Assembly: GCA_023957235.1 (NCBI GenBank)
Contig: JAMLHI010000001.1
Coordinates: 186,001-250,000, forward strand
Direction of reading: 5' to 3'
Length of the DNA: 64,000 nucleotides
Source: Chitinophagales bacterium
GTDB taxonomy: Bacteria; Bacteroidota; Bacteroidia; Chitinophagales; JADIYW01
Position numbers and translations under genes: made by a program
Notes under the pieces: model-generated
Seen by the model: the letters and a program-made list of their open reading frames with translations, nothing else
Databases searched by the model: none
What the model was told of the DNA's origin: nothing
Shown here: piece after piece, positions 1-64,000 of the stretch
Layout: every line of letters starts with the position of its first letter
Position numbering within the stretch: the stretch's first letter is position 1

Positions 1-127
1 ATCCCACTTCAAGCAGATCACCATGTACATAAGGGACAGCGAGATAATAAGCTTTTTTAAGCCTATGATGGATAGGCCCTTCAGCAATATCAGTTTCAGA
101 TGTGATTTCAGTTGAGTAAATCGTCAT
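1..127 (-). CDS. Class I SAM-dependent methyltransferase, N-terminus only
   Basis: The gene runs off the left edge; only the first 42 residues are visible, starting at the ATG whose complement is at 125-127. They end in LLEVG, preceded by an AYYLAVPYVHGD stretch. This is the usual lead-in to motif I (the glycine-rich SAM-binding loop) of class I methyltransferases that begin by placing the substrate and then 'LLDVGCG'. The gene lies 18 bases downstream of the DUF2723 gene on the same strand, so the two are probably cotranscribed. The substrate cannot be inferred from this fragment. The family call rests on one motif. Confidence 0.6.
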   Translation of the reverse strand, partial: MTIYSTEITSETDIAEGPIHHRLKKAYYLAVPYVHGDLLEVG

Positions 128-145
128 AAAAGTTTATTTAGTCAT

Positions 146-3100
146 TTATTCGGCACCGAACAAGTTAGGAGTAGCATCTTTAGCAGACACTAAATCCGGG
201 AATTTTTCATCCAATAATTTATTTAGCTTATCGTCCTGATAGATATCAGCAAACTGTTCTAAAGACTTCACAAGGTCTTTAGCTGCTTCATATTCACCTT
301 GGAATTTCCTAGAAAAATCATTGGATAGCTTATAAAATCTATAACAATCAGCTAAGTCTTTTATATAAAGCGTATAAATTTTTTCAGCTTTGGCTTTATC
401 TCCATTCCTAAAATACAAGTCTATCCATCTAATATTGTAATAATTAAAGAAGCTATTATAAGGAGAATAATAAGGAGCATTGACATAAGAAAATTTGTCA
501 TCAACCTGATTTAATATTTTCAATGCCTCCTCTTTCTTGCCTTTCAAAGTCAAATCTTCCGCTAATTTCAAGTGAGTCATTTTGGAAAGATTCATTAGTC
601 GAGCACTATTCTCATCTACATACATTTCATGCTTGTCAATATTGCCATATTTGAATTTATTTTCAACAATATCAGCAGAACGAGTATCATTCACGGCTAT
701 ATTTCCTCTAACATTCTCTTCAAATCTGATAGGCAAAAACCTATACATCATCCCTTCTTGAATCAGATATTTGTCAAGTCCTAAATATTTAGAAGCAGGT
801 GTAGTATTTGAAAAACAAATCGGTCTCGTCCAATCCCCACTAGCTACCAGCATCAAAAGAGCTAGTTCGTCTTTCATGACAACTTCTCTAGGCAATTCCC
901 AGTAGAGGGTATCTTCCACAAACTCTTCCAATCCATCAGGGATAATTCCTGCCTTAAGCACGGCTTCTCTATCTACAGGAATCATTAATTTGGTGGTAGG
1001 GAAATAGTTGACTCTTTCTCCACTTTGAACTGTCAACTTAGTTGCAGGATTATCACTAGTTACAAAACGCATCACTTTTCTGATATCAGCATATTCATTA
1101 TCTCTGACGATTTGACCTTGCGTATTGACTAAAGTATATATTCTATTATCTCCTAAATAAGTGTTGGGTAAGAAAGCATCAAAGAAAGGTAAAGGCTCAG
1201 ACTTGTTAGCCTTGCGCTTCATGCCATTGATATACCAATCTATCTGCAACAAACTTGTATTCATGACTCTCACATCTGTACGTATTCCATCTACTTCCTG
1301 AGCATACCATAGTGGATATGTGTCATTGTCACCTGAAGTGATTAAAATAGAATTTGGAGGACAAGATTCGAGATAGTTAGAGGCAAAATCTCTAGCCATA
1401 TATCTGCCATTTCTATTATGGTCATTATAATTTTCTTTGCCCATTATCAGAGGCACTAGTGCCAGTCCTGCTAATGTCAGACCGACAGACAATAATACTT
1501 TAGGCAATTTGACTTGTTTCAAACTATCATAAGCTGCCGCTACTGCAAGACCTATCCATATACAAAAGGTCATAAATGAACCTACATAGACATAATCCCT
1601 TTCTCTAGGTTCCCTAGGTGGAGAATTAAAATATATCACTAAGAATACTCCAGTAATCAAAAATAAGAAACCAAAGACAATAGCATCCTTATTATTCTTT
1701 TTAATCATAAAAGCTAGACCAAACAGACCAAATAAGAATGGTAGTAAATAATATTTATTTCTGGCTTTCTGATGTTCTATCTGAGCCGGGAGACCCTTTT
1801 GGCTTCCCAATCGAATATCATCTATAAAGGATATTCCACTGATCCAGTCTCCATTAATTTTTTGATTTTCAAATGTGCCTTGATAATCATCTTGACGACC
1901 GGAGAAATTCCACATGAAATATCTCCAATACATATACCCAAACTGATAGTTGAAAAAATAAGCTAAGTTGTCAGCAAAAGTAGGAGATCCATAAAAATTA
2001 GCCCAATACTGATACATTTTTTCAGAGGCTTCACCATCATTAGTCGGTGCCATTCTTGGGAACAACACTTTATCTTCCTGACGATATACCGGCGTTGATC
2101 TTGTTCCTTTGACAACATAAGATTGAGTAGCAGTATCCTGACTATAATAATCACCTGCTTTTTCATAAGAAATAGGGTTACTATTATATAAAGGACCACT
2201 CAGTAATGGCCTATCACCATATTGCTCACGATTCAGATAAGACATCAAGCTGAAAATATCTTTGGGCGCATTCATATCAATCGGAGTATGAGCAGCGGCT
2301 CTAATAGGCACCATTAAATAAGATGAGAAACCTACCATAATCATGAATAAACTCACAAAAGCCATCTGTAATCCAGAGTGACGATATCGATGAGAAACAT
2401 AAATACCTGCCACCAAAAAAGAAATAAACACTAGATAGGTCAGTAATACACCAGAATTAAAAGGAAGTCCTAATGAGTTAACCAATAACAACTCCACTTT
2501 TGAAGCTACTAGAGAGAGCAACTGAATAATACCGACTTGAACTATGCCTAAGAATATAAAACCAACAAAGAAGGCAACAATAAACCCTCTCAGTGTCGGT
2601 TTGTATTTTTTGAAATAATAAATCAAGACAGCTACAGGAATCACTAATAAACTCAATAAATGCACTCCTATAGACAAGCCTACTAAATAGGCAGTAAAGA
2701 CTAACCAACGATTGGCATATTTATCGTTAATAGAATTTTCCCATCTCACTACTGCCCATAATACAATGGCAATGAAGAAAGTGGACATAGCATACACCTC
2801 TCCTTCTACTGCCGAAAACCATATTGTATCGCTAAAAGTACAAGCCAATGCACCTACCCAAGCAGAACCTTGAATAGCTATCACTCTATCCAATGACAAT
2901 GTTTCACCTTCTTGAGTTAAGAATTTTTTTGCAATACTTGTGATGATCCAATACAGAAATAAAACAGATAATGCGGTAAACAATGCAGAACTAATATTGA
3001 TTGCAAATGCTACTTGAGAAGGATCGGATGCAAATAATGAAAAGACTCTATTGACTATTAAGAAAAGTGGTGCTCCTGGAGGATGTACGACCTGCAGTTT

Positions 3101-3238
3101 ATATGCTCCAGAAATAAATTCCCCACAATCCCACAAACTTGCTGTGGACTCAGCTGTACTAGCATATACTGCGAAAGCAATAGCAAAAACTACCCAGCCG
3201 TTGATATTATTGATCCAATTGTAAGTCTTTTGATTCAT
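146..3238 (-). CDS. DUF2723 / GT117-type polytopic membrane glycosyltransferase
   Basis: A 1030-residue protein with an N-terminal multi-pass membrane region (about residues 15-330 and 500-610) and a large soluble C-terminal part with helical, TPR-like spacing near residues 880-1010. The N-terminus carries the DUF2723 signature: an acidic pair in WDCGEF followed by KLQVVHPPGAP, which resembles the first luminal loop of protein O-mannosyltransferase-like GT-C enzymes. Families of this type are widespread in Bacteroidota and have been linked to glycan transfer to exported proteins; the exact donor and acceptor here are unknown. A TAnnTTTG box lies just upstream, and a methyltransferase gene follows 18 bases downstream. 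The family call is secure and the catalytic role is inferred. Confidence 0.85.
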   Translation of the reverse strand: MNQKTYNWINNINGWVVFAIAFAVYASTAESTASLWDCGEFISGAYKLQVVHPPGAPLFLIVNRVFSLFASDPSQVAFAINISSALFTALSVLFLYWIITSIAKKFLTQEGETLSLDRVIAIQGSAWVGALACTFSDTIWFSAVEGEVYAMSTFFIAIVLWAVVRWENSINDKYANRWLVFTAYLVGLSIGVHLLSLLVIPVAVLIYYFKKYKPTLRGFIVAFFVGFIFLGIVQVGIIQLLSLVASKVELLLVNSLGLPFNSGVLLTYLVFISFLVAGIYVSHRYRHSGLQMAFVSLFMIMVGFSSYLMVPIRAAAHTPIDMNAPKDIFSLMSYLNREQYGDRPLLSGPLYNSNPISYEKAGDYYSQDTATQSYVVKGTRSTPVYRQEDKVLFPRMAPTNDGEASEKMYQYWANFYGSPTFADNLAYFFNYQFGYMYWRYFMWNFSGRQDDYQGTFENQKINGDWISGISFIDDIRLGSQKGLPAQIEHQKARNKYYLLPFLFGLFGLAFMIKKNNKDAIVFGFLFLITGVFLVIYFNSPPREPRERDYVYVGSFMTFCIWIGLAVAAAYDSLKQVKLPKVLLSVGLTLAGLALVPLIMGKENYNDHNRNGRYMARDFASNYLESCPPNSILITSGDNDTYPLWYAQEVDGIRTDVRVMNTSLLQIDWYINGMKRKANKSEPLPFFDAFLPNTYLGDNRIYTLVNTQGQIVRDNEYADIRKVMRFVTSDNPATKLTVQSGERVNYFPTTKLMIPVDREAVLKAGIIPDGLEEFVEDTLYWELPREVVMKDELALLMLVASGDWTRPICFSNTTPASKYLGLDKYLIQEGMMYRFLPIRFEENVRGNIAVNDTRSADIVENKFKYGNIDKHEMYVDENSARLMNLSKMTHLKLAEDLTLKGKKEEALKILNQVDDKFSYVNAPYYSPYNSFFNYYNIRWIDLYFRNGDKAKAEKIYTLYIKDLADCYRFYKLSNDFSRKFQGEYEAAKDLVKSLEQFADIYQDDKLNKLLDEKFPDLVSAKDATPNLFGAE

Positions 3239-3258
3239 TCAGAAATATTATTTAAGGA

Positions 3259-3266
3259 CAAATGTA
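3259..3266 (-). promoter_or_regulatory. Candidate -7 promoter box for the DUF2723 gene
   Basis: TACATTTG on the minus strand matches the Bacteroidota -7 consensus TAnnTTTG and lies about 20 bases before the start codon. No convincing -33 TTG is seen at the usual 19-21 base spacing, so the call rests on one box and its position. Confidence 0.4.
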
Positions 3267-3493
3267 AAAAATAAAAGCATTGAAGATAAGGAAGCATCCA
3301 CTAATCTATAATAATCCTCCAATTTTATTCACTGAAATTTAAGTTTTTTTGAATATCAGGATATTAACTAGAATTTCACTAACAAAAACACAACTCCGAC
3401 TATCTATTTTACTAATTATCAAGCTACTAAAATATTGATTAGAAAAATTTTGAAATCTAAATCAAGAAAATCTAGCAAAAATTATCATTCTTT

Positions 3494-3524
3494 TTTGGAA
3501 TCATAAGAAAACAGATTATCTTTG
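3494..3524 (+). promoter_or_regulatory. Bacteroidota promoter for tRNA-Gln (-33 TTTG, -7 TATCTTTG)
   Basis: TTTG at 3494-3497 and TATCTTTG at 3517-3524 are separated by 19 bases, matching the -33/-7 architecture used by the Bacteroidota primary sigma factor. Transcription would begin a few bases before the mature tRNA 5' end at 3538. This is the best-formed promoter in the window. Confidence 0.7.
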
Positions 3525-3537
3525 CACCCACAAAGCC

Positions 3538-3610
3538 TGTCGCATGGTGTAACTGGCAACACGTCAGATTTTGGTTCTGAAGAGTCTAGGTTCGAGACCT
3601 AGTGCGACAA
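3538..3610 (+). tRNA. tRNA-Gln (anticodon TTG)
   Basis: The sequence folds as a cloverleaf. The acceptor stem pairs TGTCGCA (3538-3544) with TGCGACA (3603-3609), with discriminator A at 3610. A five-pair anticodon stem TCAGA/TCTGA encloses a seven-base loop TTTTGGT with anticodon TTG. The T-arm carries GGTTCGAGACC. CCA is not encoded. It has its own promoter upstream and a strong terminator immediately downstream, so it is a single-gene unit. A separate Gln tRNA fits the presence of gatA in this window only if the organism also uses the indirect amidation route for Asn or Gln; that cannot be decided here. Confidence 0.95.
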
Positions 3611-3612
3611 CT

Positions 3613-3652
3613 AAAGCGTAAGTAGTTAGTAATTAACCACTTACGCTTTTTT
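3613..3652 (+). terminator. Rho-independent terminator after tRNA-Gln
   Basis: The arms AAGCGTAAGT (from 3614) and ACTTACGCTT (ending near 3648) form a long stem around a short A/T loop, followed by a T run at 3647-3652. It begins three bases after the tRNA discriminator. Confidence 0.85.
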
Positions 3653-3752
3653 ATTGGCTGCCAATTTGATTTAAAAATTTGTAAGCCAAGTATCTTTTTT
3701 ATAATTCATGGTGATTTATCCGTTCAATGTGTTAGGATGACAGTAGTAGGAT

Positions 3753-3984
3753 GTCATGCGTTCATTGAGTGCTTCGACAAAGGCTCAGCAACCACTTGTC
3801 GAAATGAGCATCTATATAGAATAAAGTATAGGAATGAGATTCTTTCAGAATGACAGAGAGGGAATATAATTGTACGCGGTTGTCATGCTGTAAGCATCTA
3901 TAAGAATACAATCTAGAAATGAGATTCTTACAGCATGACATTCTTCCTCTGTCATTCTGAAAGAATCTCATCTATACTGTACCA
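3753..3984. repeat. Cluster of interspersed hairpin repeats (three units)
   Basis: It contains a 102-base long-form unit (3753-3854), a 58-base short unit (3882-3939) and a truncated inverted unit (3951-3984). Units begin GTCAT and end ATGAC. Each carries a small palindrome near each end, for example ATGCT-gta-AGCAT and ATTCT-ttc-AGAAT. The same family recurs at 6997-7280 and 32127-32994. Bases 3753-3814 are a perfect inverted copy of 7130-7191. No coding capacity is apparent. Similar short palindromic intergenic elements are common in Bacteroidota genomes. Confidence 0.85.
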
Positions 3985-4170
3985 TTAATGAAAATTATAT
4001 CTTATTGATTTGTAAATATTTGCAAACGAATATAAAGTAGTGAAATAGATTATTTCATTACTTTATGCATTTATTAAAAAAAACATTTATTTTTTAACAA
4101 TTAATAGTTGTATAGTATAAAATATTATACTTAAATTATGCTCAGTTATAACAATATGAATTAAAATTAA

Positions 4171-4523
4171 ATAAATAAGTATCTCTTTTTACCATTCATT
4201 TATTTCTTCACTAGCTTGATTTCTTATCCAATTCAAGCGCAAGATTTTATTGTCGAAGCCTCCAAAGTCGGCGTGATGAGCAACACTTTTTTGACAGGTG
4301 TGAGAGATTTGAATCTCAAACATAGTAGTGGATGGGTCAATAATCTCGGCACTATCACAGTATCACGCCATATCACTAATATTGGTATCATATCACAGGA
4401 CAGCAAATGCCCATCATCAAAGACAAGTAATCTATTAACATACAATATCTACCATCAGGAATGTATCTTCTGAAAATTAAAATTGGAGACAATACCAAAA
4501 TCTTCAAATTAGAAAAGTTATAA
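4171..4523 (+). pseudogene. Decayed T9SS cargo protein (signal peptide plus type A sorting-tail remnant)
   Basis: Reading from 4171 gives a complete signal peptide (NKYLFLPFIYFF, then a run ending IQAQ before the mature start DF), but the expected ATG is ATA, so the start codon appears lost. The frame continues with a polar, strand-like stretch containing SSGWVNNLGTITVS and stops at 4473. In another frame, MPIIKDK, an in-frame TAA at 4428, then SINIQYLPSGMYLLKIK and FKLEKL (stop 4521-4523) reproduce a T9SS type A C-terminal sorting domain ('LPSGxYxLKI ... KLxKL'). The pieces imply an exported, surface-anchored protein that has lost its start, most of its body and its reading frame. It lies 34 bases upstream of the S74 gene. 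Confidence 0.7.
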
Positions 4524-4557
4524 TACAACTCTTTATCACTACATAAAACCAAATAAA

Positions 4558-6834
4558 ATGAAAGCAGTTATACATACAAGGCACAATACTTATTGCCTTA
4601 TTATGTTGCTGTTGATACTGATCAGTTCGCCTGTACTAGCACAGGTAGGTATCAATAGCAATGGAGCTTCACCAGATACTTCGGCGGGCTTGGATGTCAA
4701 CTATAACAACAAAGGCTTTTTACTTCCTCGTGTAGCCTTGACATCTATGACCGATGCGGCTACGATTGCTACGCCAGCGACATCCTTATTGGTGTATAAT
4801 ACTTCTAATCTTGGAGGTCTAAGTCCTGGATTTTATTACAACTCAGGTACACCGATAGCACCTCTCTGGTTGAGATTGCTGACACCCGATGTAGCCAATG
4901 CCTGGCTACTGACAGGCAATGCCGGGACAGTGGATGGTACAAATTTTATTGGGACGACTGATAGTGTACCCCTCAATTTCAGAGTCAACAACCAAAAGGC
5001 AGGGCGGATAGAAAACAGCATCCTTGGAAATACATTCTTAGGCTACCAAGCTGGTACTCAAACGGCTACAGACAGACAAAATGTGGGTGTGGGTTATCAA
5101 GCCTTATACAGCAACACCACAGGAGCAGCCAACACCGCCAATGGCTATCAAGCATTATATAGCAATACCACAGGATACTACAACACCGCCAATGGGAGTC
5201 GAGCATTATTCTCCAACACCTCAGGAAGTTCCAACACCGCCATTGGCTACCAAGCATTATGGTACAACACCTCAGGAAGCTCCAACACCGCCAATGGGAG
5301 GCATGCTTTATTCTATAACACCACAGGAAGCTCCAATACCGCCAATGGAATGTATGCCTTATACCATAACACTATAGGAAACTGGAATGTCGCCAATGGA
5401 ATGCTTGCATTATACAGCAATACTACAGGAAGCAACAATATTGCCATCGGCAAAGCTGCATTATTTAGTAACACAAATGGTAGTGATATAATTGCCATAG
5501 GTGATTCAGCACTTTATAATAATTTAGTCTCGACAAATACAGCGCTAGGTTCAAAAGCACTTCTTTCTAACACCACAGGAAGTTCCAACACCGCCACTGG
5601 CTACCAAGCATTATATTTCAACACCACAGGATACTACAACACCGCCACTGGATATCAAGCCTTATACAGCAACACCACTGGGTTCTGGAACACCGCCACT
5701 GGGTATCAAGCCTTATTTTACAACACCACTGGATACTGGAACGTCGCCAATGGTTATCAAGCCTTATATAGCAACACCACAGGAAACACCAACACCGCCA
5801 ATGGAAATGGAGCATTAAGAAGCAACACCACAGGAAACTCCAACGCCGCCAATGGGACGTATGCCTTATACAGCAATACTACAGGAAACTCCAACACCGC
5901 TAATGGGTATCGAGCATTAAGGAGCAACACCACAGGAAGCTCCAACACCGCTACTGGGATTGAAGCCTTATACAATAACACCACAGGATACGAAAACACC
6001 GCCAATGGTGCTGGAGCCTTATACAGTAATACCACGGGATACGAAAACACCGCCAATGGAATTCAAGCCTTATACAGCAACACCACAGGAAGATACAACA
6101 CCGCCAATGGAATTCAAGCCTTATACAGCAACACCACAGGAGAAAACAACACCGCCAATGGGTATCGAGCATTATTTGGCAACTCCACAGGACGCTCCAA
6201 CACCGCTACTGGGATTGATGCCTTATACAATAACACCACAGGAAGCTTCAACACTGCCATAGGATACTGGGCAGATGTATCACCTGGATCTTTGACCAAT
6301 GCCACAGCCATCGGTTATAATGCTAAAGTAGATGCGAGCAATAAAGTGAGAATTGGGAATGCTGGGGTAAGTAGTATCGGTGGACAAGTGACTTGGACCG
6401 CTTTTTCTGATGAGCGTATCAAAAATGATATCCAATATGACAATGTACCCGGATTGGCTTTTATCAAGTTGCTCCGACCAGCTACCTACCACTTTAGCAC
6501 TTCTAAAAGCAATCAGCTTTTAGGTATCATAGATACAACGGACTGGGAAGGCAAATACGACATAGAAAAAATACAGTTTAGCGGATTTATAGCCCAAGAG
6601 GTAGAAGCTGCCGCTGCACAAATACATTATGACTTTAGTGGAGTGGATAAAAGTGGCAGTATCATGGGGCTGCGCTATGCAGAGTTTACTGTGCCTTTAG
6701 TCAAAGCGGTACAGGAACTCAGTGTTGAAAATGAAAAACTAAAAGCTGAAAGTGAAATGCTCAAAGCCAAAAATGAGGAACTCGAAAAGCGATTAGCTAA
6801 AGTGGAGATATTGTTGTTCAATAATGGAAAATAG
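4558..6834 (+). CDS. Exported repeat protein with C-terminal S74 (endosialidase chaperone) domain
   Basis: A 758-residue protein. Residues 1-29 form a signal peptide ending VLAQ. Residues 30-110 carry the Bacteroidota surface-protein opening (VGINSNGASPDTSAGLDVN, GFLLPRV). Residues 175-580 are 24 tandem repeats of consensus NTANGYQALYSNTTGSS. Residues 613-720 form a peptidase S74 intramolecular chaperone starting SDERIK, so Ser617 and Lys622 are the likely self-cleavage dyad, with GFIAQEVE as a second conserved motif. Residues 715-750 are a heptad coiled coil (ENEKLKAESEMLKAKNEELEKRL). S74 domains help fibrous trimers fold and then cleave themselves off, so a trimeric surface fibre is the expected product. 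No phage genes surround it. The anchoring mode is unknown because no sorting tail is visible. Confidence 0.85.
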   Translation: MKAVIHTRHNTYCLIMLLLILISSPVLAQVGINSNGASPDTSAGLDVNYNNKGFLLPRVALTSMTDAATIATPATSLLVYNTSNLGGLSPGFYYNSGTPIAPLWLRLLTPDVANAWLLTGNAGTVDGTNFIGTTDSVPLNFRVNNQKAGRIENSILGNTFLGYQAGTQTATDRQNVGVGYQALYSNTTGAANTANGYQALYSNTTGYYNTANGSRALFSNTSGSSNTAIGYQALWYNTSGSSNTANGRHALFYNTTGSSNTANGMYALYHNTIGNWNVANGMLALYSNTTGSNNIAIGKAALFSNTNGSDIIAIGDSALYNNLVSTNTALGSKALLSNTTGSSNTATGYQALYFNTTGYYNTATGYQALYSNTTGFWNTATGYQALFYNTTGYWNVANGYQALYSNTTGNTNTANGNGALRSNTTGNSNAANGTYALYSNTTGNSNTANGYRALRSNTTGSSNTATGIEALYNNTTGYENTANGAGALYSNTTGYENTANGIQALYSNTTGRYNTANGIQALYSNTTGENNTANGYRALFGNSTGRSNTATGIDALYNNTTGSFNTAIGYWADVSPGSLTNATAIGYNAKVDASNKVRIGNAGVSSIGGQVTWTAFSDERIKNDIQYDNVPGLAFIKLLRPATYHFSTSKSNQLLGIIDTTDWEGKYDIEKIQFSGFIAQEVEAAAAQIHYDFSGVDKSGSIMGLRYAEFTVPLVKAVQELSVENEKLKAESEMLKAKNEELEKRLAKVEILLFNNGK
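5080..6297 (+). repeat. 51-bp tandem repeats, 24 units, inside the S74 gene
   Basis: Twenty-two units are 17 codons long and two (the ninth and the last) are 16, filling codons 175-580 exactly. Conserved positions are the N-T-A-x-G opening, A-L at positions 8-9 and N-T-T-G at 12-15; positions 6-7 and 16-17 vary. Many units keep near-identical DNA (AACACCGCCAATGG, AGCAACACCACAGGA), so copy number may change by slippage or recombination. The repeats also create long spurious ORFs on both strands. Confidence 0.9.
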
Positions 6835-6870
6835 AGGAAGTTGATAGTATAATGGTATTTTTTCTTGTTG

Positions 6871-6917
6871 GCATCAGCTATCGAATCGTGGTCACATTGC
6901 ACGAAGAAAGTGTGATT
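6871..6917. repeat. Second interspersed repeat family, copy 1
   Basis: It contains a stretch with CGAATCGTGGTCACATTGC and GAAGAAAGTGTGATT. Its reverse complement aligns, with about seven mismatches or indels, to 32679-32725 (TCACGCTTCCTTCGTC, GACGATTCGATA). It lies about 35 bases after the S74 gene stop. Function unknown. Confidence 0.6.
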
Positions 6918-6996
6918 TCTTCTTTACAAGAAAGATTGGATTGCCTAGTACAAATGCTGACGAACAAGTAAAAAGAGAAATTGAAATGTGTGAATC

Positions 6997-7280
6997 ATAG
7001 ATGCTTACAGCATGACAACCACGTACAATTATATTCCCTCTCTGTCACCCTGTGGTCGCTGAGCAGTTCGATAAACTCACTGTACCACCTGCCGAAGCGT
7101 AAGGGTCTCATTCCTAGACTGTATTCTTATAGATGCTCATTTCGACAAGTGGTTGCTGAGCCTTTGTCGAAGCACTCAATGAACGCATGACATCTGTGTA
7201 AAATTGTCATTCTGAAAGAATCTCATCTATACTGTATTCTTATAGATGCTCATTTCGACAAGCTCAATGAACACATGACA
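6997..7280. repeat. Cluster of hairpin repeats, inverted relative to the 3.75-kb cluster
   Basis: At least three partial or long-form units of the GTCAT...ATGAC hairpin family. Bases 7130-7191 are the perfect inverted copy of 3753-3814. Bases 7136-7226 are a perfect 91-base inverted copy of 32353-32443. Variants include arms reading CACCCTG instead of CATTCTG. The cluster closes the accessory islet holding the S74 gene. Confidence 0.85.
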
Positions 7281-7286
7281 TCCTAC

Positions 7287-7350
7287 CACTGCTACATTGC
7301 ACGAAGAAAGTGTGATTGAATATTACACTATTACATTGCTTGCGCCATGA
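7287..7350. repeat. Second interspersed repeat family, copy 2
   Basis: It contains CATTGCACGAAGAAAGTGTG and then ACATTGCTTGCGCCATGAGG. Its reverse complement aligns to 32721-32790, where GGCGCAAGCAATGTAACAG is followed by the CACGCTTTCTTCGTC block. It ends about 65 bases before the MgtC-like start codon. Function unknown. Confidence 0.6.
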
Positions 7351-7416
7351 GGCAAAAAATCATTATTGAAACAAATTGTAATGTATCTATGTTCTTGTTA
7401 TGATAAACAATTGGAG

Positions 7417-8088
7417 ATGATCAATTGGAGTGAAATTGTTGTCCGTTTACTATTAGCAGCACTTTTTGGTGGATTTATTGGTTGGGAGAGAGAGCGTAAG
7501 GATTGGGCTGCCGGATTAAGAACTCACATGATGGTTTGTGTGGGTTCATGCCTCATTATGATAGTTTCTGCTTATGGTTTTGCAGATATTTTAGGTCGTA
7601 GTGATATTGATTTGGACCCTTCCCGAATTGCAGCTCAGGTTGTTAGTGGGATTGGTTTTTTGGGTGCTGGTGCAATTATTTTTTCCAAGCAAGGTACTGT
7701 TAGAGGTTTGACAACTGCTGCTGGGCTGTGGACTGTTGCAGGCATCGGATTGGCAACAGGTGGAGGTCTTTATTTTGCTGCAGGCTTGACTACCTTTATT
7801 GCTTTAGTGATTTTATGGGGAATTCAGCCTATAGAACAGCGATATTTTAAAAAATTTAGGCACATGACGCTGAGAATTATCGCCCAAAAGGAGATTCATC
7901 ACTCAGATTTATTAAAGAAAATATTGAGTTCAGAGAACTATAAAGTACAATCTTTCTCATTAGACAAAGAAGGAGATGATTTTGTTTTTATGATAGAAAT
8001 TGACAAGGTGGATATTGCCAAGCTAGATGAAATTGTTCAAAAGATTGAAAATGAAGAAGCTGTAAAAGAAGTTTTTTGGGCGAGATAA
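7417..8088 (+). CDS. MgtC/SapB family inner-membrane protein
   Basis: From the ATG at 7417 the protein has 223 residues. An N-terminal MgtC domain has about four membrane segments and the family motifs RLLLAALFGGFIGWERE, GLRTHMMVC, GIGFLGAGAI and VRGLTTAAGLW. A soluble C-terminal domain (about residue 145 on) resembles the ACT-like tail found in SapB-type members. MgtC homologues affect magnesium limitation and membrane potential through ATP synthase in some pathogens; the role here is not known. In-frame starts at 7366 (TTG) and 7381 (ATG) would add 17 or 12 residues unlike the family, so the third is preferred. The gene follows a repeat cluster and converges on the PKS gene. Confidence 0.85.
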   Translation: MINWSEIVVRLLLAALFGGFIGWERERKDWAAGLRTHMMVCVGSCLIMIVSAYGFADILGRSDIDLDPSRIAAQVVSGIGFLGAGAIIFSKQGTVRGLTTAAGLWTVAGIGLATGGGLYFAAGLTTFIALVILWGIQPIEQRYFKKFRHMTLRIIAQKEIHHSDLLKKILSSENYKVQSFSLDKEGDDFVFMIEIDKVDIAKLDEIVQKIENEEAVKEVFWAR

Positions 8089-8116
8089 GTTAGGTATTCA
8101 CCAATAATTGTATGGA

Positions 8117-8150
8117 TAAGGCTGCCTTTCTAGACAGCCTCTAATTTTAT
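8117..8150. terminator. Bidirectional terminator between MgtC-like gene and PKS gene
   Basis: AGGCTG (8119-8124) pairs with CAGCCT (8135-8140) around a partly paired loop, followed on the plus strand by CTAATTTTATT. It sits between two convergent stop codons only 58 bases apart. Confidence 0.55.
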
Positions 8151-11100
8151 TCATCATCCAAGGCTTTTAATAAGTCGTCAAGTGACATTTGGTTGACCTG
8201 ATTTTCAATTTCGTCTTTAGATATTGGGTCAGTGAATGCTCCTTTTGGAAGAGAAGCACTTGTTGAAGATGATGTTTCCTCCATAGTTGGAGAGTCAATG
8301 ATGTTTTTTTCGTCAGCAACAAATGCTGCATATTTTTCTACGGTTGGATAAGTCCATATACTTGATACTGCAATATTGATTTCAAAATCAGATTGAAACT
8401 TATTTTTCAATTGGACAGCCATTAAAGAATCTACTCCCATGCTTTTGAATGTTGCATCTTCCTTAATTTTTGTGCTTGGAATTTTTGTAATGGAGGAAAG
8501 GTGATTTTTAATGGTATTCTTAAAATGTCTTATTGCAGAAGCTCTGTTGGCAAATTCGAATGTTTCAGAAGGCGCTTCAGATACTTGAGACTCAGAGTCA
8601 TAACTTAAATTTTCGCTTAGATATTCAGTGTATTTTTCTATTGTTGGATAGGTCCAAATACTAGAAACAGATAAATCTATTCCTGCTTCTTCTTGAAGTT
8701 TATTTTTCAATTGAACGGCCATTAAAGAATCAATCCCCATGCTTTTAAAAGTTGCATCTTCTTTGATTTTGGAGGATGGTATTTTAGTTATGAGTGAAAC
8801 AAATTCTTTGATTTTAGATTTGTAATATCGTATAGCGCTGGTTTTATTGGTATATTTTATGATAGCTTCAGAAGGAAGGAGATCTGATTTTTGGGGAGTA
8901 TTTTTCAGCACTTTACTGAAGAAAGTATTATTAGTGATGCCACTATTGGATGCTGCCCATTGATTGAAATCTATGTCCATCAGCATATACTGGGCTCCAG
9001 GCATATCAAAAAGATTCTCAAAATATTCAGGCAATTGTTCTGGTTGGATAATAAACATCCCCTGTTCTGCCAATCTCTCTCCTCTTTTGATATCTGCTGC
9101 AGCAAGACCTATTTCTCCTATATTTCCAAAATTGATTGACAAGGCCGCCAATCCTTGTGATTTTCTATAGTTGGCAAGCTGGTCTAATGCCATATTTGCG
9201 GCAGTATAATTGGCTTGTCCAGCAGTACCTAATACTGATGCTCCTGATGAAAATAATACAAAAGATTCTAATGTCCTATTGGAGAAGTACTGATGCAGAT
9301 TCCAGCCTCCATTAATTTTTGGGGATAACACTTTGTTGAATTGTTCAACGGTAAGATTTAAAAATGCGCCATCATCCAATACGCCTGCAGCATGTACTAT
9401 TCCTTTGATGGCAGGCATAATGGTTTCAATTTCCATGACCAATTTGGCAAGCGAATCTGGATAAGTGATATCTGCTGAGAATACTTCTACTTTTACTCCT
9501 TGTTTTCTCAATTTATCTACTACAGGCTGTGTCTCAGGTTTCATTCCTTTTCGACTTACCAAGGCTATATTTTTTACTCCTTTTGAAGCCAACCAATTGG
9601 CAAATTCTAATCCTAGTCCGCTTGTTCCGCCTGTAATCAAATATGTTACTTGCCCATTGAAAGGAATTGCCTGTTGCGGTGCAGACTTGACTTCTTGGAG
9701 GAGAGGAGTGTACCACTTTTGTTGGCGGTGTACCCATTCTTTGTGGGCTGGATTTTGATTCAAGACTTGAATGATTTCTTCAGCAGAAGTATTTGAATTA
9801 ATATCAATTGTTATAGACTTCAATTCAGGAAACTCATTGCGAATAGTTCTAATCAATCCCCATAATGCTGTGCTAGGAATATGGATAGATTTGTCAAACT
9901 CACTGATGATCTGACCATTTTTAGTGATAGCATATAGTTGAGGTGCTTTGCCTTTTTGGTTGTAATGTTGTATTAAATCTCTAAAGCTAAAAATGGCATC
10001 TTGTTGGGTTGCTTTTGAATTTGTGCAAGAGAGATGTATAATAGCTTCAGGAATGGAAATCGGTTTTTCTGTAGAAGATATGATTTCTACTTCTACTCCT
10101 TGTTGAATTAATAGCGTAGCCACACTCTCTCCCAATCCTTCTAAATCTTTGATAATGAGTACCGATTTTGGAAGAGAAGTATTTTGTACATCTACTTCTT
10201 CCCAAATTGTTTCATAAATCAAGGAAGAATGTTTTTTTTGAGTCAATGAAAGGGAAGTGTCCTTAGAATTAGAGGTAGCTATTGTTTGATTTTCAACAAT
10301 ATTTTCAGTGGACATATTGGTGATTTGAGGTTTTTGGTCAAACCAAAATCTTTCTTTTTGCCATGGATAATTAGGTAATAATACAAATTGATGGATAGAA
10401 GGGTAAATTTTTTCCCAGTCTATTTTCAAGCCAGACTCAAAATATTTTCCTAAAGACTTATAAAAACTCAAAAGTTCATCTTTTTCTCTCCATAATGAAG
10501 GGATGGCTACTCCTGACTTATTAATATATTGAATATTATCTTGAATGGCAGTAGAAAGAACTGGATGAGGAGTAAGTTCAATAAATACAGCTTTATCATG
10601 TTGAACAATTTCTCTTATGACTGCACCGAATTGAACTGGGTTTCTAAGATTTTTTGCCCAATAATCTGCACTCAATTGTTCTCCTTTCATTTTTTCTTTA
10701 AGTGCTGTTGAAAAAAATTGGATATTGGAGTTAGAGGGTTGAAGTCCTTTCAAAGCGTTAGTTAATGGAGATAATATTTCATCCATTTGAGGGCTGTGGG
10801 AGGCGACATCTACTTTAATCAATCTACAAAACCTCCCTTCTGCTTCCAATTCATCTAATAGATTTTGTAAATATAAAGGGTCTCCAGCAATGACAGTAGA
10901 ATTTGGACTGTTTTGAACAGCGATAGATAGATAATTCTCTTTGTTTTGGAGTTTAGAATGAGCTTCTTCCAAAGTCAAATCAGTAACTGCCATTGCTCCT
11001 TTGCCACTCGTCTGTTTCATCAATAGGCTTCTAGTGCAGATGATATTTGCAGCTTCATCTAATGTAATCATATCTGCAAGAAATGCTGCGGCAACTTCTC

Positions 11101-13054
11101 CCATACTATGTCCGACTACAATATCAGGTTGAATTCCTTTGGATTTCCACAACTGCCCTAAAGCAATTTCTATTGCAATGAGTACTGGCTGAATGATATC
11201 TATTGCGTCAAAATTTTGCCCATTCAATTCCTCCAGCAAACTCCATTGTACATATTTGGAGAATGCTTGAGAACATTTGTCTATGCTATCTTTGAAGACA
11301 GGCTCACTCTGATAGAGCTCTTGAGCCATCCCTATCCATTGCGCTCCCTGACCAGGGCAAACAAATACGACTTTGGCATAGTCATCAGCGTCAAAGATTT
11401 TATGGTCTTCAAACACTATGTCAGCAAAGTCTTCCAACTGTTCTATCATTGAAGGTTTATCTTTTGCAACAAATACTTCTCTGACATCAAATATTGTTCT
11501 TTTGAGAGCTGCCATTGCGCAAATATCTTCCAATGAGTCAGGAGATATTTTAATAAATTGGGCATAAGCCTTGCTCAAAGATTGAAGGGCTTCTGGTGTT
11601 TTTGCAGACAAGGGTAATATAAAGATATCATTTCTCAAAGGCTCTGAAGGCTTTTGAGGTTCTATTTTAGGGCTTTCTCCGATTAAAACATGAGCATTCG
11701 TCCCCGTTACTCCAAATCCACTCACTCCTATATATTGATTAGTGGGATTCCAATTGATGTTTTGAGTTGGAACGCTTATCGGGATATTTTTCCAGTCAAT
11801 CAGCTCATTAGGAGTAACAAAATGTAAATTTTTAGGAATTGATTGATTCTGAATAGCAAGGACAGACTTGATCATGCCTGCCATTCCTGCAACCCCTTCA
11901 GTATGGCCTATATTTGTTTTGACAGAACCTACATATAAAGGATGCTCTTTGGTTTTGGAAGAGGAGAACACAGCAGATATAGCTTCCATTTCTATAGGGT
12001 CTCCAATTTTTGTTCCTGTCCCATGAGCTTCGATAAATGCAACTTGCTCAGGTTGGAGTTGTGCATTTTCAAGTGCTTTTTTAAGCAGTCGTTCTTGCGC
12101 TTTTACATTAGGTGCTGTGAATCCATTACTTCTCCCATCTTGATTGACAGCCGAACCTTTGATGACAGCAAGGATATTATCTCCATCTCTTTGAGCATCC
12201 TTTAGTCTTTTGAGGATGAAAATACCACTACCTTCTGAACGGATAAATCCATTGGCTTCATTAGAGAAAGATTTACATCTAGAGTCTTTTGATAATGAAT
12301 TGAGAGAGGAAAAATAAATTGTAAACTCAGGGTCAATGATCACATTGGCTGCTCCTGCAATGGCTAAATTACATTCCTGATTTCTTAATGATTGGACAGC
12401 CAGATGGGTAGCTACTAGTGATGAGGAGCAAGCCGTGTCTAATGAAACAGAAGGGCCTTGTAATCCCATTAGATAAGAGATTCTACCTGAATTAGAACAT
12501 ATTGCTGAACCAGTATATGAATATGGATTAATTAATGTATAATCTCCTGATCTGAAGTGCCTTTTTTGATAATCATTATTAGTGACACCTATAAAAACTC
12601 CAGTATTGGAATCTGTCAAAGATTGAAGTGGAATTCCTGCATTTTCTAATGCTTCATAAGTTACCTCCAGCAATATTCTTTGTTGAGGGTCCATACTTTC
12701 TATTTCAGCATAAGATAAATCAAAGAAAGAGCCATCAAATTGGTCGATATTGTCCAAAAAACCGCCCTGTTTGACAATCATTTTCCCCGGAGTATCATAT
12801 TGTTCATCATATAAGGATTTTGCATCAAATCTGCTTTCGGGAATATCAGTAATGGCATCAACGCCATTGGATAGAAGCTTCCAGTAGTCCTGAGAAGTAT
12901 ATATACCTCCGGGCAATCGCATGGCCATACCAATAATTGCAATAGGTTCAAACTTTTTACTCTTTTCCTCAAGGAGTCCGGATTTGAGTTTTTTTATAGC
13001 CGTCAATGCATCTTTTAACTGCTGATGTAGTCTTTCTTTTTCTTCCTCTTGCAT
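8147..13054 (-). CDS. Type I polyketide synthase, KS-AT-KR-ACP-ACP
   Basis: A 1635-residue single-module synthase. Domain order: charged N-terminal coiled coil (1-33, possible docking helix); ketosynthase about 36-460 with Cys209 in DTACSSS, His344 in EAHGTGT and His384 in NIGHTEG; acyltransferase about 562-860 with Ser650 in GHSMGE and VASH at 750-753; ketoreductase about 945-1330 with TGGTSGLGLE, LDD at 1226-1228, and Ser/Tyr1283/Asn1287; two acyl carrier domains with Ser1443 and Ser1543 in DSLMAVQLKNK; and an acidic C-terminal tail. No dehydratase, enoylreductase or thioesterase is present. The ACPs are exactly 100 residues apart and very similar, so they arose by tandem duplication. The LDD motif is usual for B-type ketoreductases. 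The AT motif does not settle malonyl versus methylmalonyl. No partner biosynthetic genes are adjacent; the product is unknown. Confidence 0.92.
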   Translation of the reverse strand: MQEEEKERLHQQLKDALTAIKKLKSGLLEEKSKKFEPIAIIGMAMRLPGGIYTSQDYWKLLSNGVDAITDIPESRFDAKSLYDEQYDTPGKMIVKQGGFLDNIDQFDGSFFDLSYAEIESMDPQQRILLEVTYEALENAGIPLQSLTDSNTGVFIGVTNNDYQKRHFRSGDYTLINPYSYTGSAICSNSGRISYLMGLQGPSVSLDTACSSSLVATHLAVQSLRNQECNLAIAGAANVIIDPEFTIYFSSLNSLSKDSRCKSFSNEANGFIRSEGSGIFILKRLKDAQRDGDNILAVIKGSAVNQDGRSNGFTAPNVKAQERLLKKALENAQLQPEQVAFIEAHGTGTKIGDPIEMEAISAVFSSSKTKEHPLYVGSVKTNIGHTEGVAGMAGMIKSVLAIQNQSIPKNLHFVTPNELIDWKNIPISVPTQNINWNPTNQYIGVSGFGVTGTNAHVLIGESPKIEPQKPSEPLRNDIFILPLSAKTPEALQSLSKAYAQFIKISPDSLEDICAMAALKRTIFDVREVFVAKDKPSMIEQLEDFADIVFEDHKIFDADDYAKVVFVCPGQGAQWIGMAQELYQSEPVFKDSIDKCSQAFSKYVQWSLLEELNGQNFDAIDIIQPVLIAIEIALGQLWKSKGIQPDIVVGHSMGEVAAAFLADMITLDEAANIICTRSLLMKQTSGKGAMAVTDLTLEEAHSKLQNKENYLSIAVQNSPNSTVIAGDPLYLQNLLDELEAEGRFCRLIKVDVASHSPQMDEILSPLTNALKGLQPSNSNIQFFSTALKEKMKGEQLSADYWAKNLRNPVQFGAVIREIVQHDKAVFIELTPHPVLSTAIQDNIQYINKSGVAIPSLWREKDELLSFYKSLGKYFESGLKIDWEKIYPSIHQFVLLPNYPWQKERFWFDQKPQITNMSTENIVENQTIATSNSKDTSLSLTQKKHSSLIYETIWEEVDVQNTSLPKSVLIIKDLEGLGESVATLLIQQGVEVEIISSTEKPISIPEAIIHLSCTNSKATQQDAIFSFRDLIQHYNQKGKAPQLYAITKNGQIISEFDKSIHIPSTALWGLIRTIRNEFPELKSITIDINSNTSAEEIIQVLNQNPAHKEWVHRQQKWYTPLLQEVKSAPQQAIPFNGQVTYLITGGTSGLGLEFANWLASKGVKNIALVSRKGMKPETQPVVDKLRKQGVKVEVFSADITYPDSLAKLVMEIETIMPAIKGIVHAAGVLDDGAFLNLTVEQFNKVLSPKINGGWNLHQYFSNRTLESFVLFSSGASVLGTAGQANYTAANMALDQLANYRKSQGLAALSINFGNIGEIGLAAADIKRGERLAEQGMFIIQPEQLPEYFENLFDMPGAQYMLMDIDFNQWAASNSGITNNTFFSKVLKNTPQKSDLLPSEAIIKYTNKTSAIRYYKSKIKEFVSLITKIPSSKIKEDATFKSMGIDSLMAVQLKNKLQEEAGIDLSVSSIWTYPTIEKYTEYLSENLSYDSESQVSEAPSETFEFANRASAIRHFKNTIKNHLSSITKIPSTKIKEDATFKSMGVDSLMAVQLKNKFQSDFEINIAVSSIWTYPTVEKYAAFVADEKNIIDSPTMEETSSSTSASLPKGAFTDPISKDEIENQVNQMSLDDLLKALDDE

Positions 13055-13226
13055 GATAAAAATATAAATGGCTAAGATAATAAATTGAATTTTGAGTACC
13101 TAAATTTTAGATATTTCAAATTGTAAAAAGGAAATAGCTAATTTAAGCTACTCAATTTTTTGAGATGGATGGAATGCAGGAGACTTTCTGAAAAGATATC
13201 TTTTACATTATTATTCTGCTTTTAGT

Positions 13227-13234
13227 TATGTTTG
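13227..13234 (+). promoter_or_regulatory. Candidate -7 promoter box for metF
   Basis: TATGTTTG fits the TAnnTTTG consensus and ends 14 bases before the metF ATG, implying a very short leader. No clear -33 box is seen. Confidence 0.4.
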
Positions 13235-13248
13235 CATATTGAAAATAT

Positions 13249-14205
13249 ATGAAAGTCACAGAAATTCTTCAGGAAAATATAGGAAAGAAGCTAGTCTCTT
13301 TTGAGTTATTGCCACCGCTTAAAGGGAAGAGTATAGAGCATCTGTATAACATACTAGAGCCTTTGATTGATTTTAACCCTCCTTTTATTGATGTGACATA
13401 TCATCGGGAAGAGTACGAATATAAAATCACGCCAAATGGATATTTTGAAAAAATTGCTGTGAGAAAAAGGCCCGGGACTGTAGGCATCTGTTCTGCTATT
13501 CAACATAAGTATGAGATTGAAGCTGTACCACATTTGATTTGTGGAGGATTCTCCAAACAAGAAACGGAGAATGCACTGATTGATTTACACTTTTTAGGAA
13601 TTCACAATATTTTGGCACTCAGGGGAGATGCTCGTCGTCTTGATAAAACTTTTGTGCCAGAAAAGGATGGGCATCATTATGCAGTGAATTTAGTGAAACA
13701 AATCAATCAAATGAATCAAGGAGTGTATTTGGATAAAGATCTAGTGGATGGTGCAAAAACAGATTTCTGTATAGGAGTAGCAGGGTATCCTGAAAAGCAT
13801 TTTGAAGCAGCAAATTATGAAGAAGATTTGCTGTTTTTGAAGGCCAAAGTAGAGGCTGGAGCAGATTATATAGTGACACAGATGTTTTTTGACAATCAGG
13901 TGTTTTTTAAATTTGTTAAAGATTGTAGAGACTTAGGAATAAATGTTCCTATTATCCCAGGTATTAAACCATTGACTAAAATGGGTCAGTTGAAGGGGAT
14001 TCCAAGTAATTTCTATATTAATTTTCCAGATGAGTTGGTGAAGGAAGCCAGAAAATGTAAAGATGATCTCGCTGTCAGAGAATTAGGTACTGAATGGTGC
14101 ACTGCCCAATCTAAGGAGTTATTTGAACAAGGAGCTTCTTGTATTCACTTTTATACGATGAGTGATCAAAAGGTGGTTTCAAAAGTTTGTTCAGAAATTT
14201 TATAA
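13249..14205 (+). CDS. metF: Methylenetetrahydrofolate reductase
   Basis: A 318-residue TIM-barrel flavoprotein of the MetF family, which reduces 5,10-methylene-THF to 5-methyl-THF for methionine synthesis. Family features seen are SFELLPPLKG (catalytic-Glu region near residue 19), FIDVTYH, GICSAIQHKYEIEAVPHLICGG, the FAD-site region NILALRGDA (about 119-128), GVAGYPEKH, and GADYIVTQMFFD. The C-terminal GASCIHFYTMS is also typical. The length is close to that of other bacterial MetF proteins. Transcribed divergently from the PKS gene, with a candidate promoter close upstream. A DMT-family exporter follows on the same strand after 75 bases. Confidence 0.92.
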   Translation: MKVTEILQENIGKKLVSFELLPPLKGKSIEHLYNILEPLIDFNPPFIDVTYHREEYEYKITPNGYFEKIAVRKRPGTVGICSAIQHKYEIEAVPHLICGGFSKQETENALIDLHFLGIHNILALRGDARRLDKTFVPEKDGHHYAVNLVKQINQMNQGVYLDKDLVDGAKTDFCIGVAGYPEKHFEAANYEEDLLFLKAKVEAGADYIVTQMFFDNQVFFKFVKDCRDLGINVPIIPGIKPLTKMGQLKGIPSNFYINFPDELVKEARKCKDDLAVRELGTEWCTAQSKELFEQGASCIHFYTMSDQKVVSKVCSEIL

Positions 14206-14280
14206 GCTAAAGTATATGTCTCAATTTTGAAGTAGTTATTTCTCATTATTGTATATAAAATAGGTGATAATCAATCGGAT

Positions 14281-15180
14281 ATGAGTCAAGGAAAGATAGT
14301 CGGTAATTGGTTATTATTGGTTGGACTTTCTATGATGTGGGGGTTTTCCTTTTTCTTCATGAAGAAAGGATTAGATGCCTTTTCTCCTGTGGAGGTAGGT
14401 GCATTAAGGGTATTTATTGCATTTTGTACTTTATGTCCTTTTATTATTTTTTTTCATAAAAAAATGCCTCTTAAAGTTTTTGTTTATACAGCTTTAGCAG
14501 GATTGCTAGGGAGTGGAATCCCTCCAATGCTTTTCTCTTTTGCCCAACAGCACATCAGTACATCTGTTGCAGGAATATTAAATACGACTACTCCTCTTTT
14601 TGCTTTAATTTTTGGTGTTTTATTTTTTAAAGTACCTACCAAATGGGCTCAGTTGATAGGGGTCATCATTGGCATCATTGGAGCCATAACTATAATACTT
14701 TATACAGGAAATGTAGAGTTGAAATTTGAGGCTAAATATTCCTTGCTGGTTGTTTTGGCATCTAGTTGTTATGGATTATCAGGAAATATACTGAAGTCCA
14801 AAGTGATGCAATATGACATTCATCCTATACAAATCTCTATTTTAGGATTTTTGTTTATGGGACCTATCGCTGGAATATTTCTTTTAAAGAATGGGACTTT
14901 TAATAGGATAATGGTAGAAGATTTAGCACAAGAAAAACTAAAATATTTATTGATATTGGGGGTGTTTGGCACTGCCATTGCAATGTTTTTCTTCAACTGG
15001 ATGGTGCAACGCACTAGTGCTTTGTTTGCTTCTTTTACGACCTACCTCATTCCATTTTTTGCTATTTTAATAGGAATGATATTTTTGAAAGAACGACTCA
15101 ATATCCAGCAGGTTACTGGATTTGTAATTATACTTATTGGAGTAATAGTTGCTAATAAAAAAGTAGAAGATATTCAATAA
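14281..15180 (+). CDS. EamA/DMT-superfamily transporter
   Basis: A 299-residue protein with about ten hydrophobic helices in two EamA repeats. The first opens LLLVGLSMMWGFSFFFMKKG and the second near residue 155 with LLVVLASSCYGLSGNILKSK. Helix-loop motifs such as LNTTTPLFALIFGVLFF and TYLIPFFAILIGMIFLKERL are typical of metabolite exporters of the drug/metabolite family. The substrate cannot be read from sequence. It overlaps the end of the convergent tiny lipoprotein gene by seven bases. Confidence 0.88.
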   Translation: MSQGKIVGNWLLLVGLSMMWGFSFFFMKKGLDAFSPVEVGALRVFIAFCTLCPFIIFFHKKMPLKVFVYTALAGLLGSGIPPMLFSFAQQHISTSVAGILNTTTPLFALIFGVLFFKVPTKWAQLIGVIIGIIGAITIILYTGNVELKFEAKYSLLVVLASSCYGLSGNILKSKVMQYDIHPIQISILGFLFMGPIAGIFLLKNGTFNRIMVEDLAQEKLKYLLILGVFGTAIAMFFFNWMVQRTSALFASFTTYLIPFFAILIGMIFLKERLNIQQVTGFVIILIGVIVANKKVEDIQ

Positions 15181-15338
15181 TGTTGAGTGGCTGGAGATGT
15201 TTTTATACACATTTTTTCTATATGTAAATTTTCTTTTTGCCCAAATGTAGGGCAACCACATTTTTTAGAGGACTTACAAGATGTATAGATGGAGATGAGG
15301 CAGACAAATACTAAAAAAAAGATAGTTCTTCGTTTCAT
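15174..15338 (-). CDS. Tiny lipoprotein (54 aa) with KKCGCP motif
   Basis: A 54-codon ORF, starting at the ATG complementary to 15336-15338. MKRR is followed by a hydrophobic stretch and IYTSC, a lipobox with Cys21 as the probable lipidated residue. The mature peptide is only about 34 residues, begins CKSSKKCGCPTFGQ and contains two further cysteines near the start plus one at residue 44. No named family is recognised. A second small lipoprotein at 33874 has the similar CNKKVGCP just after its lipid cysteine. The gene is convergent with the DMT transporter. The function is unknown, but the intact signal peptide argues that it is real. Confidence 0.6.
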   Translation of the reverse strand: MKRRTIFFLVFVCLISIYTSCKSSKKCGCPTFGQKENLHIEKMCIKTSPATQHY

Positions 15339-15397
15339 TTTTATTGAATTGAGTATGAAATTACAAAAAAATGTTTTGCCTTGATTATTTTTAACAA

Positions 15398-16507
15398 ATG
15401 CAAGAGCTTTTGAGAGGGAAGAGGATTTTGGTGGCCATACTCAATTGGGGATTGGGCCATGCTACACGCATGACTCCAGTAATAGAGCAACTCATTGATA
15501 GAGGAGCAGAAGTCAGCCTCGCTGGAGATGGAGCTTCATTGGTCTTTTTGTCTGAAGTATTCCCAAAATTGCCAAAATTTGAGCTACCTCCTTATAATAT
15601 TGAATATCCTTCTGGCTGGGGAGGCGCATGGAAGACTGTTTTCAAAGCACCTAAGATTATTCAAGCGATTAAAGATGAACAAATTGCAATTGCTGATATA
15701 GTAGAAAGGTATCAAATTGAGGCCATCATTTCAGATAACCGATATGGGGTCTTTTCTGCCAAAATTCCTTCAATATTTGTAGGTCATCAATTGAGAGTGT
15801 TACCACCCAAAGGCTTTCAGTGGGGCAGTGCTTTGATTTTAGCTTGGCACAAAAAATACTTAAAGAATTTTTCAGAAATATGGGTGCCTGATTTTGATGA
15901 TGAGAGAAATTTTTCTGGTCGTCTTTCACATGATGTTGATACAGGTATTCCTATAAAATATATGGGTCCTCAAAGTCGTTTTGCTCATTATTTTTCAAAA
16001 GAAAGTACAGAGGGAGAAAATATAGTAGTTGTTCTTTCTGGTCCTGAGCCTCAACGTACTTTTCTTGAAGGTAAAATTTTGGAACAATTAAAAAATTATC
16101 AAAGACCTTCTGTCTTGGTGAGAGGAGTAGTGCATGAAAAGGAAGAAAGGCAAATTGGAAATGTCAAAACCATCAATTATTTACATGGAGAAAGGCTGAT
16201 ACAGGTCTTATTGTCAGCTCATTGTGTAATTTGTCGATCGGGGTATAGTTCGATTATGGATTTAGCCTTGTTGGGTAAAAAAGTTATTTTCATACCTACT
16301 CCAGGACAGACTGAACAGATTTATCTTGCAGAGAGATTGGCAGAAAAAAAATGGGCTATCCATCAATCTCAATCGAGATTAAACCTACCAGAGGCTATCT
16401 CTTCATTAGAAAAAATACAGCCCTTCTATCAATCAGGCTGGGATACTCACTTATTGGAAGATAGGTTGAAGGAGCTTAGGGATAGTATAGATAAAATTAA
16501 GGTCTGA
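15398..16507 (+). CDS. MurG-like (GT28-type) glycosyltransferase
   Basis: A 369-residue GT-B fold protein. The N-terminal Rossmann half starts KRILVAILNWGLGHATRMTPVIEQL, the MurG-like glycine/His loop, and includes IISDNRYGVF. The C-terminal half has VVVLSGPEPQRT, ICRSGYSSIMDLALLGKKVIFIPTPGQTEQIYLAERL, the nucleotide-sugar-binding region. Bacteroidota proteins of this kind are annotated only as glycosyltransferases; sugar and acceptor are not known. It is soluble or peripheral, with no signal peptide. It starts about 60 bases after a divergent lipoprotein gene and overlaps the convergent gene at 16497 by 11 bases. Confidence 0.8.
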   Translation: MQELLRGKRILVAILNWGLGHATRMTPVIEQLIDRGAEVSLAGDGASLVFLSEVFPKLPKFELPPYNIEYPSGWGGAWKTVFKAPKIIQAIKDEQIAIADIVERYQIEAIISDNRYGVFSAKIPSIFVGHQLRVLPPKGFQWGSALILAWHKKYLKNFSEIWVPDFDDERNFSGRLSHDVDTGIPIKYMGPQSRFAHYFSKESTEGENIVVVLSGPEPQRTFLEGKILEQLKNYQRPSVLVRGVVHEKEERQIGNVKTINYLHGERLIQVLLSAHCVICRSGYSSIMDLALLGKKVIFIPTPGQTEQIYLAERLAEKKWAIHQSQSRLNLPEAISSLEKIQPFYQSGWDTHLLEDRLKELRDSIDKIKV

Positions 16508-17363
16508 CTATAATTATTTCTACACCTTCACTATATGTCTGCCATTGCTTGCCAGTTCTAGTAATATCTACAAAAATAAATCCGCCATTTTCATTTACTG
16601 TTTTTTGGATATAAGAATCTCTAATTGCACTGGGTAGATTGCTTTCTAAAATAGCTTCAATAATAGAATGAGTTTTGATATGATAGTCAGGCAGATATTT
16701 CGCCAATTCTGTTTGAAATCTTGCTTTCTGAATACGTGCTATTTCAGGAGAGCTGAGGGTTTGCAATGGTGAAGAGGGAAGGAATAGCAATTTATTTTCA
16801 AAAAGAACTATCGCCCCTTTTGTATGGATGGCCAAAGTGCCATCAATCTTCAATTTGTATTCGACATCTTCATAAGTACGTTTGCCTTTTGTGTTTGGAT
16901 TCCAAATATTTAATACTATCTCAGGCAATATATCTTTATATCTGAAGAATAAGATAGCAGCACCACTCGCCTGAATTGGGGAGATATGGCTGAATCGCTT
17001 GATTTTTTTTCCTTGTTTGTTCAACAATAGCCAAGAAGGCGTTCCAGATTTGGAATAGACAAGTTGCATATCTCCCACCTGGTCCAAGTGTATGGTGTGA
17101 ATAGAGCTATTGATAGTTTTCCAAATTAAACTCGTATTGGAAAGAGAAAAACTGCCCAGCATCATCACCGAAATAATAATATAAATGAGTACCAATAAGG
17201 CAGCTCCTAATGGGTAATAACTATATTTTTGAAGATCAATAGAGCTAAGTAGAAATATACCAATAGCTGTGAGTAACATAAAGATGAGTATAAGTAACCA
17301 GTTTTTGGTGTCCCATGTATTGTATCGACCTCTTACAATGATATCTTTGCTAATATTTTCCAA
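16497..17363 (-). CDS. Hypothetical protein with two membrane segments and a cytosolic domain
   Basis: A 288-residue protein with two hydrophobic segments (about residues 22-42 and 51-73) and then a soluble domain to the end. The N-terminal half resembles bacterial PH-like membrane proteins in layout (two helices followed by beta-rich sequence such as TSLIWKTINSSIHTIHLDQV), but I do not recognise a named family. A short helical insert at about 205-250 is followed by FIFVDITRTG. It is divergent from the YcxB-like gene at 17391, whose product has the same two-helix-plus-domain layout. The function is unknown. Confidence 0.7.
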   Translation of the reverse strand: MENISKDIIVRGRYNTWDTKNWLLILIFMLLTAIGIFLLSSIDLQKYSYYPLGAALLVLIYIIISVMMLGSFSLSNTSLIWKTINSSIHTIHLDQVGDMQLVYSKSGTPSWLLLNKQGKKIKRFSHISPIQASGAAILFFRYKDILPEIVLNIWNPNTKGKRTYEDVEYKLKIDGTLAIHTKGAIVLFENKLLFLPSSPLQTLSSPEIARIQKARFQTELAKYLPDYHIKTHSIIEAILESNLPSAIRDSYIQKTVNENGGFIFVDITRTGKQWQTYSEGVEIIIVRP

Positions 17364-17390
17364 GATGAAATTTTTTGAATTCAGATATAA

Positions 17391-17885
17391 ATGAATAATA
17401 AAATTAAAGATACAGTAAAATATAACAAAGAACTTTTTATTGAATTGACATTATTTCAATTTTATAAAAAATGGTCTGTTAGATGGATGACAGTGGGAGG
17501 AGTTTTATGTTTTTTCATGTTGATGGCTTATTTGTTTTCATATAACCCATTTCAGTTTCGTCAGTTTCCATACTTTGGATTATTTTATGTGCTAGGAGTG
17601 ATGTTGCTGCCTTTTTTTGTTAAATTTTTTGCCTATCAAAAGATAAAAAGTAGTAAGCTATTAAAGCAAGATATTCAGATTGAGTTTTCAGCATTAGGAA
17701 TTAATATTGCTTATTCAGATTTTGAAAAATTGATTTTTTGGAATCAGTTGTATCAAATTGTTGAGCACCATAAAGCGTGGATTTTTTATGGAACAGCTCA
17801 TTCTTTTTTCTATTTTCCTAAGGATTTATTATCACAAGATCAGAATGAACAATTAAAAGTTTGGATGAAAATAGGTAAGCAGTAA
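17391..17885 (+). CDS. YcxB-like small membrane protein
   Basis: A 164-residue protein with two hydrophobic segments (about 34-50 and 60-80) followed by a C-terminal domain whose pattern matches the YcxB-like domain: IQIEFSALGINIAYSDFEKLIFWNQLYQIVEHH, then a strand ending FYFPKDLL. YcxB-like domains are of unknown function and occur as membrane-anchored PH-like modules. The promoter is presumably in the 27-base divergent gap to the gene at 16497. Confidence 0.65.
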   Translation: MNNKIKDTVKYNKELFIELTLFQFYKKWSVRWMTVGGVLCFFMLMAYLFSYNPFQFRQFPYFGLFYVLGVMLLPFFVKFFAYQKIKSSKLLKQDIQIEFSALGINIAYSDFEKLIFWNQLYQIVEHHKAWIFYGTAHSFFYFPKDLLSQDQNEQLKVWMKIGKQ

Positions 17886-17928
17886 AAAACTGTTTTCAAT
17901 CGGATGAAATTAAAATCTGTCTTCTAAC

Positions 17929-18939
17929 TTATCTCAATAACTCTTGCCCATCATCGGCATTATAGATATAAATTCCATTGTCTTGATTAGATAGCGTTTC
18001 TACAATAAATAAGTTTTGAAAAGCAGAGAAATATAAATCGTTGATAGGTTTTGAACTGGATATGGATGTTGTCCATAAAGTATTTCTACTATGATAATCG
18101 AGTGCCAATAGTTTGATGATATTACTTTTGGCATAGTAAAAGCCCAAATAGATGATGTCTTTATTGACTAAGGCTTGTACATGTGAATATCCATTGGTAG
18201 AGGCGGGTAATTGAGTTCTGTTATTACCTATTTGAATAGCATAGCTGAGGTCAGCGTTTTGGATGATTTCTCCTAATACAGTTTTCAAATCTTCATCTAT
18301 CAACAGGGCATTCCATTGTTGCTCATCTTGTTTTTTTCTCCCATTGGATAAATCAATAAATCCTGATTTTGGGATTTGAGGAGAAGAGGAATGGTAGGCC
18401 AAAATATGTTGATTATAGCCTAATATTTCTGCATAATTGATATGAATTCCATTAGAATCAGTACGGCTTCTTTCATAGATGGTGCTCCATAATTCATTAA
18501 GACTTTGGTCATAAGCTCTTATCGTGAAAATATTTTCTTCAGGAACTGAACTGACGGCAATTATTTGATGTTCTAAAGGTATCAGATAGTTGATATCTGA
18601 AGGAGAGGACTCTTCAGAAACATCCATGGATGCTTGTTTTTTAAGTTGAAGAAATTCGTCTAATTGGTAACAATATTCTCCGTCACACCATTTAGAAAAG
18701 AGGGAGCTATTCCAATGTCGCTCCGTAAAGGATGTATTCAATTTGAAATTGCGATGCTCATCTCCATTTTTGACATATTGAAGTGTTTGAAGTTCTATCC
18801 ATTGATGATTGATAGGATAGAGAGAGGCTAGTTGTGTGTTGATAGTAGTAGATGCCGGATTAGGCACTTCTTTACTTTCTTGATGACAAGCAATTATTGC
18901 AAAGAAAGAAATGAGAAATAAGAAATGAAATTTTGCCAT
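17929..18939 (-). CDS. Putative lipoprotein with beta-propeller-like repeats
   Basis: A 336-residue protein with a lipoprotein signal (hydrophobic stretch ending AIIAC, Cys18). The mature part alternates short strands with GRKKQDEQQWNALL, LALDYHSRNTLWTTSIS and IYIYNADDGQELL, the latter two resembling PQQ/WD-type blades that end in 'G..LW'. No catalytic motif is seen. It is the last gene of a tightly packed minus-strand run that includes an outer-membrane barrel protein 18 bases upstream and a T9SS cargo, so an outer-membrane role is likely. The function is unknown. Confidence 0.7.
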   Translation of the reverse strand: MAKFHFLFLISFFAIIACHQESKEVPNPASTTINTQLASLYPINHQWIELQTLQYVKNGDEHRNFKLNTSFTERHWNSSLFSKWCDGEYCYQLDEFLQLKKQASMDVSEESSPSDINYLIPLEHQIIAVSSVPEENIFTIRAYDQSLNELWSTIYERSRTDSNGIHINYAEILGYNQHILAYHSSSPQIPKSGFIDLSNGRKKQDEQQWNALLIDEDLKTVLGEIIQNADLSYAIQIGNNRTQLPASTNGYSHVQALVNKDIIYLGFYYAKSNIIKLLALDYHSRNTLWTTSISSSKPINDLYFSAFQNLFIVETLSNQDNGIYIYNADDGQELLR

Positions 18940-18957
18940 TCAATAGGATGTTTTTTG

Positions 18958-19623
18958 CTAATCAAACCATTTCTGCTTTCGTTCTTTGGGAACATAATAA
19001 TCTTTCAGGTGATTATTTTTTTCGGTCTCGGTCATCTTAGGGGATACTTTCCCAAATGCCAGATTCAAACCAATGCCAATATATGATTTGTGTGAATTAA
19101 AATGCCCAAAAATACCTAGTCCTATACTAGAAAATGTTTTGATTTTGGGAGGAGGGGTGAATGCAAAAATAATTTCTATAGGAATCCCTACTGTCCCTAC
19201 TTTGATTTGTGGCTCAAAAGGAATCGAATCATATTGCTTTTTGTTGGTAACAGCGTTTCCCCATATTCTCCCAATACCAAAACTCGAAGAAAAAAGAAAA
19301 TTTCGCTTTCTGAAAGACCAGCCATACAGAAATGATAAATCATTGAGACTGTTGTTTTTGTCAATGTTTTTATTGAAATTGTCTGTATGTGAATAAGCAA
19401 TTTTAAATATATTGAAGCGATATTTATAATTCATACCTATATGGAAATTGCTTCCCAATTTGGTATAGCCATATCTTAAATCTGTGAAGGCAAAATGATC
19501 AGTATTATAAATAAATTGATTGCTATTCACTCCCAATGTATCAGTGGCAGTCTGCGCCTTGATAGCCGAATAATGTAGGTGAATCAATAATAATAGTAAT
19601 AATAGCTGTTTGAAATTGAGCAT
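18958..19623 (-). CDS. Outer-membrane beta-barrel-like protein
   Basis: A 221-residue protein with a signal peptide (poly-Leu stretch, cleavage after IKAQ near residue 24). It is followed by alternating amphipathic segments rich in Tyr, Phe, Asn and Gly, such as HIGMNYKYRFNIFKIAYSH and YIGIGLNLAFGKVSP, the pattern of a small outer-membrane barrel. The end is basic and polar (KERKQKWFD) rather than a terminal aromatic strand. It lies nine bases after the T9SS type B cargo gene in the same run and 18 bases before a lipoprotein gene. A PorP/SprF-like partner for the type B cargo is possible but not shown by motif. Confidence 0.65.
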   Translation of the reverse strand: MLNFKQLLLLLLLIHLHYSAIKAQTATDTLGVNSNQFIYNTDHFAFTDLRYGYTKLGSNFHIGMNYKYRFNIFKIAYSHTDNFNKNIDKNNSLNDLSFLYGWSFRKRNFLFSSSFGIGRIWGNAVTNKKQYDSIPFEPQIKVGTVGIPIEIIFAFTPPPKIKTFSSIGLGIFGHFNSHKSYIGIGLNLAFGKVSPKMTETEKNNHLKDYYVPKERKQKWFD

Positions 19624-19632
19624 AATTAAATT

Positions 19633-21423
19633 TTATTGAACTATGACTACAAAGCCAGATTTTTGATAATTCTGACCATCCATACCAGTGAATTTTAAAT
19701 GATAAATATAGCTATCCATGGCAGAGACCTGACCATTTGCTTTACCATCCCAGCCTACATTTATATCCTTGCTTTCAAAAACAATCGTTCCCATTCTATT
19801 AAATATTTCCAAAGAATAATTGTCCGGAGTTCCAAATATAATGATGGGTCTAAATATTTTATTGTGTCCATTGGGTGCAAATGCATTGGGAACAAAAGCT
19901 TGTGGGATAGGTTGGAGGCAGACTGTATTTGAATTGGAAATAAACGGTACTGTGGCTCTTGAAGAATCTGTATTGATATGTTCTGCTTGAATAAAATAAC
20001 AGGCTTCTGCAAACTGATTGTTGGCATATACTCCTTTGTCATTATAAGAACCTTGAGTTTTGATACTGTTGATTTTTACCGTATCATTTCCAATCACTCT
20101 GTAGAGGTCATAACCTATGATGATATCTTTGTCAATAAAAGTACTGTCCCATTCAGTAAAATTATCCAATCCCAAATTTTTCCCTTTTAATAAGATGGTT
20201 TTTGCTGCTAAGGTGGTGTATTTGTTGGAACAGTTATCTTTGACACTTACTTTGTAGTACAAAGCTGTTCTTGAGGTCAAAGCACTGTAATCACGGATAA
20301 TATACGGTTTGCCACTTCCTCCTCCCTGAATAGATATTCCGGTATTGAGAACAGTAAATTGATCTCCCATAGAGCTTCTTTCTAGTGCCACTTCTCCAAT
20401 ATCTGCTTTGGGGTCAGCCATATATTCGATTTCTACATGGTCAGATCGCACTGTTATATTTTGAATATAATGATGGTCAGGCGGAATTTCGCTCTTACTA
20501 AATATACAAGAGAGATTTGACCAAGACTCTTCCCCTCCAGGCAGTAAGGCCACAATACGGATGCAGGTGGCAATTTGAGGCTCTAATCCTATAAAATCAA
20601 ATTTTCGTATTGTGTCTTTTAAAGTTGATTTTTCATTAAAGGTATTACCGCCATCTGTAGAATAATCTATCCTATAACCTAGCACTCCTGTTGTTTGGTT
20701 GTTATATCCATTCCATTCTAGAGTGACTGCTCTGCGGCACAAATCTTCTGCTGAAAGTTTGAGCATGATAGTATTATATGGGGGAGAGATATTACTAAAT
20801 AGACCTGCAGAATCTTCGCAAAATTCGATGGAACGCATTTTATAGACAGCTATAGAATCATTGGGGTTGTGTAAGGTGTCCAAATATTTAGAAGAGAGTC
20901 TGCCATTGACAGTGTCTATTGGAGAATTATAATTATTGGAGACGCTATATATGCCGTATGCACTGACCTCCGAATTGGAGGAAGCATTCCAATATAAAAC
21001 AGGAATGTTGTTTTCAACTGTAACTTTTCGGATGACAGGAGCTTCATGCGGAACAATATTATCTAGTGTATCTGATGTCAATATCTTAGTGTTACTGGGA
21101 TTGGAGCAAGATTGCTCATTGATGAGGAAAAAATAGGTAATACCAATGTATTGAGGGTCGATAGTTTTGCTTCCACTAGCAGAAGTATTAATAGAATCAA
21201 TCTTAATATAGGGTCCATTTTTATCTTGTTTGGACATATAAATACCATATTGCTGAAAGCATTTTCCAATGTATGAAGGGGCATCCCATTGAATAGTTAT
21301 CTGATTGGAGCTTGCATTTTTTACACATTTCAATATAGGAGAGTCACTGGTATAAGGAGCTGTTATTTGAGCGGATGCTCTATAATAGCCTAGAAGAATA
21401 AGTATATAAAAAATATATTTCAT
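19633..21423 (-). CDS. Exported multidomain protein with T9SS type B sorting domain
   Basis: A 596-residue protein from the ATG at 21423 (signal peptide MKYIFYILILLGYY ending ASAQ); the upstream in-frame ATG at 21468 would overlap the preceding gene and add no signal. The body contains several immunoglobulin/fibronectin-III-like segments, for example LEWNGYNNQTTGVLGYRIDY with SNQITIQWD and PVLYWNAS. The last 90 residues form a T9SS type B (gliding-motility-associated) C-terminal domain: PQAFVPNAFAPNGHNKIFRP, then NRMGTIVFES, GWDGKANG and YIYHLKFTG. It should be exported across the outer membrane by T9SS. No enzymatic motif is evident; adhesion or extracellular matrix is plausible. The M16 peptidase pair lies directly upstream. 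Confidence 0.85.
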   Translation of the reverse strand: MKYIFYILILLGYYRASAQITAPYTSDSPILKCVKNASSNQITIQWDAPSYIGKCFQQYGIYMSKQDKNGPYIKIDSINTSASGSKTIDPQYIGITYFFLINEQSCSNPSNTKILTSDTLDNIVPHEAPVIRKVTVENNIPVLYWNASSNSEVSAYGIYSVSNNYNSPIDTVNGRLSSKYLDTLHNPNDSIAVYKMRSIEFCEDSAGLFSNISPPYNTIMLKLSAEDLCRRAVTLEWNGYNNQTTGVLGYRIDYSTDGGNTFNEKSTLKDTIRKFDFIGLEPQIATCIRIVALLPGGEESWSNLSCIFSKSEIPPDHHYIQNITVRSDHVEIEYMADPKADIGEVALERSSMGDQFTVLNTGISIQGGGSGKPYIIRDYSALTSRTALYYKVSVKDNCSNKYTTLAAKTILLKGKNLGLDNFTEWDSTFIDKDIIIGYDLYRVIGNDTVKINSIKTQGSYNDKGVYANNQFAEACYFIQAEHINTDSSRATVPFISNSNTVCLQPIPQAFVPNAFAPNGHNKIFRPIIIFGTPDNYSLEIFNRMGTIVFESKDINVGWDGKANGQVSAMDSYIYHLKFTGMDGQNYQKSGFVVIVQ

Positions 21424-21433
21424 GTATTCTCGT

Positions 21434-22705
21434 TTAGTTTCCTGCAGTAATTTGATACATGTCTTCATAGCTTAAATATTTTTGAGCCATATCAGTAATA
21501 TCTTGTTGAGATACTGCTTGTATTGTTTTTGCAAAGGTATTAAAGGAATGGATATTCAAGCCTTCTATTTGATAGTTTTTAAAAGTCTCCATTTGAGAAA
21601 AAGCACCATCTATTCTACTTAAATACTTGCCTAAAAGATAACTTTTGGCCTGACTCAATTCTCTGTTGCTAATCAATTCTTGTTGTAATTTATTAATTTC
21701 TATTTTGATTTCTTCAATGCATGAGCGAGTATATTCATTGCTGGTTTCTGTCTGAATGAAGATGTTGGCATCATGTCTGTATGTCTGTAACGCTGAATAT
21801 ATTCCGTAAGTATATCCTTTATCTTCTCTGATGTTTTTCATAAGTCTAGAACCAAAATAGCCACCAAATATGACATTCGTCAAAGAAAGTTTGGCAAAAT
21901 CAGGATGCATTTTATTGATAGATCTTTTCCCCATTGCAATAGAAGACTGAATACTTCCTTTTTTGTTAAGTTCAAAATGAAACTGAGGGTTAGAATAAAT
22001 GAGATGCTGACGAGCTGGAAGAGGTTTAGCGTATTGTTTTTGAGCAAAAAGTTGCTTTATTTCTTGTATTACTTGATGGTCATAACTTCCGGCAATATAT
22101 ATGGTCGGTTTTTTGTTCTGAACTTGATGAAGAAAATATTCTTTTATTTCTTGCAGGTTTAGTCGCTCTACCCATTGCTTGTCTGGGATGTATCCATAAG
22201 GATGTGTTTCTCCAAAAAGTGCATTGCGGAAAGATTTTTCAGCAAGAAATTCTGTTTTCTCTTCCTGAACAATCAGTTTAGAATTTGTATTTCTGATATA
22301 GGTTTCAAATTCATTTTCTGGAAATATATTATCTTGAAGGCAATCATTCAGTAACTCAAGTGAAGGGAAAATATTTTTTCTAAGGGTGTAAAGAGAAATT
22401 GTAAAACCATGATATCCGGCATAAGCTTTAATAGTCGAACCCAAATAATCTATTGATGCAGACATTTGAAAAGCATTCATCAAATGGGTGCCACTTTTAA
22501 AAAGTTTGGCAACGCAATGGGCAATTTCAGGAGCTTTCTCTTCCCATTTTCCACTATCAAAAACAAAATCTATTCTTGTAATCTCCTGTGAGTCATCAAA
22601 AAATCCCCAAATTGAAATATCGTTTGACAAGACATGGTGCTCTGGGAGTTTGAACACAGGGGCACTCAATGCTTGTATGCGTGGAGGAGTGTTTTTTACT
22701 TGCAT
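21434..22705 (-). CDS. M16-family peptidase homologue, non-catalytic partner
   Basis: A 423-residue M16 (pitrilysin/insulinase-type) protein with both halves of the fold, but the zinc motif HxxEH is absent: the corresponding region reads HLMNAFQMSASIDYLGS. The C-terminal half has the R/Y-containing segment typical of M16B beta-type subunits (RLMKNIREDKGYTYGIYSAL). It overlaps the catalytic M16 gene by 10 bases, so the pair is translationally coupled and probably forms an alpha/beta heterodimer like bacterial M16B pairs. It has no signal peptide, so it is probably cytosolic or periplasm-facing by other means. The substrate is unknown. Confidence 0.85.
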   Translation of the reverse strand: MQVKNTPPRIQALSAPVFKLPEHHVLSNDISIWGFFDDSQEITRIDFVFDSGKWEEKAPEIAHCVAKLFKSGTHLMNAFQMSASIDYLGSTIKAYAGYHGFTISLYTLRKNIFPSLELLNDCLQDNIFPENEFETYIRNTNSKLIVQEEKTEFLAEKSFRNALFGETHPYGYIPDKQWVERLNLQEIKEYFLHQVQNKKPTIYIAGSYDHQVIQEIKQLFAQKQYAKPLPARQHLIYSNPQFHFELNKKGSIQSSIAMGKRSINKMHPDFAKLSLTNVIFGGYFGSRLMKNIREDKGYTYGIYSALQTYRHDANIFIQTETSNEYTRSCIEEIKIEINKLQQELISNRELSQAKSYLLGKYLSRIDGAFSQMETFKNYQIEGLNIHSFNTFAKTIQAVSQQDITDMAQKYLSYEDMYQITAGN

Positions 22706-23946
22706 GTGGAGGATAAATAATATAAGGTACTGCTCTGTTGAGGGTTTAAATATTTTTTACAAAATGATTGTGTACTATCTGCAGTTATTTTTTCATATTC
22801 ATTAGCTTCTTCATTGATAAGGTTGACATTTCCTAGCATTTCAAAATATGCTAAATTAATGGCTTTATTTAATAAACTGGCATCTGAAAATTTCATGTAA
22901 GTCATCATTTGATTTTTTACCTTTTCAATTTCCATTTCTGATATTCCTTCATTCTGTAGTTTGAAAATTTCATGCCAGATAGCCTCTTCTGCTACTTTAA
23001 TATCAATACTTTCATGTAAGCGTCCTTCTATTACAAACATTCCAGTATCAATGCTCCCTGTAATATAAGCATCGATTTCAGAAAATAATTTTCTCTCTTT
23101 AACGAGCTTTTGATGAAATCTTGATGACTGACCAGAAGAAAGAATATCTGTTAGCAAATCGGCTTCAAAATACCCAATTTCTAGTCTTCTAGGCATTTGG
23201 AATCCTATAATAATCATACTCTGTGGAACATCAGCATAGTGTGTGTATTCTCTAGCTGCTGTCTGAGTGGGCTCAGAGTCAATCTCTCTTTCTACAAATG
23301 AAGATTTTGGAATATGGCCAAACCATTTTTCTGCCCATTCAAAAGTGATTTTTTGTTGAATATTTCCTGCAATGACCAGGATGCAATTGTCAGGAACATA
23401 ATTGTGTTGATAGAATGCTTTGACATCTTTTAAAGTGGCATTTTGGATATCAAGGATATTTTTACCAATGGTAGGCCACTGATAAGGATGTTTTTGATAG
23501 ACCATATTGCGCAACAAATGTTGGATATCTCCATAAGGTGGGTTGATATAATTTTCTTTAAATTCTTCTATGACAACTTTTTTCTGCAATTTCAGGGAAG
23601 AGGAATTGATATTGAGGTTGACCATCCTGTCAGCCTCCAGCCAAAAAGGAATCTCTGCATTGATATCTGGAACTATGTCATAGTAGTTAGTATAGTCATT
23701 ATTGGTAAAAGCATTATTTTCTCCTCCAGATTCTTGAAGTGGCCCATCAAAATAGGGAACATCATCTGTTCCTTCAAACATTAAGTGTTCAAACAAATGG
23801 GCAAATCCGGTTTTGGTAGGATGTTCATGTTTTGATCCTATTTTATACAAGGTATTGACAACGACAAAAGGGGTGTTGGTATCTAAATGATGAATAACTG
23901 TCAGTCCATTTTTGAGAATTCTTTTTTCAAATTGTATATGAGACAT
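22696..23946 (-). CDS. M16-family zinc metallopeptidase, catalytic subunit
   Basis: A 416-residue M16 peptidase. Zinc and catalytic residues are His50, Glu53 and His54 in HLFEHLMFEGT (inverted HxxEH), with the downstream Glu in KKVVIEEFKENY near residue 130. N-terminal and C-terminal M16 domains are both present (KHPYQWPTIGKN, SSGQSSRFHQKLVKERKLF). It overlaps the non-catalytic partner by 10 bases. Both are preceded by a glycerate kinase gene and followed by a T9SS cargo gene in the same run. M16 pairs in bacteria degrade peptides or process exported precursors; which applies here cannot be told. Confidence 0.9.
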   Translation of the reverse strand: MSHIQFEKRILKNGLTVIHHLDTNTPFVVVNTLYKIGSKHEHPTKTGFAHLFEHLMFEGTDDVPYFDGPLQESGGENNAFTNNDYTNYYDIVPDINAEIPFWLEADRMVNLNINSSSLKLQKKVVIEEFKENYINPPYGDIQHLLRNMVYQKHPYQWPTIGKNILDIQNATLKDVKAFYQHNYVPDNCILVIAGNIQQKITFEWAEKWFGHIPKSSFVEREIDSEPTQTAAREYTHYADVPQSMIIIGFQMPRRLEIGYFEADLLTDILSSGQSSRFHQKLVKERKLFSEIDAYITGSIDTGMFVIEGRLHESIDIKVAEEAIWHEIFKLQNEGISEMEIEKVKNQMMTYMKFSDASLLNKAINLAYFEMLGNVNLINEEANEYEKITADSTQSFCKKYLNPQQSSTLYYLSSTCK

Positions 23947-23982
23947 AAGTCAAAATTAAGAAAAGCTCTTGAAGAAAAGATT

Positions 23983-25092
23983 TTATTCAGAGAGGAACTC
24001 AGCTATTTTTGTTATTTGAGTTTTAAATAGTTCCGATGCATGAGTGATAGCATCTTCTTTTGTCAATTTCCCATCACCTAAAACTAATATTTTATCAAAT
24101 AAGTTGCCTTGATAGGCATTAGCTCCACAAATTGCAAATACAGTTTTGTTATGTTTTTTACATAGCTGGGCAAGTTGTCCGACTCCTTTTCCCATGGAGG
24201 TCTGAGCATCTATACGACCTTCCCCGGTAATAATTATATCTGTGTTTTGTATGTGTTGCTCTATGTTTAGCAAATTTTTAAAATAGTCAAATCCGAGTTG
24301 GAAACTTTGGTCTCTAAAATAAAAAAAGGGAATTCCTATTCCACCAGCAGCCCCAGAATATTGTTCATTGCCTTTTATCGGTGGGCTATTATCAAAGTAT
24401 TGGTTCAATAAATTTATCCATAGAGATGTTTGTTCTTCTACCTGCTCAGTTTGAGAAGCTAGCAATCCTTTCTGAGGGCCGTAAATTCGTATTCCTCCCA
24501 TATTGCCTAAAATAGAATTTTGCACATCTGAAATAATATGAATAGCAATATTATCATCAAATGCCTCCCAGCCTTTTATGTTGACTTTGTGAAAATGACC
24601 AAGTGGGTTTCCCGTTTGAATCAACTGATTGTTTTTATCAATAAAATCAGTACCTGCTTCTCGCATCCATCCAGTCCCTATATCTACAGTGGCGGTACCT
24701 CCCAAAAAGAGATAAATATCTTCTGCCCCTTGGCTAATAGCTTCTTTTATAAGAGTTGCTACTCCATCGGAAGAAGCATCAAAGATAGATTTGTCTTTTC
24801 TTTTAAGATGAGCACCTATTACTTTTGCCACCTCTATATATGCTTTTTTATTTTCTAACAAATAGGGAGCAATAATGGGGTAGCCATATAAATCTTTAAC
24901 TTCTATTTCTATTTTTTTAGAGGAGATAGCTGACGCCACACTAGCTAGTGAACCTTCGCCCCCATCAGCAAATAAAATATATTGAACTTGAATATTTTTA
25001 TAATTTTGAAAAACACCCTTAGCAATATCATTGATTTCACTATTAGAAAGGGAGTTCTTAAAAGAATCAAAGACGACTAAGGCTTTTTTCAT
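23983..25092 (-). CDS. Glycerate kinase (GlxK/GarK family)
   Basis: From the ATG at 25092 (369 residues; a second ATG at 25107 adds five) the protein begins MKKALVVFDSFKNSLS, the family opening. Other conserved parts are LFADGGEGSLASV, LGGTATVDIGTGWM, GAAGGIGIPF and ITGEGRIDAQTSMGKGVGQLA. The family phosphorylates D-glycerate to 2-phosphoglycerate using ATP and feeds glyoxylate or serine breakdown products into glycolysis. It is cytosolic. It sits between an oxidoreductase gene and the M16 pair; no other glycerate-pathway gene is adjacent. Confidence 0.9.
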   Translation of the reverse strand: MKKALVVFDSFKNSLSNSEINDIAKGVFQNYKNIQVQYILFADGGEGSLASVASAISSKKIEIEVKDLYGYPIIAPYLLENKKAYIEVAKVIGAHLKRKDKSIFDASSDGVATLIKEAISQGAEDIYLFLGGTATVDIGTGWMREAGTDFIDKNNQLIQTGNPLGHFHKVNIKGWEAFDDNIAIHIISDVQNSILGNMGGIRIYGPQKGLLASQTEQVEEQTSLWINLLNQYFDNSPPIKGNEQYSGAAGGIGIPFFYFRDQSFQLGFDYFKNLLNIEQHIQNTDIIITGEGRIDAQTSMGKGVGQLAQLCKKHNKTVFAICGANAYQGNLFDKILVLGDGKLTKEDAITHASELFKTQITKIAEFLSE

Positions 25093-25126
25093 TTCATTTG
25101 AATGCATTCATGAAATAAAATATTTC

Positions 25127-26116
25127 TTATGGCTTAACAACGATTTTACCAAAATGATTGCCAGATTTCATGTGGTCAAAAGCTTGAACTCCATCTGTTA
25201 ATGAAAAAATAGAATCTATGATAGGGTGTATCTGATATTTTTTGACAAATTGGACCATGTCTGAAAAGTCTTGATCGCTGCCCATTGTGCTTCCTAAAAC
25301 AGACAATTGATTCCAAAATATATTTCTGAGATTCAATGTACTAGGAAGACCCTTGGTGGCCCCATATAATACATATTTCCCTCCAGGTGCCAAGGCTTCC
25401 AAAAGTGTATTAATACCATCTCCTCCAGCACTATCTATTATAATATCAAATCCACCGACTGATTTACTCAAAGATTTGATGGCTTGAGGCTCTTTATAAT
25501 TGACTCCTCCTCTAGCTCCAAGAGCAACACATTGACCAATGACATTTTCTTTGCCTGAAGTAACCCACACTTGGGCATCTACGGCAAGGGCAAATTGAAA
25601 AGCAAATTGAGCAACGCCTCCTCCTACACCAGAAATTAATACTTTTTTGTCTTTAGCCAATTCTCCTTTATTCACAATTGCATTGTATGCTGTCAATCCT
25701 CCTAGTGGCAATGCTGCAGCTTCTTCATCAGATAAAAATAGGGGAGCATTTACCAATCTGTCCACAGGAACAGAAATATATTCTGCCAATGTTCCCTTTG
25801 TCGGCATTCCTAAAATATGATAATCTCTATTCTGAATTTTGGGGTTTTCTCCCCAGTTATTGTTGGGATTGATAATGACTCTTTTCCCTATCCAAGATGT
25901 ATCAATTGGATCTCCTACTTGTATGACCTCTCCACATGCATCTGAGCCGGGTAGTACAGGCAGTTCTATTTTAGGGTATAAGCCTTCTCTTATCCATTGG
26001 TCTCGTCTGTTGAGAGCCGATGCCGATATTTTGACTAGGGCATTGCCAGATGCTACAACAGGTTTTTCGACTTCAGCGAGATGCAAGCCTTGCTCGTTGA
26101 TGATGAGTGCTTTCAT
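25127..26116 (-). CDS. Zinc-independent MDR-type alcohol dehydrogenase / quinone oxidoreductase
   Basis: A 329-residue medium-chain dehydrogenase/reductase. The N-terminal GroES-like domain has LPVLPGSDACGEVIQVG and the Rossmann domain has VLISGVGGGVAQFAFQFA (about residues 150-168) followed by GGFDIIIDSAGGDG. The four-cysteine structural zinc lobe is missing and the catalytic-zinc Cys/His set is not evident, so it belongs with the quinone-oxidoreductase-like branch using NAD(P)H. The substrate is unknown. It has a five-base gap to the acyltransferase gene upstream and 34 bases to the glycerate kinase start. Confidence 0.85.
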   Translation of the reverse strand: MKALIINEQGLHLAEVEKPVVASGNALVKISASALNRRDQWIREGLYPKIELPVLPGSDACGEVIQVGDPIDTSWIGKRVIINPNNNWGENPKIQNRDYHILGMPTKGTLAEYISVPVDRLVNAPLFLSDEEAAALPLGGLTAYNAIVNKGELAKDKKVLISGVGGGVAQFAFQFALAVDAQVWVTSGKENVIGQCVALGARGGVNYKEPQAIKSLSKSVGGFDIIIDSAGGDGINTLLEALAPGGKYVLYGATKGLPSTLNLRNIFWNQLSVLGSTMGSDQDFSDMVQFVKKYQIHPIIDSIFSLTDGVQAFDHMKSGNHFGKIVVKP

Positions 26117-26121
26117 TTAGT

Positions 26122-27312
26122 TTAGGTTTTTGCTTTCAATTTAATAAAATAGGACTCAAAATACTTGTAACTCAGATGAGCAATAAGGATAAGAAGGGCT
26201 AAAAAGAAACTATACATAGCAAGCTCTGCCCAAAAATTGCCTATGTATTTATGATGACTACCTATCAATGGGTGCAAAACACCTGCCGCCAATAGCATGA
26301 CAAAATAATGCCAAACATAAATACCATAAGAGATTCTTCCCAAAAAAATCAGGGGCTTATTTGAAAACATTCTAGTTGTAATTGTATTATTGACAACAGT
26401 TATTACAAATAAAGCACACATGATATTGGTCAAAGTAAAATAAAAGATATAGTTTTTATGAAATGTCATAAATGTATATTCTTTGATAGCTAGGTGGATA
26501 GATTTGGCTCCTCCTGCTTCTACAATAAAATGAGCACTAACAAAAGTATAAATTATCCATACAATGAAAACGGATAGGAAAATTTGTATCGCATTTTTAA
26601 TTTTTCCTACATCAAAAATAGCTACTGCCATTCCGTAAGCCAATGTGTCCATCTGAAACAAAGTGTTTCTCACTGATATCAAGCCCAACCAGTGCGTATC
26701 TTGATCTATTCCTTGTAAAATATCATAGGTCAACCAGCGAATAAAAGGGGCAAAAATGATAAAAAAAATCACTACTTTTTTCAAATGTTGCATAGGTAGC
26801 ATTAAAATAGCAAAAGGGATGACCATATAAAATTGTTCTTCCAATGACAAAGACCAAAGGTGTGAAAACAAAGGGGCAGGAATATAGTTGATATCTCTGA
26901 AATGATTGGCTATCTCAGTAAAGTTGTAAGTATATGTCAATAAAAACCCCCAATTTTGTTTGAAATAAAGCACATCAGGATTTTGATTTCCTTCGCCAGT
27001 TGTGCCTGCCAACAGCAATAGCCCACCGATTAGGAAAACATATAAAAAATAGAGAGGGAAGATTCTCAATATTCTTCTTGAATAAAATCTTTTGAATAAT
27101 GCAATATTACTCATTCTCGTTTTGTCATATAATAATATACGTGTTATCAGATAAGCAGAAAGCATAAAAAACACTTGAAGCAACCACCACATAAATGTAA
27201 AAGGACCTTGAAGATAGGGCATGACCCAATGATGTGAAATAATTAAAATACAAAACAGACCTCTGACTCCATCAAAAGCGGGAAAATATTTTAAAGGTTG
27301 AATGTTTGTCAT
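26122..27312 (-). CDS. Acyltransferase 3 family membrane O-acyltransferase
   Basis: A 396-residue polytopic protein of the OafA/acyltransferase-3 family, with about ten membrane helices. Key motifs are the N-terminal FDGVRGLFCILIISHHW (catalytic-His region), RFYSRRILRIFPLYF and LWSLSLEEQFYMVIP. The family adds acetyl or other acyl groups to surface polysaccharides or lipids using cytosolic acyl donors. The neighbours are a glycosyltransferase (3-base gap) and a flippase, supporting a surface-glycan role. A paralogue with the same motifs is at 48346. Confidence 0.88.
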   Translation of the reverse strand: MTNIQPLKYFPAFDGVRGLFCILIISHHWVMPYLQGPFTFMWWLLQVFFMLSAYLITRILLYDKTRMSNIALFKRFYSRRILRIFPLYFLYVFLIGGLLLLAGTTGEGNQNPDVLYFKQNWGFLLTYTYNFTEIANHFRDINYIPAPLFSHLWSLSLEEQFYMVIPFAILMLPMQHLKKVVIFFIIFAPFIRWLTYDILQGIDQDTHWLGLISVRNTLFQMDTLAYGMAVAIFDVGKIKNAIQIFLSVFIVWIIYTFVSAHFIVEAGGAKSIHLAIKEYTFMTFHKNYIFYFTLTNIMCALFVITVVNNTITTRMFSNKPLIFLGRISYGIYVWHYFVMLLAAGVLHPLIGSHHKYIGNFWAELAMYSFFLALLILIAHLSYKYFESYFIKLKAKT

Positions 27313-27315
27313 AAA

Positions 27316-28308
27316 TTAAACTCTTGCAAGGGTTTTTTGAAAATAAATATAGTGTTCTTGTGCGCATTTTTCCCAACTAAATTCGCTGGCTCTTTCTAAA
27401 GATTTTTTGCTTAGGGTCTCCCAGTGTGGTTGATTTCTACTGATTGCTGCCATAGCATCGCTCCATGTTGCCACTTGATAAGGGTCGCATAAAATACCAT
27501 TGTCTTTTACAATCTCTTCACAAGCAGAGCCTTTGGAGGTGATGACAGGAGTGCCACATGCCATTGCTTCTATCAATGGAAGTCCAAAACTTTCTCTGTA
27601 GGAGGGTAAAATAAATGCTCTGGCTTCTTGCATATAAATTGCTATCTCTTTTTGTGGTAGCGCATGAGCGATAAGTGTGACTCCATCTATATTGATGACA
27701 TTAGGATATCCTGGAACAATGAGTGTCAAAGGCAGACGTTGTTGTTTGTCTAGTTGTTGGTAAGCCGCTAATAAGGTGGTAATATTTTTTACAGGTTGAA
27801 ATACTGATACATGGAGTAAAAAATCTCTTCTACTATTTTGAATGGGGAAAAATAATTGTTGATTTAATCCATGATATATCTGCTGTATTTTAGAGGAGTC
27901 AATTTGGAGCTCCCTGACGATTTCTTCTTTGGCAAATTTAGATACAGTGATAATGCCTTCAATATTATCTCTAAAATAATTCCAATACCATTTTCTTTTC
28001 CAATTGATAGCATAACCTTTCAATTGTTGTTTCCATCCTCTATAAGTATAATGATGGGGCATAGAGAAGTTGGAGGCTCCATGTACGGTAGCTACAAGTG
28101 GAAATTTCCTTTTGATAAATCTTTTATTTGGGTTTTTCCCTCCGGTACATGTTGGATCCCAATACAAATCAACTTGTTCTGGCAAAGGGTCACTTTTCCC
28201 AAAGGGAATAAATTCAACCCCCTTTCCAGTCAAGATACTTGTGATGTGTTCATAATATACCCGTACACTATTCAGATATTTATCCGGAGTCCAAACGCCT
28301 ATTTTCAT
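27316..28308 (-). CDS. GT4-family glycosyltransferase
   Basis: A 330-residue GT-B glycosyltransferase. The C-terminal donor domain shows LLHVSVFQPVKNITTLLAAY, then FILPSYRESFGLPLIEAMACG with the E-x7-E motif, followed by TPVITSKGSACEEIV. The acceptor half has LVATVHGASNFSMP and GIITVSKFAKEEIV. It is retaining in other members of the family and cytosolic or peripheral. Its start overlaps the flippase stop by four bases, and the acyltransferase follows after three bases, so these three genes form a translationally coupled surface-glycan unit. Sugar unknown. Confidence 0.88.
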   Translation of the reverse strand: MKIGVWTPDKYLNSVRVYYEHITSILTGKGVEFIPFGKSDPLPEQVDLYWDPTCTGGKNPNKRFIKRKFPLVATVHGASNFSMPHHYTYRGWKQQLKGYAINWKRKWYWNYFRDNIEGIITVSKFAKEEIVRELQIDSSKIQQIYHGLNQQLFFPIQNSRRDFLLHVSVFQPVKNITTLLAAYQQLDKQQRLPLTLIVPGYPNVINIDGVTLIAHALPQKEIAIYMQEARAFILPSYRESFGLPLIEAMACGTPVITSKGSACEEIVKDNGILCDPYQVATWSDAMAAISRNQPHWETLSKKSLERASEFSWEKCAQEHYIYFQKTLARV

Positions 28309-29675
28309 TTGTTATGGATAATATTTTTATTCAAATTGATAAAAGGAATATACGCAATATAATATCCAAACTTTTTCTTGATATATAAAGTGCCTATGAT
28401 ATTCCATGCTGCCATGCTGACTGCATTCCCGATAGCTGCTCCTTCAATGCCCCATTTGGGTATAAAGAAGATGATTAAGGTGAGATTGATAAATGCCCCT
28501 ATTAATGAGATGTTTCTAAATTGCTTGTGATAACCACTCACATTTAATAATTGTGCGACAGGTCCACAGGCAACATTAAATATTTGACCAATTGCAATAA
28601 TACTAAGTGCTAATGCTCCTGGTAGAAATTTTTCACCATAAGCAATATATATCATCAACTTAGACCCGAAAATAATCATAGCAAAAATTGGAATATTCAT
28701 GAGGAAAATGAGGCGGGCGAATTTAACACAGAGCTTCATTACTTCTTCATGTTTACCTTGGTGATACAGTTGGCTGATTTTGGGTTGTATAGTAGTGTTC
28801 ATAGCCACTAATCCCATTGCAGCAATGGAAGCAACATTTCCACACGTCTTATATATACCTACCAATTCAGTGCTAGTATAAAAAGGAAGCATATAGGCAT
28901 CTGCGAAATTATTGATAAAGAAACCTAGATAAGTGAATAGCATAGGAAATGCTACAGCAAGAATGACAGAATAGTCAATTTTGACGAGTACCTCTTGATT
29001 TGAACTTGGTTTTTTAAAATGTTTATGAATTGATAGCTGCGAAAACAACCATGCTAGCAAGCACCCTGATATAAATTGTAGATATAGTGGATTGTAATCA
29101 TTTAATAGAAATAAAGTCAAAAGAATGATAACAACTACTCTGGAAATCAAGGTGATAATATTGTTGTAATTAGCCGATTTAATTTGGAGAATAGCCCGCA
29201 ATACAAAATTATTGTATTCTGACATCAATAAGAAGATAAGGAAAAAGCCAGAAGCTTGAAAGAAAAATTTCAGATGAGGAACATTCCAAGATTTAGATTG
29301 CCATTCTGCAATAAAATACATGATTAGCATACAGATCAACCAAAAAAAAGCAATTAGATGCAAGCTTTTCTTATAAATAGCCCATGCTGTAGCTAGATTG
29401 TATTTTTCTCTGTATTCAGGAATCAATTTGAGCATTGCATCTTTAATTCCAAAATTGCCCAAAATGATAAATGCAGCCATAAAGGTCATCAAATTTGTTA
29501 GCCAACCAGAGACCTCTGGTCCATAGACTCTCGCAATAATCACTCCTGAAACAAATCGAAGAAAAAATATAGCCCCCATAGAGAGGAGTGTATGCAGACT
29601 TCGAGTTGCAACAAAAGAAAAATTGGGATCTTTTAGTGCATTTTCAATTTTGTTTTGAATCTTTTTTATTGGCAA
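28305..29675 (-). CDS. Oligosaccharide flippase (Wzx/MATE-like)
   Basis: A 456-residue protein with about 12-14 membrane helices. Recognisable features are FFLRFVSGVIIARVYGPEVSGWL at the first helix, an Asn/Asp-containing helix GFFINNFADAYMLPFYTS, and LNVSGYHKQFRNISLIGAFINL. It belongs to the polysaccharide-transport (MOP) superfamily that flips lipid-linked oligosaccharides across the inner membrane. Upstream of a GT4 gene with a four-base overlap. A second flippase of the same superfamily is at 58310. Confidence 0.88.
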   Translation of the reverse strand: MPIKKIQNKIENALKDPNFSFVATRSLHTLLSMGAIFFLRFVSGVIIARVYGPEVSGWLTNLMTFMAAFIILGNFGIKDAMLKLIPEYREKYNLATAWAIYKKSLHLIAFFWLICMLIMYFIAEWQSKSWNVPHLKFFFQASGFFLIFLLMSEYNNFVLRAILQIKSANYNNIITLISRVVVIILLTLFLLNDYNPLYLQFISGCLLAWLFSQLSIHKHFKKPSSNQEVLVKIDYSVILAVAFPMLFTYLGFFINNFADAYMLPFYTSTELVGIYKTCGNVASIAAMGLVAMNTTIQPKISQLYHQGKHEEVMKLCVKFARLIFLMNIPIFAMIIFGSKLMIYIAYGEKFLPGALALSIIAIGQIFNVACGPVAQLLNVSGYHKQFRNISLIGAFINLTLIIFFIPKWGIEGAAIGNAVSMAAWNIIGTLYIKKKFGYYIAYIPFINLNKNIIHNK

Positions 29676-29730
29676 AATAGTAGTTTTTCTTACTGGTGTT
29701 CAATCTAAGATTTCAAATATAAGAATGAAT

Positions 29731-30327
29731 TTAAGAAGACAAAGCGTTTATCATCTGATCATAAATATCTACTGCGCCCCATCCTGACTTATCTTCTGAC
29801 TGTGTAGGAATATCAATCCCTATTTCTTCAAAATTGGAAATCTGGTTTTTTATCATTTCTATATCAATGCTATCATAGCATAAAAATACTTTACTGTCAA
29901 TAAGAAGTTTTTTTATTTTTTGAATTTCATGCTCATCCAATTTTTGTTCTGTTTGTAAGATGATAGCATAAGGAGGGTTGTTTAAATCAAGCAATCTATT
30001 TAAATCTCGGCGATGGGCTCTGATAAATGCAAGGGACATAAAATCTTCATATTCCGCCAACTCATGGTCAATGGGAATAGAAGCATATTCGATTTTGCAA
30101 TTTAAGAGAGAATTAAAAATTTCTTCAGAGGATTGAGTCGCCCCAAAAGATGCAAGAAGATTTGGCTGGTATAGCCATTCAATAATAGAAATAGCTTTGT
30201 CTTGAGTTAAATATCTCTTGTCTTCTATGTCAAAAACAAACTCTATCCATGAGTCGTCTAATGCATTGAAAAATCTGGCGTCTGTAAGATTGTCAATTGC
30301 TGATGCCTTCCAATAAATTTTACACAT
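29731..30327 (-). CDS. TrpF-like TIM-barrel hypothetical protein
   Basis: A 198-residue protein. The opening KASAIDNLTDARFFNALDDS matches the start of phosphoribosylanthranilate-isomerase-type barrels, where 'I.nleDA..a...GAD' follows a first strand, but the catalytic Cys (in 'KICG') is replaced: here the first strand reads KIYWKAS. Later strands such as YASIPI, FIRAHRR and AIILQT are in barrel order; no anthranilate-pathway genes lie nearby. It is therefore probably a divergent or non-catalytic homologue. It has its own TAnnTTTG box and starts the minus-strand run that ends at 17929, with a 55-base gap to the flippase gene. Confidence 0.55.
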   Translation of the reverse strand: MCKIYWKASAIDNLTDARFFNALDDSWIEFVFDIEDKRYLTQDKAISIIEWLYQPNLLASFGATQSSEEIFNSLLNCKIEYASIPIDHELAEYEDFMSLAFIRAHRRDLNRLLDLNNPPYAIILQTEQKLDEHEIQKIKKLLIDSKVFLCYDSIDIEMIKNQISNFEEIGIDIPTQSEDKSGWGAVDIYDQMINALSS

Positions 30328-30331
30328 AATA

Positions 30332-30339
30332 CAAATGTA
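30332..30339 (-). promoter_or_regulatory. Candidate -7 promoter box of the 11-gene minus-strand run
   Basis: TACATTTG on the minus strand lies five bases before the start codon at 30327. It fits the TAnnTTTG consensus but would give a nearly leaderless transcript. No -33 box is recognised. Confidence 0.3.
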
Positions 30340-30609
30340 AAGAGTTGGCTGTGGAATTATATGAAAGGAAGAAATATTTCATGGAGCTTTTTTAGATACT
30401 ATACAATTTTTATGTTACTACAAAAGCCCATAGGCTATTAGATATCATGTTGTAATCTAGGAGATTAGGAAGAAATGCTTACATAAATCTTTTTTATAAA
30501 CAATATAAATCTATTTATAAAATTATTATTTTAGCGGAGTGTAGCAACCAAATGATGGTTTTTTAATTCTTAATATACTAAGTATGACAATTGAGCGTAA
30601 AAAATAATG

Positions 30610-32058
30610 ATGAAGAAAATATTTTCCTTGTGTATTGTTGTCTTTTCGGCAACATTTTTATACGCTCAAGATTTTCTTGGATTAAGAATAGGAAACTATG
30701 CTGGCGTGCATGGTCTCACTATTAACCCCGCCATTAATGTCAATGGTCCCAAGCAAATCAGTGTCAACTTTTTGTCTTTTGGGATGTCTTTTCAATCCAA
30801 CTATATTTATTTAGAAAAATCGAATATTCTTTTAGCTGCTTTGAAAATGGGGAAACTTCGCCCTAATCCAGCTATTAAAATGGATAGAAAGAAAATAGAA
30901 AACCCTCTGTACTATAATTATTTTGACAGAAGAAGCACTACCTATCATTTTTATAGCAATGCTTTTGTTAATTTTCCTAGTGGAATTATGAATGTCAGAA
31001 ATCATTCTTTCGGGCTGACATTTTCGGATAAGTTTTTGGGCTATGTCAACAGGATATCTCCAGATTATGGATATTACTACTATCAAGATAGTGCAACGAC
31101 TGAAATGTGGCTTGACCCAATGAAAATGGGACTTTTGCATTATGGCGAATTAGCATTCAACTATGGCACTAAAATTCCTACTGCGGGTAAATTGGATTTT
31201 AATATTGGGATTACAGCTAAATATTTAATGCCATGGGATGGTGTTTTTTTGAGAAATAATGTTCGTAAGGAAACCATAAAAATTGAGAATGGAGTCAAAA
31301 TGCCTGAAAATTCTGATGTGGATTTCAATTGGGTAAGTAGTTATCATTATGATTATGCCAATGATAAACCAGTTTATAAACTTCGCAATAAGGGCAATGG
31401 AGTGAGTTTGGATTTCGGATTTACCTTAGTTGATTCTTATACAGATGAAGGTCAGGCGAGTCGATGGAAAATTGGTTTGGCAGTGATGGATATTGGTAAA
31501 ACCTTTATTAAAGGAGAAGCCAATCGTTTTATGACAATTGATACTGCGATATATAGAGATGAATTTTTCTCCAATGTAAAAGATTTAGATAGTTTTAGAG
31601 CAATTGCCAATTATTATGCCTTTAATGGTGATATGACTCATTCTGTGACAGGAGATAGGTTTTCGATTTGGATGCCGATGTCTTTTTCTTTTTTCACTGA
31701 TTTTAATGTGTCTTCAAATTGGTACTTATCTCTTCATTCCATATTGAGAATGCCTATGAAAGCTATTGGTCTGGAAAAAAGTAATACAATAGCCCTAACA
31801 GCCAGAATTGAAAAGCCAAATTTTGAATTAGCATTTCCTATTATTTTACATGAATTTAAATACCCAAGAGCTGGATTGTTTTTTAGGAAGGGTGTGTTCT
31901 TTATTGGTTCTGATAATATGACAGCATGGATCATCCCTCAAAAATTAAGTGGTATGGAAATTTATATGGGCTTTAAATGGTCAGGCAATCAAGAGTATAA
32001 ATCCAAGAATAAAAGACCCAACCTGAAAAGAATGACCTTGAAGTGTCCTGTTTGGTAA
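30610..32058 (+). CDS. DUF5723-family exported protein
   Basis: From the ATG at 30610 (482 residues, one residue shorter than the preceding ATG at 30607) the protein opens with a signal peptide ending FLYAQ near residue 20. It is followed by DFLGLRIGNYAGVHGLTINPA, the DUF5723 opening of Bacteroidota outer-membrane proteins. The rest alternates amphipathic strands (for example NWYLSLHSILRMPMKAIG, GLFFRKGVFFIGSDN) up to the end. The expected location is the outer membrane as a barrel of the FadL/PorV-like size class. Function unknown. Divergent from the TrpF-like gene and followed by the large repeat cluster. Confidence 0.75.
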   Translation: MKKIFSLCIVVFSATFLYAQDFLGLRIGNYAGVHGLTINPAINVNGPKQISVNFLSFGMSFQSNYIYLEKSNILLAALKMGKLRPNPAIKMDRKKIENPLYYNYFDRRSTTYHFYSNAFVNFPSGIMNVRNHSFGLTFSDKFLGYVNRISPDYGYYYYQDSATTEMWLDPMKMGLLHYGELAFNYGTKIPTAGKLDFNIGITAKYLMPWDGVFLRNNVRKETIKIENGVKMPENSDVDFNWVSSYHYDYANDKPVYKLRNKGNGVSLDFGFTLVDSYTDEGQASRWKIGLAVMDIGKTFIKGEANRFMTIDTAIYRDEFFSNVKDLDSFRAIANYYAFNGDMTHSVTGDRFSIWMPMSFSFFTDFNVSSNWYLSLHSILRMPMKAIGLEKSNTIALTARIEKPNFELAFPIILHEFKYPRAGLFFRKGVFFIGSDNMTAWIIPQKLSGMEIYMGFKWSGNQEYKSKNKRPNLKRMTLKCPVW

Positions 32059-32126
32059 TACCATCAGTCTATGTATGGAAAGGATATCCCCATTGTGTTA
32101 CTCAATGTACGCATGACATCCATGTA

Positions 32127-32994
32127 CAATTGTCCCCCTGCGTTCATTGAGCATCTATATACATACAGTTGAAGTATGAGACCCTTACAGGGAGACAAGT
32201 TCAGCGGCCACAGGGTAACTGTAGTAGGATGTCATGCTGTAAGCATCTATATATTATACAGTAAGGAATGAGATTCTTTCAGAATGACAGAGAGGAGTTG
32301 TAACTTCACATTAATGTCATGCTGTAAGCATCTATATAGAATACAGTAAGGAATGAGATTCTTTCAGAATGACAATTTTACACAGATGTCATGCGTTCAT
32401 TGAGTGCTTCGACAAAGGCTCAGCAACCACTTGTCGAAATGAGTATCTATATGAAATACAGTATAGGAATGAGATTCTTTCAGAATGACAGCAACCCAAT
32501 GCAATAGGATATTTCTTTGTCTCATTTTATACTTTAAACGACTATTGATAGTGCTTTGTTCTTCATACTTTTCTTTAGTAGAAAAGTATGCAAAAGAATC
32601 GCGCCGCGATATCTCATCTGCCTCACTATTGACTCGAAAGCTATTTCTTCAAAACTCACCTGCGGTTCAAACAGTTGAAGAAATCACGCTTCCTTCGTCA
32701 AGTGTGGCGACGATTCGATATCTTATGGCGCAGGCGCAAGCAATGTAACAGGGCAATGTTCAATCACGCTTTCTTCGTCAAGTGTGGCAGTAGAAGGATG
32801 TCATACTGTAAGTCTCTATATAAAAACAGTATAGATGAGATTCTTTCAGAATGACAGAGGAATAATGTCATGCTGTAAGCATCTATATGAAATACAGTAT
32901 AGGAATGAGATTCTTTCAGAATGACAGAGGAAGAATGTCATGCTGTAAGCATCTATATACATACAGTCTAGGAATGAGACCCTTGCAGGGTGAC
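32127..32994. repeat. Large cluster of interspersed hairpin repeats (at least seven units)
   Basis: Short units of 56-59 bases lie at 32231-32288, 32316-32373, 32800-32855, 32867-32925 and 32937-32994. A 102-base long-form unit is at 32388-32489 and partial units lie around 32127-32215. All follow GTCAT-x(n)-ATGAC with two inner palindromes. The last unit replaces the usual ATTCT/AGAAT arms with ACCCT/AGGGT, keeping base pairing. Between 32490 and 32799 lie other repeat elements related to 6871-6917 and 7287-7350. No real gene is visible from 32059 to 33216; the short ORF at 32485-32748 is composed of repeat sequence. Confidence 0.85.
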
Positions 32995-33216
32995 AGGTGG
33001 TACAGTGAGTTTATCGAACTGCTCAGCGACCGCAGAATGACAGAGAGATAGCATAATTGTACACAGATGTCATACGTACATTAAGTAACACAATGAGCTT
33101 TCCCCCATTCAATAGAAAAAAATCAAAACAAAACACATCCTATAACATTAAGTCTTTCACAATTTTACATAATACTATAGCAAATATTATTATGGATGCT
33201 TAGTTTTGCTCCCCTT

Positions 33217-33831
33217 ATGGCAAATTCATTTAAAGCACATCCATGGCACGGGGTATTTATAGGCGCCAATGCTCCAAGAATTTTAACTACTTTTATAGAA
33301 ATAGTACCTTCTGACACTGTAAAATATGAGATAGACAAAGATTCAGGATATCTCAAAATTGACAGACCTCAAAAGTTTTCCAATATTGTTCCTGCATTAT
33401 ATGGATTTGTTCCTCAAACCTATTGCGGAGACAAATGCGGAGAGTTTGCAGCAGAAAAAACACAAAGAACAAACATCGTTGGAGATGGAGATCCATTAGA
33501 TGTATTAGTATTAACAGAAAAAAATATTGTTCACGGCAATATTCTTATTCAAGCCAAACCCATAGGTGGATTTAGAATGATTGATAAAGGTGAAGCTGAT
33601 GATAAAATCATTGCTGTCATGGTTCAAGACGAAATTTACCAGAACTATAATGATATTTCAGAACTACCAGAAGCAATAGTTAAAAGATTGAAACATTATT
33701 TTTTGACTTACAAAAATATTCCGGGAGAAGCCACCATCTTGTGTGAAATCACGCATACTTATGGTAGAGAGGAAGCTTATGAAGTGATTAATAGATCACA
33801 GATAGATTATCAAGAGAAATTCTCTCTATAG
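33217..33831 (+). CDS. ppa: Soluble inorganic pyrophosphatase (family I)
   Basis: From the ATG at 33217 the protein has 204 residues and begins MANSFKAHPWHGV, the family opening ('PWH'). The metal-binding signature is GDGDPLDVLVLTE (D-x-D-P-x-D), with the substrate-binding KYEID..SGYLKIDRP upstream and GFRMIDKGEADDKIIAV downstream. It hydrolyses PPi to two phosphates in the cytosol and drives biosynthesis of nucleic acids and proteins. An in-frame ATG at 33196 adds seven hydrophobic residues and cannot be excluded. It follows the 1-kb repeat cluster and precedes a small lipoprotein gene. Confidence 0.92.
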   Translation: MANSFKAHPWHGVFIGANAPRILTTFIEIVPSDTVKYEIDKDSGYLKIDRPQKFSNIVPALYGFVPQTYCGDKCGEFAAEKTQRTNIVGDGDPLDVLVLTEKNIVHGNILIQAKPIGGFRMIDKGEADDKIIAVMVQDEIYQNYNDISELPEAIVKRLKHYFLTYKNIPGEATILCEITHTYGREEAYEVINRSQIDYQEKFSL

Positions 33832-33873
33832 TTCAGATTTTTATTTTGTAATTCCATTTATTAACTTCACTAA

Positions 33874-34089
33874 ATGAAATGGAGTCAATATATTTTGTTC
33901 GTTGCATTATTAACGATGGGTTTATCTTGCAATAAAAAAGTGGGGTGTCCTGCCACTGATGCAGTAAATAGACAAGTCAATGTCAATGACAACAAACAAG
34001 GCATTACGAGTAAAAAACAAGCTGAGAAGCAAGCTCATTCTTCCGTATTACCTCAAGAGGTGAGAATAGGGAAAAAGAAAAAAAGATAA
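33874..34089 (+). CDS. Small lipoprotein (71 aa) with KKVGCP motif
   Basis: MKWSQYILFVALLTMGLSC is a lipoprotein signal with a clean lipobox (GLSC, Cys19), leaving a 53-residue mature peptide. That peptide starts CNKKVGCPATDA, is polar (NVNDNKQG) and ends in a strongly basic tail IGKKKKR. It shares the KK-x-GCP arrangement with the 54-residue lipoprotein at 15174. The basic tail could bind nucleic acid, teichoic-like or membrane phosphate groups; that is inference only. It lies 42 bases downstream of ppa on the same strand and may be cotranscribed. No named family is recognised. Confidence 0.65.
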   Translation: MKWSQYILFVALLTMGLSCNKKVGCPATDAVNRQVNVNDNKQGITSKKQAEKQAHSSVLPQEVRIGKKKKR

Positions 34090-34114
34090 GATCTGATTTG
34101 ATTTAAAGATTCTA

Positions 34115-34729
34115 TTACTCTGACAGATCAAATAGTCTATTGCCATCCTCTGATTTTAAGAGTCGAAAACTCATTCTGTGATATTTACAATGTCCATATT
34201 TTTTTATTGCTTCACGATGAGCAATTGTAGGATAGCCCTTATTGATATCCCAACGATAAAAAGGATATTCTAAAGATAATTGTTGCATTAATTCATCCCT
34301 ATAAGTCTTTGCAAGAATAGAAGCAGCTGCAATTTGGGTGTATTTGCTGTCTCCTTTCACGACACATTGATGTCCAATATGCGGATAGGGAGCAAATTTA
34401 TTCCCGTCTATGATAAGCCATTCGGGGCTGACAGATAATTGATCTATCGCTCTGTGCATTGCCAGAAAAGAGGCTTTTAAAATATTTATTTGATCAATTT
34501 CGGTATGACTTACGACACCTATACCATAAGCAATGGCATGATTCAAAATGTCCTCTTTGAGAATTTTTCGATCATTTTCATTGACTTGTTTAGAATCATT
34601 TAATATGGGGTGAAAATACGAATCAGGCAATATAACAGCGGCTGCTACAACAGGGCCAGCCAAACAGCCTCTTCCTGCTTCATCACAACCGCTGATAACT
34701 TTATTTTCAAAACGATAAAACTCTGGCAT
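34115..34729 (-). CDS. rnhB: Ribonuclease HII
   Basis: A 204-residue RNase HII that removes RNA from RNA-DNA hybrids, including single ribonucleotides misincorporated into DNA. The catalytic acidic residues are in [19 protein letters not shown] (Asp15, Glu16), with IIDGNKF and [27 protein letters not shown] supplying further acidic and basic site residues. The closing [23 protein letters not shown] is typical. The length is usual. It is separated from the coiled-coil gene upstream by 18 bases, so probably cotranscribed. Confidence 0.93.
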
Positions 34730-34747
34730 AAATGCTATCTAATCAAC

Positions 34748-35815
34748 CTAATCTTCAGACTGTTTCTCTTCAGATTGTTCTAGCTTATTATTTATTTTAT
34801 TAGCAGCAGGTTTCAAACGCTGCTTCAATTCAGAAATCGTCTTTTTAATATCTGCAACTTTTGCTTCCTTTTCAGTAATCCTCTTTTGTATGACCTCTAG
34901 CAATCCTCCCCATGAATTTCCTGCATTTTTTCCTTTGGTATAAAATGCAATCTTTTCTTGTTGTTGAGCCAAACTGATTTTATCTTTTTCCAAAGTTGTT
35001 TCAATTCCCTTTAAGATATTACCTAGTTTCTCCAAGCGATCTTTTGTTTGAGTCGTATTCTGTGTCTTTTTATAAGTTTTTAATAATTGATAGATTTCGT
35101 CAATTTTTTCAAAAAAAACTTTTTTCTCTTGCATTCTTAGTGGAGACGATTTCAACTCTAATTGAATATTTCTCAGTGCTTCATGAATTTTGTTCCATTC
35201 TTCAGGATAGATAAGTAAACCCTTTTGTTCTTCAATTTTCTTATCATATTCCTTAATTAGAACTCTGGATTGAGATTTTTCTTCTTCTAAAGATTTTCTT
35301 TTTTGACCTTTCAATACTTCAAAAGTGTCATCCACTTCAGCTTTTAACAATTCTTTCTGCTCCCAAGTCAATTCTTGGTCTCTGAACATATTGGAATATT
35401 TCTTCCATAAGTCAGCAGTTTTGTCCCAAAGTTCATGGCTATAATTCAATGATGAGGTAACAAATAATTTATGTAATACGATTTCTTCTTTACAGACCTT
35501 AAACAATTTGGAACTCATCAGGAGTTTGCCCCATGTGTCTTGTACCCTTTGAATAATCTCTGGTTTATCCACCCTGATTTCTCTAGGCAGGATACTCTCT
35601 CCACTTGCCTCTACATACCATACTAATTCATTTTGAGAAAAATCAAATGGAGCACCATTTTTCCAGGCAAAAAGTTGATTTTGCAGATTGTCATCTACTT
35701 GATCTTTGGGGAAAGCATGAATGACAACCTGATTATTCTCCTCATGTAAATATATAGCCAATAGGGCCTTTCTGTCTGTACCTATTGACCCCCACAATAC
35801 TAAATGTTGTTGCAT
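34748..35815 (-). CDS. Hypothetical cytosolic coiled-coil protein
   Basis: A 355-residue protein with no signal peptide. The N-terminal 80 residues are beta-rich (LVLWGSIGTDRKALLAIYLHEE). The rest is charged and helical, with tryptophan-containing helical repeats such as LWDKTADLWKKYSNMF and LIYPEEWNKIHEALRNI, roughly like DUF349-type helical repeats, and a long Lys/Glu coiled coil to the end (residues 250-345). The C-terminal tail is acidic. I do not recognise a named family. It sits 18 bases before rnhB. Confidence 0.65.
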   Translation of the reverse strand: MQQHLVLWGSIGTDRKALLAIYLHEENNQVVIHAFPKDQVDDNLQNQLFAWKNGAPFDFSQNELVWYVEASGESILPREIRVDKPEIIQRVQDTWGKLLMSSKLFKVCKEEIVLHKLFVTSSLNYSHELWDKTADLWKKYSNMFRDQELTWEQKELLKAEVDDTFEVLKGQKRKSLEEEKSQSRVLIKEYDKKIEEQKGLLIYPEEWNKIHEALRNIQLELKSSPLRMQEKKVFFEKIDEIYQLLKTYKKTQNTTQTKDRLEKLGNILKGIETTLEKDKISLAQQQEKIAFYTKGKNAGNSWGGLLEVIQKRITEKEAKVADIKKTISELKQRLKPAANKINNKLEQSEEKQSED

Positions 35816-35826
35816 AGCTTTTTATT

Positions 35827-35860
35827 ATAAAAATGAGCCCAATCGATAAAGATTGCGCTC
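35827..35860 (-). terminator. Rho-independent terminator of the exported coiled-coil gene
   Basis: GAGCCCAATC (35835-35844) pairs with GATTGCGCTC (35851-35860) with one mismatch around a six-base loop. On the minus strand it is followed by ATTTTTATAATAAAA. It lies 25 bases after the stop of the gene at 35885-36832. Confidence 0.7.
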
Positions 35861-35884
35861 GCATGTATTTAACCCTTTGGTAAT

Positions 35885-36832
35885 TTACTTGATATTACTT
35901 CTTTTTGTTTTAATTGCATCAATAATTTGTTTTTGCAATTCTATCTGTTGTTGTTTTGTTTTTTGGTCTTCTTCATTTTTAATAATATCCTGCTCTCTTT
36001 GAGCGATAGTACTTTTACTTTTTTCAATAGATTTTATGGAAGAAGAATAATCACTTTTTAGTTTATTCAATTGAGACTCGAATGATTTAAGATTTTTCTC
36101 TTCATTTTTCACTTGATTGTCTAATAATTTTTGACTGTCTTTATCAATCCCCACAGCCATTGTACTTCTTTTTTGTCTGACTTCCAAAAGGATTTGTTGC
36201 TGAATAGAAATTTGTTGTTCTTTGCTTTTTTGATCTACTTCATTTTTAGACATTGCCTGTTCTTGTTTGCTGATATTGGTTTTGTTGTTAGCGATGTCTT
36301 TATGATAGCTGTCATTTTGTTTGCCAAGATTTTTCAATTCAGTTTCTAAGGTTTTCAGATGTTTGGCTTCTGTATTGATATCTCCATCCACTTTTGAGAC
36401 TAATTGAGCACGTGCAAAATCAATCAAAATTGTTTCCATGGCTGCAAACGCTTGAGGATGTCCTGCAGAGCTTAAAAAGACTCCTCCTAAGTCAACAAAA
36501 GTTCGCATTTGTATTCCCTCTTTTTGCTGGGTCAATACGGTGTACATATCTACGGTATTTTCGCTTACTGAAGTCAATAACACATTGTCTTGAAAGATTT
36601 CACTGCTTTTCTTTGAAGCGATATATTTTCCTTTATTAGACTTTGTCCATTTTGCCAATGCAGACTGCACTGTTTTCAATTGAGCTTCTGGAATAAAAAC
36701 TTCCAATCCTGTCTGCTGACCTTGACTAATTGTTTGCTCGACTTCATTGACAACAAAATTGTATTGTTGTGCAAAAGCGAATGATAATGAAAATACTACT
36801 GCGGTGATAAATGATGATACTTTTTTCAACAT
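35885..36832 (-). CDS. Exported coiled-coil protein
   Basis: A 315-residue protein with a signal peptide (MLKKVSSFITAVVFSLS ending AFAQ near residue 21). The first 130 mature residues are globular and beta/alpha (EVFIPEAQLKTVQSALAKW). Residues about 150-310 are a long coiled coil with two similar halves: SKQEQAMSKNEVDQKSKEQQ and AQREQDIIKNEEDQKTKQQQ are homologous and followed by IQQQILLEVRQKRS and IELQKQIIDAIKTKRS, so the coil is an internal duplication. It is likely periplasmic. Function unknown. It has its own candidate promoter and terminator, so is probably a single-gene unit. Confidence 0.7.
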   Translation of the reverse strand: MLKKVSSFITAVVFSLSFAFAQQYNFVVNEVEQTISQGQQTGLEVFIPEAQLKTVQSALAKWTKSNKGKYIASKKSSEIFQDNVLLTSVSENTVDMYTVLTQQKEGIQMRTFVDLGGVFLSSAGHPQAFAAMETILIDFARAQLVSKVDGDINTEAKHLKTLETELKNLGKQNDSYHKDIANNKTNISKQEQAMSKNEVDQKSKEQQISIQQQILLEVRQKRSTMAVGIDKDSQKLLDNQVKNEEKNLKSFESQLNKLKSDYSSSIKSIEKSKSTIAQREQDIIKNEEDQKTKQQQIELQKQIIDAIKTKRSNIK

Positions 36833-36848
36833 AATCTTAATTTTTATA

Positions 36849-36856
36849 CAAATTTA
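36849..36856 (-). promoter_or_regulatory. Candidate -7 promoter box for the exported coiled-coil gene
   Basis: TAAATTTG on the minus strand, 16 bases before the start codon at 36832, matches TAnnTTTG. It lies in the gap after polA, supporting an independent transcript. Confidence 0.4.
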
Positions 36857-36872
36857 AATAAACATTTCCAGC

Positions 36873-39647
36873 TTAATGAGCTTCCAGCCAATTCTCTCCA
36901 ATTCCTATTCCAATTTCTATAGGGACATTCAATTTTAATGCATTTTTCATCTCAAAATGCACAATTTCTTTCAAAACACTTAATTCATCATCAAAAACAT
37001 CAAATAATAACTCGTCATGAACCTGAAGAATAATCTGAGAGCAGAGTTTTTCCTTACTCATTTTAGCATAAATATTTTTCATGGCCAGTTTTATCATATC
37101 TGCTGCTGAACCTTGTATGGGTGCATTAATAGCATTTCGTTCAGCAAAACCTCTGACTGTAAAATTACTAGAATTAATATCTCTCAAATATCTCCTTCGT
37201 CCACATATTGTTTGGACATAACCATGCTTCTTAGCAAACTGTATGGAGTCTTCCATATACTGTTTGATACTTGGATACTTGCTAAAATATTGTTCAATCA
37301 GATTGGCTGCTTCTGCACGATCTATACCCAATCTTTGAGCTAAGCCAAATGCCGAAATTCCATATATTATTCCAAAATTGACCATTTTAGCATTTCTTCT
37401 CATTGTACTATCCACCTCTGATAGGGGAACATTATAGACATTGGCTGCAGTGGCAGCATGAATATCTTGTCCTTGTTCAAATGCTGCAATCATTCCTTTA
37501 TCTTCACTTAAAGAAGCAATGATTCTCAATTCTATCTGTGAATAATCCGCAGAAAGAATTTTCCGACCTTCTCCTCTAGCAATGAAAGCCTTTCTAATTT
37601 CCTTTCCTCTTTCTGTACGAATAGGAATATTTTGCAAATTGGGGTTGGTAGAACTAAGTCTGCCAGTTGCCACTATTGTCTGATTAAAGGTCGTATGTAC
37701 TAAGCCTGTTCTGGGGTTAATGAGGTTGGGCAATGCATCGATATAGGTAGATTTTAATTTTCTCAACTCTCTGTAATCCAATATTTGGGCAATTATAGGT
37801 TGTTCAAAAGCCAGTTTTTGCAATGTCTCTTCGTTAGTTGAATATTGACCGGTTTTAGTCTTTTTTCCTTGATAAGGAATTTTCATGTAATCAAACAATA
37901 CTTCACCCAATTGTTTGGGTGAATCCATATTGAATTGAATACCTGCTAAATCAAAAATTTGTTTTTCAACTTCTAATAATTCACCATTCAATGATTCAGA
38001 ATAATCTTTCAGAAACTTAGTATCAATCGCTACTCCAGCACGTTCCATTTCTGCCAATACGGGAATTAACGGTGCCTCAATTTCGCGATATAGCTTCTCA
38101 TACTCTTTTGTCTTTATCTCTTCTTGTAGTGTAAAGGCAAGTTGCAAAGTAATATCTGCATCTTCAGCTGCATATTCTTTGATGATATCCAAATCCACCT
38201 CAGACATTTTCAATTGCTTAGGCCCTTTTTTGCCAATAAGTTCTTCAATAGAAATCGGTGTATAATTCAAATACGTCTCAGCCAAAAAATCCATATTGTG
38301 CTTAGTATCTGGGTCAATCAAATAATGAGAGACCATAGTGTCAAAAAATGGCAGTTCCATCTTCATATCATTTTGACCGAGAACTAATAAGTCATATTTT
38401 ATATTCTGGCCTATCTTCTCTATAGAGCTATCAGCAAGATATTCATTCAAAACCGATTTAAACTCTGGCTGGTTCACTTGGCTCCATGGAATATAATAGG
38501 CTTGAAATGGCTCCCAGCTGATTGAAATCCCAACTAAATCACAATCCATAGGATCTATTCCTGTTGTTTCTGTGTCTATAGAAAGATATCCTTTTGCTTT
38601 GGCCTTATCCAATACTTCTCTCAATTTTGACACTGTCAATATCAAATCATACTCATGCTTGACATTCTTGATATTTTTAGCGAAGGGCTGTTCTTTAAGG
38701 ATTTCGGTTGCATTATCATTTCCGAACAAAGACATCTGTCCAGTATTTTCAAGCTTTTTGACTACAGAAAATTGCTCTCCTAAAATTCGTTTGCCTAAAG
38801 TTCTGAATTCCAATTCTGCAAAGAGAGAGGACAGTGTCTCTTTATTGGGTTCTTTGACTAGGAAACTTTCCTTATCAAATGAAATTGGAGCATCAATTAC
38901 TATGGTTGCCAATTGTTTAGAAACAAATGCCATCTCTTTGCTAGCTTCTAGCTTGTCTTTTAAAGAGCCTTTAATTTCATCAATATGAGCATAGATATTC
39001 TCCATTGAGCCATATTCTTGAATGAGCTTCTTGGCTGTCTTTTCTCCCACACCCTTCACTCCGGGAATATTATCTACTGCATCTCCCCAAAGTCCTAAAA
39101 TATCAATGACTTGAAGAGGATGCTCAACTTCCCATTTCTCACATACTTCTTTGGGTCCTAATATTTCATAAGGATTACCCATATAAGGTGGCTTATAGAC
39201 AGAAATATTTTCTGTCACCAATTGGGTCATATCCTTATCTGGTGTTACCATATATACATGAATACCTTGAGTTTCAGCCTGGCGTGCTATCGTACCTATC
39301 AGGTCATCCGCCTCATATCCATTGACTTCAAGAATTGGAACATTGAATGCTTCTACAATCTTTTTGATATACGGAATTGATGCTTTAATATCTTCTGGAG
39401 TCTCCTGTCTATTTGCTTTGTAAAAATCATATTCTACCTGACGGTCTGTAATATAAGCAGCGTCAAAAGCACATGCCAAATAGGTCGGCTTTTTGTTTTG
39501 GATGATATCAAATAACGTGCTAGTAAATCCTGAAATAGCAGAGACATTCTGACCTTTAGAATTGATTAAAGGATTTTTACCCATGGCAAAATATGCCCTG
39601 AATATCAATGAGAATGAATCAAAAAGATAGAGGGTAGCTTGGCTCAT
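36873..39647 (-). CDS. polA: DNA polymerase I
   Basis: From the ATG at 39647 (924 residues; the in-frame start at 39671 lies inside the upstream gene) the protein has all three activities. The 5'-nuclease domain covers about 1-290 (YLFDSFSLIFRAYFAM, VNGYEADDLIGTIA). A proofreading DEDD domain covers about 330-520, with LSIDTETTG, NIKYDLLVL and YAAEDADITLQL all intact. The family A polymerase has motif A DYSQIELRI, motif B RRNAKMVNFGIIYGIS and motif C QVHDELLFDV. The ATG shares one base with the upstream stop (TAATG), so translation is coupled to the AhpD-like gene. Confidence 0.95.
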   Translation of the reverse strand: MSQATLYLFDSFSLIFRAYFAMGKNPLINSKGQNVSAISGFTSTLFDIIQNKKPTYLACAFDAAYITDRQVEYDFYKANRQETPEDIKASIPYIKKIVEAFNVPILEVNGYEADDLIGTIARQAETQGIHVYMVTPDKDMTQLVTENISVYKPPYMGNPYEILGPKEVCEKWEVEHPLQVIDILGLWGDAVDNIPGVKGVGEKTAKKLIQEYGSMENIYAHIDEIKGSLKDKLEASKEMAFVSKQLATIVIDAPISFDKESFLVKEPNKETLSSLFAELEFRTLGKRILGEQFSVVKKLENTGQMSLFGNDNATEILKEQPFAKNIKNVKHEYDLILTVSKLREVLDKAKAKGYLSIDTETTGIDPMDCDLVGISISWEPFQAYYIPWSQVNQPEFKSVLNEYLADSSIEKIGQNIKYDLLVLGQNDMKMELPFFDTMVSHYLIDPDTKHNMDFLAETYLNYTPISIEELIGKKGPKQLKMSEVDLDIIKEYAAEDADITLQLAFTLQEEIKTKEYEKLYREIEAPLIPVLAEMERAGVAIDTKFLKDYSESLNGELLEVEKQIFDLAGIQFNMDSPKQLGEVLFDYMKIPYQGKKTKTGQYSTNEETLQKLAFEQPIIAQILDYRELRKLKSTYIDALPNLINPRTGLVHTTFNQTIVATGRLSSTNPNLQNIPIRTERGKEIRKAFIARGEGRKILSADYSQIELRIIASLSEDKGMIAAFEQGQDIHAATAANVYNVPLSEVDSTMRRNAKMVNFGIIYGISAFGLAQRLGIDRAEAANLIEQYFSKYPSIKQYMEDSIQFAKKHGYVQTICGRRRYLRDINSSNFTVRGFAERNAINAPIQGSAADMIKLAMKNIYAKMSKEKLCSQIILQVHDELLFDVFDDELSVLKEIVHFEMKNALKLNVPIEIGIGIGENWLEAH

Positions 39648-39991
39648 TATTCCTGATTTAGTGCTTCCCAAAATTCTACAGCTCTTCTAGTATGAGGGAT
39701 ACAAATACTTCCTCCAACTAGATTGGCAATAGCAAACACTTCAAATAATTCTGCCTTGGTAACACCTACTTCGTGAGCCTTACCTAAATGATATCTGATA
39801 CAATCATCACACCTCAAAACCATAGACGCTACTAAGCCTAAGAGTTCTTTTGTTTTTTTGTCTAAGGCACCATTATCGTAAGCATGCATGTCCAAATTAA
39901 AAAAGCGATTCAGTGTAATATTTTTTTCGCTTAATATTTTTTCATTCATTTCTGAACGATAATCATTGAATGATTCTACGATAGTTTTCAT
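39647..39991 (-). CDS. Carboxymuconolactone decarboxylase / AhpD-like protein
   Basis: From the ATG at 39991 (114 residues) the protein fits the CMD/AhpD fold, a small helical protein usually forming trimers or hexamers. The redox motif is CDDC followed by IRYHLGKA, i.e. the C-x-x-C-x3-H arrangement of peroxidase-type members that pair with thioredoxin-like partners. The in-frame ATG at 40033 adds 14 residues unlike the family. It overlaps polA by one base and lies 75 bases downstream of an ArsR-type regulator, which may control it. Thiol-peroxidase activity is inferred only. Confidence 0.8.
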   Translation of the reverse strand: MKTIVESFNDYRSEMNEKILSEKNITLNRFFNLDMHAYDNGALDKKTKELLGLVASMVLRCDDCIRYHLGKAHEVGVTKAELFEVFAIANLVGGSICIPHTRRAVEFWEALNQE

Positions 39992-40066
39992 CTCTAACTT
40001 TTGAGTTAAAGGTAATAAAAACAAAGTGTTCAAATAAAAGATAATATTCAGATTAAGCTCTCATTC

Positions 40067-40399
40067 TTATTCTTTCTGCTTTTCAGACAGCTTTATTAAG
40101 CTTTTTTGTTCAAATCTATCTAGTGCATCCTTAATAATTTGAGCTTTATTTTCATTGACAAAATAATATACCATTTTACCATCTCTTCGTGTATTGACTA
40201 TGTCATTATTTCTCAATACACTCAGATGTTGCGAAGTAATAGATTGTTCCAAATTTAAACTTGTATAAATTTCATTGACATTGACCTGCCCAGCATCTTG
40301 AATAAAATTAAAAATCTTTAATCTCAAATCATGTGACAAGGCTCTTAACAAATCACTAGAAACCCTAATTGAATTTTTGTCAAATTGTATATAACCCAT
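40067..40399 (-). CDS. ArsR-type winged-helix regulator, cysteine-free (downstream copy)
   Basis: A 110-residue winged-helix repressor-like protein. Helix 1 to 3 region reads ALSHDLRLKIFNFIQ, the recognition helix region is SLNLEQSITSQHLSVLR and the wing DGKMVYYFV. No cysteine is present, so the metal-thiolate sites of classical ArsR/SmtB sensors are absent. Another signal or a constitutive role is implied. A TAnnTTTG box sits 33 bases upstream of the start. It is a paralogue of the gene at 40494 (shared SHDLR/NHDLR, EQSITSQHL/EQSVASQHL, DGKMVYY/DGKFIYY). Confidence 0.85.
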   Translation of the reverse strand: MGYIQFDKNSIRVSSDLLRALSHDLRLKIFNFIQDAGQVNVNEIYTSLNLEQSITSQHLSVLRNNDIVNTRRDGKMVYYFVNENKAQIIKDALDRFEQKSLIKLSEKQKE

Positions 40400-40431
40400 A
40401 ATATATAACGATAAAAATTATTTATAACTCG

Positions 40432-40439
40432 CAAATATA
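40432..40439 (-). promoter_or_regulatory. Candidate -7 promoter box for the downstream ArsR gene
   Basis: TATATTTG on the minus strand fits TAnnTTTG and lies immediately beyond the terminator of the upstream ArsR gene, so a new transcript probably starts here. The predicted start is about 25 bases before the ATG at 40399. Confidence 0.45.
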
Positions 40440-40442
40440 AAT

Positions 40443-40473
40443 AAAAAAAGGTCTTAGTTATGACTAAGACCTT
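40443..40473 (-). terminator. Rho-independent terminator of the upstream ArsR gene
   Basis: AAGGTCTTAG pairs perfectly with CTAAGACCTT around a six-base loop; on the minus strand it is followed by TTTTTTTATTT. It lies 21 bases after the stop codon at 40494. Confidence 0.8.
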
Positions 40474-40493
40474 CAATAAATAAATATTTTAGC

Positions 40494-40823
40494 TTATTTC
40501 TCTACTAGCTCTTTCAGCAAAGCAAAGATTTCATCTAATCTTTCTTTGTCAATTGAATAATAAATAAATTTTCCATCACGAATAGTTGTTACCACCCCTG
40601 ATCTTCTGAGCAAAGCTAAATGTTGAGAAGCAACAGATTGCTCTAGTCTTAATTTAACATAGATTTCAGTCACCGTTAAACGACCATTATCATCTAATAA
40701 TTTTACAATTTGTTGTCTTAAATCGTGATTGACTGCTCTAACGACTTGAACAGCTTTTCTAAGAATATTGTTGTCGAATTTTACGCCATCACCATTCTTT
40801 TTTGATTTCAATTGTGTTCCCAT
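40494..40823 (-). CDS. ArsR-type winged-helix regulator, cysteine-free (upstream copy)
   Basis: A 109-residue winged-helix protein with a charged N-terminal tail (KSKKNGDG). It has the ArsR-type core: VRAVNHDLRQQIVKLLDDNG, then LTVTEIYVKLRLEQSVASQHLALLRRSGVV and the wing DGKFIYYSID. It also has no cysteine. It is terminated separately from its paralogue at 40067, and the leader region contains a strong palindrome at 40853-40889. Autoregulation is plausible. The ligand is unknown. Confidence 0.85.
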   Translation of the reverse strand: MGTQLKSKKNGDGVKFDNNILRKAVQVVRAVNHDLRQQIVKLLDDNGRLTVTEIYVKLRLEQSVASQHLALLRRSGVVTTIRDGKFIYYSIDKERLDEIFALLKELVEK

Positions 40824-40852
40824 AACTGTTTTAATTGTTTTAATTTAGTTAC

Positions 40853-40889
40853 ACTCCTTAGATTTTCCCCAAAATCATCATTAAGGAGT
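40853..40889 (-). promoter_or_regulatory. Palindromic hairpin in the leader of the upstream ArsR gene
   Basis: ACTCCTTAGATTTT (40853-40866) pairs with AAAATC plus TAAGGAGT (40871-40889) around CCCC, with a small bulge on one side. It lies 30 bases before the ArsR start codon. It could be an operator bound by an ArsR dimer or an RNA leader hairpin that contains an AAGGAG-like element; the sequence alone does not decide. Confidence 0.4.
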
Positions 40890-40960
40890 TTTAATATACA
40901 TTATAACAAAATTAATAATTTCAACTGAATTCAAATCTTAAAATATTATAAAAAAAGATA

Positions 40961-41662
40961 TTATGCATTTTTTTTCGACAAATGCACCGCTTTATAGTAT
41001 TTAGGTTCGAAGTAAGCCAGATTTTCAGTCTTAGAAGCCTTCCATTTTTCGTATGCTAATAGCACCATTGCTTTGGCTTCCACGTCTATATCAAAGTCAA
41101 TATCAATATTTGGATATTGAATAATGTCCTTAAATCTATCCAACCCTTTACCTATTATCACTATTTTTTCATAGTTGTCGCTGAAATTTTTAAAGCTGTT
41201 TTCATCTATCGTTTCACATCTTGGAGAAAAAACAAATCTGTCTTCATTATCAATGGCTGAATAGAAGGCATCCATACGGCGGGCATCCATCATTGGAATA
41301 TACAAGTCATATTGCTTCCCATTTTTCTCCAAAAATTGATTTTTCATAGCCATAAATGTTTCAATATGAATCAAGGGGATTCCAATGGCATAAGCGATTC
41401 CCTTTGCTGTAGCAATTCCTATCCTTAACCCAGTATAAGATCCTGGACCTCCACTTACCGCAATGGCTTGGAGCATATTCATTTTCACTCCAGCTTTATC
41501 CAGAGCAGATTCTATCAAAACGGGGAGCATATCGGCGGCTTTGTTTCTCTCATGCTCAATTGATTGAGATAATAACTTCTCACCTTTGCCTATTGCAACA
41601 GAACAAGAACTGCCAGAGGTCTCGATACAGAGAATAATAGGTTCCTCTTTATTTTGTAACAC
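40961..41662 (-). CDS. tsaB: tRNA threonylcarbamoyladenosine biosynthesis protein TsaB
   Basis: A 233-residue ASKHA-fold protein of the TsaB family, the partner of TsaD in the t6A37 modification of ANN-decoding tRNAs. Family features seen are ILCIETSGSSCSVAIG at the start, HERNKAADMLPVLIESAL, AVSGGPGSYTGLRIGIATAKGIAYA, and MMDARRMDAFYSA. It is cytosolic. Its start overlaps the end of the S41 protease gene by 14 bases, so the two are coupled. tsaD and tsaE are not in this window. Confidence 0.92.
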   Translation of the reverse strand: MLQNKEEPIILCIETSGSSCSVAIGKGEKLLSQSIEHERNKAADMLPVLIESALDKAGVKMNMLQAIAVSGGPGSYTGLRIGIATAKGIAYAIGIPLIHIETFMAMKNQFLEKNGKQYDLYIPMMDARRMDAFYSAIDNEDRFVFSPRCETIDENSFKNFSDNYEKIVIIGKGLDRFKDIIQYPNIDIDFDIDVEAKAMVLLAYEKWKASKTENLAYFEPKYYKAVHLSKKNA

Positions 41663-43328
41663 TTAATATTTTATTATACTCTGATTTATTCTGTAATAAT
41701 CCAATAGCTTGTTTCACTTCCTGATCATTGTTTAAATCTACTTGAATTCTTCCTTTTTGATATAGATATCTTGTGGCAATTTCAGACTCTAGCAATACTT
41801 TAATTTCATCCTTATGCTTAGACAAATCCTGTTCTTTGTCATGTTTCATATTTGTTTCCAACACTTTGAGGGCATCTGAAATTCCATTAAAATAAGATTC
41901 ATTTTTAGCTACTTCTACCAAATCATTTAACATCTTTTCTGTTTTAGTAGTATAGTCATATTTCTTATCTGATAAAAACGAGATAAATTTCTGATAATCT
42001 TCATCTGACAAAGTAAATATTTTATTGGTATCAATTTTTTGATGTGATGCCCGATAAACATTAGCATAATCGAAAAAGAAATCCTTAGTAAATAAAGAGA
42101 TTGTAATTGGAGAATATTCTACTTGTTTCGTGTGAACATCAGGCTCTATTCCTGCTCCATCTTTCACTGGCCTACCTGCTTTTGTATAAAACACTTTCCT
42201 AAGAGAATCTGGCACAGTGGTGGTGCTTCCATCTTCATTATGATTGGAATAATCAATAGATTGAATACATCTTCCACTTGGGATATAATATTTATATGCA
42301 GTCACTTTCAGCCTAGCTCTATAAGGGAGAGGGCGAGGAATCTGCACCAAGCCTTTACCAAAAGTTCTTTGTCCCATGACAACTCCTCTATCATAGTCTT
42401 GAATTACTCCCGAAACAATTTCTGAGGCAGAGGCAGAGCCATCATCTGTCAAGACAACCAATGGAATTTGAGTGTCTATAGCCTTTCCCATGGTAGTATA
42501 TGATTTATTGACATCTTCTACTTTCCCTTTAGTCGCAACAACTTCCAGCCCTTTGTCTAAAAATACATTACATACTCCTACCGCTTCATTCAATAAGCCC
42601 CCTGGATTGCCTCTCAAATCAAAAATTAATCCAGACAAAGATGTATTTGCTTTTAATTCTTTCAAAGCCTTGCTCACGTTTTGAGCAGCTCCTTCTGTAA
42701 ACTGGTCCAAACGGATATACCCAACATTATTGTCTAAAACACCATAATAAGGAACATTGTCAATATTAATTTCTTCTCTATTAAACTTGAAAGAAAGAGT
42801 GTCATTGCTTATCGCTCTTCTCACTTTCATAGACAAAGGGGTATTGGGTTGACCTTTTAAGAGTTGACGAATATCTTCTGAATTCTTGTTATTAGCAGAA
42901 ACTCCTTCCACCTCTATTATGACATCTCCTGCCATAAGTCCAACCTTCTGTGCTGGGAATCCAAAATAGGGCTGACGAATAAACACTTGCCCATTTCTCT
43001 CCCCGATAGTGGCGCCAATCCCTCCATATTTCCCAGTAGTCTGAAATTCAAACTCATCAATATCAGAAGCAGGAATATAATTGGTATAAGGATCAAGATT
43101 CTCTAGCATACCGTCTATAGCATACTTCATTACAACATTAGGATCTAAATCATCCACATAATAACTGTTTAACTCTCTATAAAGTGAAACAAATATCTCA
43201 ATATTCTTAGCCAGTTCTGAATATCTTTCTTCAGACGACTTATCAATCTCCTTTGCTGTAACCTCAATGTTTATACCTGTCAACAAAAACATGACAACGG
43301 CTAACCATACTGAAAACTTCCTATTCAT
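41649..43328 (-). CDS. S41 carboxy-terminal processing peptidase with PDZ domain
   Basis: A 559-residue exported serine protease. Signal peptide of about 26 residues (ending VTAK). N-terminal helical domain, then a PDZ domain (about 100-190, KYGGIGATIGERNGQVFI, PAQKVGLMAGDVIIEVEG), then the S41 core with FDLRGNPGGLL. The catalytic Ser/Lys dyad is Ser300 in DGSASASEIV and Lys325 in TFGKGLVQ, 25 residues apart as in characterised tail-specific proteases. A C-terminal helical part follows. It degrades or trims periplasmic proteins from the C-terminus. A TAnnTTTG box is 27 bases upstream. Downstream tsaB overlaps it. Confidence 0.93.
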   Translation of the reverse strand: MNRKFSVWLAVVMFLLTGINIEVTAKEIDKSSEERYSELAKNIEIFVSLYRELNSYYVDDLDPNVVMKYAIDGMLENLDPYTNYIPASDIDEFEFQTTGKYGGIGATIGERNGQVFIRQPYFGFPAQKVGLMAGDVIIEVEGVSANNKNSEDIRQLLKGQPNTPLSMKVRRAISNDTLSFKFNREEINIDNVPYYGVLDNNVGYIRLDQFTEGAAQNVSKALKELKANTSLSGLIFDLRGNPGGLLNEAVGVCNVFLDKGLEVVATKGKVEDVNKSYTTMGKAIDTQIPLVVLTDDGSASASEIVSGVIQDYDRGVVMGQRTFGKGLVQIPRPLPYRARLKVTAYKYYIPSGRCIQSIDYSNHNEDGSTTTVPDSLRKVFYTKAGRPVKDGAGIEPDVHTKQVEYSPITISLFTKDFFFDYANVYRASHQKIDTNKIFTLSDEDYQKFISFLSDKKYDYTTKTEKMLNDLVEVAKNESYFNGISDALKVLETNMKHDKEQDLSKHKDEIKVLLESEIATRYLYQKGRIQVDLNNDQEVKQAIGLLQNKSEYNKILSVTK

Positions 43329-43354
43329 ATATGTAAAAACTGCTTAATGAAAAT

Positions 43355-43362
43355 CAAATGTA
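43355..43362 (-). promoter_or_regulatory. Candidate -7 promoter box for the S41 protease-tsaB unit
   Basis: TACATTTG on the minus strand lies 26 bases before the start codon at 43328 and fits TAnnTTTG. The -33 region is not convincing. Confidence 0.45.
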
Positions 43363-43452
43363 AATATTAATTATAAACTTGAGCCTAATAATTAGGAGAC
43401 TTGCGATACATTAACTTAAATTAATACCTAATAGGTTACTAATAATTATAGA

Positions 43453-43863
43453 CTACTTCTTATTCCTGATAAAATAGTCTAGAGAAAGATTTCCTGCCCC
43501 TATGCTCATTAAAGCTAAATAAGAAAGACAATACATCATAGGACTTTCCATCGAATTTCCCATTTTGAACATCACATATGAAGCTACTGCCATATTGATG
43601 AACAATACAAATGCTCCTAGCCTTGTAAAGAGTCCCAAAGCCATCAAAATAGAAACCAAAAATTCTGCAAACACTACCAAATAAAATTCTATTGTTGGAC
43701 TCAACCCTAGAATAGTTTCTTTAAATGGAATTTCTCCCCCACTAATTAATGTCTGGAATTTTCCCCATCCATGATATCGAATCATAAAATAGGAAATACC
43801 TATTCTAAAAATGAGGATTCCAAAATCTTTAAGCGTTATGCTTTTAAGGTTAAATTTTGCCAT
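43453..43863 (-). CDS. DoxX-family small membrane protein
   Basis: A 136-residue protein with four predicted membrane helices, in the DoxX pattern: RIGISYFMIRYHGWGKFQ, then FYLVVFAEFLVSILMALGLFTRLGAFVLFINMAVA, and SLDYFIRNKK at the end. DoxX proteins are linked to quinone or thiosulfate oxidation in some archaea and to membrane redox complexes in others; the bacterial role is mostly unknown. A 124-base gap with no overlap separates it from the S41 protease gene, so separate transcription is likely. Confidence 0.85.
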   Translation of the reverse strand: MAKFNLKSITLKDFGILIFRIGISYFMIRYHGWGKFQTLISGGEIPFKETILGLSPTIEFYLVVFAEFLVSILMALGLFTRLGAFVLFINMAVASYVMFKMGNSMESPMMYCLSYLALMSIGAGNLSLDYFIRNKK

Positions 43864-44296
43864 AATTGAATTTAAAATATTTTAAAAATTAGAATAAACA
43901 ACTTATTTCAACAAGATACTACAAATAACAAATAGTGAATATGCAAAAGCTGCCATTTCTCTATATTCAAATTTGATTTTTTACAAATCCATCCAATCAT
44001 CATCTATATTCCTACCTGATTAAAACTCAATCAAAAATCACATTGAAAAGATAGCATTTACTTCCCCAAGCCACATTATTTTATTGGAAAATTGGAAGAG
44101 TTGGTCAATAATCGGAAGTGCTTCATAAGACATCATTGGGCAACGTCAACTTTTGGGTGACTTTTCATTATTATTCAGAACAGCATCCCAAAAATTCAAA
44201 ACAATTGTTCTCTTTAATACATTTGATTTACATGGTTCCCAACAAGGCATAGGAATTTTAAATTTATACCCCAAATTGAATCAAAGCATGAAAATT
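43864..44296. other. Intergenic stretch with nothing recognised
   Basis: A 433-base AT-rich gap between the DoxX gene and rlmN. No RNA gene, repeat family member, promoter of good quality or credible ORF is visible; the 78-codon ORF at 44153-44389 runs into rlmN on the opposite strand and has no homology signal that I can see. Confidence 0.6.
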
Positions 44297-45328
44297 TTAC
44301 TTGCTTTTATTCGCAAGTTGTCCACATGCAGCATCAATATCTTTTCCTCTACTCTTGCGTATATTGGCAGTCACTCCTTTTTTTTCTAGATAACTGACAA
44401 ATGAATCTCTACGTTGAGCATCTGTCCTAGAAAAATCTGCTCCTTCCACTTTATTATACTCTAAAATATTCACTTTTGCAGGCACTCTACGGCAAAGTTC
44501 TACAATCTCCTGAGCATCTTGTATGTGGTCATTGACCCCATTGAGTAAGATATATTCAAAAGTAATCTTGTTTTTAGTCTTATCATAAAAATAATTAAGA
44601 GCCTCGACCAATGCCTCAATATTATTATGTTCATTAATTGCCATAATTGTATCGCGCTTTTCATCATTAGCAGCATGAAGAGAAAGAGCCAAATTAAATT
44701 TGACTTGATCATCTCCTAGCTTTTTAATCATCTTGGCAATCCCAGCAGTGGAAACGGTAATTCTCTTTGGGGACATCCCTAATCCCTCAGGAGAAGTGAT
44801 TTTTTCTATTGCTTGCAATACATTGCTATAATTAAGAAGAGGTTCTCCCATTCCCATAAAAACAATATTTGTCAATGGACGACCTAATGATTTCTCAGCT
44901 TGCTTCTTAATCAGGACGACTTGATCATAAATTTCGGCAGCTTCAAGGTTGCGTTCTCTTTTCAAAAACCCAGTTGCACAAAATTTGCAAGACAAACTGC
45001 AGCCCACTTGCGATGACACACAAGCAGTAGCTCTATCATCTGCAGGAATCATTACTCCTTCTATCAGATGATTGTCATGAAGAACAAAAACAGACTTAAT
45101 AGTACCATCATTAGAAAATTGTTCTTTCTGAACTTGAACAGGGAGAATAGAAAAACTCATTTTTAACTTTTCCCTCAACTCTAAAGATAGGTTGGTCATA
45201 TCATTAAAGTCAACTGCGGACTTCTGCCAAAGCCATGAATATACCTGCTTTGCACGAAAAGTGGGCTCTCCTTGCTCCTTGAACCATATTGTCAACTCTG
45301 GCAAAGTCAGTGTACGAATATCTTTCAT
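44297..45328 (-). CDS. rlmN: Dual-specificity 23S rRNA/tRNA m2A methyltransferase RlmN
   Basis: From the ATG at 45328 (343 residues) the enzyme begins MKDIRTLTLPELTIWF; the in-frame ATG at 45337 adds three residues. It is a radical SAM protein with cluster cysteines Cys110, Cys114 and Cys117 in CSLSCKFCATG. The catalytic cysteines of the ping-pong mechanism fit the TACVSS region (Cys103) and the C-terminal DAACGQL. Other conserved parts are NIVFMGMGEPLLNY, ITVSTAGI and LALSLHAANDEKR. It methylates A2503 of 23S rRNA and A37 of tRNAs. The gene is divergent from the 45596 protein. Confidence 0.95.
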   Translation of the reverse strand: MKDIRTLTLPELTIWFKEQGEPTFRAKQVYSWLWQKSAVDFNDMTNLSLELREKLKMSFSILPVQVQKEQFSNDGTIKSVFVLHDNHLIEGVMIPADDRATACVSSQVGCSLSCKFCATGFLKRERNLEAAEIYDQVVLIKKQAEKSLGRPLTNIVFMGMGEPLLNYSNVLQAIEKITSPEGLGMSPKRITVSTAGIAKMIKKLGDDQVKFNLALSLHAANDEKRDTIMAINEHNNIEALVEALNYFYDKTKNKITFEYILLNGVNDHIQDAQEIVELCRRVPAKVNILEYNKVEGADFSRTDAQRRDSFVSYLEKKGVTANIRKSRGKDIDAACGQLANKSK

Positions 45329-45595
45329 TGATATCACAAAGATACAGTCTAGTCAAGAATTTTTGGCCAAATAGATTAGACAGATAAAAAATCAACAGAG
45401 AAAATCACTTCAGATGAGTATGTACTAGAACCATCAGAGGTATATTCATAAAGATTATTTACCAGATTTTCCTCACTTTATGATCCATAAATATTAAAAT
45501 ATAGCATGTAGTCACTGATAATTATCAAAAACTTAACGATATAATAAGTTTACAATTAAAAAACCATATATTAACAATCAAAATCAAGTAACTAC

Positions 45596-46471
45596 ATGAA
45601 TAAATACGTCATAGGAGGCATTGCATTACTAGTAGCTTTAGTAGCTGGAATTACTTTTTTAGTAACTAGAATGTATATGCAAATGGATATTGACAAAGCT
45701 GTTCAAATCCATATCAATGGAAAAGTTCCATTGGAAGCTCAATTAGATAGCACTATCCTCATCTCATTAATGAATGATTTGCAAACTCAGATAAAAGTCA
45801 ATGATGAGTTAAAAATTAGATTAAATGAAAAATTTGATGTTCCTTTAAAAATGGACTTAGATGTTCCTTTAAATACAGAAGTATTTATGGATCAAGTATT
45901 AGATTTAGAATTTGAATTGCCTGTAGATATTATTTTAGATCAAAATGAAATGCCTCTACAAAACTTAGTTATTCCTTTTAATCATAGACTAAAAGTAAAT
46001 GATTCTTTGGATATGGATTTCTCAATTCCTTTAGAGACAAAAATTAGAACAAATTTTAAGCGTTTCTTTAATATAGGATTGCCTGTAAAAGGGGTAGTAG
46101 ATGTTCAGCAAAAAATCCCTATCCATCAACCTTTGCTTGTCAGCGATACCCTTGTTCTCAGTATGCAGGATTATCAAATTCCATTGAAAACTAATATCCC
46201 TGTTCAGGTTAAAATACCTGTAAAACAAAAGGTTAAAATAGAAGGGCAACTGAATGTACCAGTCAATCAAACTGTAGAAATTCCTTTACAAAAAGTGATA
46301 TCTACACCTGTATTGGAACCTTTTACTGCCAATGTAACTACAAAAAATGATGTTGTTACAACCTTTAAATCTAATCTGAAAGCCAACGCTACCTTTAATC
46401 AACCTTTACGAGTAGAAAAGATGGATTCTTTGCAGATAGATCCTTCCAAAATTCAAATACACTTTAAATAA
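45596..46471 (+). CDS. Membrane-anchored protein with repeated short beta segments
   Basis: A 291-residue protein with one N-terminal helix (about 6-28) and an extracytoplasmic body. The body is built of repeated amphipathic strands of the type 'x-V/I-P-L/V-K-x-x-hydrophobic-x-V/I-P': KFDVPLKMDLDVPLNTEV, IPLKTNIPVQVKIPVKQKVK, LNVPVNQTVEIPLQKV. Pro-Leu/Val pairs recur roughly every eight to twelve residues. There is no cysteine or known catalytic motif. The pattern suggests an elongated beta structure spanning part of the periplasm. I do not recognise the family. It is monocistronic, with a bidirectional terminator directly at its stop. Confidence 0.7.
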   Translation: MNKYVIGGIALLVALVAGITFLVTRMYMQMDIDKAVQIHINGKVPLEAQLDSTILISLMNDLQTQIKVNDELKIRLNEKFDVPLKMDLDVPLNTEVFMDQVLDLEFELPVDIILDQNEMPLQNLVIPFNHRLKVNDSLDMDFSIPLETKIRTNFKRFFNIGLPVKGVVDVQQKIPIHQPLLVSDTLVLSMQDYQIPLKTNIPVQVKIPVKQKVKIEGQLNVPVNQTVEIPLQKVISTPVLEPFTANVTTKNDVVTTFKSNLKANATFNQPLRVEKMDSLQIDPSKIQIHFK

Positions 46472-46495
46472 AAAAAGCCCATTCGGGCTTTTTTT
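46470..46495. terminator. Bidirectional rho-independent terminator
   Basis: AAAAAAGCCC (46471-46480) pairs with GGGCTTTTTT (from 46485) around ATTC. The A and T tracts on both sides serve both the 45596 gene and the convergent gatA. Confidence 0.88.
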
Positions 46496-46514
46496 ATTCT
46501 ATCTTCTTTCTATT

Positions 46515-47942
46515 TTATTTGTCACTTAATATCTGATGGCAAAAAGACAATAATTTCCCTTCCTGAAATTTTGATGCCATCAACTGCATACCAATAGGTA
46601 ATTGATCTTGAGTCTTTCCTACTGGAATAGAGATTCCAGGTACTCCTACCAGATTGGCCTGAACTGTGAAAATATCCCCCAAATACATAGCGACTGGATC
46701 TCCTATATGCGAACCAATTTTGAATGCTGGGGTAGGTGTAGTCGGGCACAAAATAAAATCATAAGCACTCAGAAGCTCATTGGTCTTTTCGGCAATAATT
46801 CGACGTACTTTTTGAGCTTTTGAATAATAGGCATCATAATAACCTGAACTCAACACAAAAGTACCCGACATGATTCGTCTCTGAACTTCCTTGCCAAATC
46901 CTTCAGAACGAGATTTCTTATATGTTGAATCTAAATCACTGGCATCTTCAGCCCTATAACCATATCTCACTCCATCATACTTTGAAAAATTAGATGAAGC
47001 CTCTGCTGTACTCAGCACATAATAGACAGGAACGATATATTCTAATTCTTTAACTGAAACCGGCTCAACAATATTTCCTTGATTTTTTAAGTCTTCTACT
47101 AATTTCAATGCGGCAGAACGAATCTCAGGGTGAATACTCGGATCTTCAATAGCTTCTTTGTAATACGCAATCTTATAAGTATTTCTTTCATTCAATCGGG
47201 AAGTATATTTTTCTACTTCAATAGAAGATGAAGTAGCATCATAATCATCTTCTCCAGCTATCACTTCCAAAATCAGAGCAATATCTTCAACACTATGAGA
47301 CATGGGACCAATTTGATCAAAAGAAGAACCATATGCCATGAGACCATATCTTGAAATCCTGCCATAAGTAGGCTTTAAGCCAATAATCCCACAAAAAGCC
47401 GCAGGTTGTCGGATAGAGCCTCCAGTATCTGAACCCAAAGAAGCCATACATAAATCTGCAGCAACAGCTGCAGCTGAACCACCAGACGAACCACCAGCTA
47501 CATATTCCAAATGATGCGGATTTCTTACAGGTCCGTAATAAGAAGTCTCATTGGAAGAGCCCATTGCAAATTCATCACAATTGAGTCGCCCTATGATAAT
47601 TGCCCCCTCTGCCAACAATCTTTCAATAACAGTAGCAGAATATATTGACCTATGCCCTGTAAGCATCTTGGAAGAGGCAGTAGAAAGATGTGATTGATAT
47701 ACGATATTATCTTTAATGCCAATGATTAAGCCAAAAAGTTTGCCTTGCGTCTGACCATTTGATAAACGCAAATCCAATTCTTCAGCTCGTGCTGTCGCAC
47801 TCTCCTTAAACACCTCGACAAATGCATTTATCTCTTTATGGCGTTCAATATTTTCCAAATAATTCAAAACGACTTGCTTACAAGTCGTCTTTCCAGAAAA
47901 CAAATCGCCATGCAGAGCACTTAGAGTTCTGTAAAATGTCAC
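46515..47942 (-). CDS. gatA: Glutamyl/aspartyl-tRNA amidotransferase subunit A
   Basis: A 475-residue amidase-signature enzyme that releases ammonia from glutamine for the transamidation of Glu-tRNA(Gln) or Asp-tRNA(Asn). The Ser-cis-Ser-Lys triad is Lys77 (GIKDN), Ser152 (GGSSGGSAAAVAA) and Ser176 (GSDTGGSIRQPA), matching the spacing of characterised GatA proteins. CPTTPTPAFKIG and GVPGISIPVG are further family motifs. gatB and gatC are not in this window. It is 18 bases downstream of tatA. Confidence 0.93.
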   Translation of the reverse strand: MTFYRTLSALHGDLFSGKTTCKQVVLNYLENIERHKEINAFVEVFKESATARAEELDLRLSNGQTQGKLFGLIIGIKDNIVYQSHLSTASSKMLTGHRSIYSATVIERLLAEGAIIIGRLNCDEFAMGSSNETSYYGPVRNPHHLEYVAGGSSGGSAAAVAADLCMASLGSDTGGSIRQPAAFCGIIGLKPTYGRISRYGLMAYGSSFDQIGPMSHSVEDIALILEVIAGEDDYDATSSSIEVEKYTSRLNERNTYKIAYYKEAIEDPSIHPEIRSAALKLVEDLKNQGNIVEPVSVKELEYIVPVYYVLSTAEASSNFSKYDGVRYGYRAEDASDLDSTYKKSRSEGFGKEVQRRIMSGTFVLSSGYYDAYYSKAQKVRRIIAEKTNELLSAYDFILCPTTPTPAFKIGSHIGDPVAMYLGDIFTVQANLVGVPGISIPVGKTQDQLPIGMQLMASKFQEGKLLSFCHQILSDK

Positions 47943-47960
47943 CTCAGAAAAATCTTTAAA

Positions 47961-48182
47961 TTAATCAGTAATTTTTTTCCTAGGTTCTTCTTCTGATTCT
48001 TTCATGCCAGTCTCGATATCTTCTTTTATACTAGCTTTTGCTGAATTAAATTCCCTGATTCCCTTCCCTAGTCCACGCATCAATTCTGGAATTTTTTTCC
48101 CACCAAAAAGCAACAAGATTGCTAGTAACAGTAAAAGCATTTCTCCACCACCAGGCATGCTAATTAGAAATAAAGTATTCAT
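47961..48182 (-). CDS. tatA: Twin-arginine translocase subunit TatA/TatE
   Basis: A 73-residue protein with an N-terminal hydrophobic helix ([20 protein letters not shown]), the FGGKKIPEL hinge and a following amphipathic helix ([17 protein letters not shown]), then an acidic tail. This is the usual TatA layout, which forms the pore for folded, twin-arginine-signal proteins. tatC is not in the window. It is followed by gatA with an 18-base gap. Transcribed from a promoter upstream of 48182; the nearest box TAACTTTA is only an approximate match to consensus. Confidence 0.9.
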
Positions 48183-48345
48183 TCTTTATGAATTTAGTTT
48201 GTAAAGTTACAGTTTTTTTATGTTTTTACCTTCAATTCCTCTCCTCCTTATGTTATGCTTGGTTAATATTTTAGAAAAAATCAATTCTGTATAAATCAAT
48301 GTTCTTGAATATAAAACACCTAAAAGGACTGGCTTTAGATAATGA

Positions 48346-49566
48346 CTATCCTTTTCCTCTCAGTTTTGCAAACTTTTTGGCATCTACTTTCTCTTTCAAG
48401 TGCAGAAAGTACATTTCGTAATATTTATAGCTCAAATGAGAGAACAATAATACAATAGCAATATAGGGTAGCCATGCCGCAATTTCATACAAAAATTCAT
48501 ATCTCTTCTTCACCCATAATGGAACAACTGATGCATATCCAACTAGCCAAAAATAAAGAATAGGAATATGAAACACATAAATACCATAAGAAATTTTTCC
48601 AAAATACACCATGAGCTTATTGGAAAATAACCAAGGAATCAATCCAGCTCCTCTTTCAAAACTCATCACAGCAAAGGCAGCTCCAAAATTGACTAATGTA
48701 AATAAATAAACGTGCTGATAGTTAGTAGTCAACCATTGCTCCAAGTTTCTATTGCCTCCAATTGCCTGAAAAGAACTTCCCTGAAACTCCACTAAATATC
48801 TATTACCCACATACACCAAAATAATCACTACAAACAAAGACCAAGTAGCAAAAACATGTCTTTTTATACGCTTGAAACCCGTCAAAGCCAATAATGTACC
48901 TATTGCAAAACTATCCATCTGAAAAGGCATCATCCTATACAAATTAACTGAAGCCCATTTGTGATCTGGATTGACAGACATCATCCATTCATATCCAAAA
49001 TACCTCACCAAGGGAGTGATTATTATTATCCCAATGACTCCATACAATAATTGTTTTCTACTTAAAAAATAAATAATTATTGGAATAGTCAAATAGTATT
49101 GTTCTTCTAAAGAAAGAGACCACAAATGTCCAAAAATGGTAAAGTTCACATCCTCTACTCCCCTGAAAAAATTAAAAAAGCTGGCAAAATTATAGACATA
49201 AGTATAAAGATAGACACCATTTGTTCCGATATCTTCTGTTATCATTTTGAGAGTGCCTGACTGTATGAGTATGCCAACAAAATATATCAGTGTCCAGAAA
49301 CCGACAAACCCAAAATAAAGCGGGAATATTCTAAAAGAACGCCGATATAAAAATCTATTATAAATATCTTTAAACTCAGGATTCTTTGATTTGTCATTCA
49401 ATAAGATGCGGGTGATTAAATATCCTGAAATGACAAAAAAGGTTTGTAAAACTTCCCAACCAAAGCTGATAGACATATATTTCATTGGCCAATGATAAGC
49501 TACTATCAGCAGGCAAAAAAAGCCTCTGAACCCATCTAAATAACCAACATATCCCAATTTCCCCAT
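48346..49566 (-). CDS. Acyltransferase 3 family membrane O-acyltransferase (second copy)
   Basis: A 406-residue multi-pass protein, paralogous to that at 26122. Motifs LDGFRGFFCLLIVAYHW, RFLYRRSFRIFPLYF and LWSLSLEEQYYLTIP align directly with the first copy. Probably adds an acyl group to a surface glycan or lipid. It stands apart from glycan genes, between tatA and a divergent porin gene. Acceptor unknown. Confidence 0.87.
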   Translation of the reverse strand: MGKLGYVGYLDGFRGFFCLLIVAYHWPMKYMSISFGWEVLQTFFVISGYLITRILLNDKSKNPEFKDIYNRFLYRRSFRIFPLYFGFVGFWTLIYFVGILIQSGTLKMITEDIGTNGVYLYTYVYNFASFFNFFRGVEDVNFTIFGHLWSLSLEEQYYLTIPIIIYFLSRKQLLYGVIGIIIITPLVRYFGYEWMMSVNPDHKWASVNLYRMMPFQMDSFAIGTLLALTGFKRIKRHVFATWSLFVVIILVYVGNRYLVEFQGSSFQAIGGNRNLEQWLTTNYQHVYLFTLVNFGAAFAVMSFERGAGLIPWLFSNKLMVYFGKISYGIYVFHIPILYFWLVGYASVVPLWVKKRYEFLYEIAAWLPYIAIVLLFSHLSYKYYEMYFLHLKEKVDAKKFAKLRGKG

Positions 49567-49692
49567 AATCTTGTGAAGATAAAAGATTTTAGAAATCGCT
49601 ATTTAATTATTCGTTAAAAAATATTTGACAATCTTGACGCTTATATTCATACTAGACTCTCTTAATAAATTCAGCTTTATGCCTATTTTTGG

Positions 49693-51579
49693 ATGGTGAA
49701 GAAAATAATTTTATACATCTTATTCCTCTTTCAAAGCATAATTATCTATGCTCAAACCCTTATTACAACTCCTAATCCTATTTTAAGATATGAAACAAGA
49801 TATACTACCAATGACCTCAATCTTAAAAAAATAGATACCTTATTAGAAAACTTTCATCAATACGATCCAAAGGCAAAATGGTTAATTCCATATATCTCTG
49901 CCAATTTAGGAAATACTCCTCGGCCATTATTTTTTGATCCAACACTTGCTATCGGCTTTCAGCATGGATACTCCTCCATCGAAAAATATTTTTTACAAAC
50001 AGACGATGTCAAATTTTACAATACTAAGACACCCTATACTTCAGCACAATATGTATTTGGTGCCAAAGAAGAGTCCCTAGTAGAATTCAGCCATTCCCAA
50101 AACGTTTCTCCCCAATTTAACCTTGCAGTTGATTATCAAAGACCTGTATCTGAGGGATTCTATGCACATCAGAAAAGCGGTGAACACAATCTATCTATTT
50201 CTCAATGGTACAAAAGCAAATCCAATCGTTATAACTGGCTATCTGCTTATGTTTTTAATCAAGCCAAAATTCAAGAAAATGGAGGAGTCAAGGTAAATGA
50301 CATCTTCACCAACGCTGCTTATGCTCAAGATTTGTCCACTGCTCCAGTTTGGTTGCAATCTGCTGAAAATAAATTCAATCAACATAAGATATTTTTCATT
50401 CAGACTTTCTATTTAGGACCCAAAGTGGCTCATCAAGACTCTACTATCAAAAAAATGATTCAACCCAAATATGGATTGACACACCATTTTGAATATTCTT
50501 CTTCTAAAATCTATTATAAAGACGATGAACAAGAAGGAAGTAGCTATTTTTCTGAATTTTATTATTCTATAGATTCTACAAGAGATAAAACATTCAGTAA
50601 ATCTCTTACCAATGAATTATACTTTCAAAATTATGCGGTAAAGTCAGCAGATAGCTCAAGCACTACTTTTAAATATTCATGGAAAGGGGGTGTCCGATAT
50701 ATTCTCAATCACTATCAACAATATAATTTCAATGTAACAAGACACGATTTACAACTCTTTGGCAGTTTGAAAAACGCATCACTCACTCCCACTAAATTTG
50801 ACTATTCTTTGTTGGCGACAATAGATTTAAGTCCAAATTATAGAGGTGATTTTTTGACTTCTGCCAATTTTAAATATCAGCCTAACATATATTTTTATAT
50901 TGCATCATCAGCTAATATTAATCGGCAAAGTCCTTCATTAAAATTGGAAAATTTTGAGACGAATCATTTTCAATGGAAAAATAATTTCAAAAAAATGAAT
51001 ATCATTCAGGTAAGTGTGAAATCAGGAATCCCCAAATGGCACATTGACATAGGGGCAGACTATTATATTGTTGATAATTACTTGTATTTCAATCAAAATG
51101 CACTTCCAGAACAATTGGACAAAACGCTTCAAGTAATAAGATTTTTTGCTTCTAAAGATTTTTATTTAAAGAATTTTGTCTTTAAAAATAAGGCTATCTA
51201 TCAGGCTTCCAATCAGCAAGAAGTACTCCATCAACCACAATTCTACATACAGAGCCAGTGGTATTATAGAGGTTCATATATCAAAAAGAAAGCGCTACAT
51301 GCTCAACTTGGAATTGAAATGACCTATTTTGCTAATCACTATGCCGATGCGTATAATCCAGCAACCATGGAATATTATCTTCAAAACAAGGAAAAGCTAA
51401 AATATTATCCTTTGATAGATGTATTTTTCAATCTACAGGTCAAAAGAACCCGAATATTTTTAAAAATGCAACATCTCAATCAAGGTTGGTTGAAAGAGAA
51501 GGGCTATTATTCCCATCCTGGAAGTCCAGCAAGTCCAAGAGCTTTTAGATTGGGTGTCAGTTGGCAGTTTTACGATTAG
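49693..51579 (+). CDS. Porin_10-like outer-membrane barrel protein
   Basis: A 628-residue protein with a signal peptide (MVKKIILYILFLFQS ending IYAQ). The mature part is dominated by alternating aromatic and polar residues typical of a large barrel, for example FNLAVDYQRPVSEGFYAHQKSG, HLNQGWLKEKGYYS, and it ends in FRLGVSWQFYD, with an aromatic residue close to the C-terminus as in outer-membrane proteins. The layout matches the 'putative porin' family of Bacteroidota. A TATTTTTG box ends two bases before the ATG; this would imply a leaderless message and is not taken as certain. Substrate unknown. Confidence 0.8.
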   Translation: MVKKIILYILFLFQSIIIYAQTLITTPNPILRYETRYTTNDLNLKKIDTLLENFHQYDPKAKWLIPYISANLGNTPRPLFFDPTLAIGFQHGYSSIEKYFLQTDDVKFYNTKTPYTSAQYVFGAKEESLVEFSHSQNVSPQFNLAVDYQRPVSEGFYAHQKSGEHNLSISQWYKSKSNRYNWLSAYVFNQAKIQENGGVKVNDIFTNAAYAQDLSTAPVWLQSAENKFNQHKIFFIQTFYLGPKVAHQDSTIKKMIQPKYGLTHHFEYSSSKIYYKDDEQEGSSYFSEFYYSIDSTRDKTFSKSLTNELYFQNYAVKSADSSSTTFKYSWKGGVRYILNHYQQYNFNVTRHDLQLFGSLKNASLTPTKFDYSLLATIDLSPNYRGDFLTSANFKYQPNIYFYIASSANINRQSPSLKLENFETNHFQWKNNFKKMNIIQVSVKSGIPKWHIDIGADYYIVDNYLYFNQNALPEQLDKTLQVIRFFASKDFYLKNFVFKNKAIYQASNQQEVLHQPQFYIQSQWYYRGSYIKKKALHAQLGIEMTYFANHYADAYNPATMEYYLQNKEKLKYYPLIDVFFNLQVKRTRIFLKMQHLNQGWLKEKGYYSHPGSPASPRAFRLGVSWQFYD

Positions 51580-51905
51580 CACACTCTAGAAAATATTTAT
51601 TATAAAATTGCTACAATAGCAACTTTTATATACCGACTGTCTTTGACAAATTAGATATAGGTAAGTGTAGGGCAACAGTGCACCAACAGAAATTTTAATC
51701 AACAATTGAAACCCTTTTGATACATAAAAACGAAAATGTCAGACAACTAATATTCGGACGACAACACTCTGGCTGATCCAAAGAGCCATTTTTTGCCAAT
51801 GCTAATTTTCATTAGAAACAGAATTTCATACAGCATTATTAGTTATTTCGCAGAGCAAAAACCAACTAAAAACGTTATATTGAGCATATTTTAAAGAATG
51901 AAAAA
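51580..51905. other. Intergenic flank of the restriction-modification islet
   Basis: A 326-base stretch between the porin stop and the methyltransferase remnant. It is AT-rich, with no ORF, repeat or promoter that I can support. It may be the left junction of the acquired islet. Confidence 0.5.
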
Positions 51906-52162
51906 TTGAACTACATAGATTTATTTGCTGGAGCTGGCGGACTGTCCGAAGGCTTTATTCGTGCAGGATTTAAACCTATTGCGCATGTAGAAATGAACAA
52001 AGATGCTTGTGATACTTTGAGAACAATAAACAAAATTGGTCTATTTCAGTGAGAGAAGCTGCCAGAATACAGTCTTTTCCTGATGATTATTTCTTTGAGG
52101 GAAGTAGGACGGCTGCTTTTAAACAGATTGGTAATGCTGTGCTGGTTTTGATGGCAGCTTAA
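51906..52162 (+). pseudogene. C5 cytosine methyltransferase with its middle deleted
   Basis: The first 45 codons, from TTG at 51906, read [20 protein letters not shown], the motif I start of C5 DNA methyltransferases, and continue to about TLRTI. The sequence then changes frame directly into [20 protein letters not shown], the conserved C-terminal motif, plus AFKQIGNAV and a stop at 52160-52162. The target-recognition domain and the PCQ and ENV catalytic motifs are missing. The usual length is over 300 residues against about 85 codons here. It precedes the HNH nuclease gene by 10 bases. Confidence 0.85.
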
Positions 52163-52172
52163 ATTTTTCGCT

Positions 52173-52946
52173 ATGGAAAGAAAACTTTGGACACGAGAAG
52201 AATTGATATTGGTTTTTAATCTTTATCTAAAATTGCCATTTGGTAAAATGCACACTAGAACACCAGAAATTATTGAAATGGCAAATCTCATAGGGAGAAC
52301 AGTTAATTCAATAGCAATAAGGCTTACAAATTTTGCATCCTGCGACCCTTATCATCAAAATAGAGGAGTAAAAGGAATGGTTGGCGGAATAAAACAATGC
52401 CAGCCAATTTGGGATGAGTTTTTTGGGAACAAAGAAATTTTGATTTTTGAAAGTGAACGTATCTTAGCCGAAAAAGAAAACAAAACTATTGAAACAAAAT
52501 TTGATGAATTGCTTTTTGATATAAAAGATTTGAGAGGAGAGACCAAACTTCGTGAAGTTAAAACAAGAGTAAATCAAAACGTTTTCAGGCAAATTGTTGT
52601 AGCTAATTATTCAGGGAAATGTGCTATAACAGGGATTGATATTCCCGAATTACTCTTTGCAAGTCATATAATCCCGTGGTCTAAAAACGAAGATGAAAGA
52701 CTAAATCCTGAAAATGGTATTTGTTTGTCGGCACTTTATGACAAGGCATATGACAAAGGATTGATTTCAATAAATGAAAAATATCAAGTTATAATTTCTG
52801 ACAAATTAAAAAAGAAAAAAGAGGCTGATTATTTTGAAAAATATTTTGCACCAATAGAAAATCAATCATTAATTCTTCCTCAAAGATATTTCCCTAAAAA
52901 AGAATTTATACAATACCATTTAGACGAAATTTTCAATAAAAACTAA
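52173..52946 (+). CDS. HNH-family restriction-like endonuclease, active site doubtful
   Basis: A 257-residue protein with the N-terminal domain of HNH restriction-like nucleases (TREELILVFNLYLKLPFGK, GRTVNSIAIRLTNFASCDP). The C-terminal HNH region is CAITGIDIPELLFASHIIPW and NGICLSALYDKAYDKGLIS. The expected His-Asn-His set here is His165, Asn181 and, eight residues later, Tyr189; that position is His in the family as I know it. The gene is open throughout. Its partner methyltransferase is broken, so an active nuclease would be toxic unless another methyltransferase protects the same site. Likely horizontally acquired. Confidence 0.75.
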   Translation: MERKLWTREELILVFNLYLKLPFGKMHTRTPEIIEMANLIGRTVNSIAIRLTNFASCDPYHQNRGVKGMVGGIKQCQPIWDEFFGNKEILIFESERILAEKENKTIETKFDELLFDIKDLRGETKLREVKTRVNQNVFRQIVVANYSGKCAITGIDIPELLFASHIIPWSKNEDERLNPENGICLSALYDKAYDKGLISINEKYQVIISDKLKKKKEADYFEKYFAPIENQSLILPQRYFPKKEFIQYHLDEIFNKN

Positions 52947-52952
52947 TAAGCA

Positions 52953-53291
52953 ATGCAAAGCAATTATTGGGTAAAAGACATAACAAGAAAAGAGATAATT
53001 ACCAAAACTCAAATTCCGAGCAAAGCAAACTTTAATTTGTTTGCAACTTATTTTAATTTGATGGACAAAAAGGGCTTGTCATTTCATTTGAATGAAAATT
53101 CGACATTCGAAATTGATAAACTTTTTGCAAAAAACGGATTTCATTATCTTGCTCTTCAACTTGGTGATGTGAAAGAATTTTTAATTTTACCAAATGAAAA
53201 TCTATTAGACTATACGGAAAGAATTGCTTCTAAAATTGATACTTGTAAAACTGAAAAAGATGTTTTGAATCTTTTGATTGCAGAAATGTGA
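52953..53291 (+). CDS. Small protein of unknown function in the restriction islet
   Basis: A 112-residue protein with no signal peptide and no cysteine. It shows an alternating alpha/beta pattern (NFNLFATYFNLMDKK, FHYLALQLGDVKEFLILP) and a helical C-terminus (CKTEKDVLNLLIAEM contains the only Cys). It begins six bases after the HNH gene stop, so it is coexpressed with it. No family recognised; it may be an accessory or a further remnant of the islet. Confidence 0.55.
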   Translation: MQSNYWVKDITRKEIITKTQIPSKANFNLFATYFNLMDKKGLSFHLNENSTFEIDKLFAKNGFHYLALQLGDVKEFLILPNENLLDYTERIASKIDTCKTEKDVLNLLIAEM

Positions 53292-53318
53292 ATGTAGATT
53301 GTGAAACATACAAATTAA

Positions 53319-53575
53319 AGTCAAGTCATCGGAAAACCCGAAGGAACAAGAGTTTTTTCATACATCAATCCAAACAGTCAGGGAGGAATTGACTGGAAAA
53401 TCGACGGTTTTTGTTTGAAAGATTTAATCAAACTAAAATATTTGACAACCTTGAATTAGCTAATGTAAAAACGATTCAAACCGCATTAGCTAAAAAGGAA
53501 AAAATCAAAGAACAAGCCTTGATTAGAGCTTATGAATCAATAAAGAAGTTGAAAAAATTTAAAATTGAAATCTAA
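53319..53575 (+). pseudogene. Frameshifted remnant of an unknown gene
   Basis: One frame from 53319 gives SQVIGKPEGTRVFSYINPN and GIDWKIDGF and stops at 53457-53459. A second frame overlaps it and gives FERFNQTKIFDNLELANVK and ALIRAYESIKKLKKFKIE to a stop at 53573-53575. Both parts look like real coding sequence and join naturally near 53410-53425, so a single frameshift is likely. No start codon or family is recognised. It ends the restriction islet. Confidence 0.5.
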
Positions 53576-53668
53576 GCCAACGCTATTAGCAAGCACATAT
53601 CAAAGGTAATGCAAAAAATCCACTCCCTTGCAAAGTTGCCAACCGATATAGAAGTGAAAGCTGCCTAT

Positions 53669-54979
53669 TTACATATATTCAATCCTTTTATCACTTAAGG
53701 TTTTATGGATTTGATGAATATTTGAGCGGAAAATTTGATTTCCAATTTGACAAGACAGACATCTTTTTAAATCACAATATTCCTTTTTCAGATGAATGAT
53801 TGCCTGGCTATGTAATGCATTGCTATTGGGTAATCCCCAAAGGGTATAAGCCTTTGTGATATTATTCTGTTCTTCTGGAAGAGATTCGAGTATTTCAATT
53901 GCTTTTTCAATAAAGCTATTATCTCCAATATGTGTTCCATAAGAGATCATTAGTGGGACAGTAACATTGGCAATCAATCTATTTACAAATTCCTTAGAAA
54001 TTCCCTTGCTCCTATTTACAGATAATTTTTGCAATTGATAATGCTGCATCCAAAACGGTGCTAATTCAATTTCTGACAATGATTTTCTGAGTAGTGAAGT
54101 ATCTAACACCAATTCAAATATCGAGTTTTTCATTTTCAGCAATTGGGCAAGTTGGGCAAGTTTTAAACTGGGGAAACTTGCAGGCCTCCCAAGTTTCCAT
54201 TTCCACCATTGTGCTTTTAAAGGAATAATATTCCATTTATGGCGATACAAATCAAACAGATTGTTCAGCTTTTTAATATAATTATCTTCTAAAGATGATT
54301 GCCCCAAAAGCCCTGCACTCCCAAGGAATAAGGCTTCTATTCCCATTGGCTCATTGCGGATTTTTGAAAGCCAGGCAACCGAAAGCTGACCAGCTAAATG
54401 TTCGAAAGCATCGCTATTTGTTCCCATACCAAAATAACGACTGAGCCATATAAAGGCAACTTGTTCAAAATCAGACTTCCATTGAACTAGCAGCTCTTCT
54501 ATCTTTGCTACTTTGGTTTCCATACGTTCAATTGCCAATCTATGAAAATACAATTCAATCACACTTTCTTCCACTTCAGAAATCATATAGTGACATGGCA
54601 AAATTGAAGTAGATTCCATAAAATGAGAATATCTGTCAAATATAGATCTAGGAATCAGTCCCTTTAATTCAAGAGTAGGAACTGAGAAATCTTGAATAGG
54701 TTTATCGTGCTGATATACTACGTGTAAGATAACATTCTTGTAATTTTCGTCATTTGAATGTTGATGCTTTTCCCAATCGGAAGAGAGAACATGAATTTCA
54801 ACATGACCCACCCAAATAACATTCCCTATTGAAATTCTAGCAAAGAGAAAATCTGGCCCATCATTATAATTGGGCTTTCCATAATCAATTATTGAAATTG
54901 TTTGCCCTTCTATTGATATTAAATCCTTGTGGTTAAAACGATGATTCTGCCAAATAAAATGTAAAAACTGCTCTCTCAC
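53669..54979 (-). CDS. DUF2851-family protein
   Basis: A 436-residue protein matching the DUF2851 pattern of Bacteroidota: NDGPDFLFARISIGNVIWVGHVEIHVLSSDW near the start, NVILHVVYQHD, a long helical middle, and a C-terminal cluster KEYCDLKRCLSCQIGNQIF with conserved cysteines. The opening part has nuclease-like features (GHVEIH), but no activity is established. No signal peptide. It stands alone beside the decayed restriction islet; gap to the upstream TPR gene is 88 bases. Confidence 0.8.
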   Translation of the reverse strand: MREQFLHFIWQNHRFNHKDLISIEGQTISIIDYGKPNYNDGPDFLFARISIGNVIWVGHVEIHVLSSDWEKHQHSNDENYKNVILHVVYQHDKPIQDFSVPTLELKGLIPRSIFDRYSHFMESTSILPCHYMISEVEESVIELYFHRLAIERMETKVAKIEELLVQWKSDFEQVAFIWLSRYFGMGTNSDAFEHLAGQLSVAWLSKIRNEPMGIEALFLGSAGLLGQSSLEDNYIKKLNNLFDLYRHKWNIIPLKAQWWKWKLGRPASFPSLKLAQLAQLLKMKNSIFELVLDTSLLRKSLSEIELAPFWMQHYQLQKLSVNRSKGISKEFVNRLIANVTVPLMISYGTHIGDNSFIEKAIEILESLPEEQNNITKAYTLWGLPNSNALHSQAIIHLKKEYCDLKRCLSCQIGNQIFRSNIHQIHKTLSDKRIEYM

Positions 54980-55067
54980 GACTATATATTATATCCATAA
55001 GAGATACAATATTTAGATTTCCATAAAATATCAGTGATTATTTTAAGGCATAGAAAAAGAAATCTGA

Positions 55068-56825
55068 CTATTTATTCTTGTACTTCTCAATTTTCTCTAA
55101 AAGACCATCTTGTTGATCATTTAATTTGAGAGATTGTTCCCAATACTGAACTGCTTGATTTGTTTCGTCTAGCTTCAATAGGATATCGCCCATGTGATGT
55201 AACATCTCATAACTAGGTTGGTCTCCTGCAGAATTTAAAGATTTTTTCATCCAGTTTAAAGCCTCTTTATAATCCCCCTTTTGGTAAAAAATCCATGCAT
55301 AAGTATCTTGGTATGCTGCATTATCTTTTTCAAGAAGATTGGACTTTTTACTCATTTTTTCAGCTTTATCCAATTCGATATTTCTAATACTCAAATAGTA
55401 GGCATAATTATTCAAAGCCAATGCATTATTGGGATCTATTTCTAAGGCACTATCATAGGATTTATCTGCCAAATCGAAGTCTTTAAGTTCTCCAGACACA
55501 TCTGCTAATCCTATTAGCATCTGTAATCTAAGATTTTGATTGTCATTCTTTTTCTGAAGTCCTTCTTGATATGAAGATTGGGTTTGCTTATAATTTTTCA
55601 AATTAAAGAAAGAAATAGCTTTTAAATAATCAAAGACTGCATTGTCAGGAAATTTCTTAGATGCAAGAGACGCCTCTTGAGCAATCAGCTCGAAATTTCC
55701 CACTTCTATTAATATTGATAAATAATTGACAACATCTATTTCAGTAGCTGAAGTATCAGCCAAGCCCCTTTGAATAATTTGAGTAGCCTTATCTTCTTTT
55801 TTTACATTGTGATAAATATCAGCTACAAATAAGAGCACATCATGATCACTAGGATGAGAGACAGTCAACTCGTCTATGATTTTCTGAGTCAACTCCTCAT
55901 TCAGCATGACTTCACCAAAAATATTCTCTTGGATGATAGGCAATACTAAAGTCAGCTTATCTTTTACTTCAATATCTTTAGAGTGAATGATTTCTAATAA
56001 GACCTGCTCCAACTTGTCATCATCCTTTTCTTGGTGATAAATCTTCAATATAGAATAATAAGCCTGCACATTTCCTACATCCATTTTCAACACCCTTCTA
56101 TAGACTTCTATTGCCTTTTCTTTTTGCCCTTTTTCTTCGTAAGCATCTCCTAAATAGCCATAATATCTATATTCGTTAGAGTCTAAATGTAAAAGCTTAT
56201 TGGCTTCTTCTATATTCTTATCAAACATTTTCAAATCTGAGTATAGCAACATTTTCTCTAGTGCTAAATCTTCTCTTACACCGAATTTTTTTTCTAACAA
56301 ATCATATACAGCTAATGCTTCCTTTTTCTTATCATCTTCTATCAATAGCGAAGCATAGTCCATATAAAGAGATATATCATTGGGTTTTAACTGTACCAAT
56401 TTCTTATATGTTTCGACCGCTTTGCTAACCTCGCCCTTCTCATATTGTATTTGCCCCAAGTAAATATAGAACCATTCTTTGTTAGGATTTAAAGAGACTG
56501 CCTTCATACAAGCCGCCTCCGCCTTATCAAAAAGTGATAATTGATAATAAACTTGTGCCAATTGAAAATGGGCTTCATAATTACTCGGATCTTCTTTTAC
56601 AATTGCTGAGAACCTAAGCAATGCTTCGTTATAATTGCCAAGTAATTTGGATTGCATGGCATTGATAAACAATGCTTCTCGAGTCAGTGATTTTACTGTA
56701 TTTCCTGCTGGAATTGAGCTAGTGTTTTCCTTTTTATCTTTTGCCTTCTTTTTTGCAAAAGCATTGCCCTGAAGCATTAAAAGAGCCAGCAACAGAAATC
56801 CTATTAGATGATTATTGATTTTCAT
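55068..56825 (-). CDS. Exported TPR-repeat protein
   Basis: A 585-residue protein with a signal peptide (MKINNHLIGFLLLALLML ending AFAK) and about 12 tetratricopeptide repeats, e.g. NYEAHFQLAQVYYQLSLFDKAEAACMKAV, WFYIYLGQIQYEKGEVSKAVETYKK, and NALALNNYAYYLSI near residue 470. TPR arrays are protein-binding scaffolds; this one should lie in the periplasm. The start overlaps the nucleotidyltransferase stop by four bases (ATGA), so translation is coupled. Partner unknown. Confidence 0.87.
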   Translation of the reverse strand: MKINNHLIGFLLLALLMLQGNAFAKKKAKDKKENTSSIPAGNTVKSLTREALFINAMQSKLLGNYNEALLRFSAIVKEDPSNYEAHFQLAQVYYQLSLFDKAEAACMKAVSLNPNKEWFYIYLGQIQYEKGEVSKAVETYKKLVQLKPNDISLYMDYASLLIEDDKKKEALAVYDLLEKKFGVREDLALEKMLLYSDLKMFDKNIEEANKLLHLDSNEYRYYGYLGDAYEEKGQKEKAIEVYRRVLKMDVGNVQAYYSILKIYHQEKDDDKLEQVLLEIIHSKDIEVKDKLTLVLPIIQENIFGEVMLNEELTQKIIDELTVSHPSDHDVLLFVADIYHNVKKEDKATQIIQRGLADTSATEIDVVNYLSILIEVGNFELIAQEASLASKKFPDNAVFDYLKAISFFNLKNYKQTQSSYQEGLQKKNDNQNLRLQMLIGLADVSGELKDFDLADKSYDSALEIDPNNALALNNYAYYLSIRNIELDKAEKMSKKSNLLEKDNAAYQDTYAWIFYQKGDYKEALNWMKKSLNSAGDQPSYEMLHHMGDILLKLDETNQAVQYWEQSLKLNDQQDGLLEKIEKYKNK

Positions 56826-57826
56826 TCTTGAATTTTAGTGTAATCGCCAATGCTCAAATCTTTTACCCTGCCAATATATTCCACAGAATTACCAATCATC
56901 GAGTTTGTTACAATTACACCTTGAATATGATTGTTTTTTTGAATAATTGTATTTGAAATAACACTATTTAATATTGTACTATCATCTCCTATAGACACAT
57001 AAGGGCCAATTACAACATTTTTCAACAATACATTCTCACCGATAAAGCATGGAGGGATGATTGTTGCGTTTTCAATTTTTACAGATTCTGCTTGCTGACC
57101 TTGAGGCAATTTTATGTCCAACATTCTTTGGTTAGTATTGACTGTAGCATCCTTATTTCCACAGTCCAGCCATTCATCCACTTCTCCTGGTCGGTATTGA
57201 GTTCCTTCCTTCCTCAAGGTCTCCATGACATCAGTCAATTGAAATTCTCCTTTGTATTTTATGTCATTACGAATTAGATCTTTTATAGCAGCATTTAATC
57301 TGTCTCCATCTCTGAAATAATAGATTCCAATTATTGCTAAATCCGATACAAAAACATTTGGCTTTTCGACAAAATCAGTAATTATTCCATCATTAGATAA
57401 TTTGACAACTCCAAATGCTGAAGGGTCATCAACTTTCTGAACAAAAATCACTCCTTCATCTTGAGTGTTAATCTTAAAATTTGTCTTAAATAATGTATCA
57501 GCAAAAGCAACAATTGTTGGGCCTGTCAATATTTCACTTGCACAATCGATAGCGTGTGCGGTTCCCAGTGCTTCTTTCTGATAAAAAATTTGACCTTTAG
57601 CTCCTAATCGTTCTGCAATAGCAATCAAGTTTTGCTCTACTTCTGCACCAAAATCTCCTATAACAAATCCAATAGTATCAATTTTTTCAGGACTTAAAGC
57701 TATCAAATCTTCAACAAGCCATTCTACAATTGGCTTACCTGCGACAGGAACTAATGGTTTAGGAGTGGTAAGTGTATGTGGTCTAAGGCGAGATCCTCTT
57801 CCCGCCATTGGAATGATAATATTCAT
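56822..57826 (-). CDS. Sugar-1-phosphate nucleotidyltransferase
   Basis: A 334-residue protein. The N-terminal catalytic domain has the pyrophosphorylase motif GRGSRLRPHTLTTPKPLVPVAGKPI, then the metal-binding Asp in VAFADTLF and FVEKPN. A left-handed beta helix follows from about residue 245 (NATIIPPCFIGENV, VIGPYVSIGDDS). It makes NDP-sugars from NTP and sugar-1-phosphate for surface glycans or central metabolism; specificity is not evident. It lies 47 bases downstream of dut and is coupled to the TPR gene. Confidence 0.88.
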   Translation of the reverse strand: MNIIIPMAGRGSRLRPHTLTTPKPLVPVAGKPIVEWLVEDLIALSPEKIDTIGFVIGDFGAEVEQNLIAIAERLGAKGQIFYQKEALGTAHAIDCASEILTGPTIVAFADTLFKTNFKINTQDEGVIFVQKVDDPSAFGVVKLSNDGIITDFVEKPNVFVSDLAIIGIYYFRDGDRLNAAIKDLIRNDIKYKGEFQLTDVMETLRKEGTQYRPGEVDEWLDCGNKDATVNTNQRMLDIKLPQGQQAESVKIENATIIPPCFIGENVLLKNVVIGPYVSIGDDSTILNSVISNTIIQKNNHIQGVIVTNSMIGNSVEYIGRVKDLSIGDYTKIQE

Positions 57827-57873
57827 TTAAAAAAAATCATTTTTGATAATAATAATCTATTGGGCTATTCAAA

Positions 57874-58317
57874 TTAATTTTTGCCCGTATGTCCAAACCC
57901 TCCGACACCCCTATCAGAAGGTGTCAATTCTTCAACTTCCTCAAAAACAGCTTTCTCATATTTGGCAATGACCATTTGAGCTATTCTTTCTCCAGTATTT
58001 ACAATATAACTTTCATTAGAAAGGTTGACTAATATGACTTTTATTTCTCCCCTATAATCTGAGTCTATAGTACCAGGTGAATTTAATACACTGATTCCTT
58101 TCTTAGCAGCGAGTCCACTTCTTGGTCTTATCTGAGCTTCGTATCCACTTGGCAACTCAATAAAAATTCCAGTAGCGATCAATGTCCTTTGTAAAGGTTT
58201 GAGCAAAACTGGCTCAGATAATGACGCCCTCAAATCCATGCCTGCTGCTCCTAATGTTTCATATCCTGGCAAAGGATAGCCAGAAAGATTTACTATCTTA
58301 ATTTTCACATTAGACAT
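57874..58317 (-). CDS. dut: Deoxyuridine 5'-triphosphate nucleotidohydrolase
   Basis: From the ATG at 58317 (147 residues) the enzyme begins [20 protein letters not shown]; the upstream ATG at 58353 would add 12 residues and overlap the flippase gene further. All five trimeric dUTPase motifs are visible: [44 protein letters not shown] and [11 protein letters not shown]. It hydrolyses dUTP to dUMP and PPi, keeping uracil out of DNA and supplying dUMP. Its start overlaps the flippase gene end by eight bases. Confidence 0.93.
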
Positions 58318-59812
58318 ATTTATTTTTTTTTCTTCGTTCACTAATATAAGCAACTGAAATATAAATCAATAATATCAATACAGATAATGATGTCAACCAT
58401 CCTAAATGTAGTGCAAATGTACCATTTATCCATTCAAAACCTTTCCAAAGTAAAAAAGTAAATGCTATAAAAAAAGCTCCTCCTTTCAAATTATAGGGGA
58501 TAGGATAATATTTGAGCTCAGCTATATATCCAACAATGACCATTGATAAATAACACAATAGAGTTGATACCGCTGCACCTGTATAACCAAATCTTGGAAT
58601 CATTATCCAATTGAGTAAAAAAGTCATACCTGCACCAAAAATAGCTATCATGGCTCCAATATGAGTTTTGTCAGTCACTTTGTACCACGTAGATAAATTA
58701 AAATAAATTCCGAGAAGCAAATTAGCGGCTAATAGTATAGGCACTACATTTTGCCCTTCAAAATATTCTATATATTTAGTATCAAATGAAATAAGAATCT
58801 GCTGAATAAAGGGAATCATCACCATCACTCCTAAGAAGATAAAACACCCTGCAATAATAAAATAATGCATGCTTTTGGAATACACATATTTTGCATTTGC
58901 ATTTTCTGAATTTGCAAAAAAGAAGGGTTCGGCAGCATATCTGTAGGCTTGTAAAAATAAAGTTATCAGCATAGCAAACTTATAATTAAATCCAAATACA
59001 CCCAATATCTCTTTATTTGTATAGGCATCGTACGGTAGTAAATACTCCATCATCACCCGACTGAGCATTTCATTGATCATTCCAGCAAATCCTACTAACA
59101 TGATAGGCAAAGCATAAGGAAGCATCTTCTTGTACAAGGACATATCTATCCCAGATTTAAGCTGTTTCAATTCACCAAACAATAATAAGAAAGTAATAAT
59201 ACTAGCTATTAAATTGGCAATAAACACATATCCGACTCCATAATCCGGATTGTAATATTTTGTCCATAACTGCCCTGAAATCACTCCTTGATCATACCAC
59301 TTAGGTAACCAAAACAACAGTAATAATATAAAACCGATAAATACTATAATGTTGACTACTCTATATACAGCAAATTTAATGGCTTTATTATTGGCTCTAA
59401 GGCTAGCAAAAGGGAGGGCAGCAAAAGTATCAAAGGCCATAATCCATGCAAAAAATAATACAAATTCAGGATTGCCCGCTACTCTGACCATTTCCGCAAT
59501 ACGTATCTGAAAAACATAGCTCAATAAAAGAAAAACAAAAGAAAATATCACCATAGACAAGAATCCCGTTGCAAAGGCTTTAGGCTGCTTTCCTCCTTTG
59601 GTGTTAAAACGAAAATAGGAGGTTTCCATTCCATGAGTCAAGACCACTTGTAAAAAACCAGCATAGGCATAAAACTTTGTATAGTCGCCATATTCGGCAG
59701 TGGTAACAGCTTTGACGATAATAAAAGAAAAAATATAATTTATTAGTCTTGCCAAAATGCTACTTAAACCATAAGCTGCAGTATCTGATGCGAGTTTCTT
59801 TAATAAGCTCAC
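58310..59812 (-). CDS. Oligosaccharide flippase (second Wzx-like copy)
   Basis: A 500-residue membrane protein with about 12-14 helices of the MOP superfamily: [20 protein letters not shown] at the start, [23 protein letters not shown], and [23 protein letters not shown] near residue 430. It flips lipid-linked glycan units across the inner membrane. It is about 45 residues longer than the copy at 28305 and not closely similar to it. It begins the operon dut - nucleotidyltransferase - TPR gene, to which it is coupled by an eight-base overlap with dut. Confidence 0.87.
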
Positions 59813-60056
59813 TGTGTTTCTTTATTGGAATGCAATATTACAAAATATCTATTGTACAATATATCAGCAATGAATAAGTATAAAAATGAGATTCCTTAAA
59901 AAATCTTCTACAGGCAATCCTTTTATCTCAATTGACTTACCTATTTATTTTTTATTTTTTTGCTTATTATTTGTTTATCTCGCTTCTATCATTTCAAAAT
60001 GAGATTTAAAAGTATATTTTTAAGCTTAATAATTTTATAGATAAATATTGACCTAT

Positions 60057-60650
60057 ATGATAGCATATTTAAAAGGAATAATTACTTACAAATCACCAAC
60101 AAAAATATATGTTGAATGTGCAGGGGTAGGTTACTCTGTCAATATCTCTTTACAGACCTATGCAAAGATTGAGGAACTAAAGGATGCCAAGGTTTATGTC
60201 TATACACATATCAGCGAACAAGCTCACACCTTATATGGATTTATGGATGAGATGGAAAGAGATGTATTTCTACTGTTGATTTCTGTAAATGGAGTAGGCC
60301 CCAATACTGCCCGACTTATTTTATCTTCTTTGAGTCCAAATGAATTGAAGAAAGCAATAATTTATCAGGAAGTCAGTTTAATACAAAAAATAAAAGGTAT
60401 CGGCCCGAAAACTGCTCAGAGAATGGTATTAGAATTAAAAGATAAAATGGAGAAAATTCAAACAGATGAATATTCAATAGAAATGGTAACAAAGCCAAAG
60501 TCATTGGAAACAGATGAAGCTATTACTGCACTGGTTATGCTTGGATTCCCTAAAAATCATTCTGAAAAAGTGGTTCAAAAAGTCAGCAAAGAGCATCCAT
60601 CTGCTACAAGTGTAGAAGAACTGATTAAATTGAGTCTAAAAAATTTATAA
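60057..60650 (+). CDS. ruvA: Holliday junction branch migration protein RuvA
   Basis: From the ATG at 60057 (197 residues; the TTG at 60048 adds three) the protein begins MIAYLKGIITYKSPTKIYVE, the RuvA opening. Domain I is an OB fold; domain II has two helix-hairpin-helix motifs (LLISVNGVGPNTARLIL and KIKGIGPKTAQRMVLEL, about 73-125); domain III (about 150-197, DEAITALVMLGFPKNHSEKVV) binds RuvB. It holds four-way junctions open for branch migration. It is transcribed divergently from the flippase operon, and sprA follows 17 bases downstream. Confidence 0.94.
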   Translation: MIAYLKGIITYKSPTKIYVECAGVGYSVNISLQTYAKIEELKDAKVYVYTHISEQAHTLYGFMDEMERDVFLLLISVNGVGPNTARLILSSLSPNELKKAIIYQEVSLIQKIKGIGPKTAQRMVLELKDKMEKIQTDEYSIEMVTKPKSLETDEAITALVMLGFPKNHSEKVVQKVSKEHPSATSVEELIKLSLKNL

Positions 60651-60667
60651 TTTAGCACCCTACTTCT

Positions 60668-63600
60668 GTGTTAAGGCTCAAATACATTATTATTTTCCTG
60701 CTTTTGTCTAAAGCTTCTCTGACTTTCATTCAAGCTCAGGTAGCATTCCCATTAGCATTAGTAATGGCAAGTGCCACAGCTATTGAGTCAGATACCTCTT
60801 CTAAAGATACCATAGACATATCACTTAGATATCCCATCTCTGATAGAAGGTCAAATTTTTTCACCGAAAGCACCTCTTCTTCTATTGATTTTAAAGACCC
60901 TAAAGCTATTCAGAAAAAAATCGAATATGACCCCAAAACCAACCAATATATTATTTATGAGAAGATTGGGAATAATTATTTTAGGACTCCGCAAACAATG
61001 ACCTTTGATGAATATGTCAATTTTAAAAACAAACAACTAGAGCAACAATATTTTGAAATGAGATCTAAGGCAAGAGATCTTGCTGAAAGAAAATCTCCCT
61101 CTCCTCCTCTCTATGATGGCCCAGAATTATACGACAAGGGATTTGGTCAAAAGCCTAAAATAGAAATCAAACCTCAAGGAAATGTTGAAGTTACATTAGG
61201 TGCTATATCTCAAAAGATTGACAATCCTGTACTTCCTCTCCCACAAAGGAAACAAACTAACTTTGATTTCGATATGAATATCAATATGAGCTTGACTGGT
61301 CAGATTGGTGATTATATGAAATTGAATACAAATTTTAACACCAAAGCCACTTTTAATTTTGAAAACCAAGTCAAACTCGGATATAAAGGAAAAGAAGATA
61401 ATATTATTCAGGAAGTCAGTGCTGGGAATGTCTCTCTCCCTTTGAGAAGTAGCTTGATACGAGGCAATCAGAGTTTATTTGGCATCAAGACTCAGTTGAA
61501 GTTTGGACGATTATTAGTAACAAATATACTCTCACAACAAAAATCAAAATCTGAGTCTATCAGAATTGAAGGAGGATCTCAAACCAAAAATTTTGAAATC
61601 AAAGCCGATGAATATGAAGAAAATAAGCATTTCTTTTTTGCACATAGTTTCAGAGAAAATTATGAACCTTCTTTATCTCGTCTTCCAGTAGTCACCTCTA
61701 TCGCCAACATCAATAGAATTGAAGTTTGGGTCACGAATACCAATAGGCAGACTATTGATGTCAGAGAAGTCGTTGCCCTAGCTGACCTTGGTGAGAAACA
61801 CCGTCTTAACAAACCAGAATATTTCAACCCTACCGGACCTGAAAACGCTTCTAATAATTCCAACACTCTATATAAAACTCTGACAGCTACTGGCAATAAT
61901 ATCCTATTAAGAAACCCAGCAACTGCAATCACTCTTTTAGAAAATCAATTACATCTCAGAGCTGTAGAAGACTATGAACGGACAAGTGCTAGAAAACTTG
62001 CTACTTCTGAATACACCTTCAATCCCCTTTTGGGATATATTTCTCTTAATCAATCTCTTAAACCCAATGAAGTTTTGGGGGTCGCAATAGAATATACTAT
62101 CAATGGAGAGGTTTTCAAAGTAGGAGAATTTGCCGATGGAGTCACTCCTAATACAGACACTTCTAATGTCAGAGACAAAGTTTTGATTTTAAAAATGTTA
62201 AAAGCTACGTCTATTCGTACAAACCTTCCTATATGGGACTTAATGATGAAAAATATTTATCCACTTAATGCTTATCAGATTAGTCCTGAAAACTTTATGC
62301 TCGATGTTTATTATAGAGACCCAGGAGGAGGGATGAAAAGATATCTACCAGATGGCGGAGACATTTCAGGTCAACAACTCATTAAAGTATTGGAATTGGA
62401 TAATACCAACACGCAACTTGACCCTCAACCCGATGGCAGATTTGATTTTATAGAAAATATTACCATAAATTCTAGGACGGGGAAGGTTATCTTTCCTGTT
62501 TTAGAGCCATTTGGTGATTATTTAAGAAAGAAAATCAATAATGACAAAGTAGCCCAAAAATATGTTTACGATATCTTATATGATTCTACTAAATTCAAAG
62601 CACAACAATTTCCTGAATATAATAGATTTGTCCTTAAGGGAAGCTACAAATCCAGCAATTCTAGTGAAATAAAACTAGGAGGATTTAACCTGCCTCCCGG
62701 GTCTGTCATTGTTACTTCTGGAGGATACACTCTTCGAGAAAATATTGATTACGAAATCAATTACAGCCTAGGGACAGTTAGAATCATTAATGATGGTGTG
62801 ATGAACTCTGGTGTCCCTATAGATATCAAATTTGAAAACAATATCCTCTTTGGGGTTGTCAATAGGTCTTTAGTAGGAACTAGATTAGATTATGAAATCA
62901 ATAAAAACTTCACATTAGGAGCCACCCACATGAGACTTTCTGAGAAGCCTTTTACTCAAAAAGTAAATATGGGAGACGATCCTATCAAAAATAATATTAT
63001 AGGTTTTGATTTAAACTATTTCACTGAATCTAAAGGTCTAACTCGATTTATCAATAAAATTACCGCTCAAGACATTCAGTCTCCTTCTAAAATATCTATA
63101 AGTGGTGAGTTTGCAAAATTCATTCCTGGAAGTGCAAAAGGAATCAATCTAGGGAAAGAACCTACTATCTACATTGATGATTTTGAAGGGACTAGTGTGA
63201 ATTACGATTTAAAATTTCCTTTTAATGCATGGCAATTATCAAGTGCTCCAAAGGGTATGACTAATACTTATGGCGCAGAATTATATCCTGAAGCAGCATT
63301 GAATAATGATTTAAAATATGGATACAATCGCGCTAAGCTCTCTTGGTATCAAATAGATAATGTATTTTATAACTCTCGTAACAACCCATTAAGCAATAAT
63401 AAACAAGAACAAGAAGGCGTATATACTAGACTGTATTATGAAAAACAGGTTTTCCCCAACCGACAAAATGAAAATCTTCAAAATGCTCCCTTATATACTT
63501 TTGACCTTACTTTTAATCCGAAAGAAAGAGGTCCATACAATTTTGAAACAACAGGCGAACCTGGTATCTCTGCAGGCCTAGATTTTTCTGGCAGATTGAA

Positions 63601-64000
63601 AGAACCTCGTTCAAGATGGGGTGGGATTATGCGGACTATTGAAACGGCCAATGATTTTGAGGCTGCGAATATCGAATTTATCCAATTTTGGTTTTTAGAC
63701 CCTTTCTTAAAAAATCAAAATGCCCAGTCTGGAAGTCTTTATATTCATCTAGGAACAATTTCTGAGGACATTCTCAAAGATTCTAGAAAACAATATGAAA
63801 ATGGGCTTCCTCGACCAGGGGTAGATACAAAACTAGACACTTCCGTTTGGGGCGTAACTCCTAGAATTTCCAATGCTATTACTAATGCTTTTGATGCCAA
63901 TCCTGAGGTCATTAAAAACCAAGATGTCGGAATGGACGGATTAAACGATGATGCAGAAAGGTCCTTTTATCAAACTTATTTGAATCAACTTAGAGGAATT
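60668..64000 (+). CDS. sprA: T9SS outer-membrane translocon / gliding protein SprA, N-terminal part
   Basis: The open frame runs from GTG at 60668 to the right edge with 1111 codons visible; full SprA is commonly over 2000 residues. A signal peptide (FLLLSKASLTFI ending AQ) is followed by the N-terminal segment of the SprA family: GNVEVTLGAISQKIDNP, QSLFGIKTQLKFGRLLVTN, IEVWVTNTNRQTIDVREVVA, YIDDFEGTSVNYDLK and NQDVGMDGLNDDAE. SprA forms the very large barrel through which T9SS cargo crosses the outer membrane. GTG is the only start that keeps the signal peptide, since the frame upstream is closed at 60653-60655. It probably shares an operon with ruvA. Confidence 0.92.
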   Translation, partial: MLRLKYIIIFLLLSKASLTFIQAQVAFPLALVMASATAIESDTSSKDTIDISLRYPISDRRSNFFTESTSSSIDFKDPKAIQKKIEYDPKTNQYIIYEKIGNNYFRTPQTMTFDEYVNFKNKQLEQQYFEMRSKARDLAERKSPSPPLYDGPELYDKGFGQKPKIEIKPQGNVEVTLGAISQKIDNPVLPLPQRKQTNFDFDMNINMSLTGQIGDYMKLNTNFNTKATFNFENQVKLGYKGKEDNIIQEVSAGNVSLPLRSSLIRGNQSLFGIKTQLKFGRLLVTNILSQQKSKSESIRIEGGSQTKNFEIKADEYEENKHFFFAHSFRENYEPSLSRLPVVTSIANINRIEVWVTNTNRQTIDVREVVALADLGEKHRLNKPEYFNPTGPENASNNSNTLYKTLTATGNNILLRNPATAITLLENQLHLRAVEDYERTSARKLATSEYTFNPLLGYISLNQSLKPNEVLGVAIEYTINGEVFKVGEFADGVTPNTDTSNVRDKVLILKMLKATSIRTNLPIWDLMMKNIYPLNAYQISPENFMLDVYYRDPGGGMKRYLPDGGDISGQQLIKVLELDNTNTQLDPQPDGRFDFIENITINSRTGKVIFPVLEPFGDYLRKKINNDKVAQKYVYDILYDSTKFKAQQFPEYNRFVLKGSYKSSNSSEIKLGGFNLPPGSVIVTSGGYTLRENIDYEINYSLGTVRIINDGVMNSGVPIDIKFENNILFGVVNRSLVGTRLDYEINKNFTLGATHMRLSEKPFTQKVNMGDDPIKNNIIGFDLNYFTESKGLTRFINKITAQDIQSPSKISISGEFAKFIPGSAKGINLGKEPTIYIDDFEGTSVNYDLKFPFNAWQLSSAPKGMTNTYGAELYPEAALNNDLKYGYNRAKLSWYQIDNVFYNSRNNPLSNNKQEQEGVYTRLYYEKQVFPNRQNENLQNAPLYTFDLTFNPKERGPYNFETTGEPGISAGLDFSGRLKEPRSRWGGIMRTIETANDFEAANIEFIQFWFLDPFLKNQNAQSGSLYIHLGTISEDILKDSRKQYENGLPRPGVDTKLDTSVWGVTPRISNAITNAFDANPEVIKNQDVGMDGLNDDAERSFYQTYLNQLRGI

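Follow-up and report, generated by a model that had tools for sequence, protein, structure and literature searches.

CurL of the curacin A pathway (PDB 4mz0, 4MYZ) is part of a docking pair that has been characterised as class 2, a type in which each domain supplies two helices (PMC9113145). The KS-AT-KR-ACP modules of DEBS and Lsd14 are actinobacterial, use class 1 docking and are encoded in contiguous clusters (established knowledge; PMC9113145), and mycocerosic acid synthase (MAS) has the domain order KS-AT-DH-ER-KR-ACP. Isolated polyketide synthase (PKS) modules are labelled 'orphan' by genome miners and set aside. Here we analysed one such module, PKS-A, encoded in a stretch of 64,000 nucleotides (the window; G000:C1:186001-250000) of a 3.0-Mb, 17-contig draft genome.

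PKS-A shares with CurL a KS-AT core that aligns end to end, an N-terminal coil and the KS clade, and it may resemble CurL-type class 2 modules in its C-terminal acidic tail, which is predicted to form two helices. Unlike CurL, its subunits are encoded at unlinked loci, its ACP is duplicated and its host is an uncultured member of the Chitinophagales; also in contrast to the CurL system, no NRPS or loading module was seen with PKS-A. Domain order and a comparable KS-AT score link it to the DEBS and Lsd14 modules. The interest lies in the dispersed assembly line, the kind of enzyme itself not being new. Comparison with sister genera turns an apparent orphan into the probable middle of a recoverable pathway, whose order can be read from the docking ends.

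Domain structure of PKS-A

PKS-A is encoded by one intact open reading frame with an ATG start. The following features were assigned:

13249-14205: metF, divergent from PKS-A
8147..13054, minus strand: PKS-A, a KS-AT-KR-ACP-ACP module of 1635 aa (open reading frame, Pfam domains)
12950..13054, minus strand: N-terminal coiled-coil docking domain, CurL-like, residues 1-35 (phmmer with residues 1-50; present in orthologues of genomes with PKS-B)
11480..12949, minus strand: ketosynthase (KS) with C-terminal extension, residues 36-525 (Pfam; KS tree with CurL, DEBS and Lsd14)
10427..11368, minus strand: acyltransferase (AT), GHSMGE...VASH, methylmalonyl-like motif, residues 563-876 (Pfam, motif; VASH as in epothilone AT7, PMC8058987)
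9647..10297, minus strand: putative ketoreductase structural half, about residues 920-1136 (no domain found; position between AT and KR)
9119..9646, minus strand: ketoreductase (KR), LDD motif, predicted B-type, residues 1137-1312 (Pfam, motif; PMC11228615)
8618..8815, minus strand: ACP1, GIDSLM (PP-binding domain, motif; helical bundle in the model)
8318..8515, minus strand: ACP2, GVDSLM (PP-binding domain, motif, model; tandem pair in the window's genus only)
8147..8230, minus strand: docking-like tail at the C-terminus, with two short helices and the end sequence MSLDDLLKALDDE (conserved, with a variable linker; model helices 229-237 and 241-249 at low-to-middling confidence)
7366-8088: MgtC-like gene, convergent with PKS-A

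The Pfam matches were far past the cut-off (ketoacyl-synt 1e-83, Acyl_transf_1 9e-84, KR 8e-65, and two PP-binding domains), the KS extension domain was also recognised, and DH, ER and TE were absent. The KS carries DTACSSS, EAHGTGT and NIGH, the AT GHSMGE and VASHSPQ, and the KR LDD and FSSGASVLGTAGQANY. Together with the two ACP motifs, these agree with the original prediction that all active-site residues are present. Catalytic residues for KS, an integral AT and ACP thus stand in a single polypeptide, as in cis-AT modular type I PKSs. The VASH motif is that of epothilone AT7 and has been discussed in connection with methylmalonyl specificity, while HAFH is a malonyl AT motif (PMC8058987). 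The LDD motif marks B-type ketoreductases (PMC11228615), and the KR of PKS-A, which has it, is therefore predicted to be B-type. The flanking genes are the MgtC-like gene and metF, as first annotated, and their orientations leave PKS-A monocistronic.

In searches with the KS alone, CurL, Lsd14, DEBS and PikA1 outscored MAS, the trans-AT enzyme PksL and fungal LovB; the entry 7zma ranked first only because the scores of two of its KSs were summed. In the KS tree, PKS-A and two further family proteins described below, PKS-B and PKS-C, each form a family-specific clade (the chimera of G008 excepted), and with few named references in the tree these clades fall within the CurL-DEBS-Lsd14 group (97/97), apart from the trans-AT 7zma. 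The phylogeny that had been proposed as a check thus groups the KS of PKS-A with cis-AT modular enzymes. PKS-A has an integral AT and a KS outside the trans-AT clade, which sets it apart from trans-AT PKSs. Neither KS similarity nor the tree favours the iterative enzyme that had been offered as an option.

Between G000 and G001, PKS-A is 82% identical, with pN of 0.111 and a saturated pS of 0.729; PKS-B and PKS-C gave similar pN/pS values. As judged from these sequences, PKS-A is under strong purifying selection at its new site, and the low pN relative to pS implies that it was maintained after the move. Together with the intact motifs, this is in line with the early impression of a functional protein. 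The tandem ACP was found in 3/3 species of the window's genus, while the ACP is single in genera g3 and g4 and the g2 gene is truncated; ACP trees were too short for dating the duplication.

Partner proteins in the same genome

Apart from PKS-A itself, nothing in the window matched a KS, a PP-binding domain, a PF00975 thioesterase or a PPTase. A KS search of the whole genome detected two further large PKS proteins, and genome-wide searches also returned a thioesterase and a PPTase:

C11:45935-52504: PKS-B, KS-AT-DH-ER-KR-ACP, 2189 aa
C11:286667-289939 (L011:16667-19939): PKS-C, KS-AT-ACP, 1090 aa
C15:55930-56595: discrete PF00975 thioesterase, the one good match in the genome
C15: Sfp-type PPTase, one in the genome

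The absence of a partner module, thioesterase and PPTase, as originally predicted, therefore holds for the window and not for the genome, where all of these lie on C11 and C15, unlinked to the window; the genome-wide search for a PPTase suggested at that time yielded the single gene on C15. The PPTase and thioesterase are 35% and 40% identical, respectively, to their in-cluster counterparts in relatives. PKS-C carries the AT motif HAFH. The best PDB match of PKS-B is MAS (999 bits vs 726 for DEBS), with which it shares the domain order; because PKS-B is closest to this synthase, it could iterate before handing the chain on. Unlike MAS, PKS-B has a docking-like C-terminal tail and adjoins wza-wzz. 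A methylmalonyl-CoA mutase is also encoded in the genome.

Gene order within the family

The family was sampled with 13 genomes from four genera (g1-g4), and PKS-A is present in 13/13. The constant anchor of the PKS locus is mnmE-(ompA)-wza-wzz. In G005 (g4), the order is mnmE(-), then ompA, wza, a wzz-like gene, PKS-B and PKS-A, with PKS-C, thioesterase and PPTase grouped at a separate site. In G003 (g2), a short contig shows PKS-A immediately after the end of PKS-B. The g3 genomes (G004, G006-G012) show mnmE(-), then wza, a wzz-like gene, PKS-A and PKS-C, usually followed by thioesterase, PPTase and a GtrA-like gene and, in several cases, by MBOAT and flippase genes past the PKS cluster; PKS-B is absent from these genomes. 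No thioesterase gene was detected next to the PKS cluster of G008 or G011, and the enzyme may therefore have an editing role.

In the three species of the window's genus (g1; G000, G001, G002), PKS-A is unlinked to PKS-B and PKS-C, and the mnmE-ompA-wza-wzz site is held by PKS-B (G000 and G002; in G001 the ompA-wza-wzz part was seen). Among the genera compared, the parts are dispersed only here. B-A-C is contiguous in none of the genomes examined, and the full order was pieced together from different genera. The original prediction had set a stand-alone 'orphan' against a longer cluster broken by rearrangement, and the latter is largely what we found, because outside the window's genus PKS-A adjoins another PKS gene: relatives carry it beside PKS-B or PKS-C, usually with thioesterase and PPTase. 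Partner modules are thus co-encoded with PKS-A in other genera, as for modular PKSs.

Two genomes carry altered genes. In G008, the gene at the PKS-A position lacks the N-terminal coil, and its domains are of mixed origin:

L059:9485-13945 (G008): natural PKS chimera, PKS-B-type KS with PKS-A-type AT-KR-ACP

In trees, its KS falls with PKS-B (100/100) and its AT, KR and ACP with PKS-A. The simplest reading would be a deletion between PKS-B and PKS-A when these lay side by side, from which it would follow that the two were once neighbours in the G008 lineage too. In G002, PKS-A consists of two open frames broken at the AT/KR linker (L061:6556-9357 and 9420-11468), which retain the KS, AT, KR and ACP motifs; this may reflect a frameshift or a module that is genuinely split. 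The G002 gene sits downstream of a TetR-OEP-HlyD-MFS efflux set.

Within the family these arrangements (B-A, A-C, full dispersal and the KS-swapped chimera of G008) make up a natural series in which one can ask how an assembly line copes with lost linkage, a lost module or an exchanged KS.

Putative docking ends

A phmmer search with residues 1-50 of PKS-A hit the start of CurL first (PDB 4mz0; E=1.3e-5), then Lsd14 and DEBS module 5; part of the CurL match falls on the KS start itself. An N-terminal coil thus precedes the KS, as in class 2 docking. PKS-A and PKS-C start with a coiled coil and PKS-B has no N-terminal docking coil; PKS-A and PKS-B end with a conserved LSLDDL-type helix motif, which PKS-C lacks, ending instead in a conserved WHEI-type tail. 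The PKS-C tail after the ACP is conserved over ~55 residues around WHEI...WFKK in relatives (L011:16667-19939) and is perhaps a release or membrane element.

The tail of PKS-A is conserved throughout the family while the preceding linker varies. It was modelled as two short helices after the two ACP bundles (with pLDDT near 60 in the tail and mostly 80-89 in the ACPs), and a short-sequence search with the tail alone gave no match in the PDB. The coil of PKS-A shares 61% identity with its counterpart in G005, a genome with PKS-B, vs 25-42% over alignable residues in the g3 genomes that lack PKS-B; in G008 it is absent. The coil of PKS-C is 45-71% identical across the family. Judging by these few genomes, the co-variation of the termini would fit the order B to A to C. 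The suggestion that coil and acidic tail serve as docking domains for partners encoded elsewhere thus gains from the CurL match, the conservation and the tail model, as far as sequence comparison goes. With both a coil and a tail, PKS-A could also dock to itself.

Proposed assembly line and alternative explanations

Most probably, PKS-A serves as the second extension module in a cis-AT modular PKS made up of three proteins, in the order PKS-B, PKS-A, PKS-C. PKS-B would load an acyl starter and add one or more fully reduced units, and its C-terminal DDLSLDDLSKLLDDEL helix would dock onto the N-terminal coil of PKS-A. PKS-A would then add one unit, probably from methylmalonyl-CoA, and reduce it, giving a D-3-hydroxyacyl chain bound to one or the other ACP, before its MSLDDLLKALDDE tail docks onto the coil of PKS-C, which is expected to add a malonyl unit without reduction. 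The predicted product, a 5-hydroxy-3-oxoacyl chain or the corresponding lactone, would leave by lactonisation or with the aid of a thioesterase or an acyltransferase and is perhaps bound for the cell surface, given the Wza/Wzz linkage. In the window's genus the ancestral locus would have been broken up, with docking domains taking over from operon linkage.

Alternatively, PKS-A might work iteratively and on its own as a beta-hydroxyacyl synthase, elongating an acyl starter without partners and delivering the 3-hydroxyacyl product to a lipid or glycan. Its monocistronic gene, unlinked to any PKS in G000, and the g3 genomes, which have no PKS-B to feed it, would suit such an enzyme, as would the tandem ACPs, which are known from some iterative synthases. 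We nevertheless regard this as improbable: in every other genus PKS-A adjoins another PKS gene and is thus not the sole PKS gene of its pathway, its ends appear class-2-like, and by score and tree its KS is nearer to the modular CurL, DEBS and Lsd14 than to MAS or to fungal and trans-AT KSs.

Dispersal of the cluster in 3/3 species of the window's genus and the split G002 gene might also indicate a stranded, decaying remnant of a pathway that broke when the cluster scattered. This is very unlikely for a gene of full length with intact motifs and a pN/pS (pS saturated) like that of PKS-B and PKS-C, in a genome that has kept PKS-B, PKS-C, thioesterase and PPTase; even the G002 halves stay open with their motifs. 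That the scatter is an artefact of assembly or binning, the genes being truly adjacent, might be asked of any draft in 17 contigs, but it is largely refuted and hardly credible, since PKS-A lies well within a contig of 637 kb and has continuous neighbours, the separate assembly G001 has the same flanks, and about 234 kb separate PKS-B from PKS-C on a single contig of 422 kb. The three-protein assembly line thus remains our preferred explanation.

Neighbouring surface-polysaccharide genes

In every family arrangement in which the site is visible, wza-wzz lies beside PKS genes. This neighbourhood suggests a surface role of the polyketide, though a shared chromosomal site could also explain it; the Wza, Wzz and flippase neighbours in relatives make transfer of the PKS-A chain to a glycan possible. 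Its recurrence, a second family of the order included, points to a possible and testable link between polyketide and surface glycan. The linkage is not general in the order: it was seen in f1 and f14, and the other compared genomes have no Wza near a PKS. We consider it conceivable, if rather doubtful, that the whole forms a polyketide-glycan pathway of uncultured Chitinophagales, in which a working three-subunit PKS is held together by docking domains only, its operon scattered over five unlinked loci, and its polyketide, through a Wza/Wzz-type machine, is joined to surface polysaccharide or exported along with it. Literature on PKSs with Wza in Bacteroidetes, split PKS clusters and MAS in Bacteroidetes gave no description of the PKS-A locus.

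A glycan flippase gene (28305-29675) lies 15 kb from PKS-A in the window and in G001. A relocation of PKS-A towards this gene was considered and dropped, the flippase homologue being unlinked in G002 and G005. The flippase and glycosyltransferase pair at 27316-29675 of the window is related to the pair beside the g3 PKS cluster.

A scan of database contigs yielded five loci, two of them in the window's family. G084 (L080:4147-17486) and G025 (L088:3657-12265), members of another family within the order, carry a large PKS distinct from those above, again beside wza- and wzz-like genes. In family f19, a 2800-residue PKS is directly followed by a PPTase-like gene (L078:7561-16718, L079:3888-13044).
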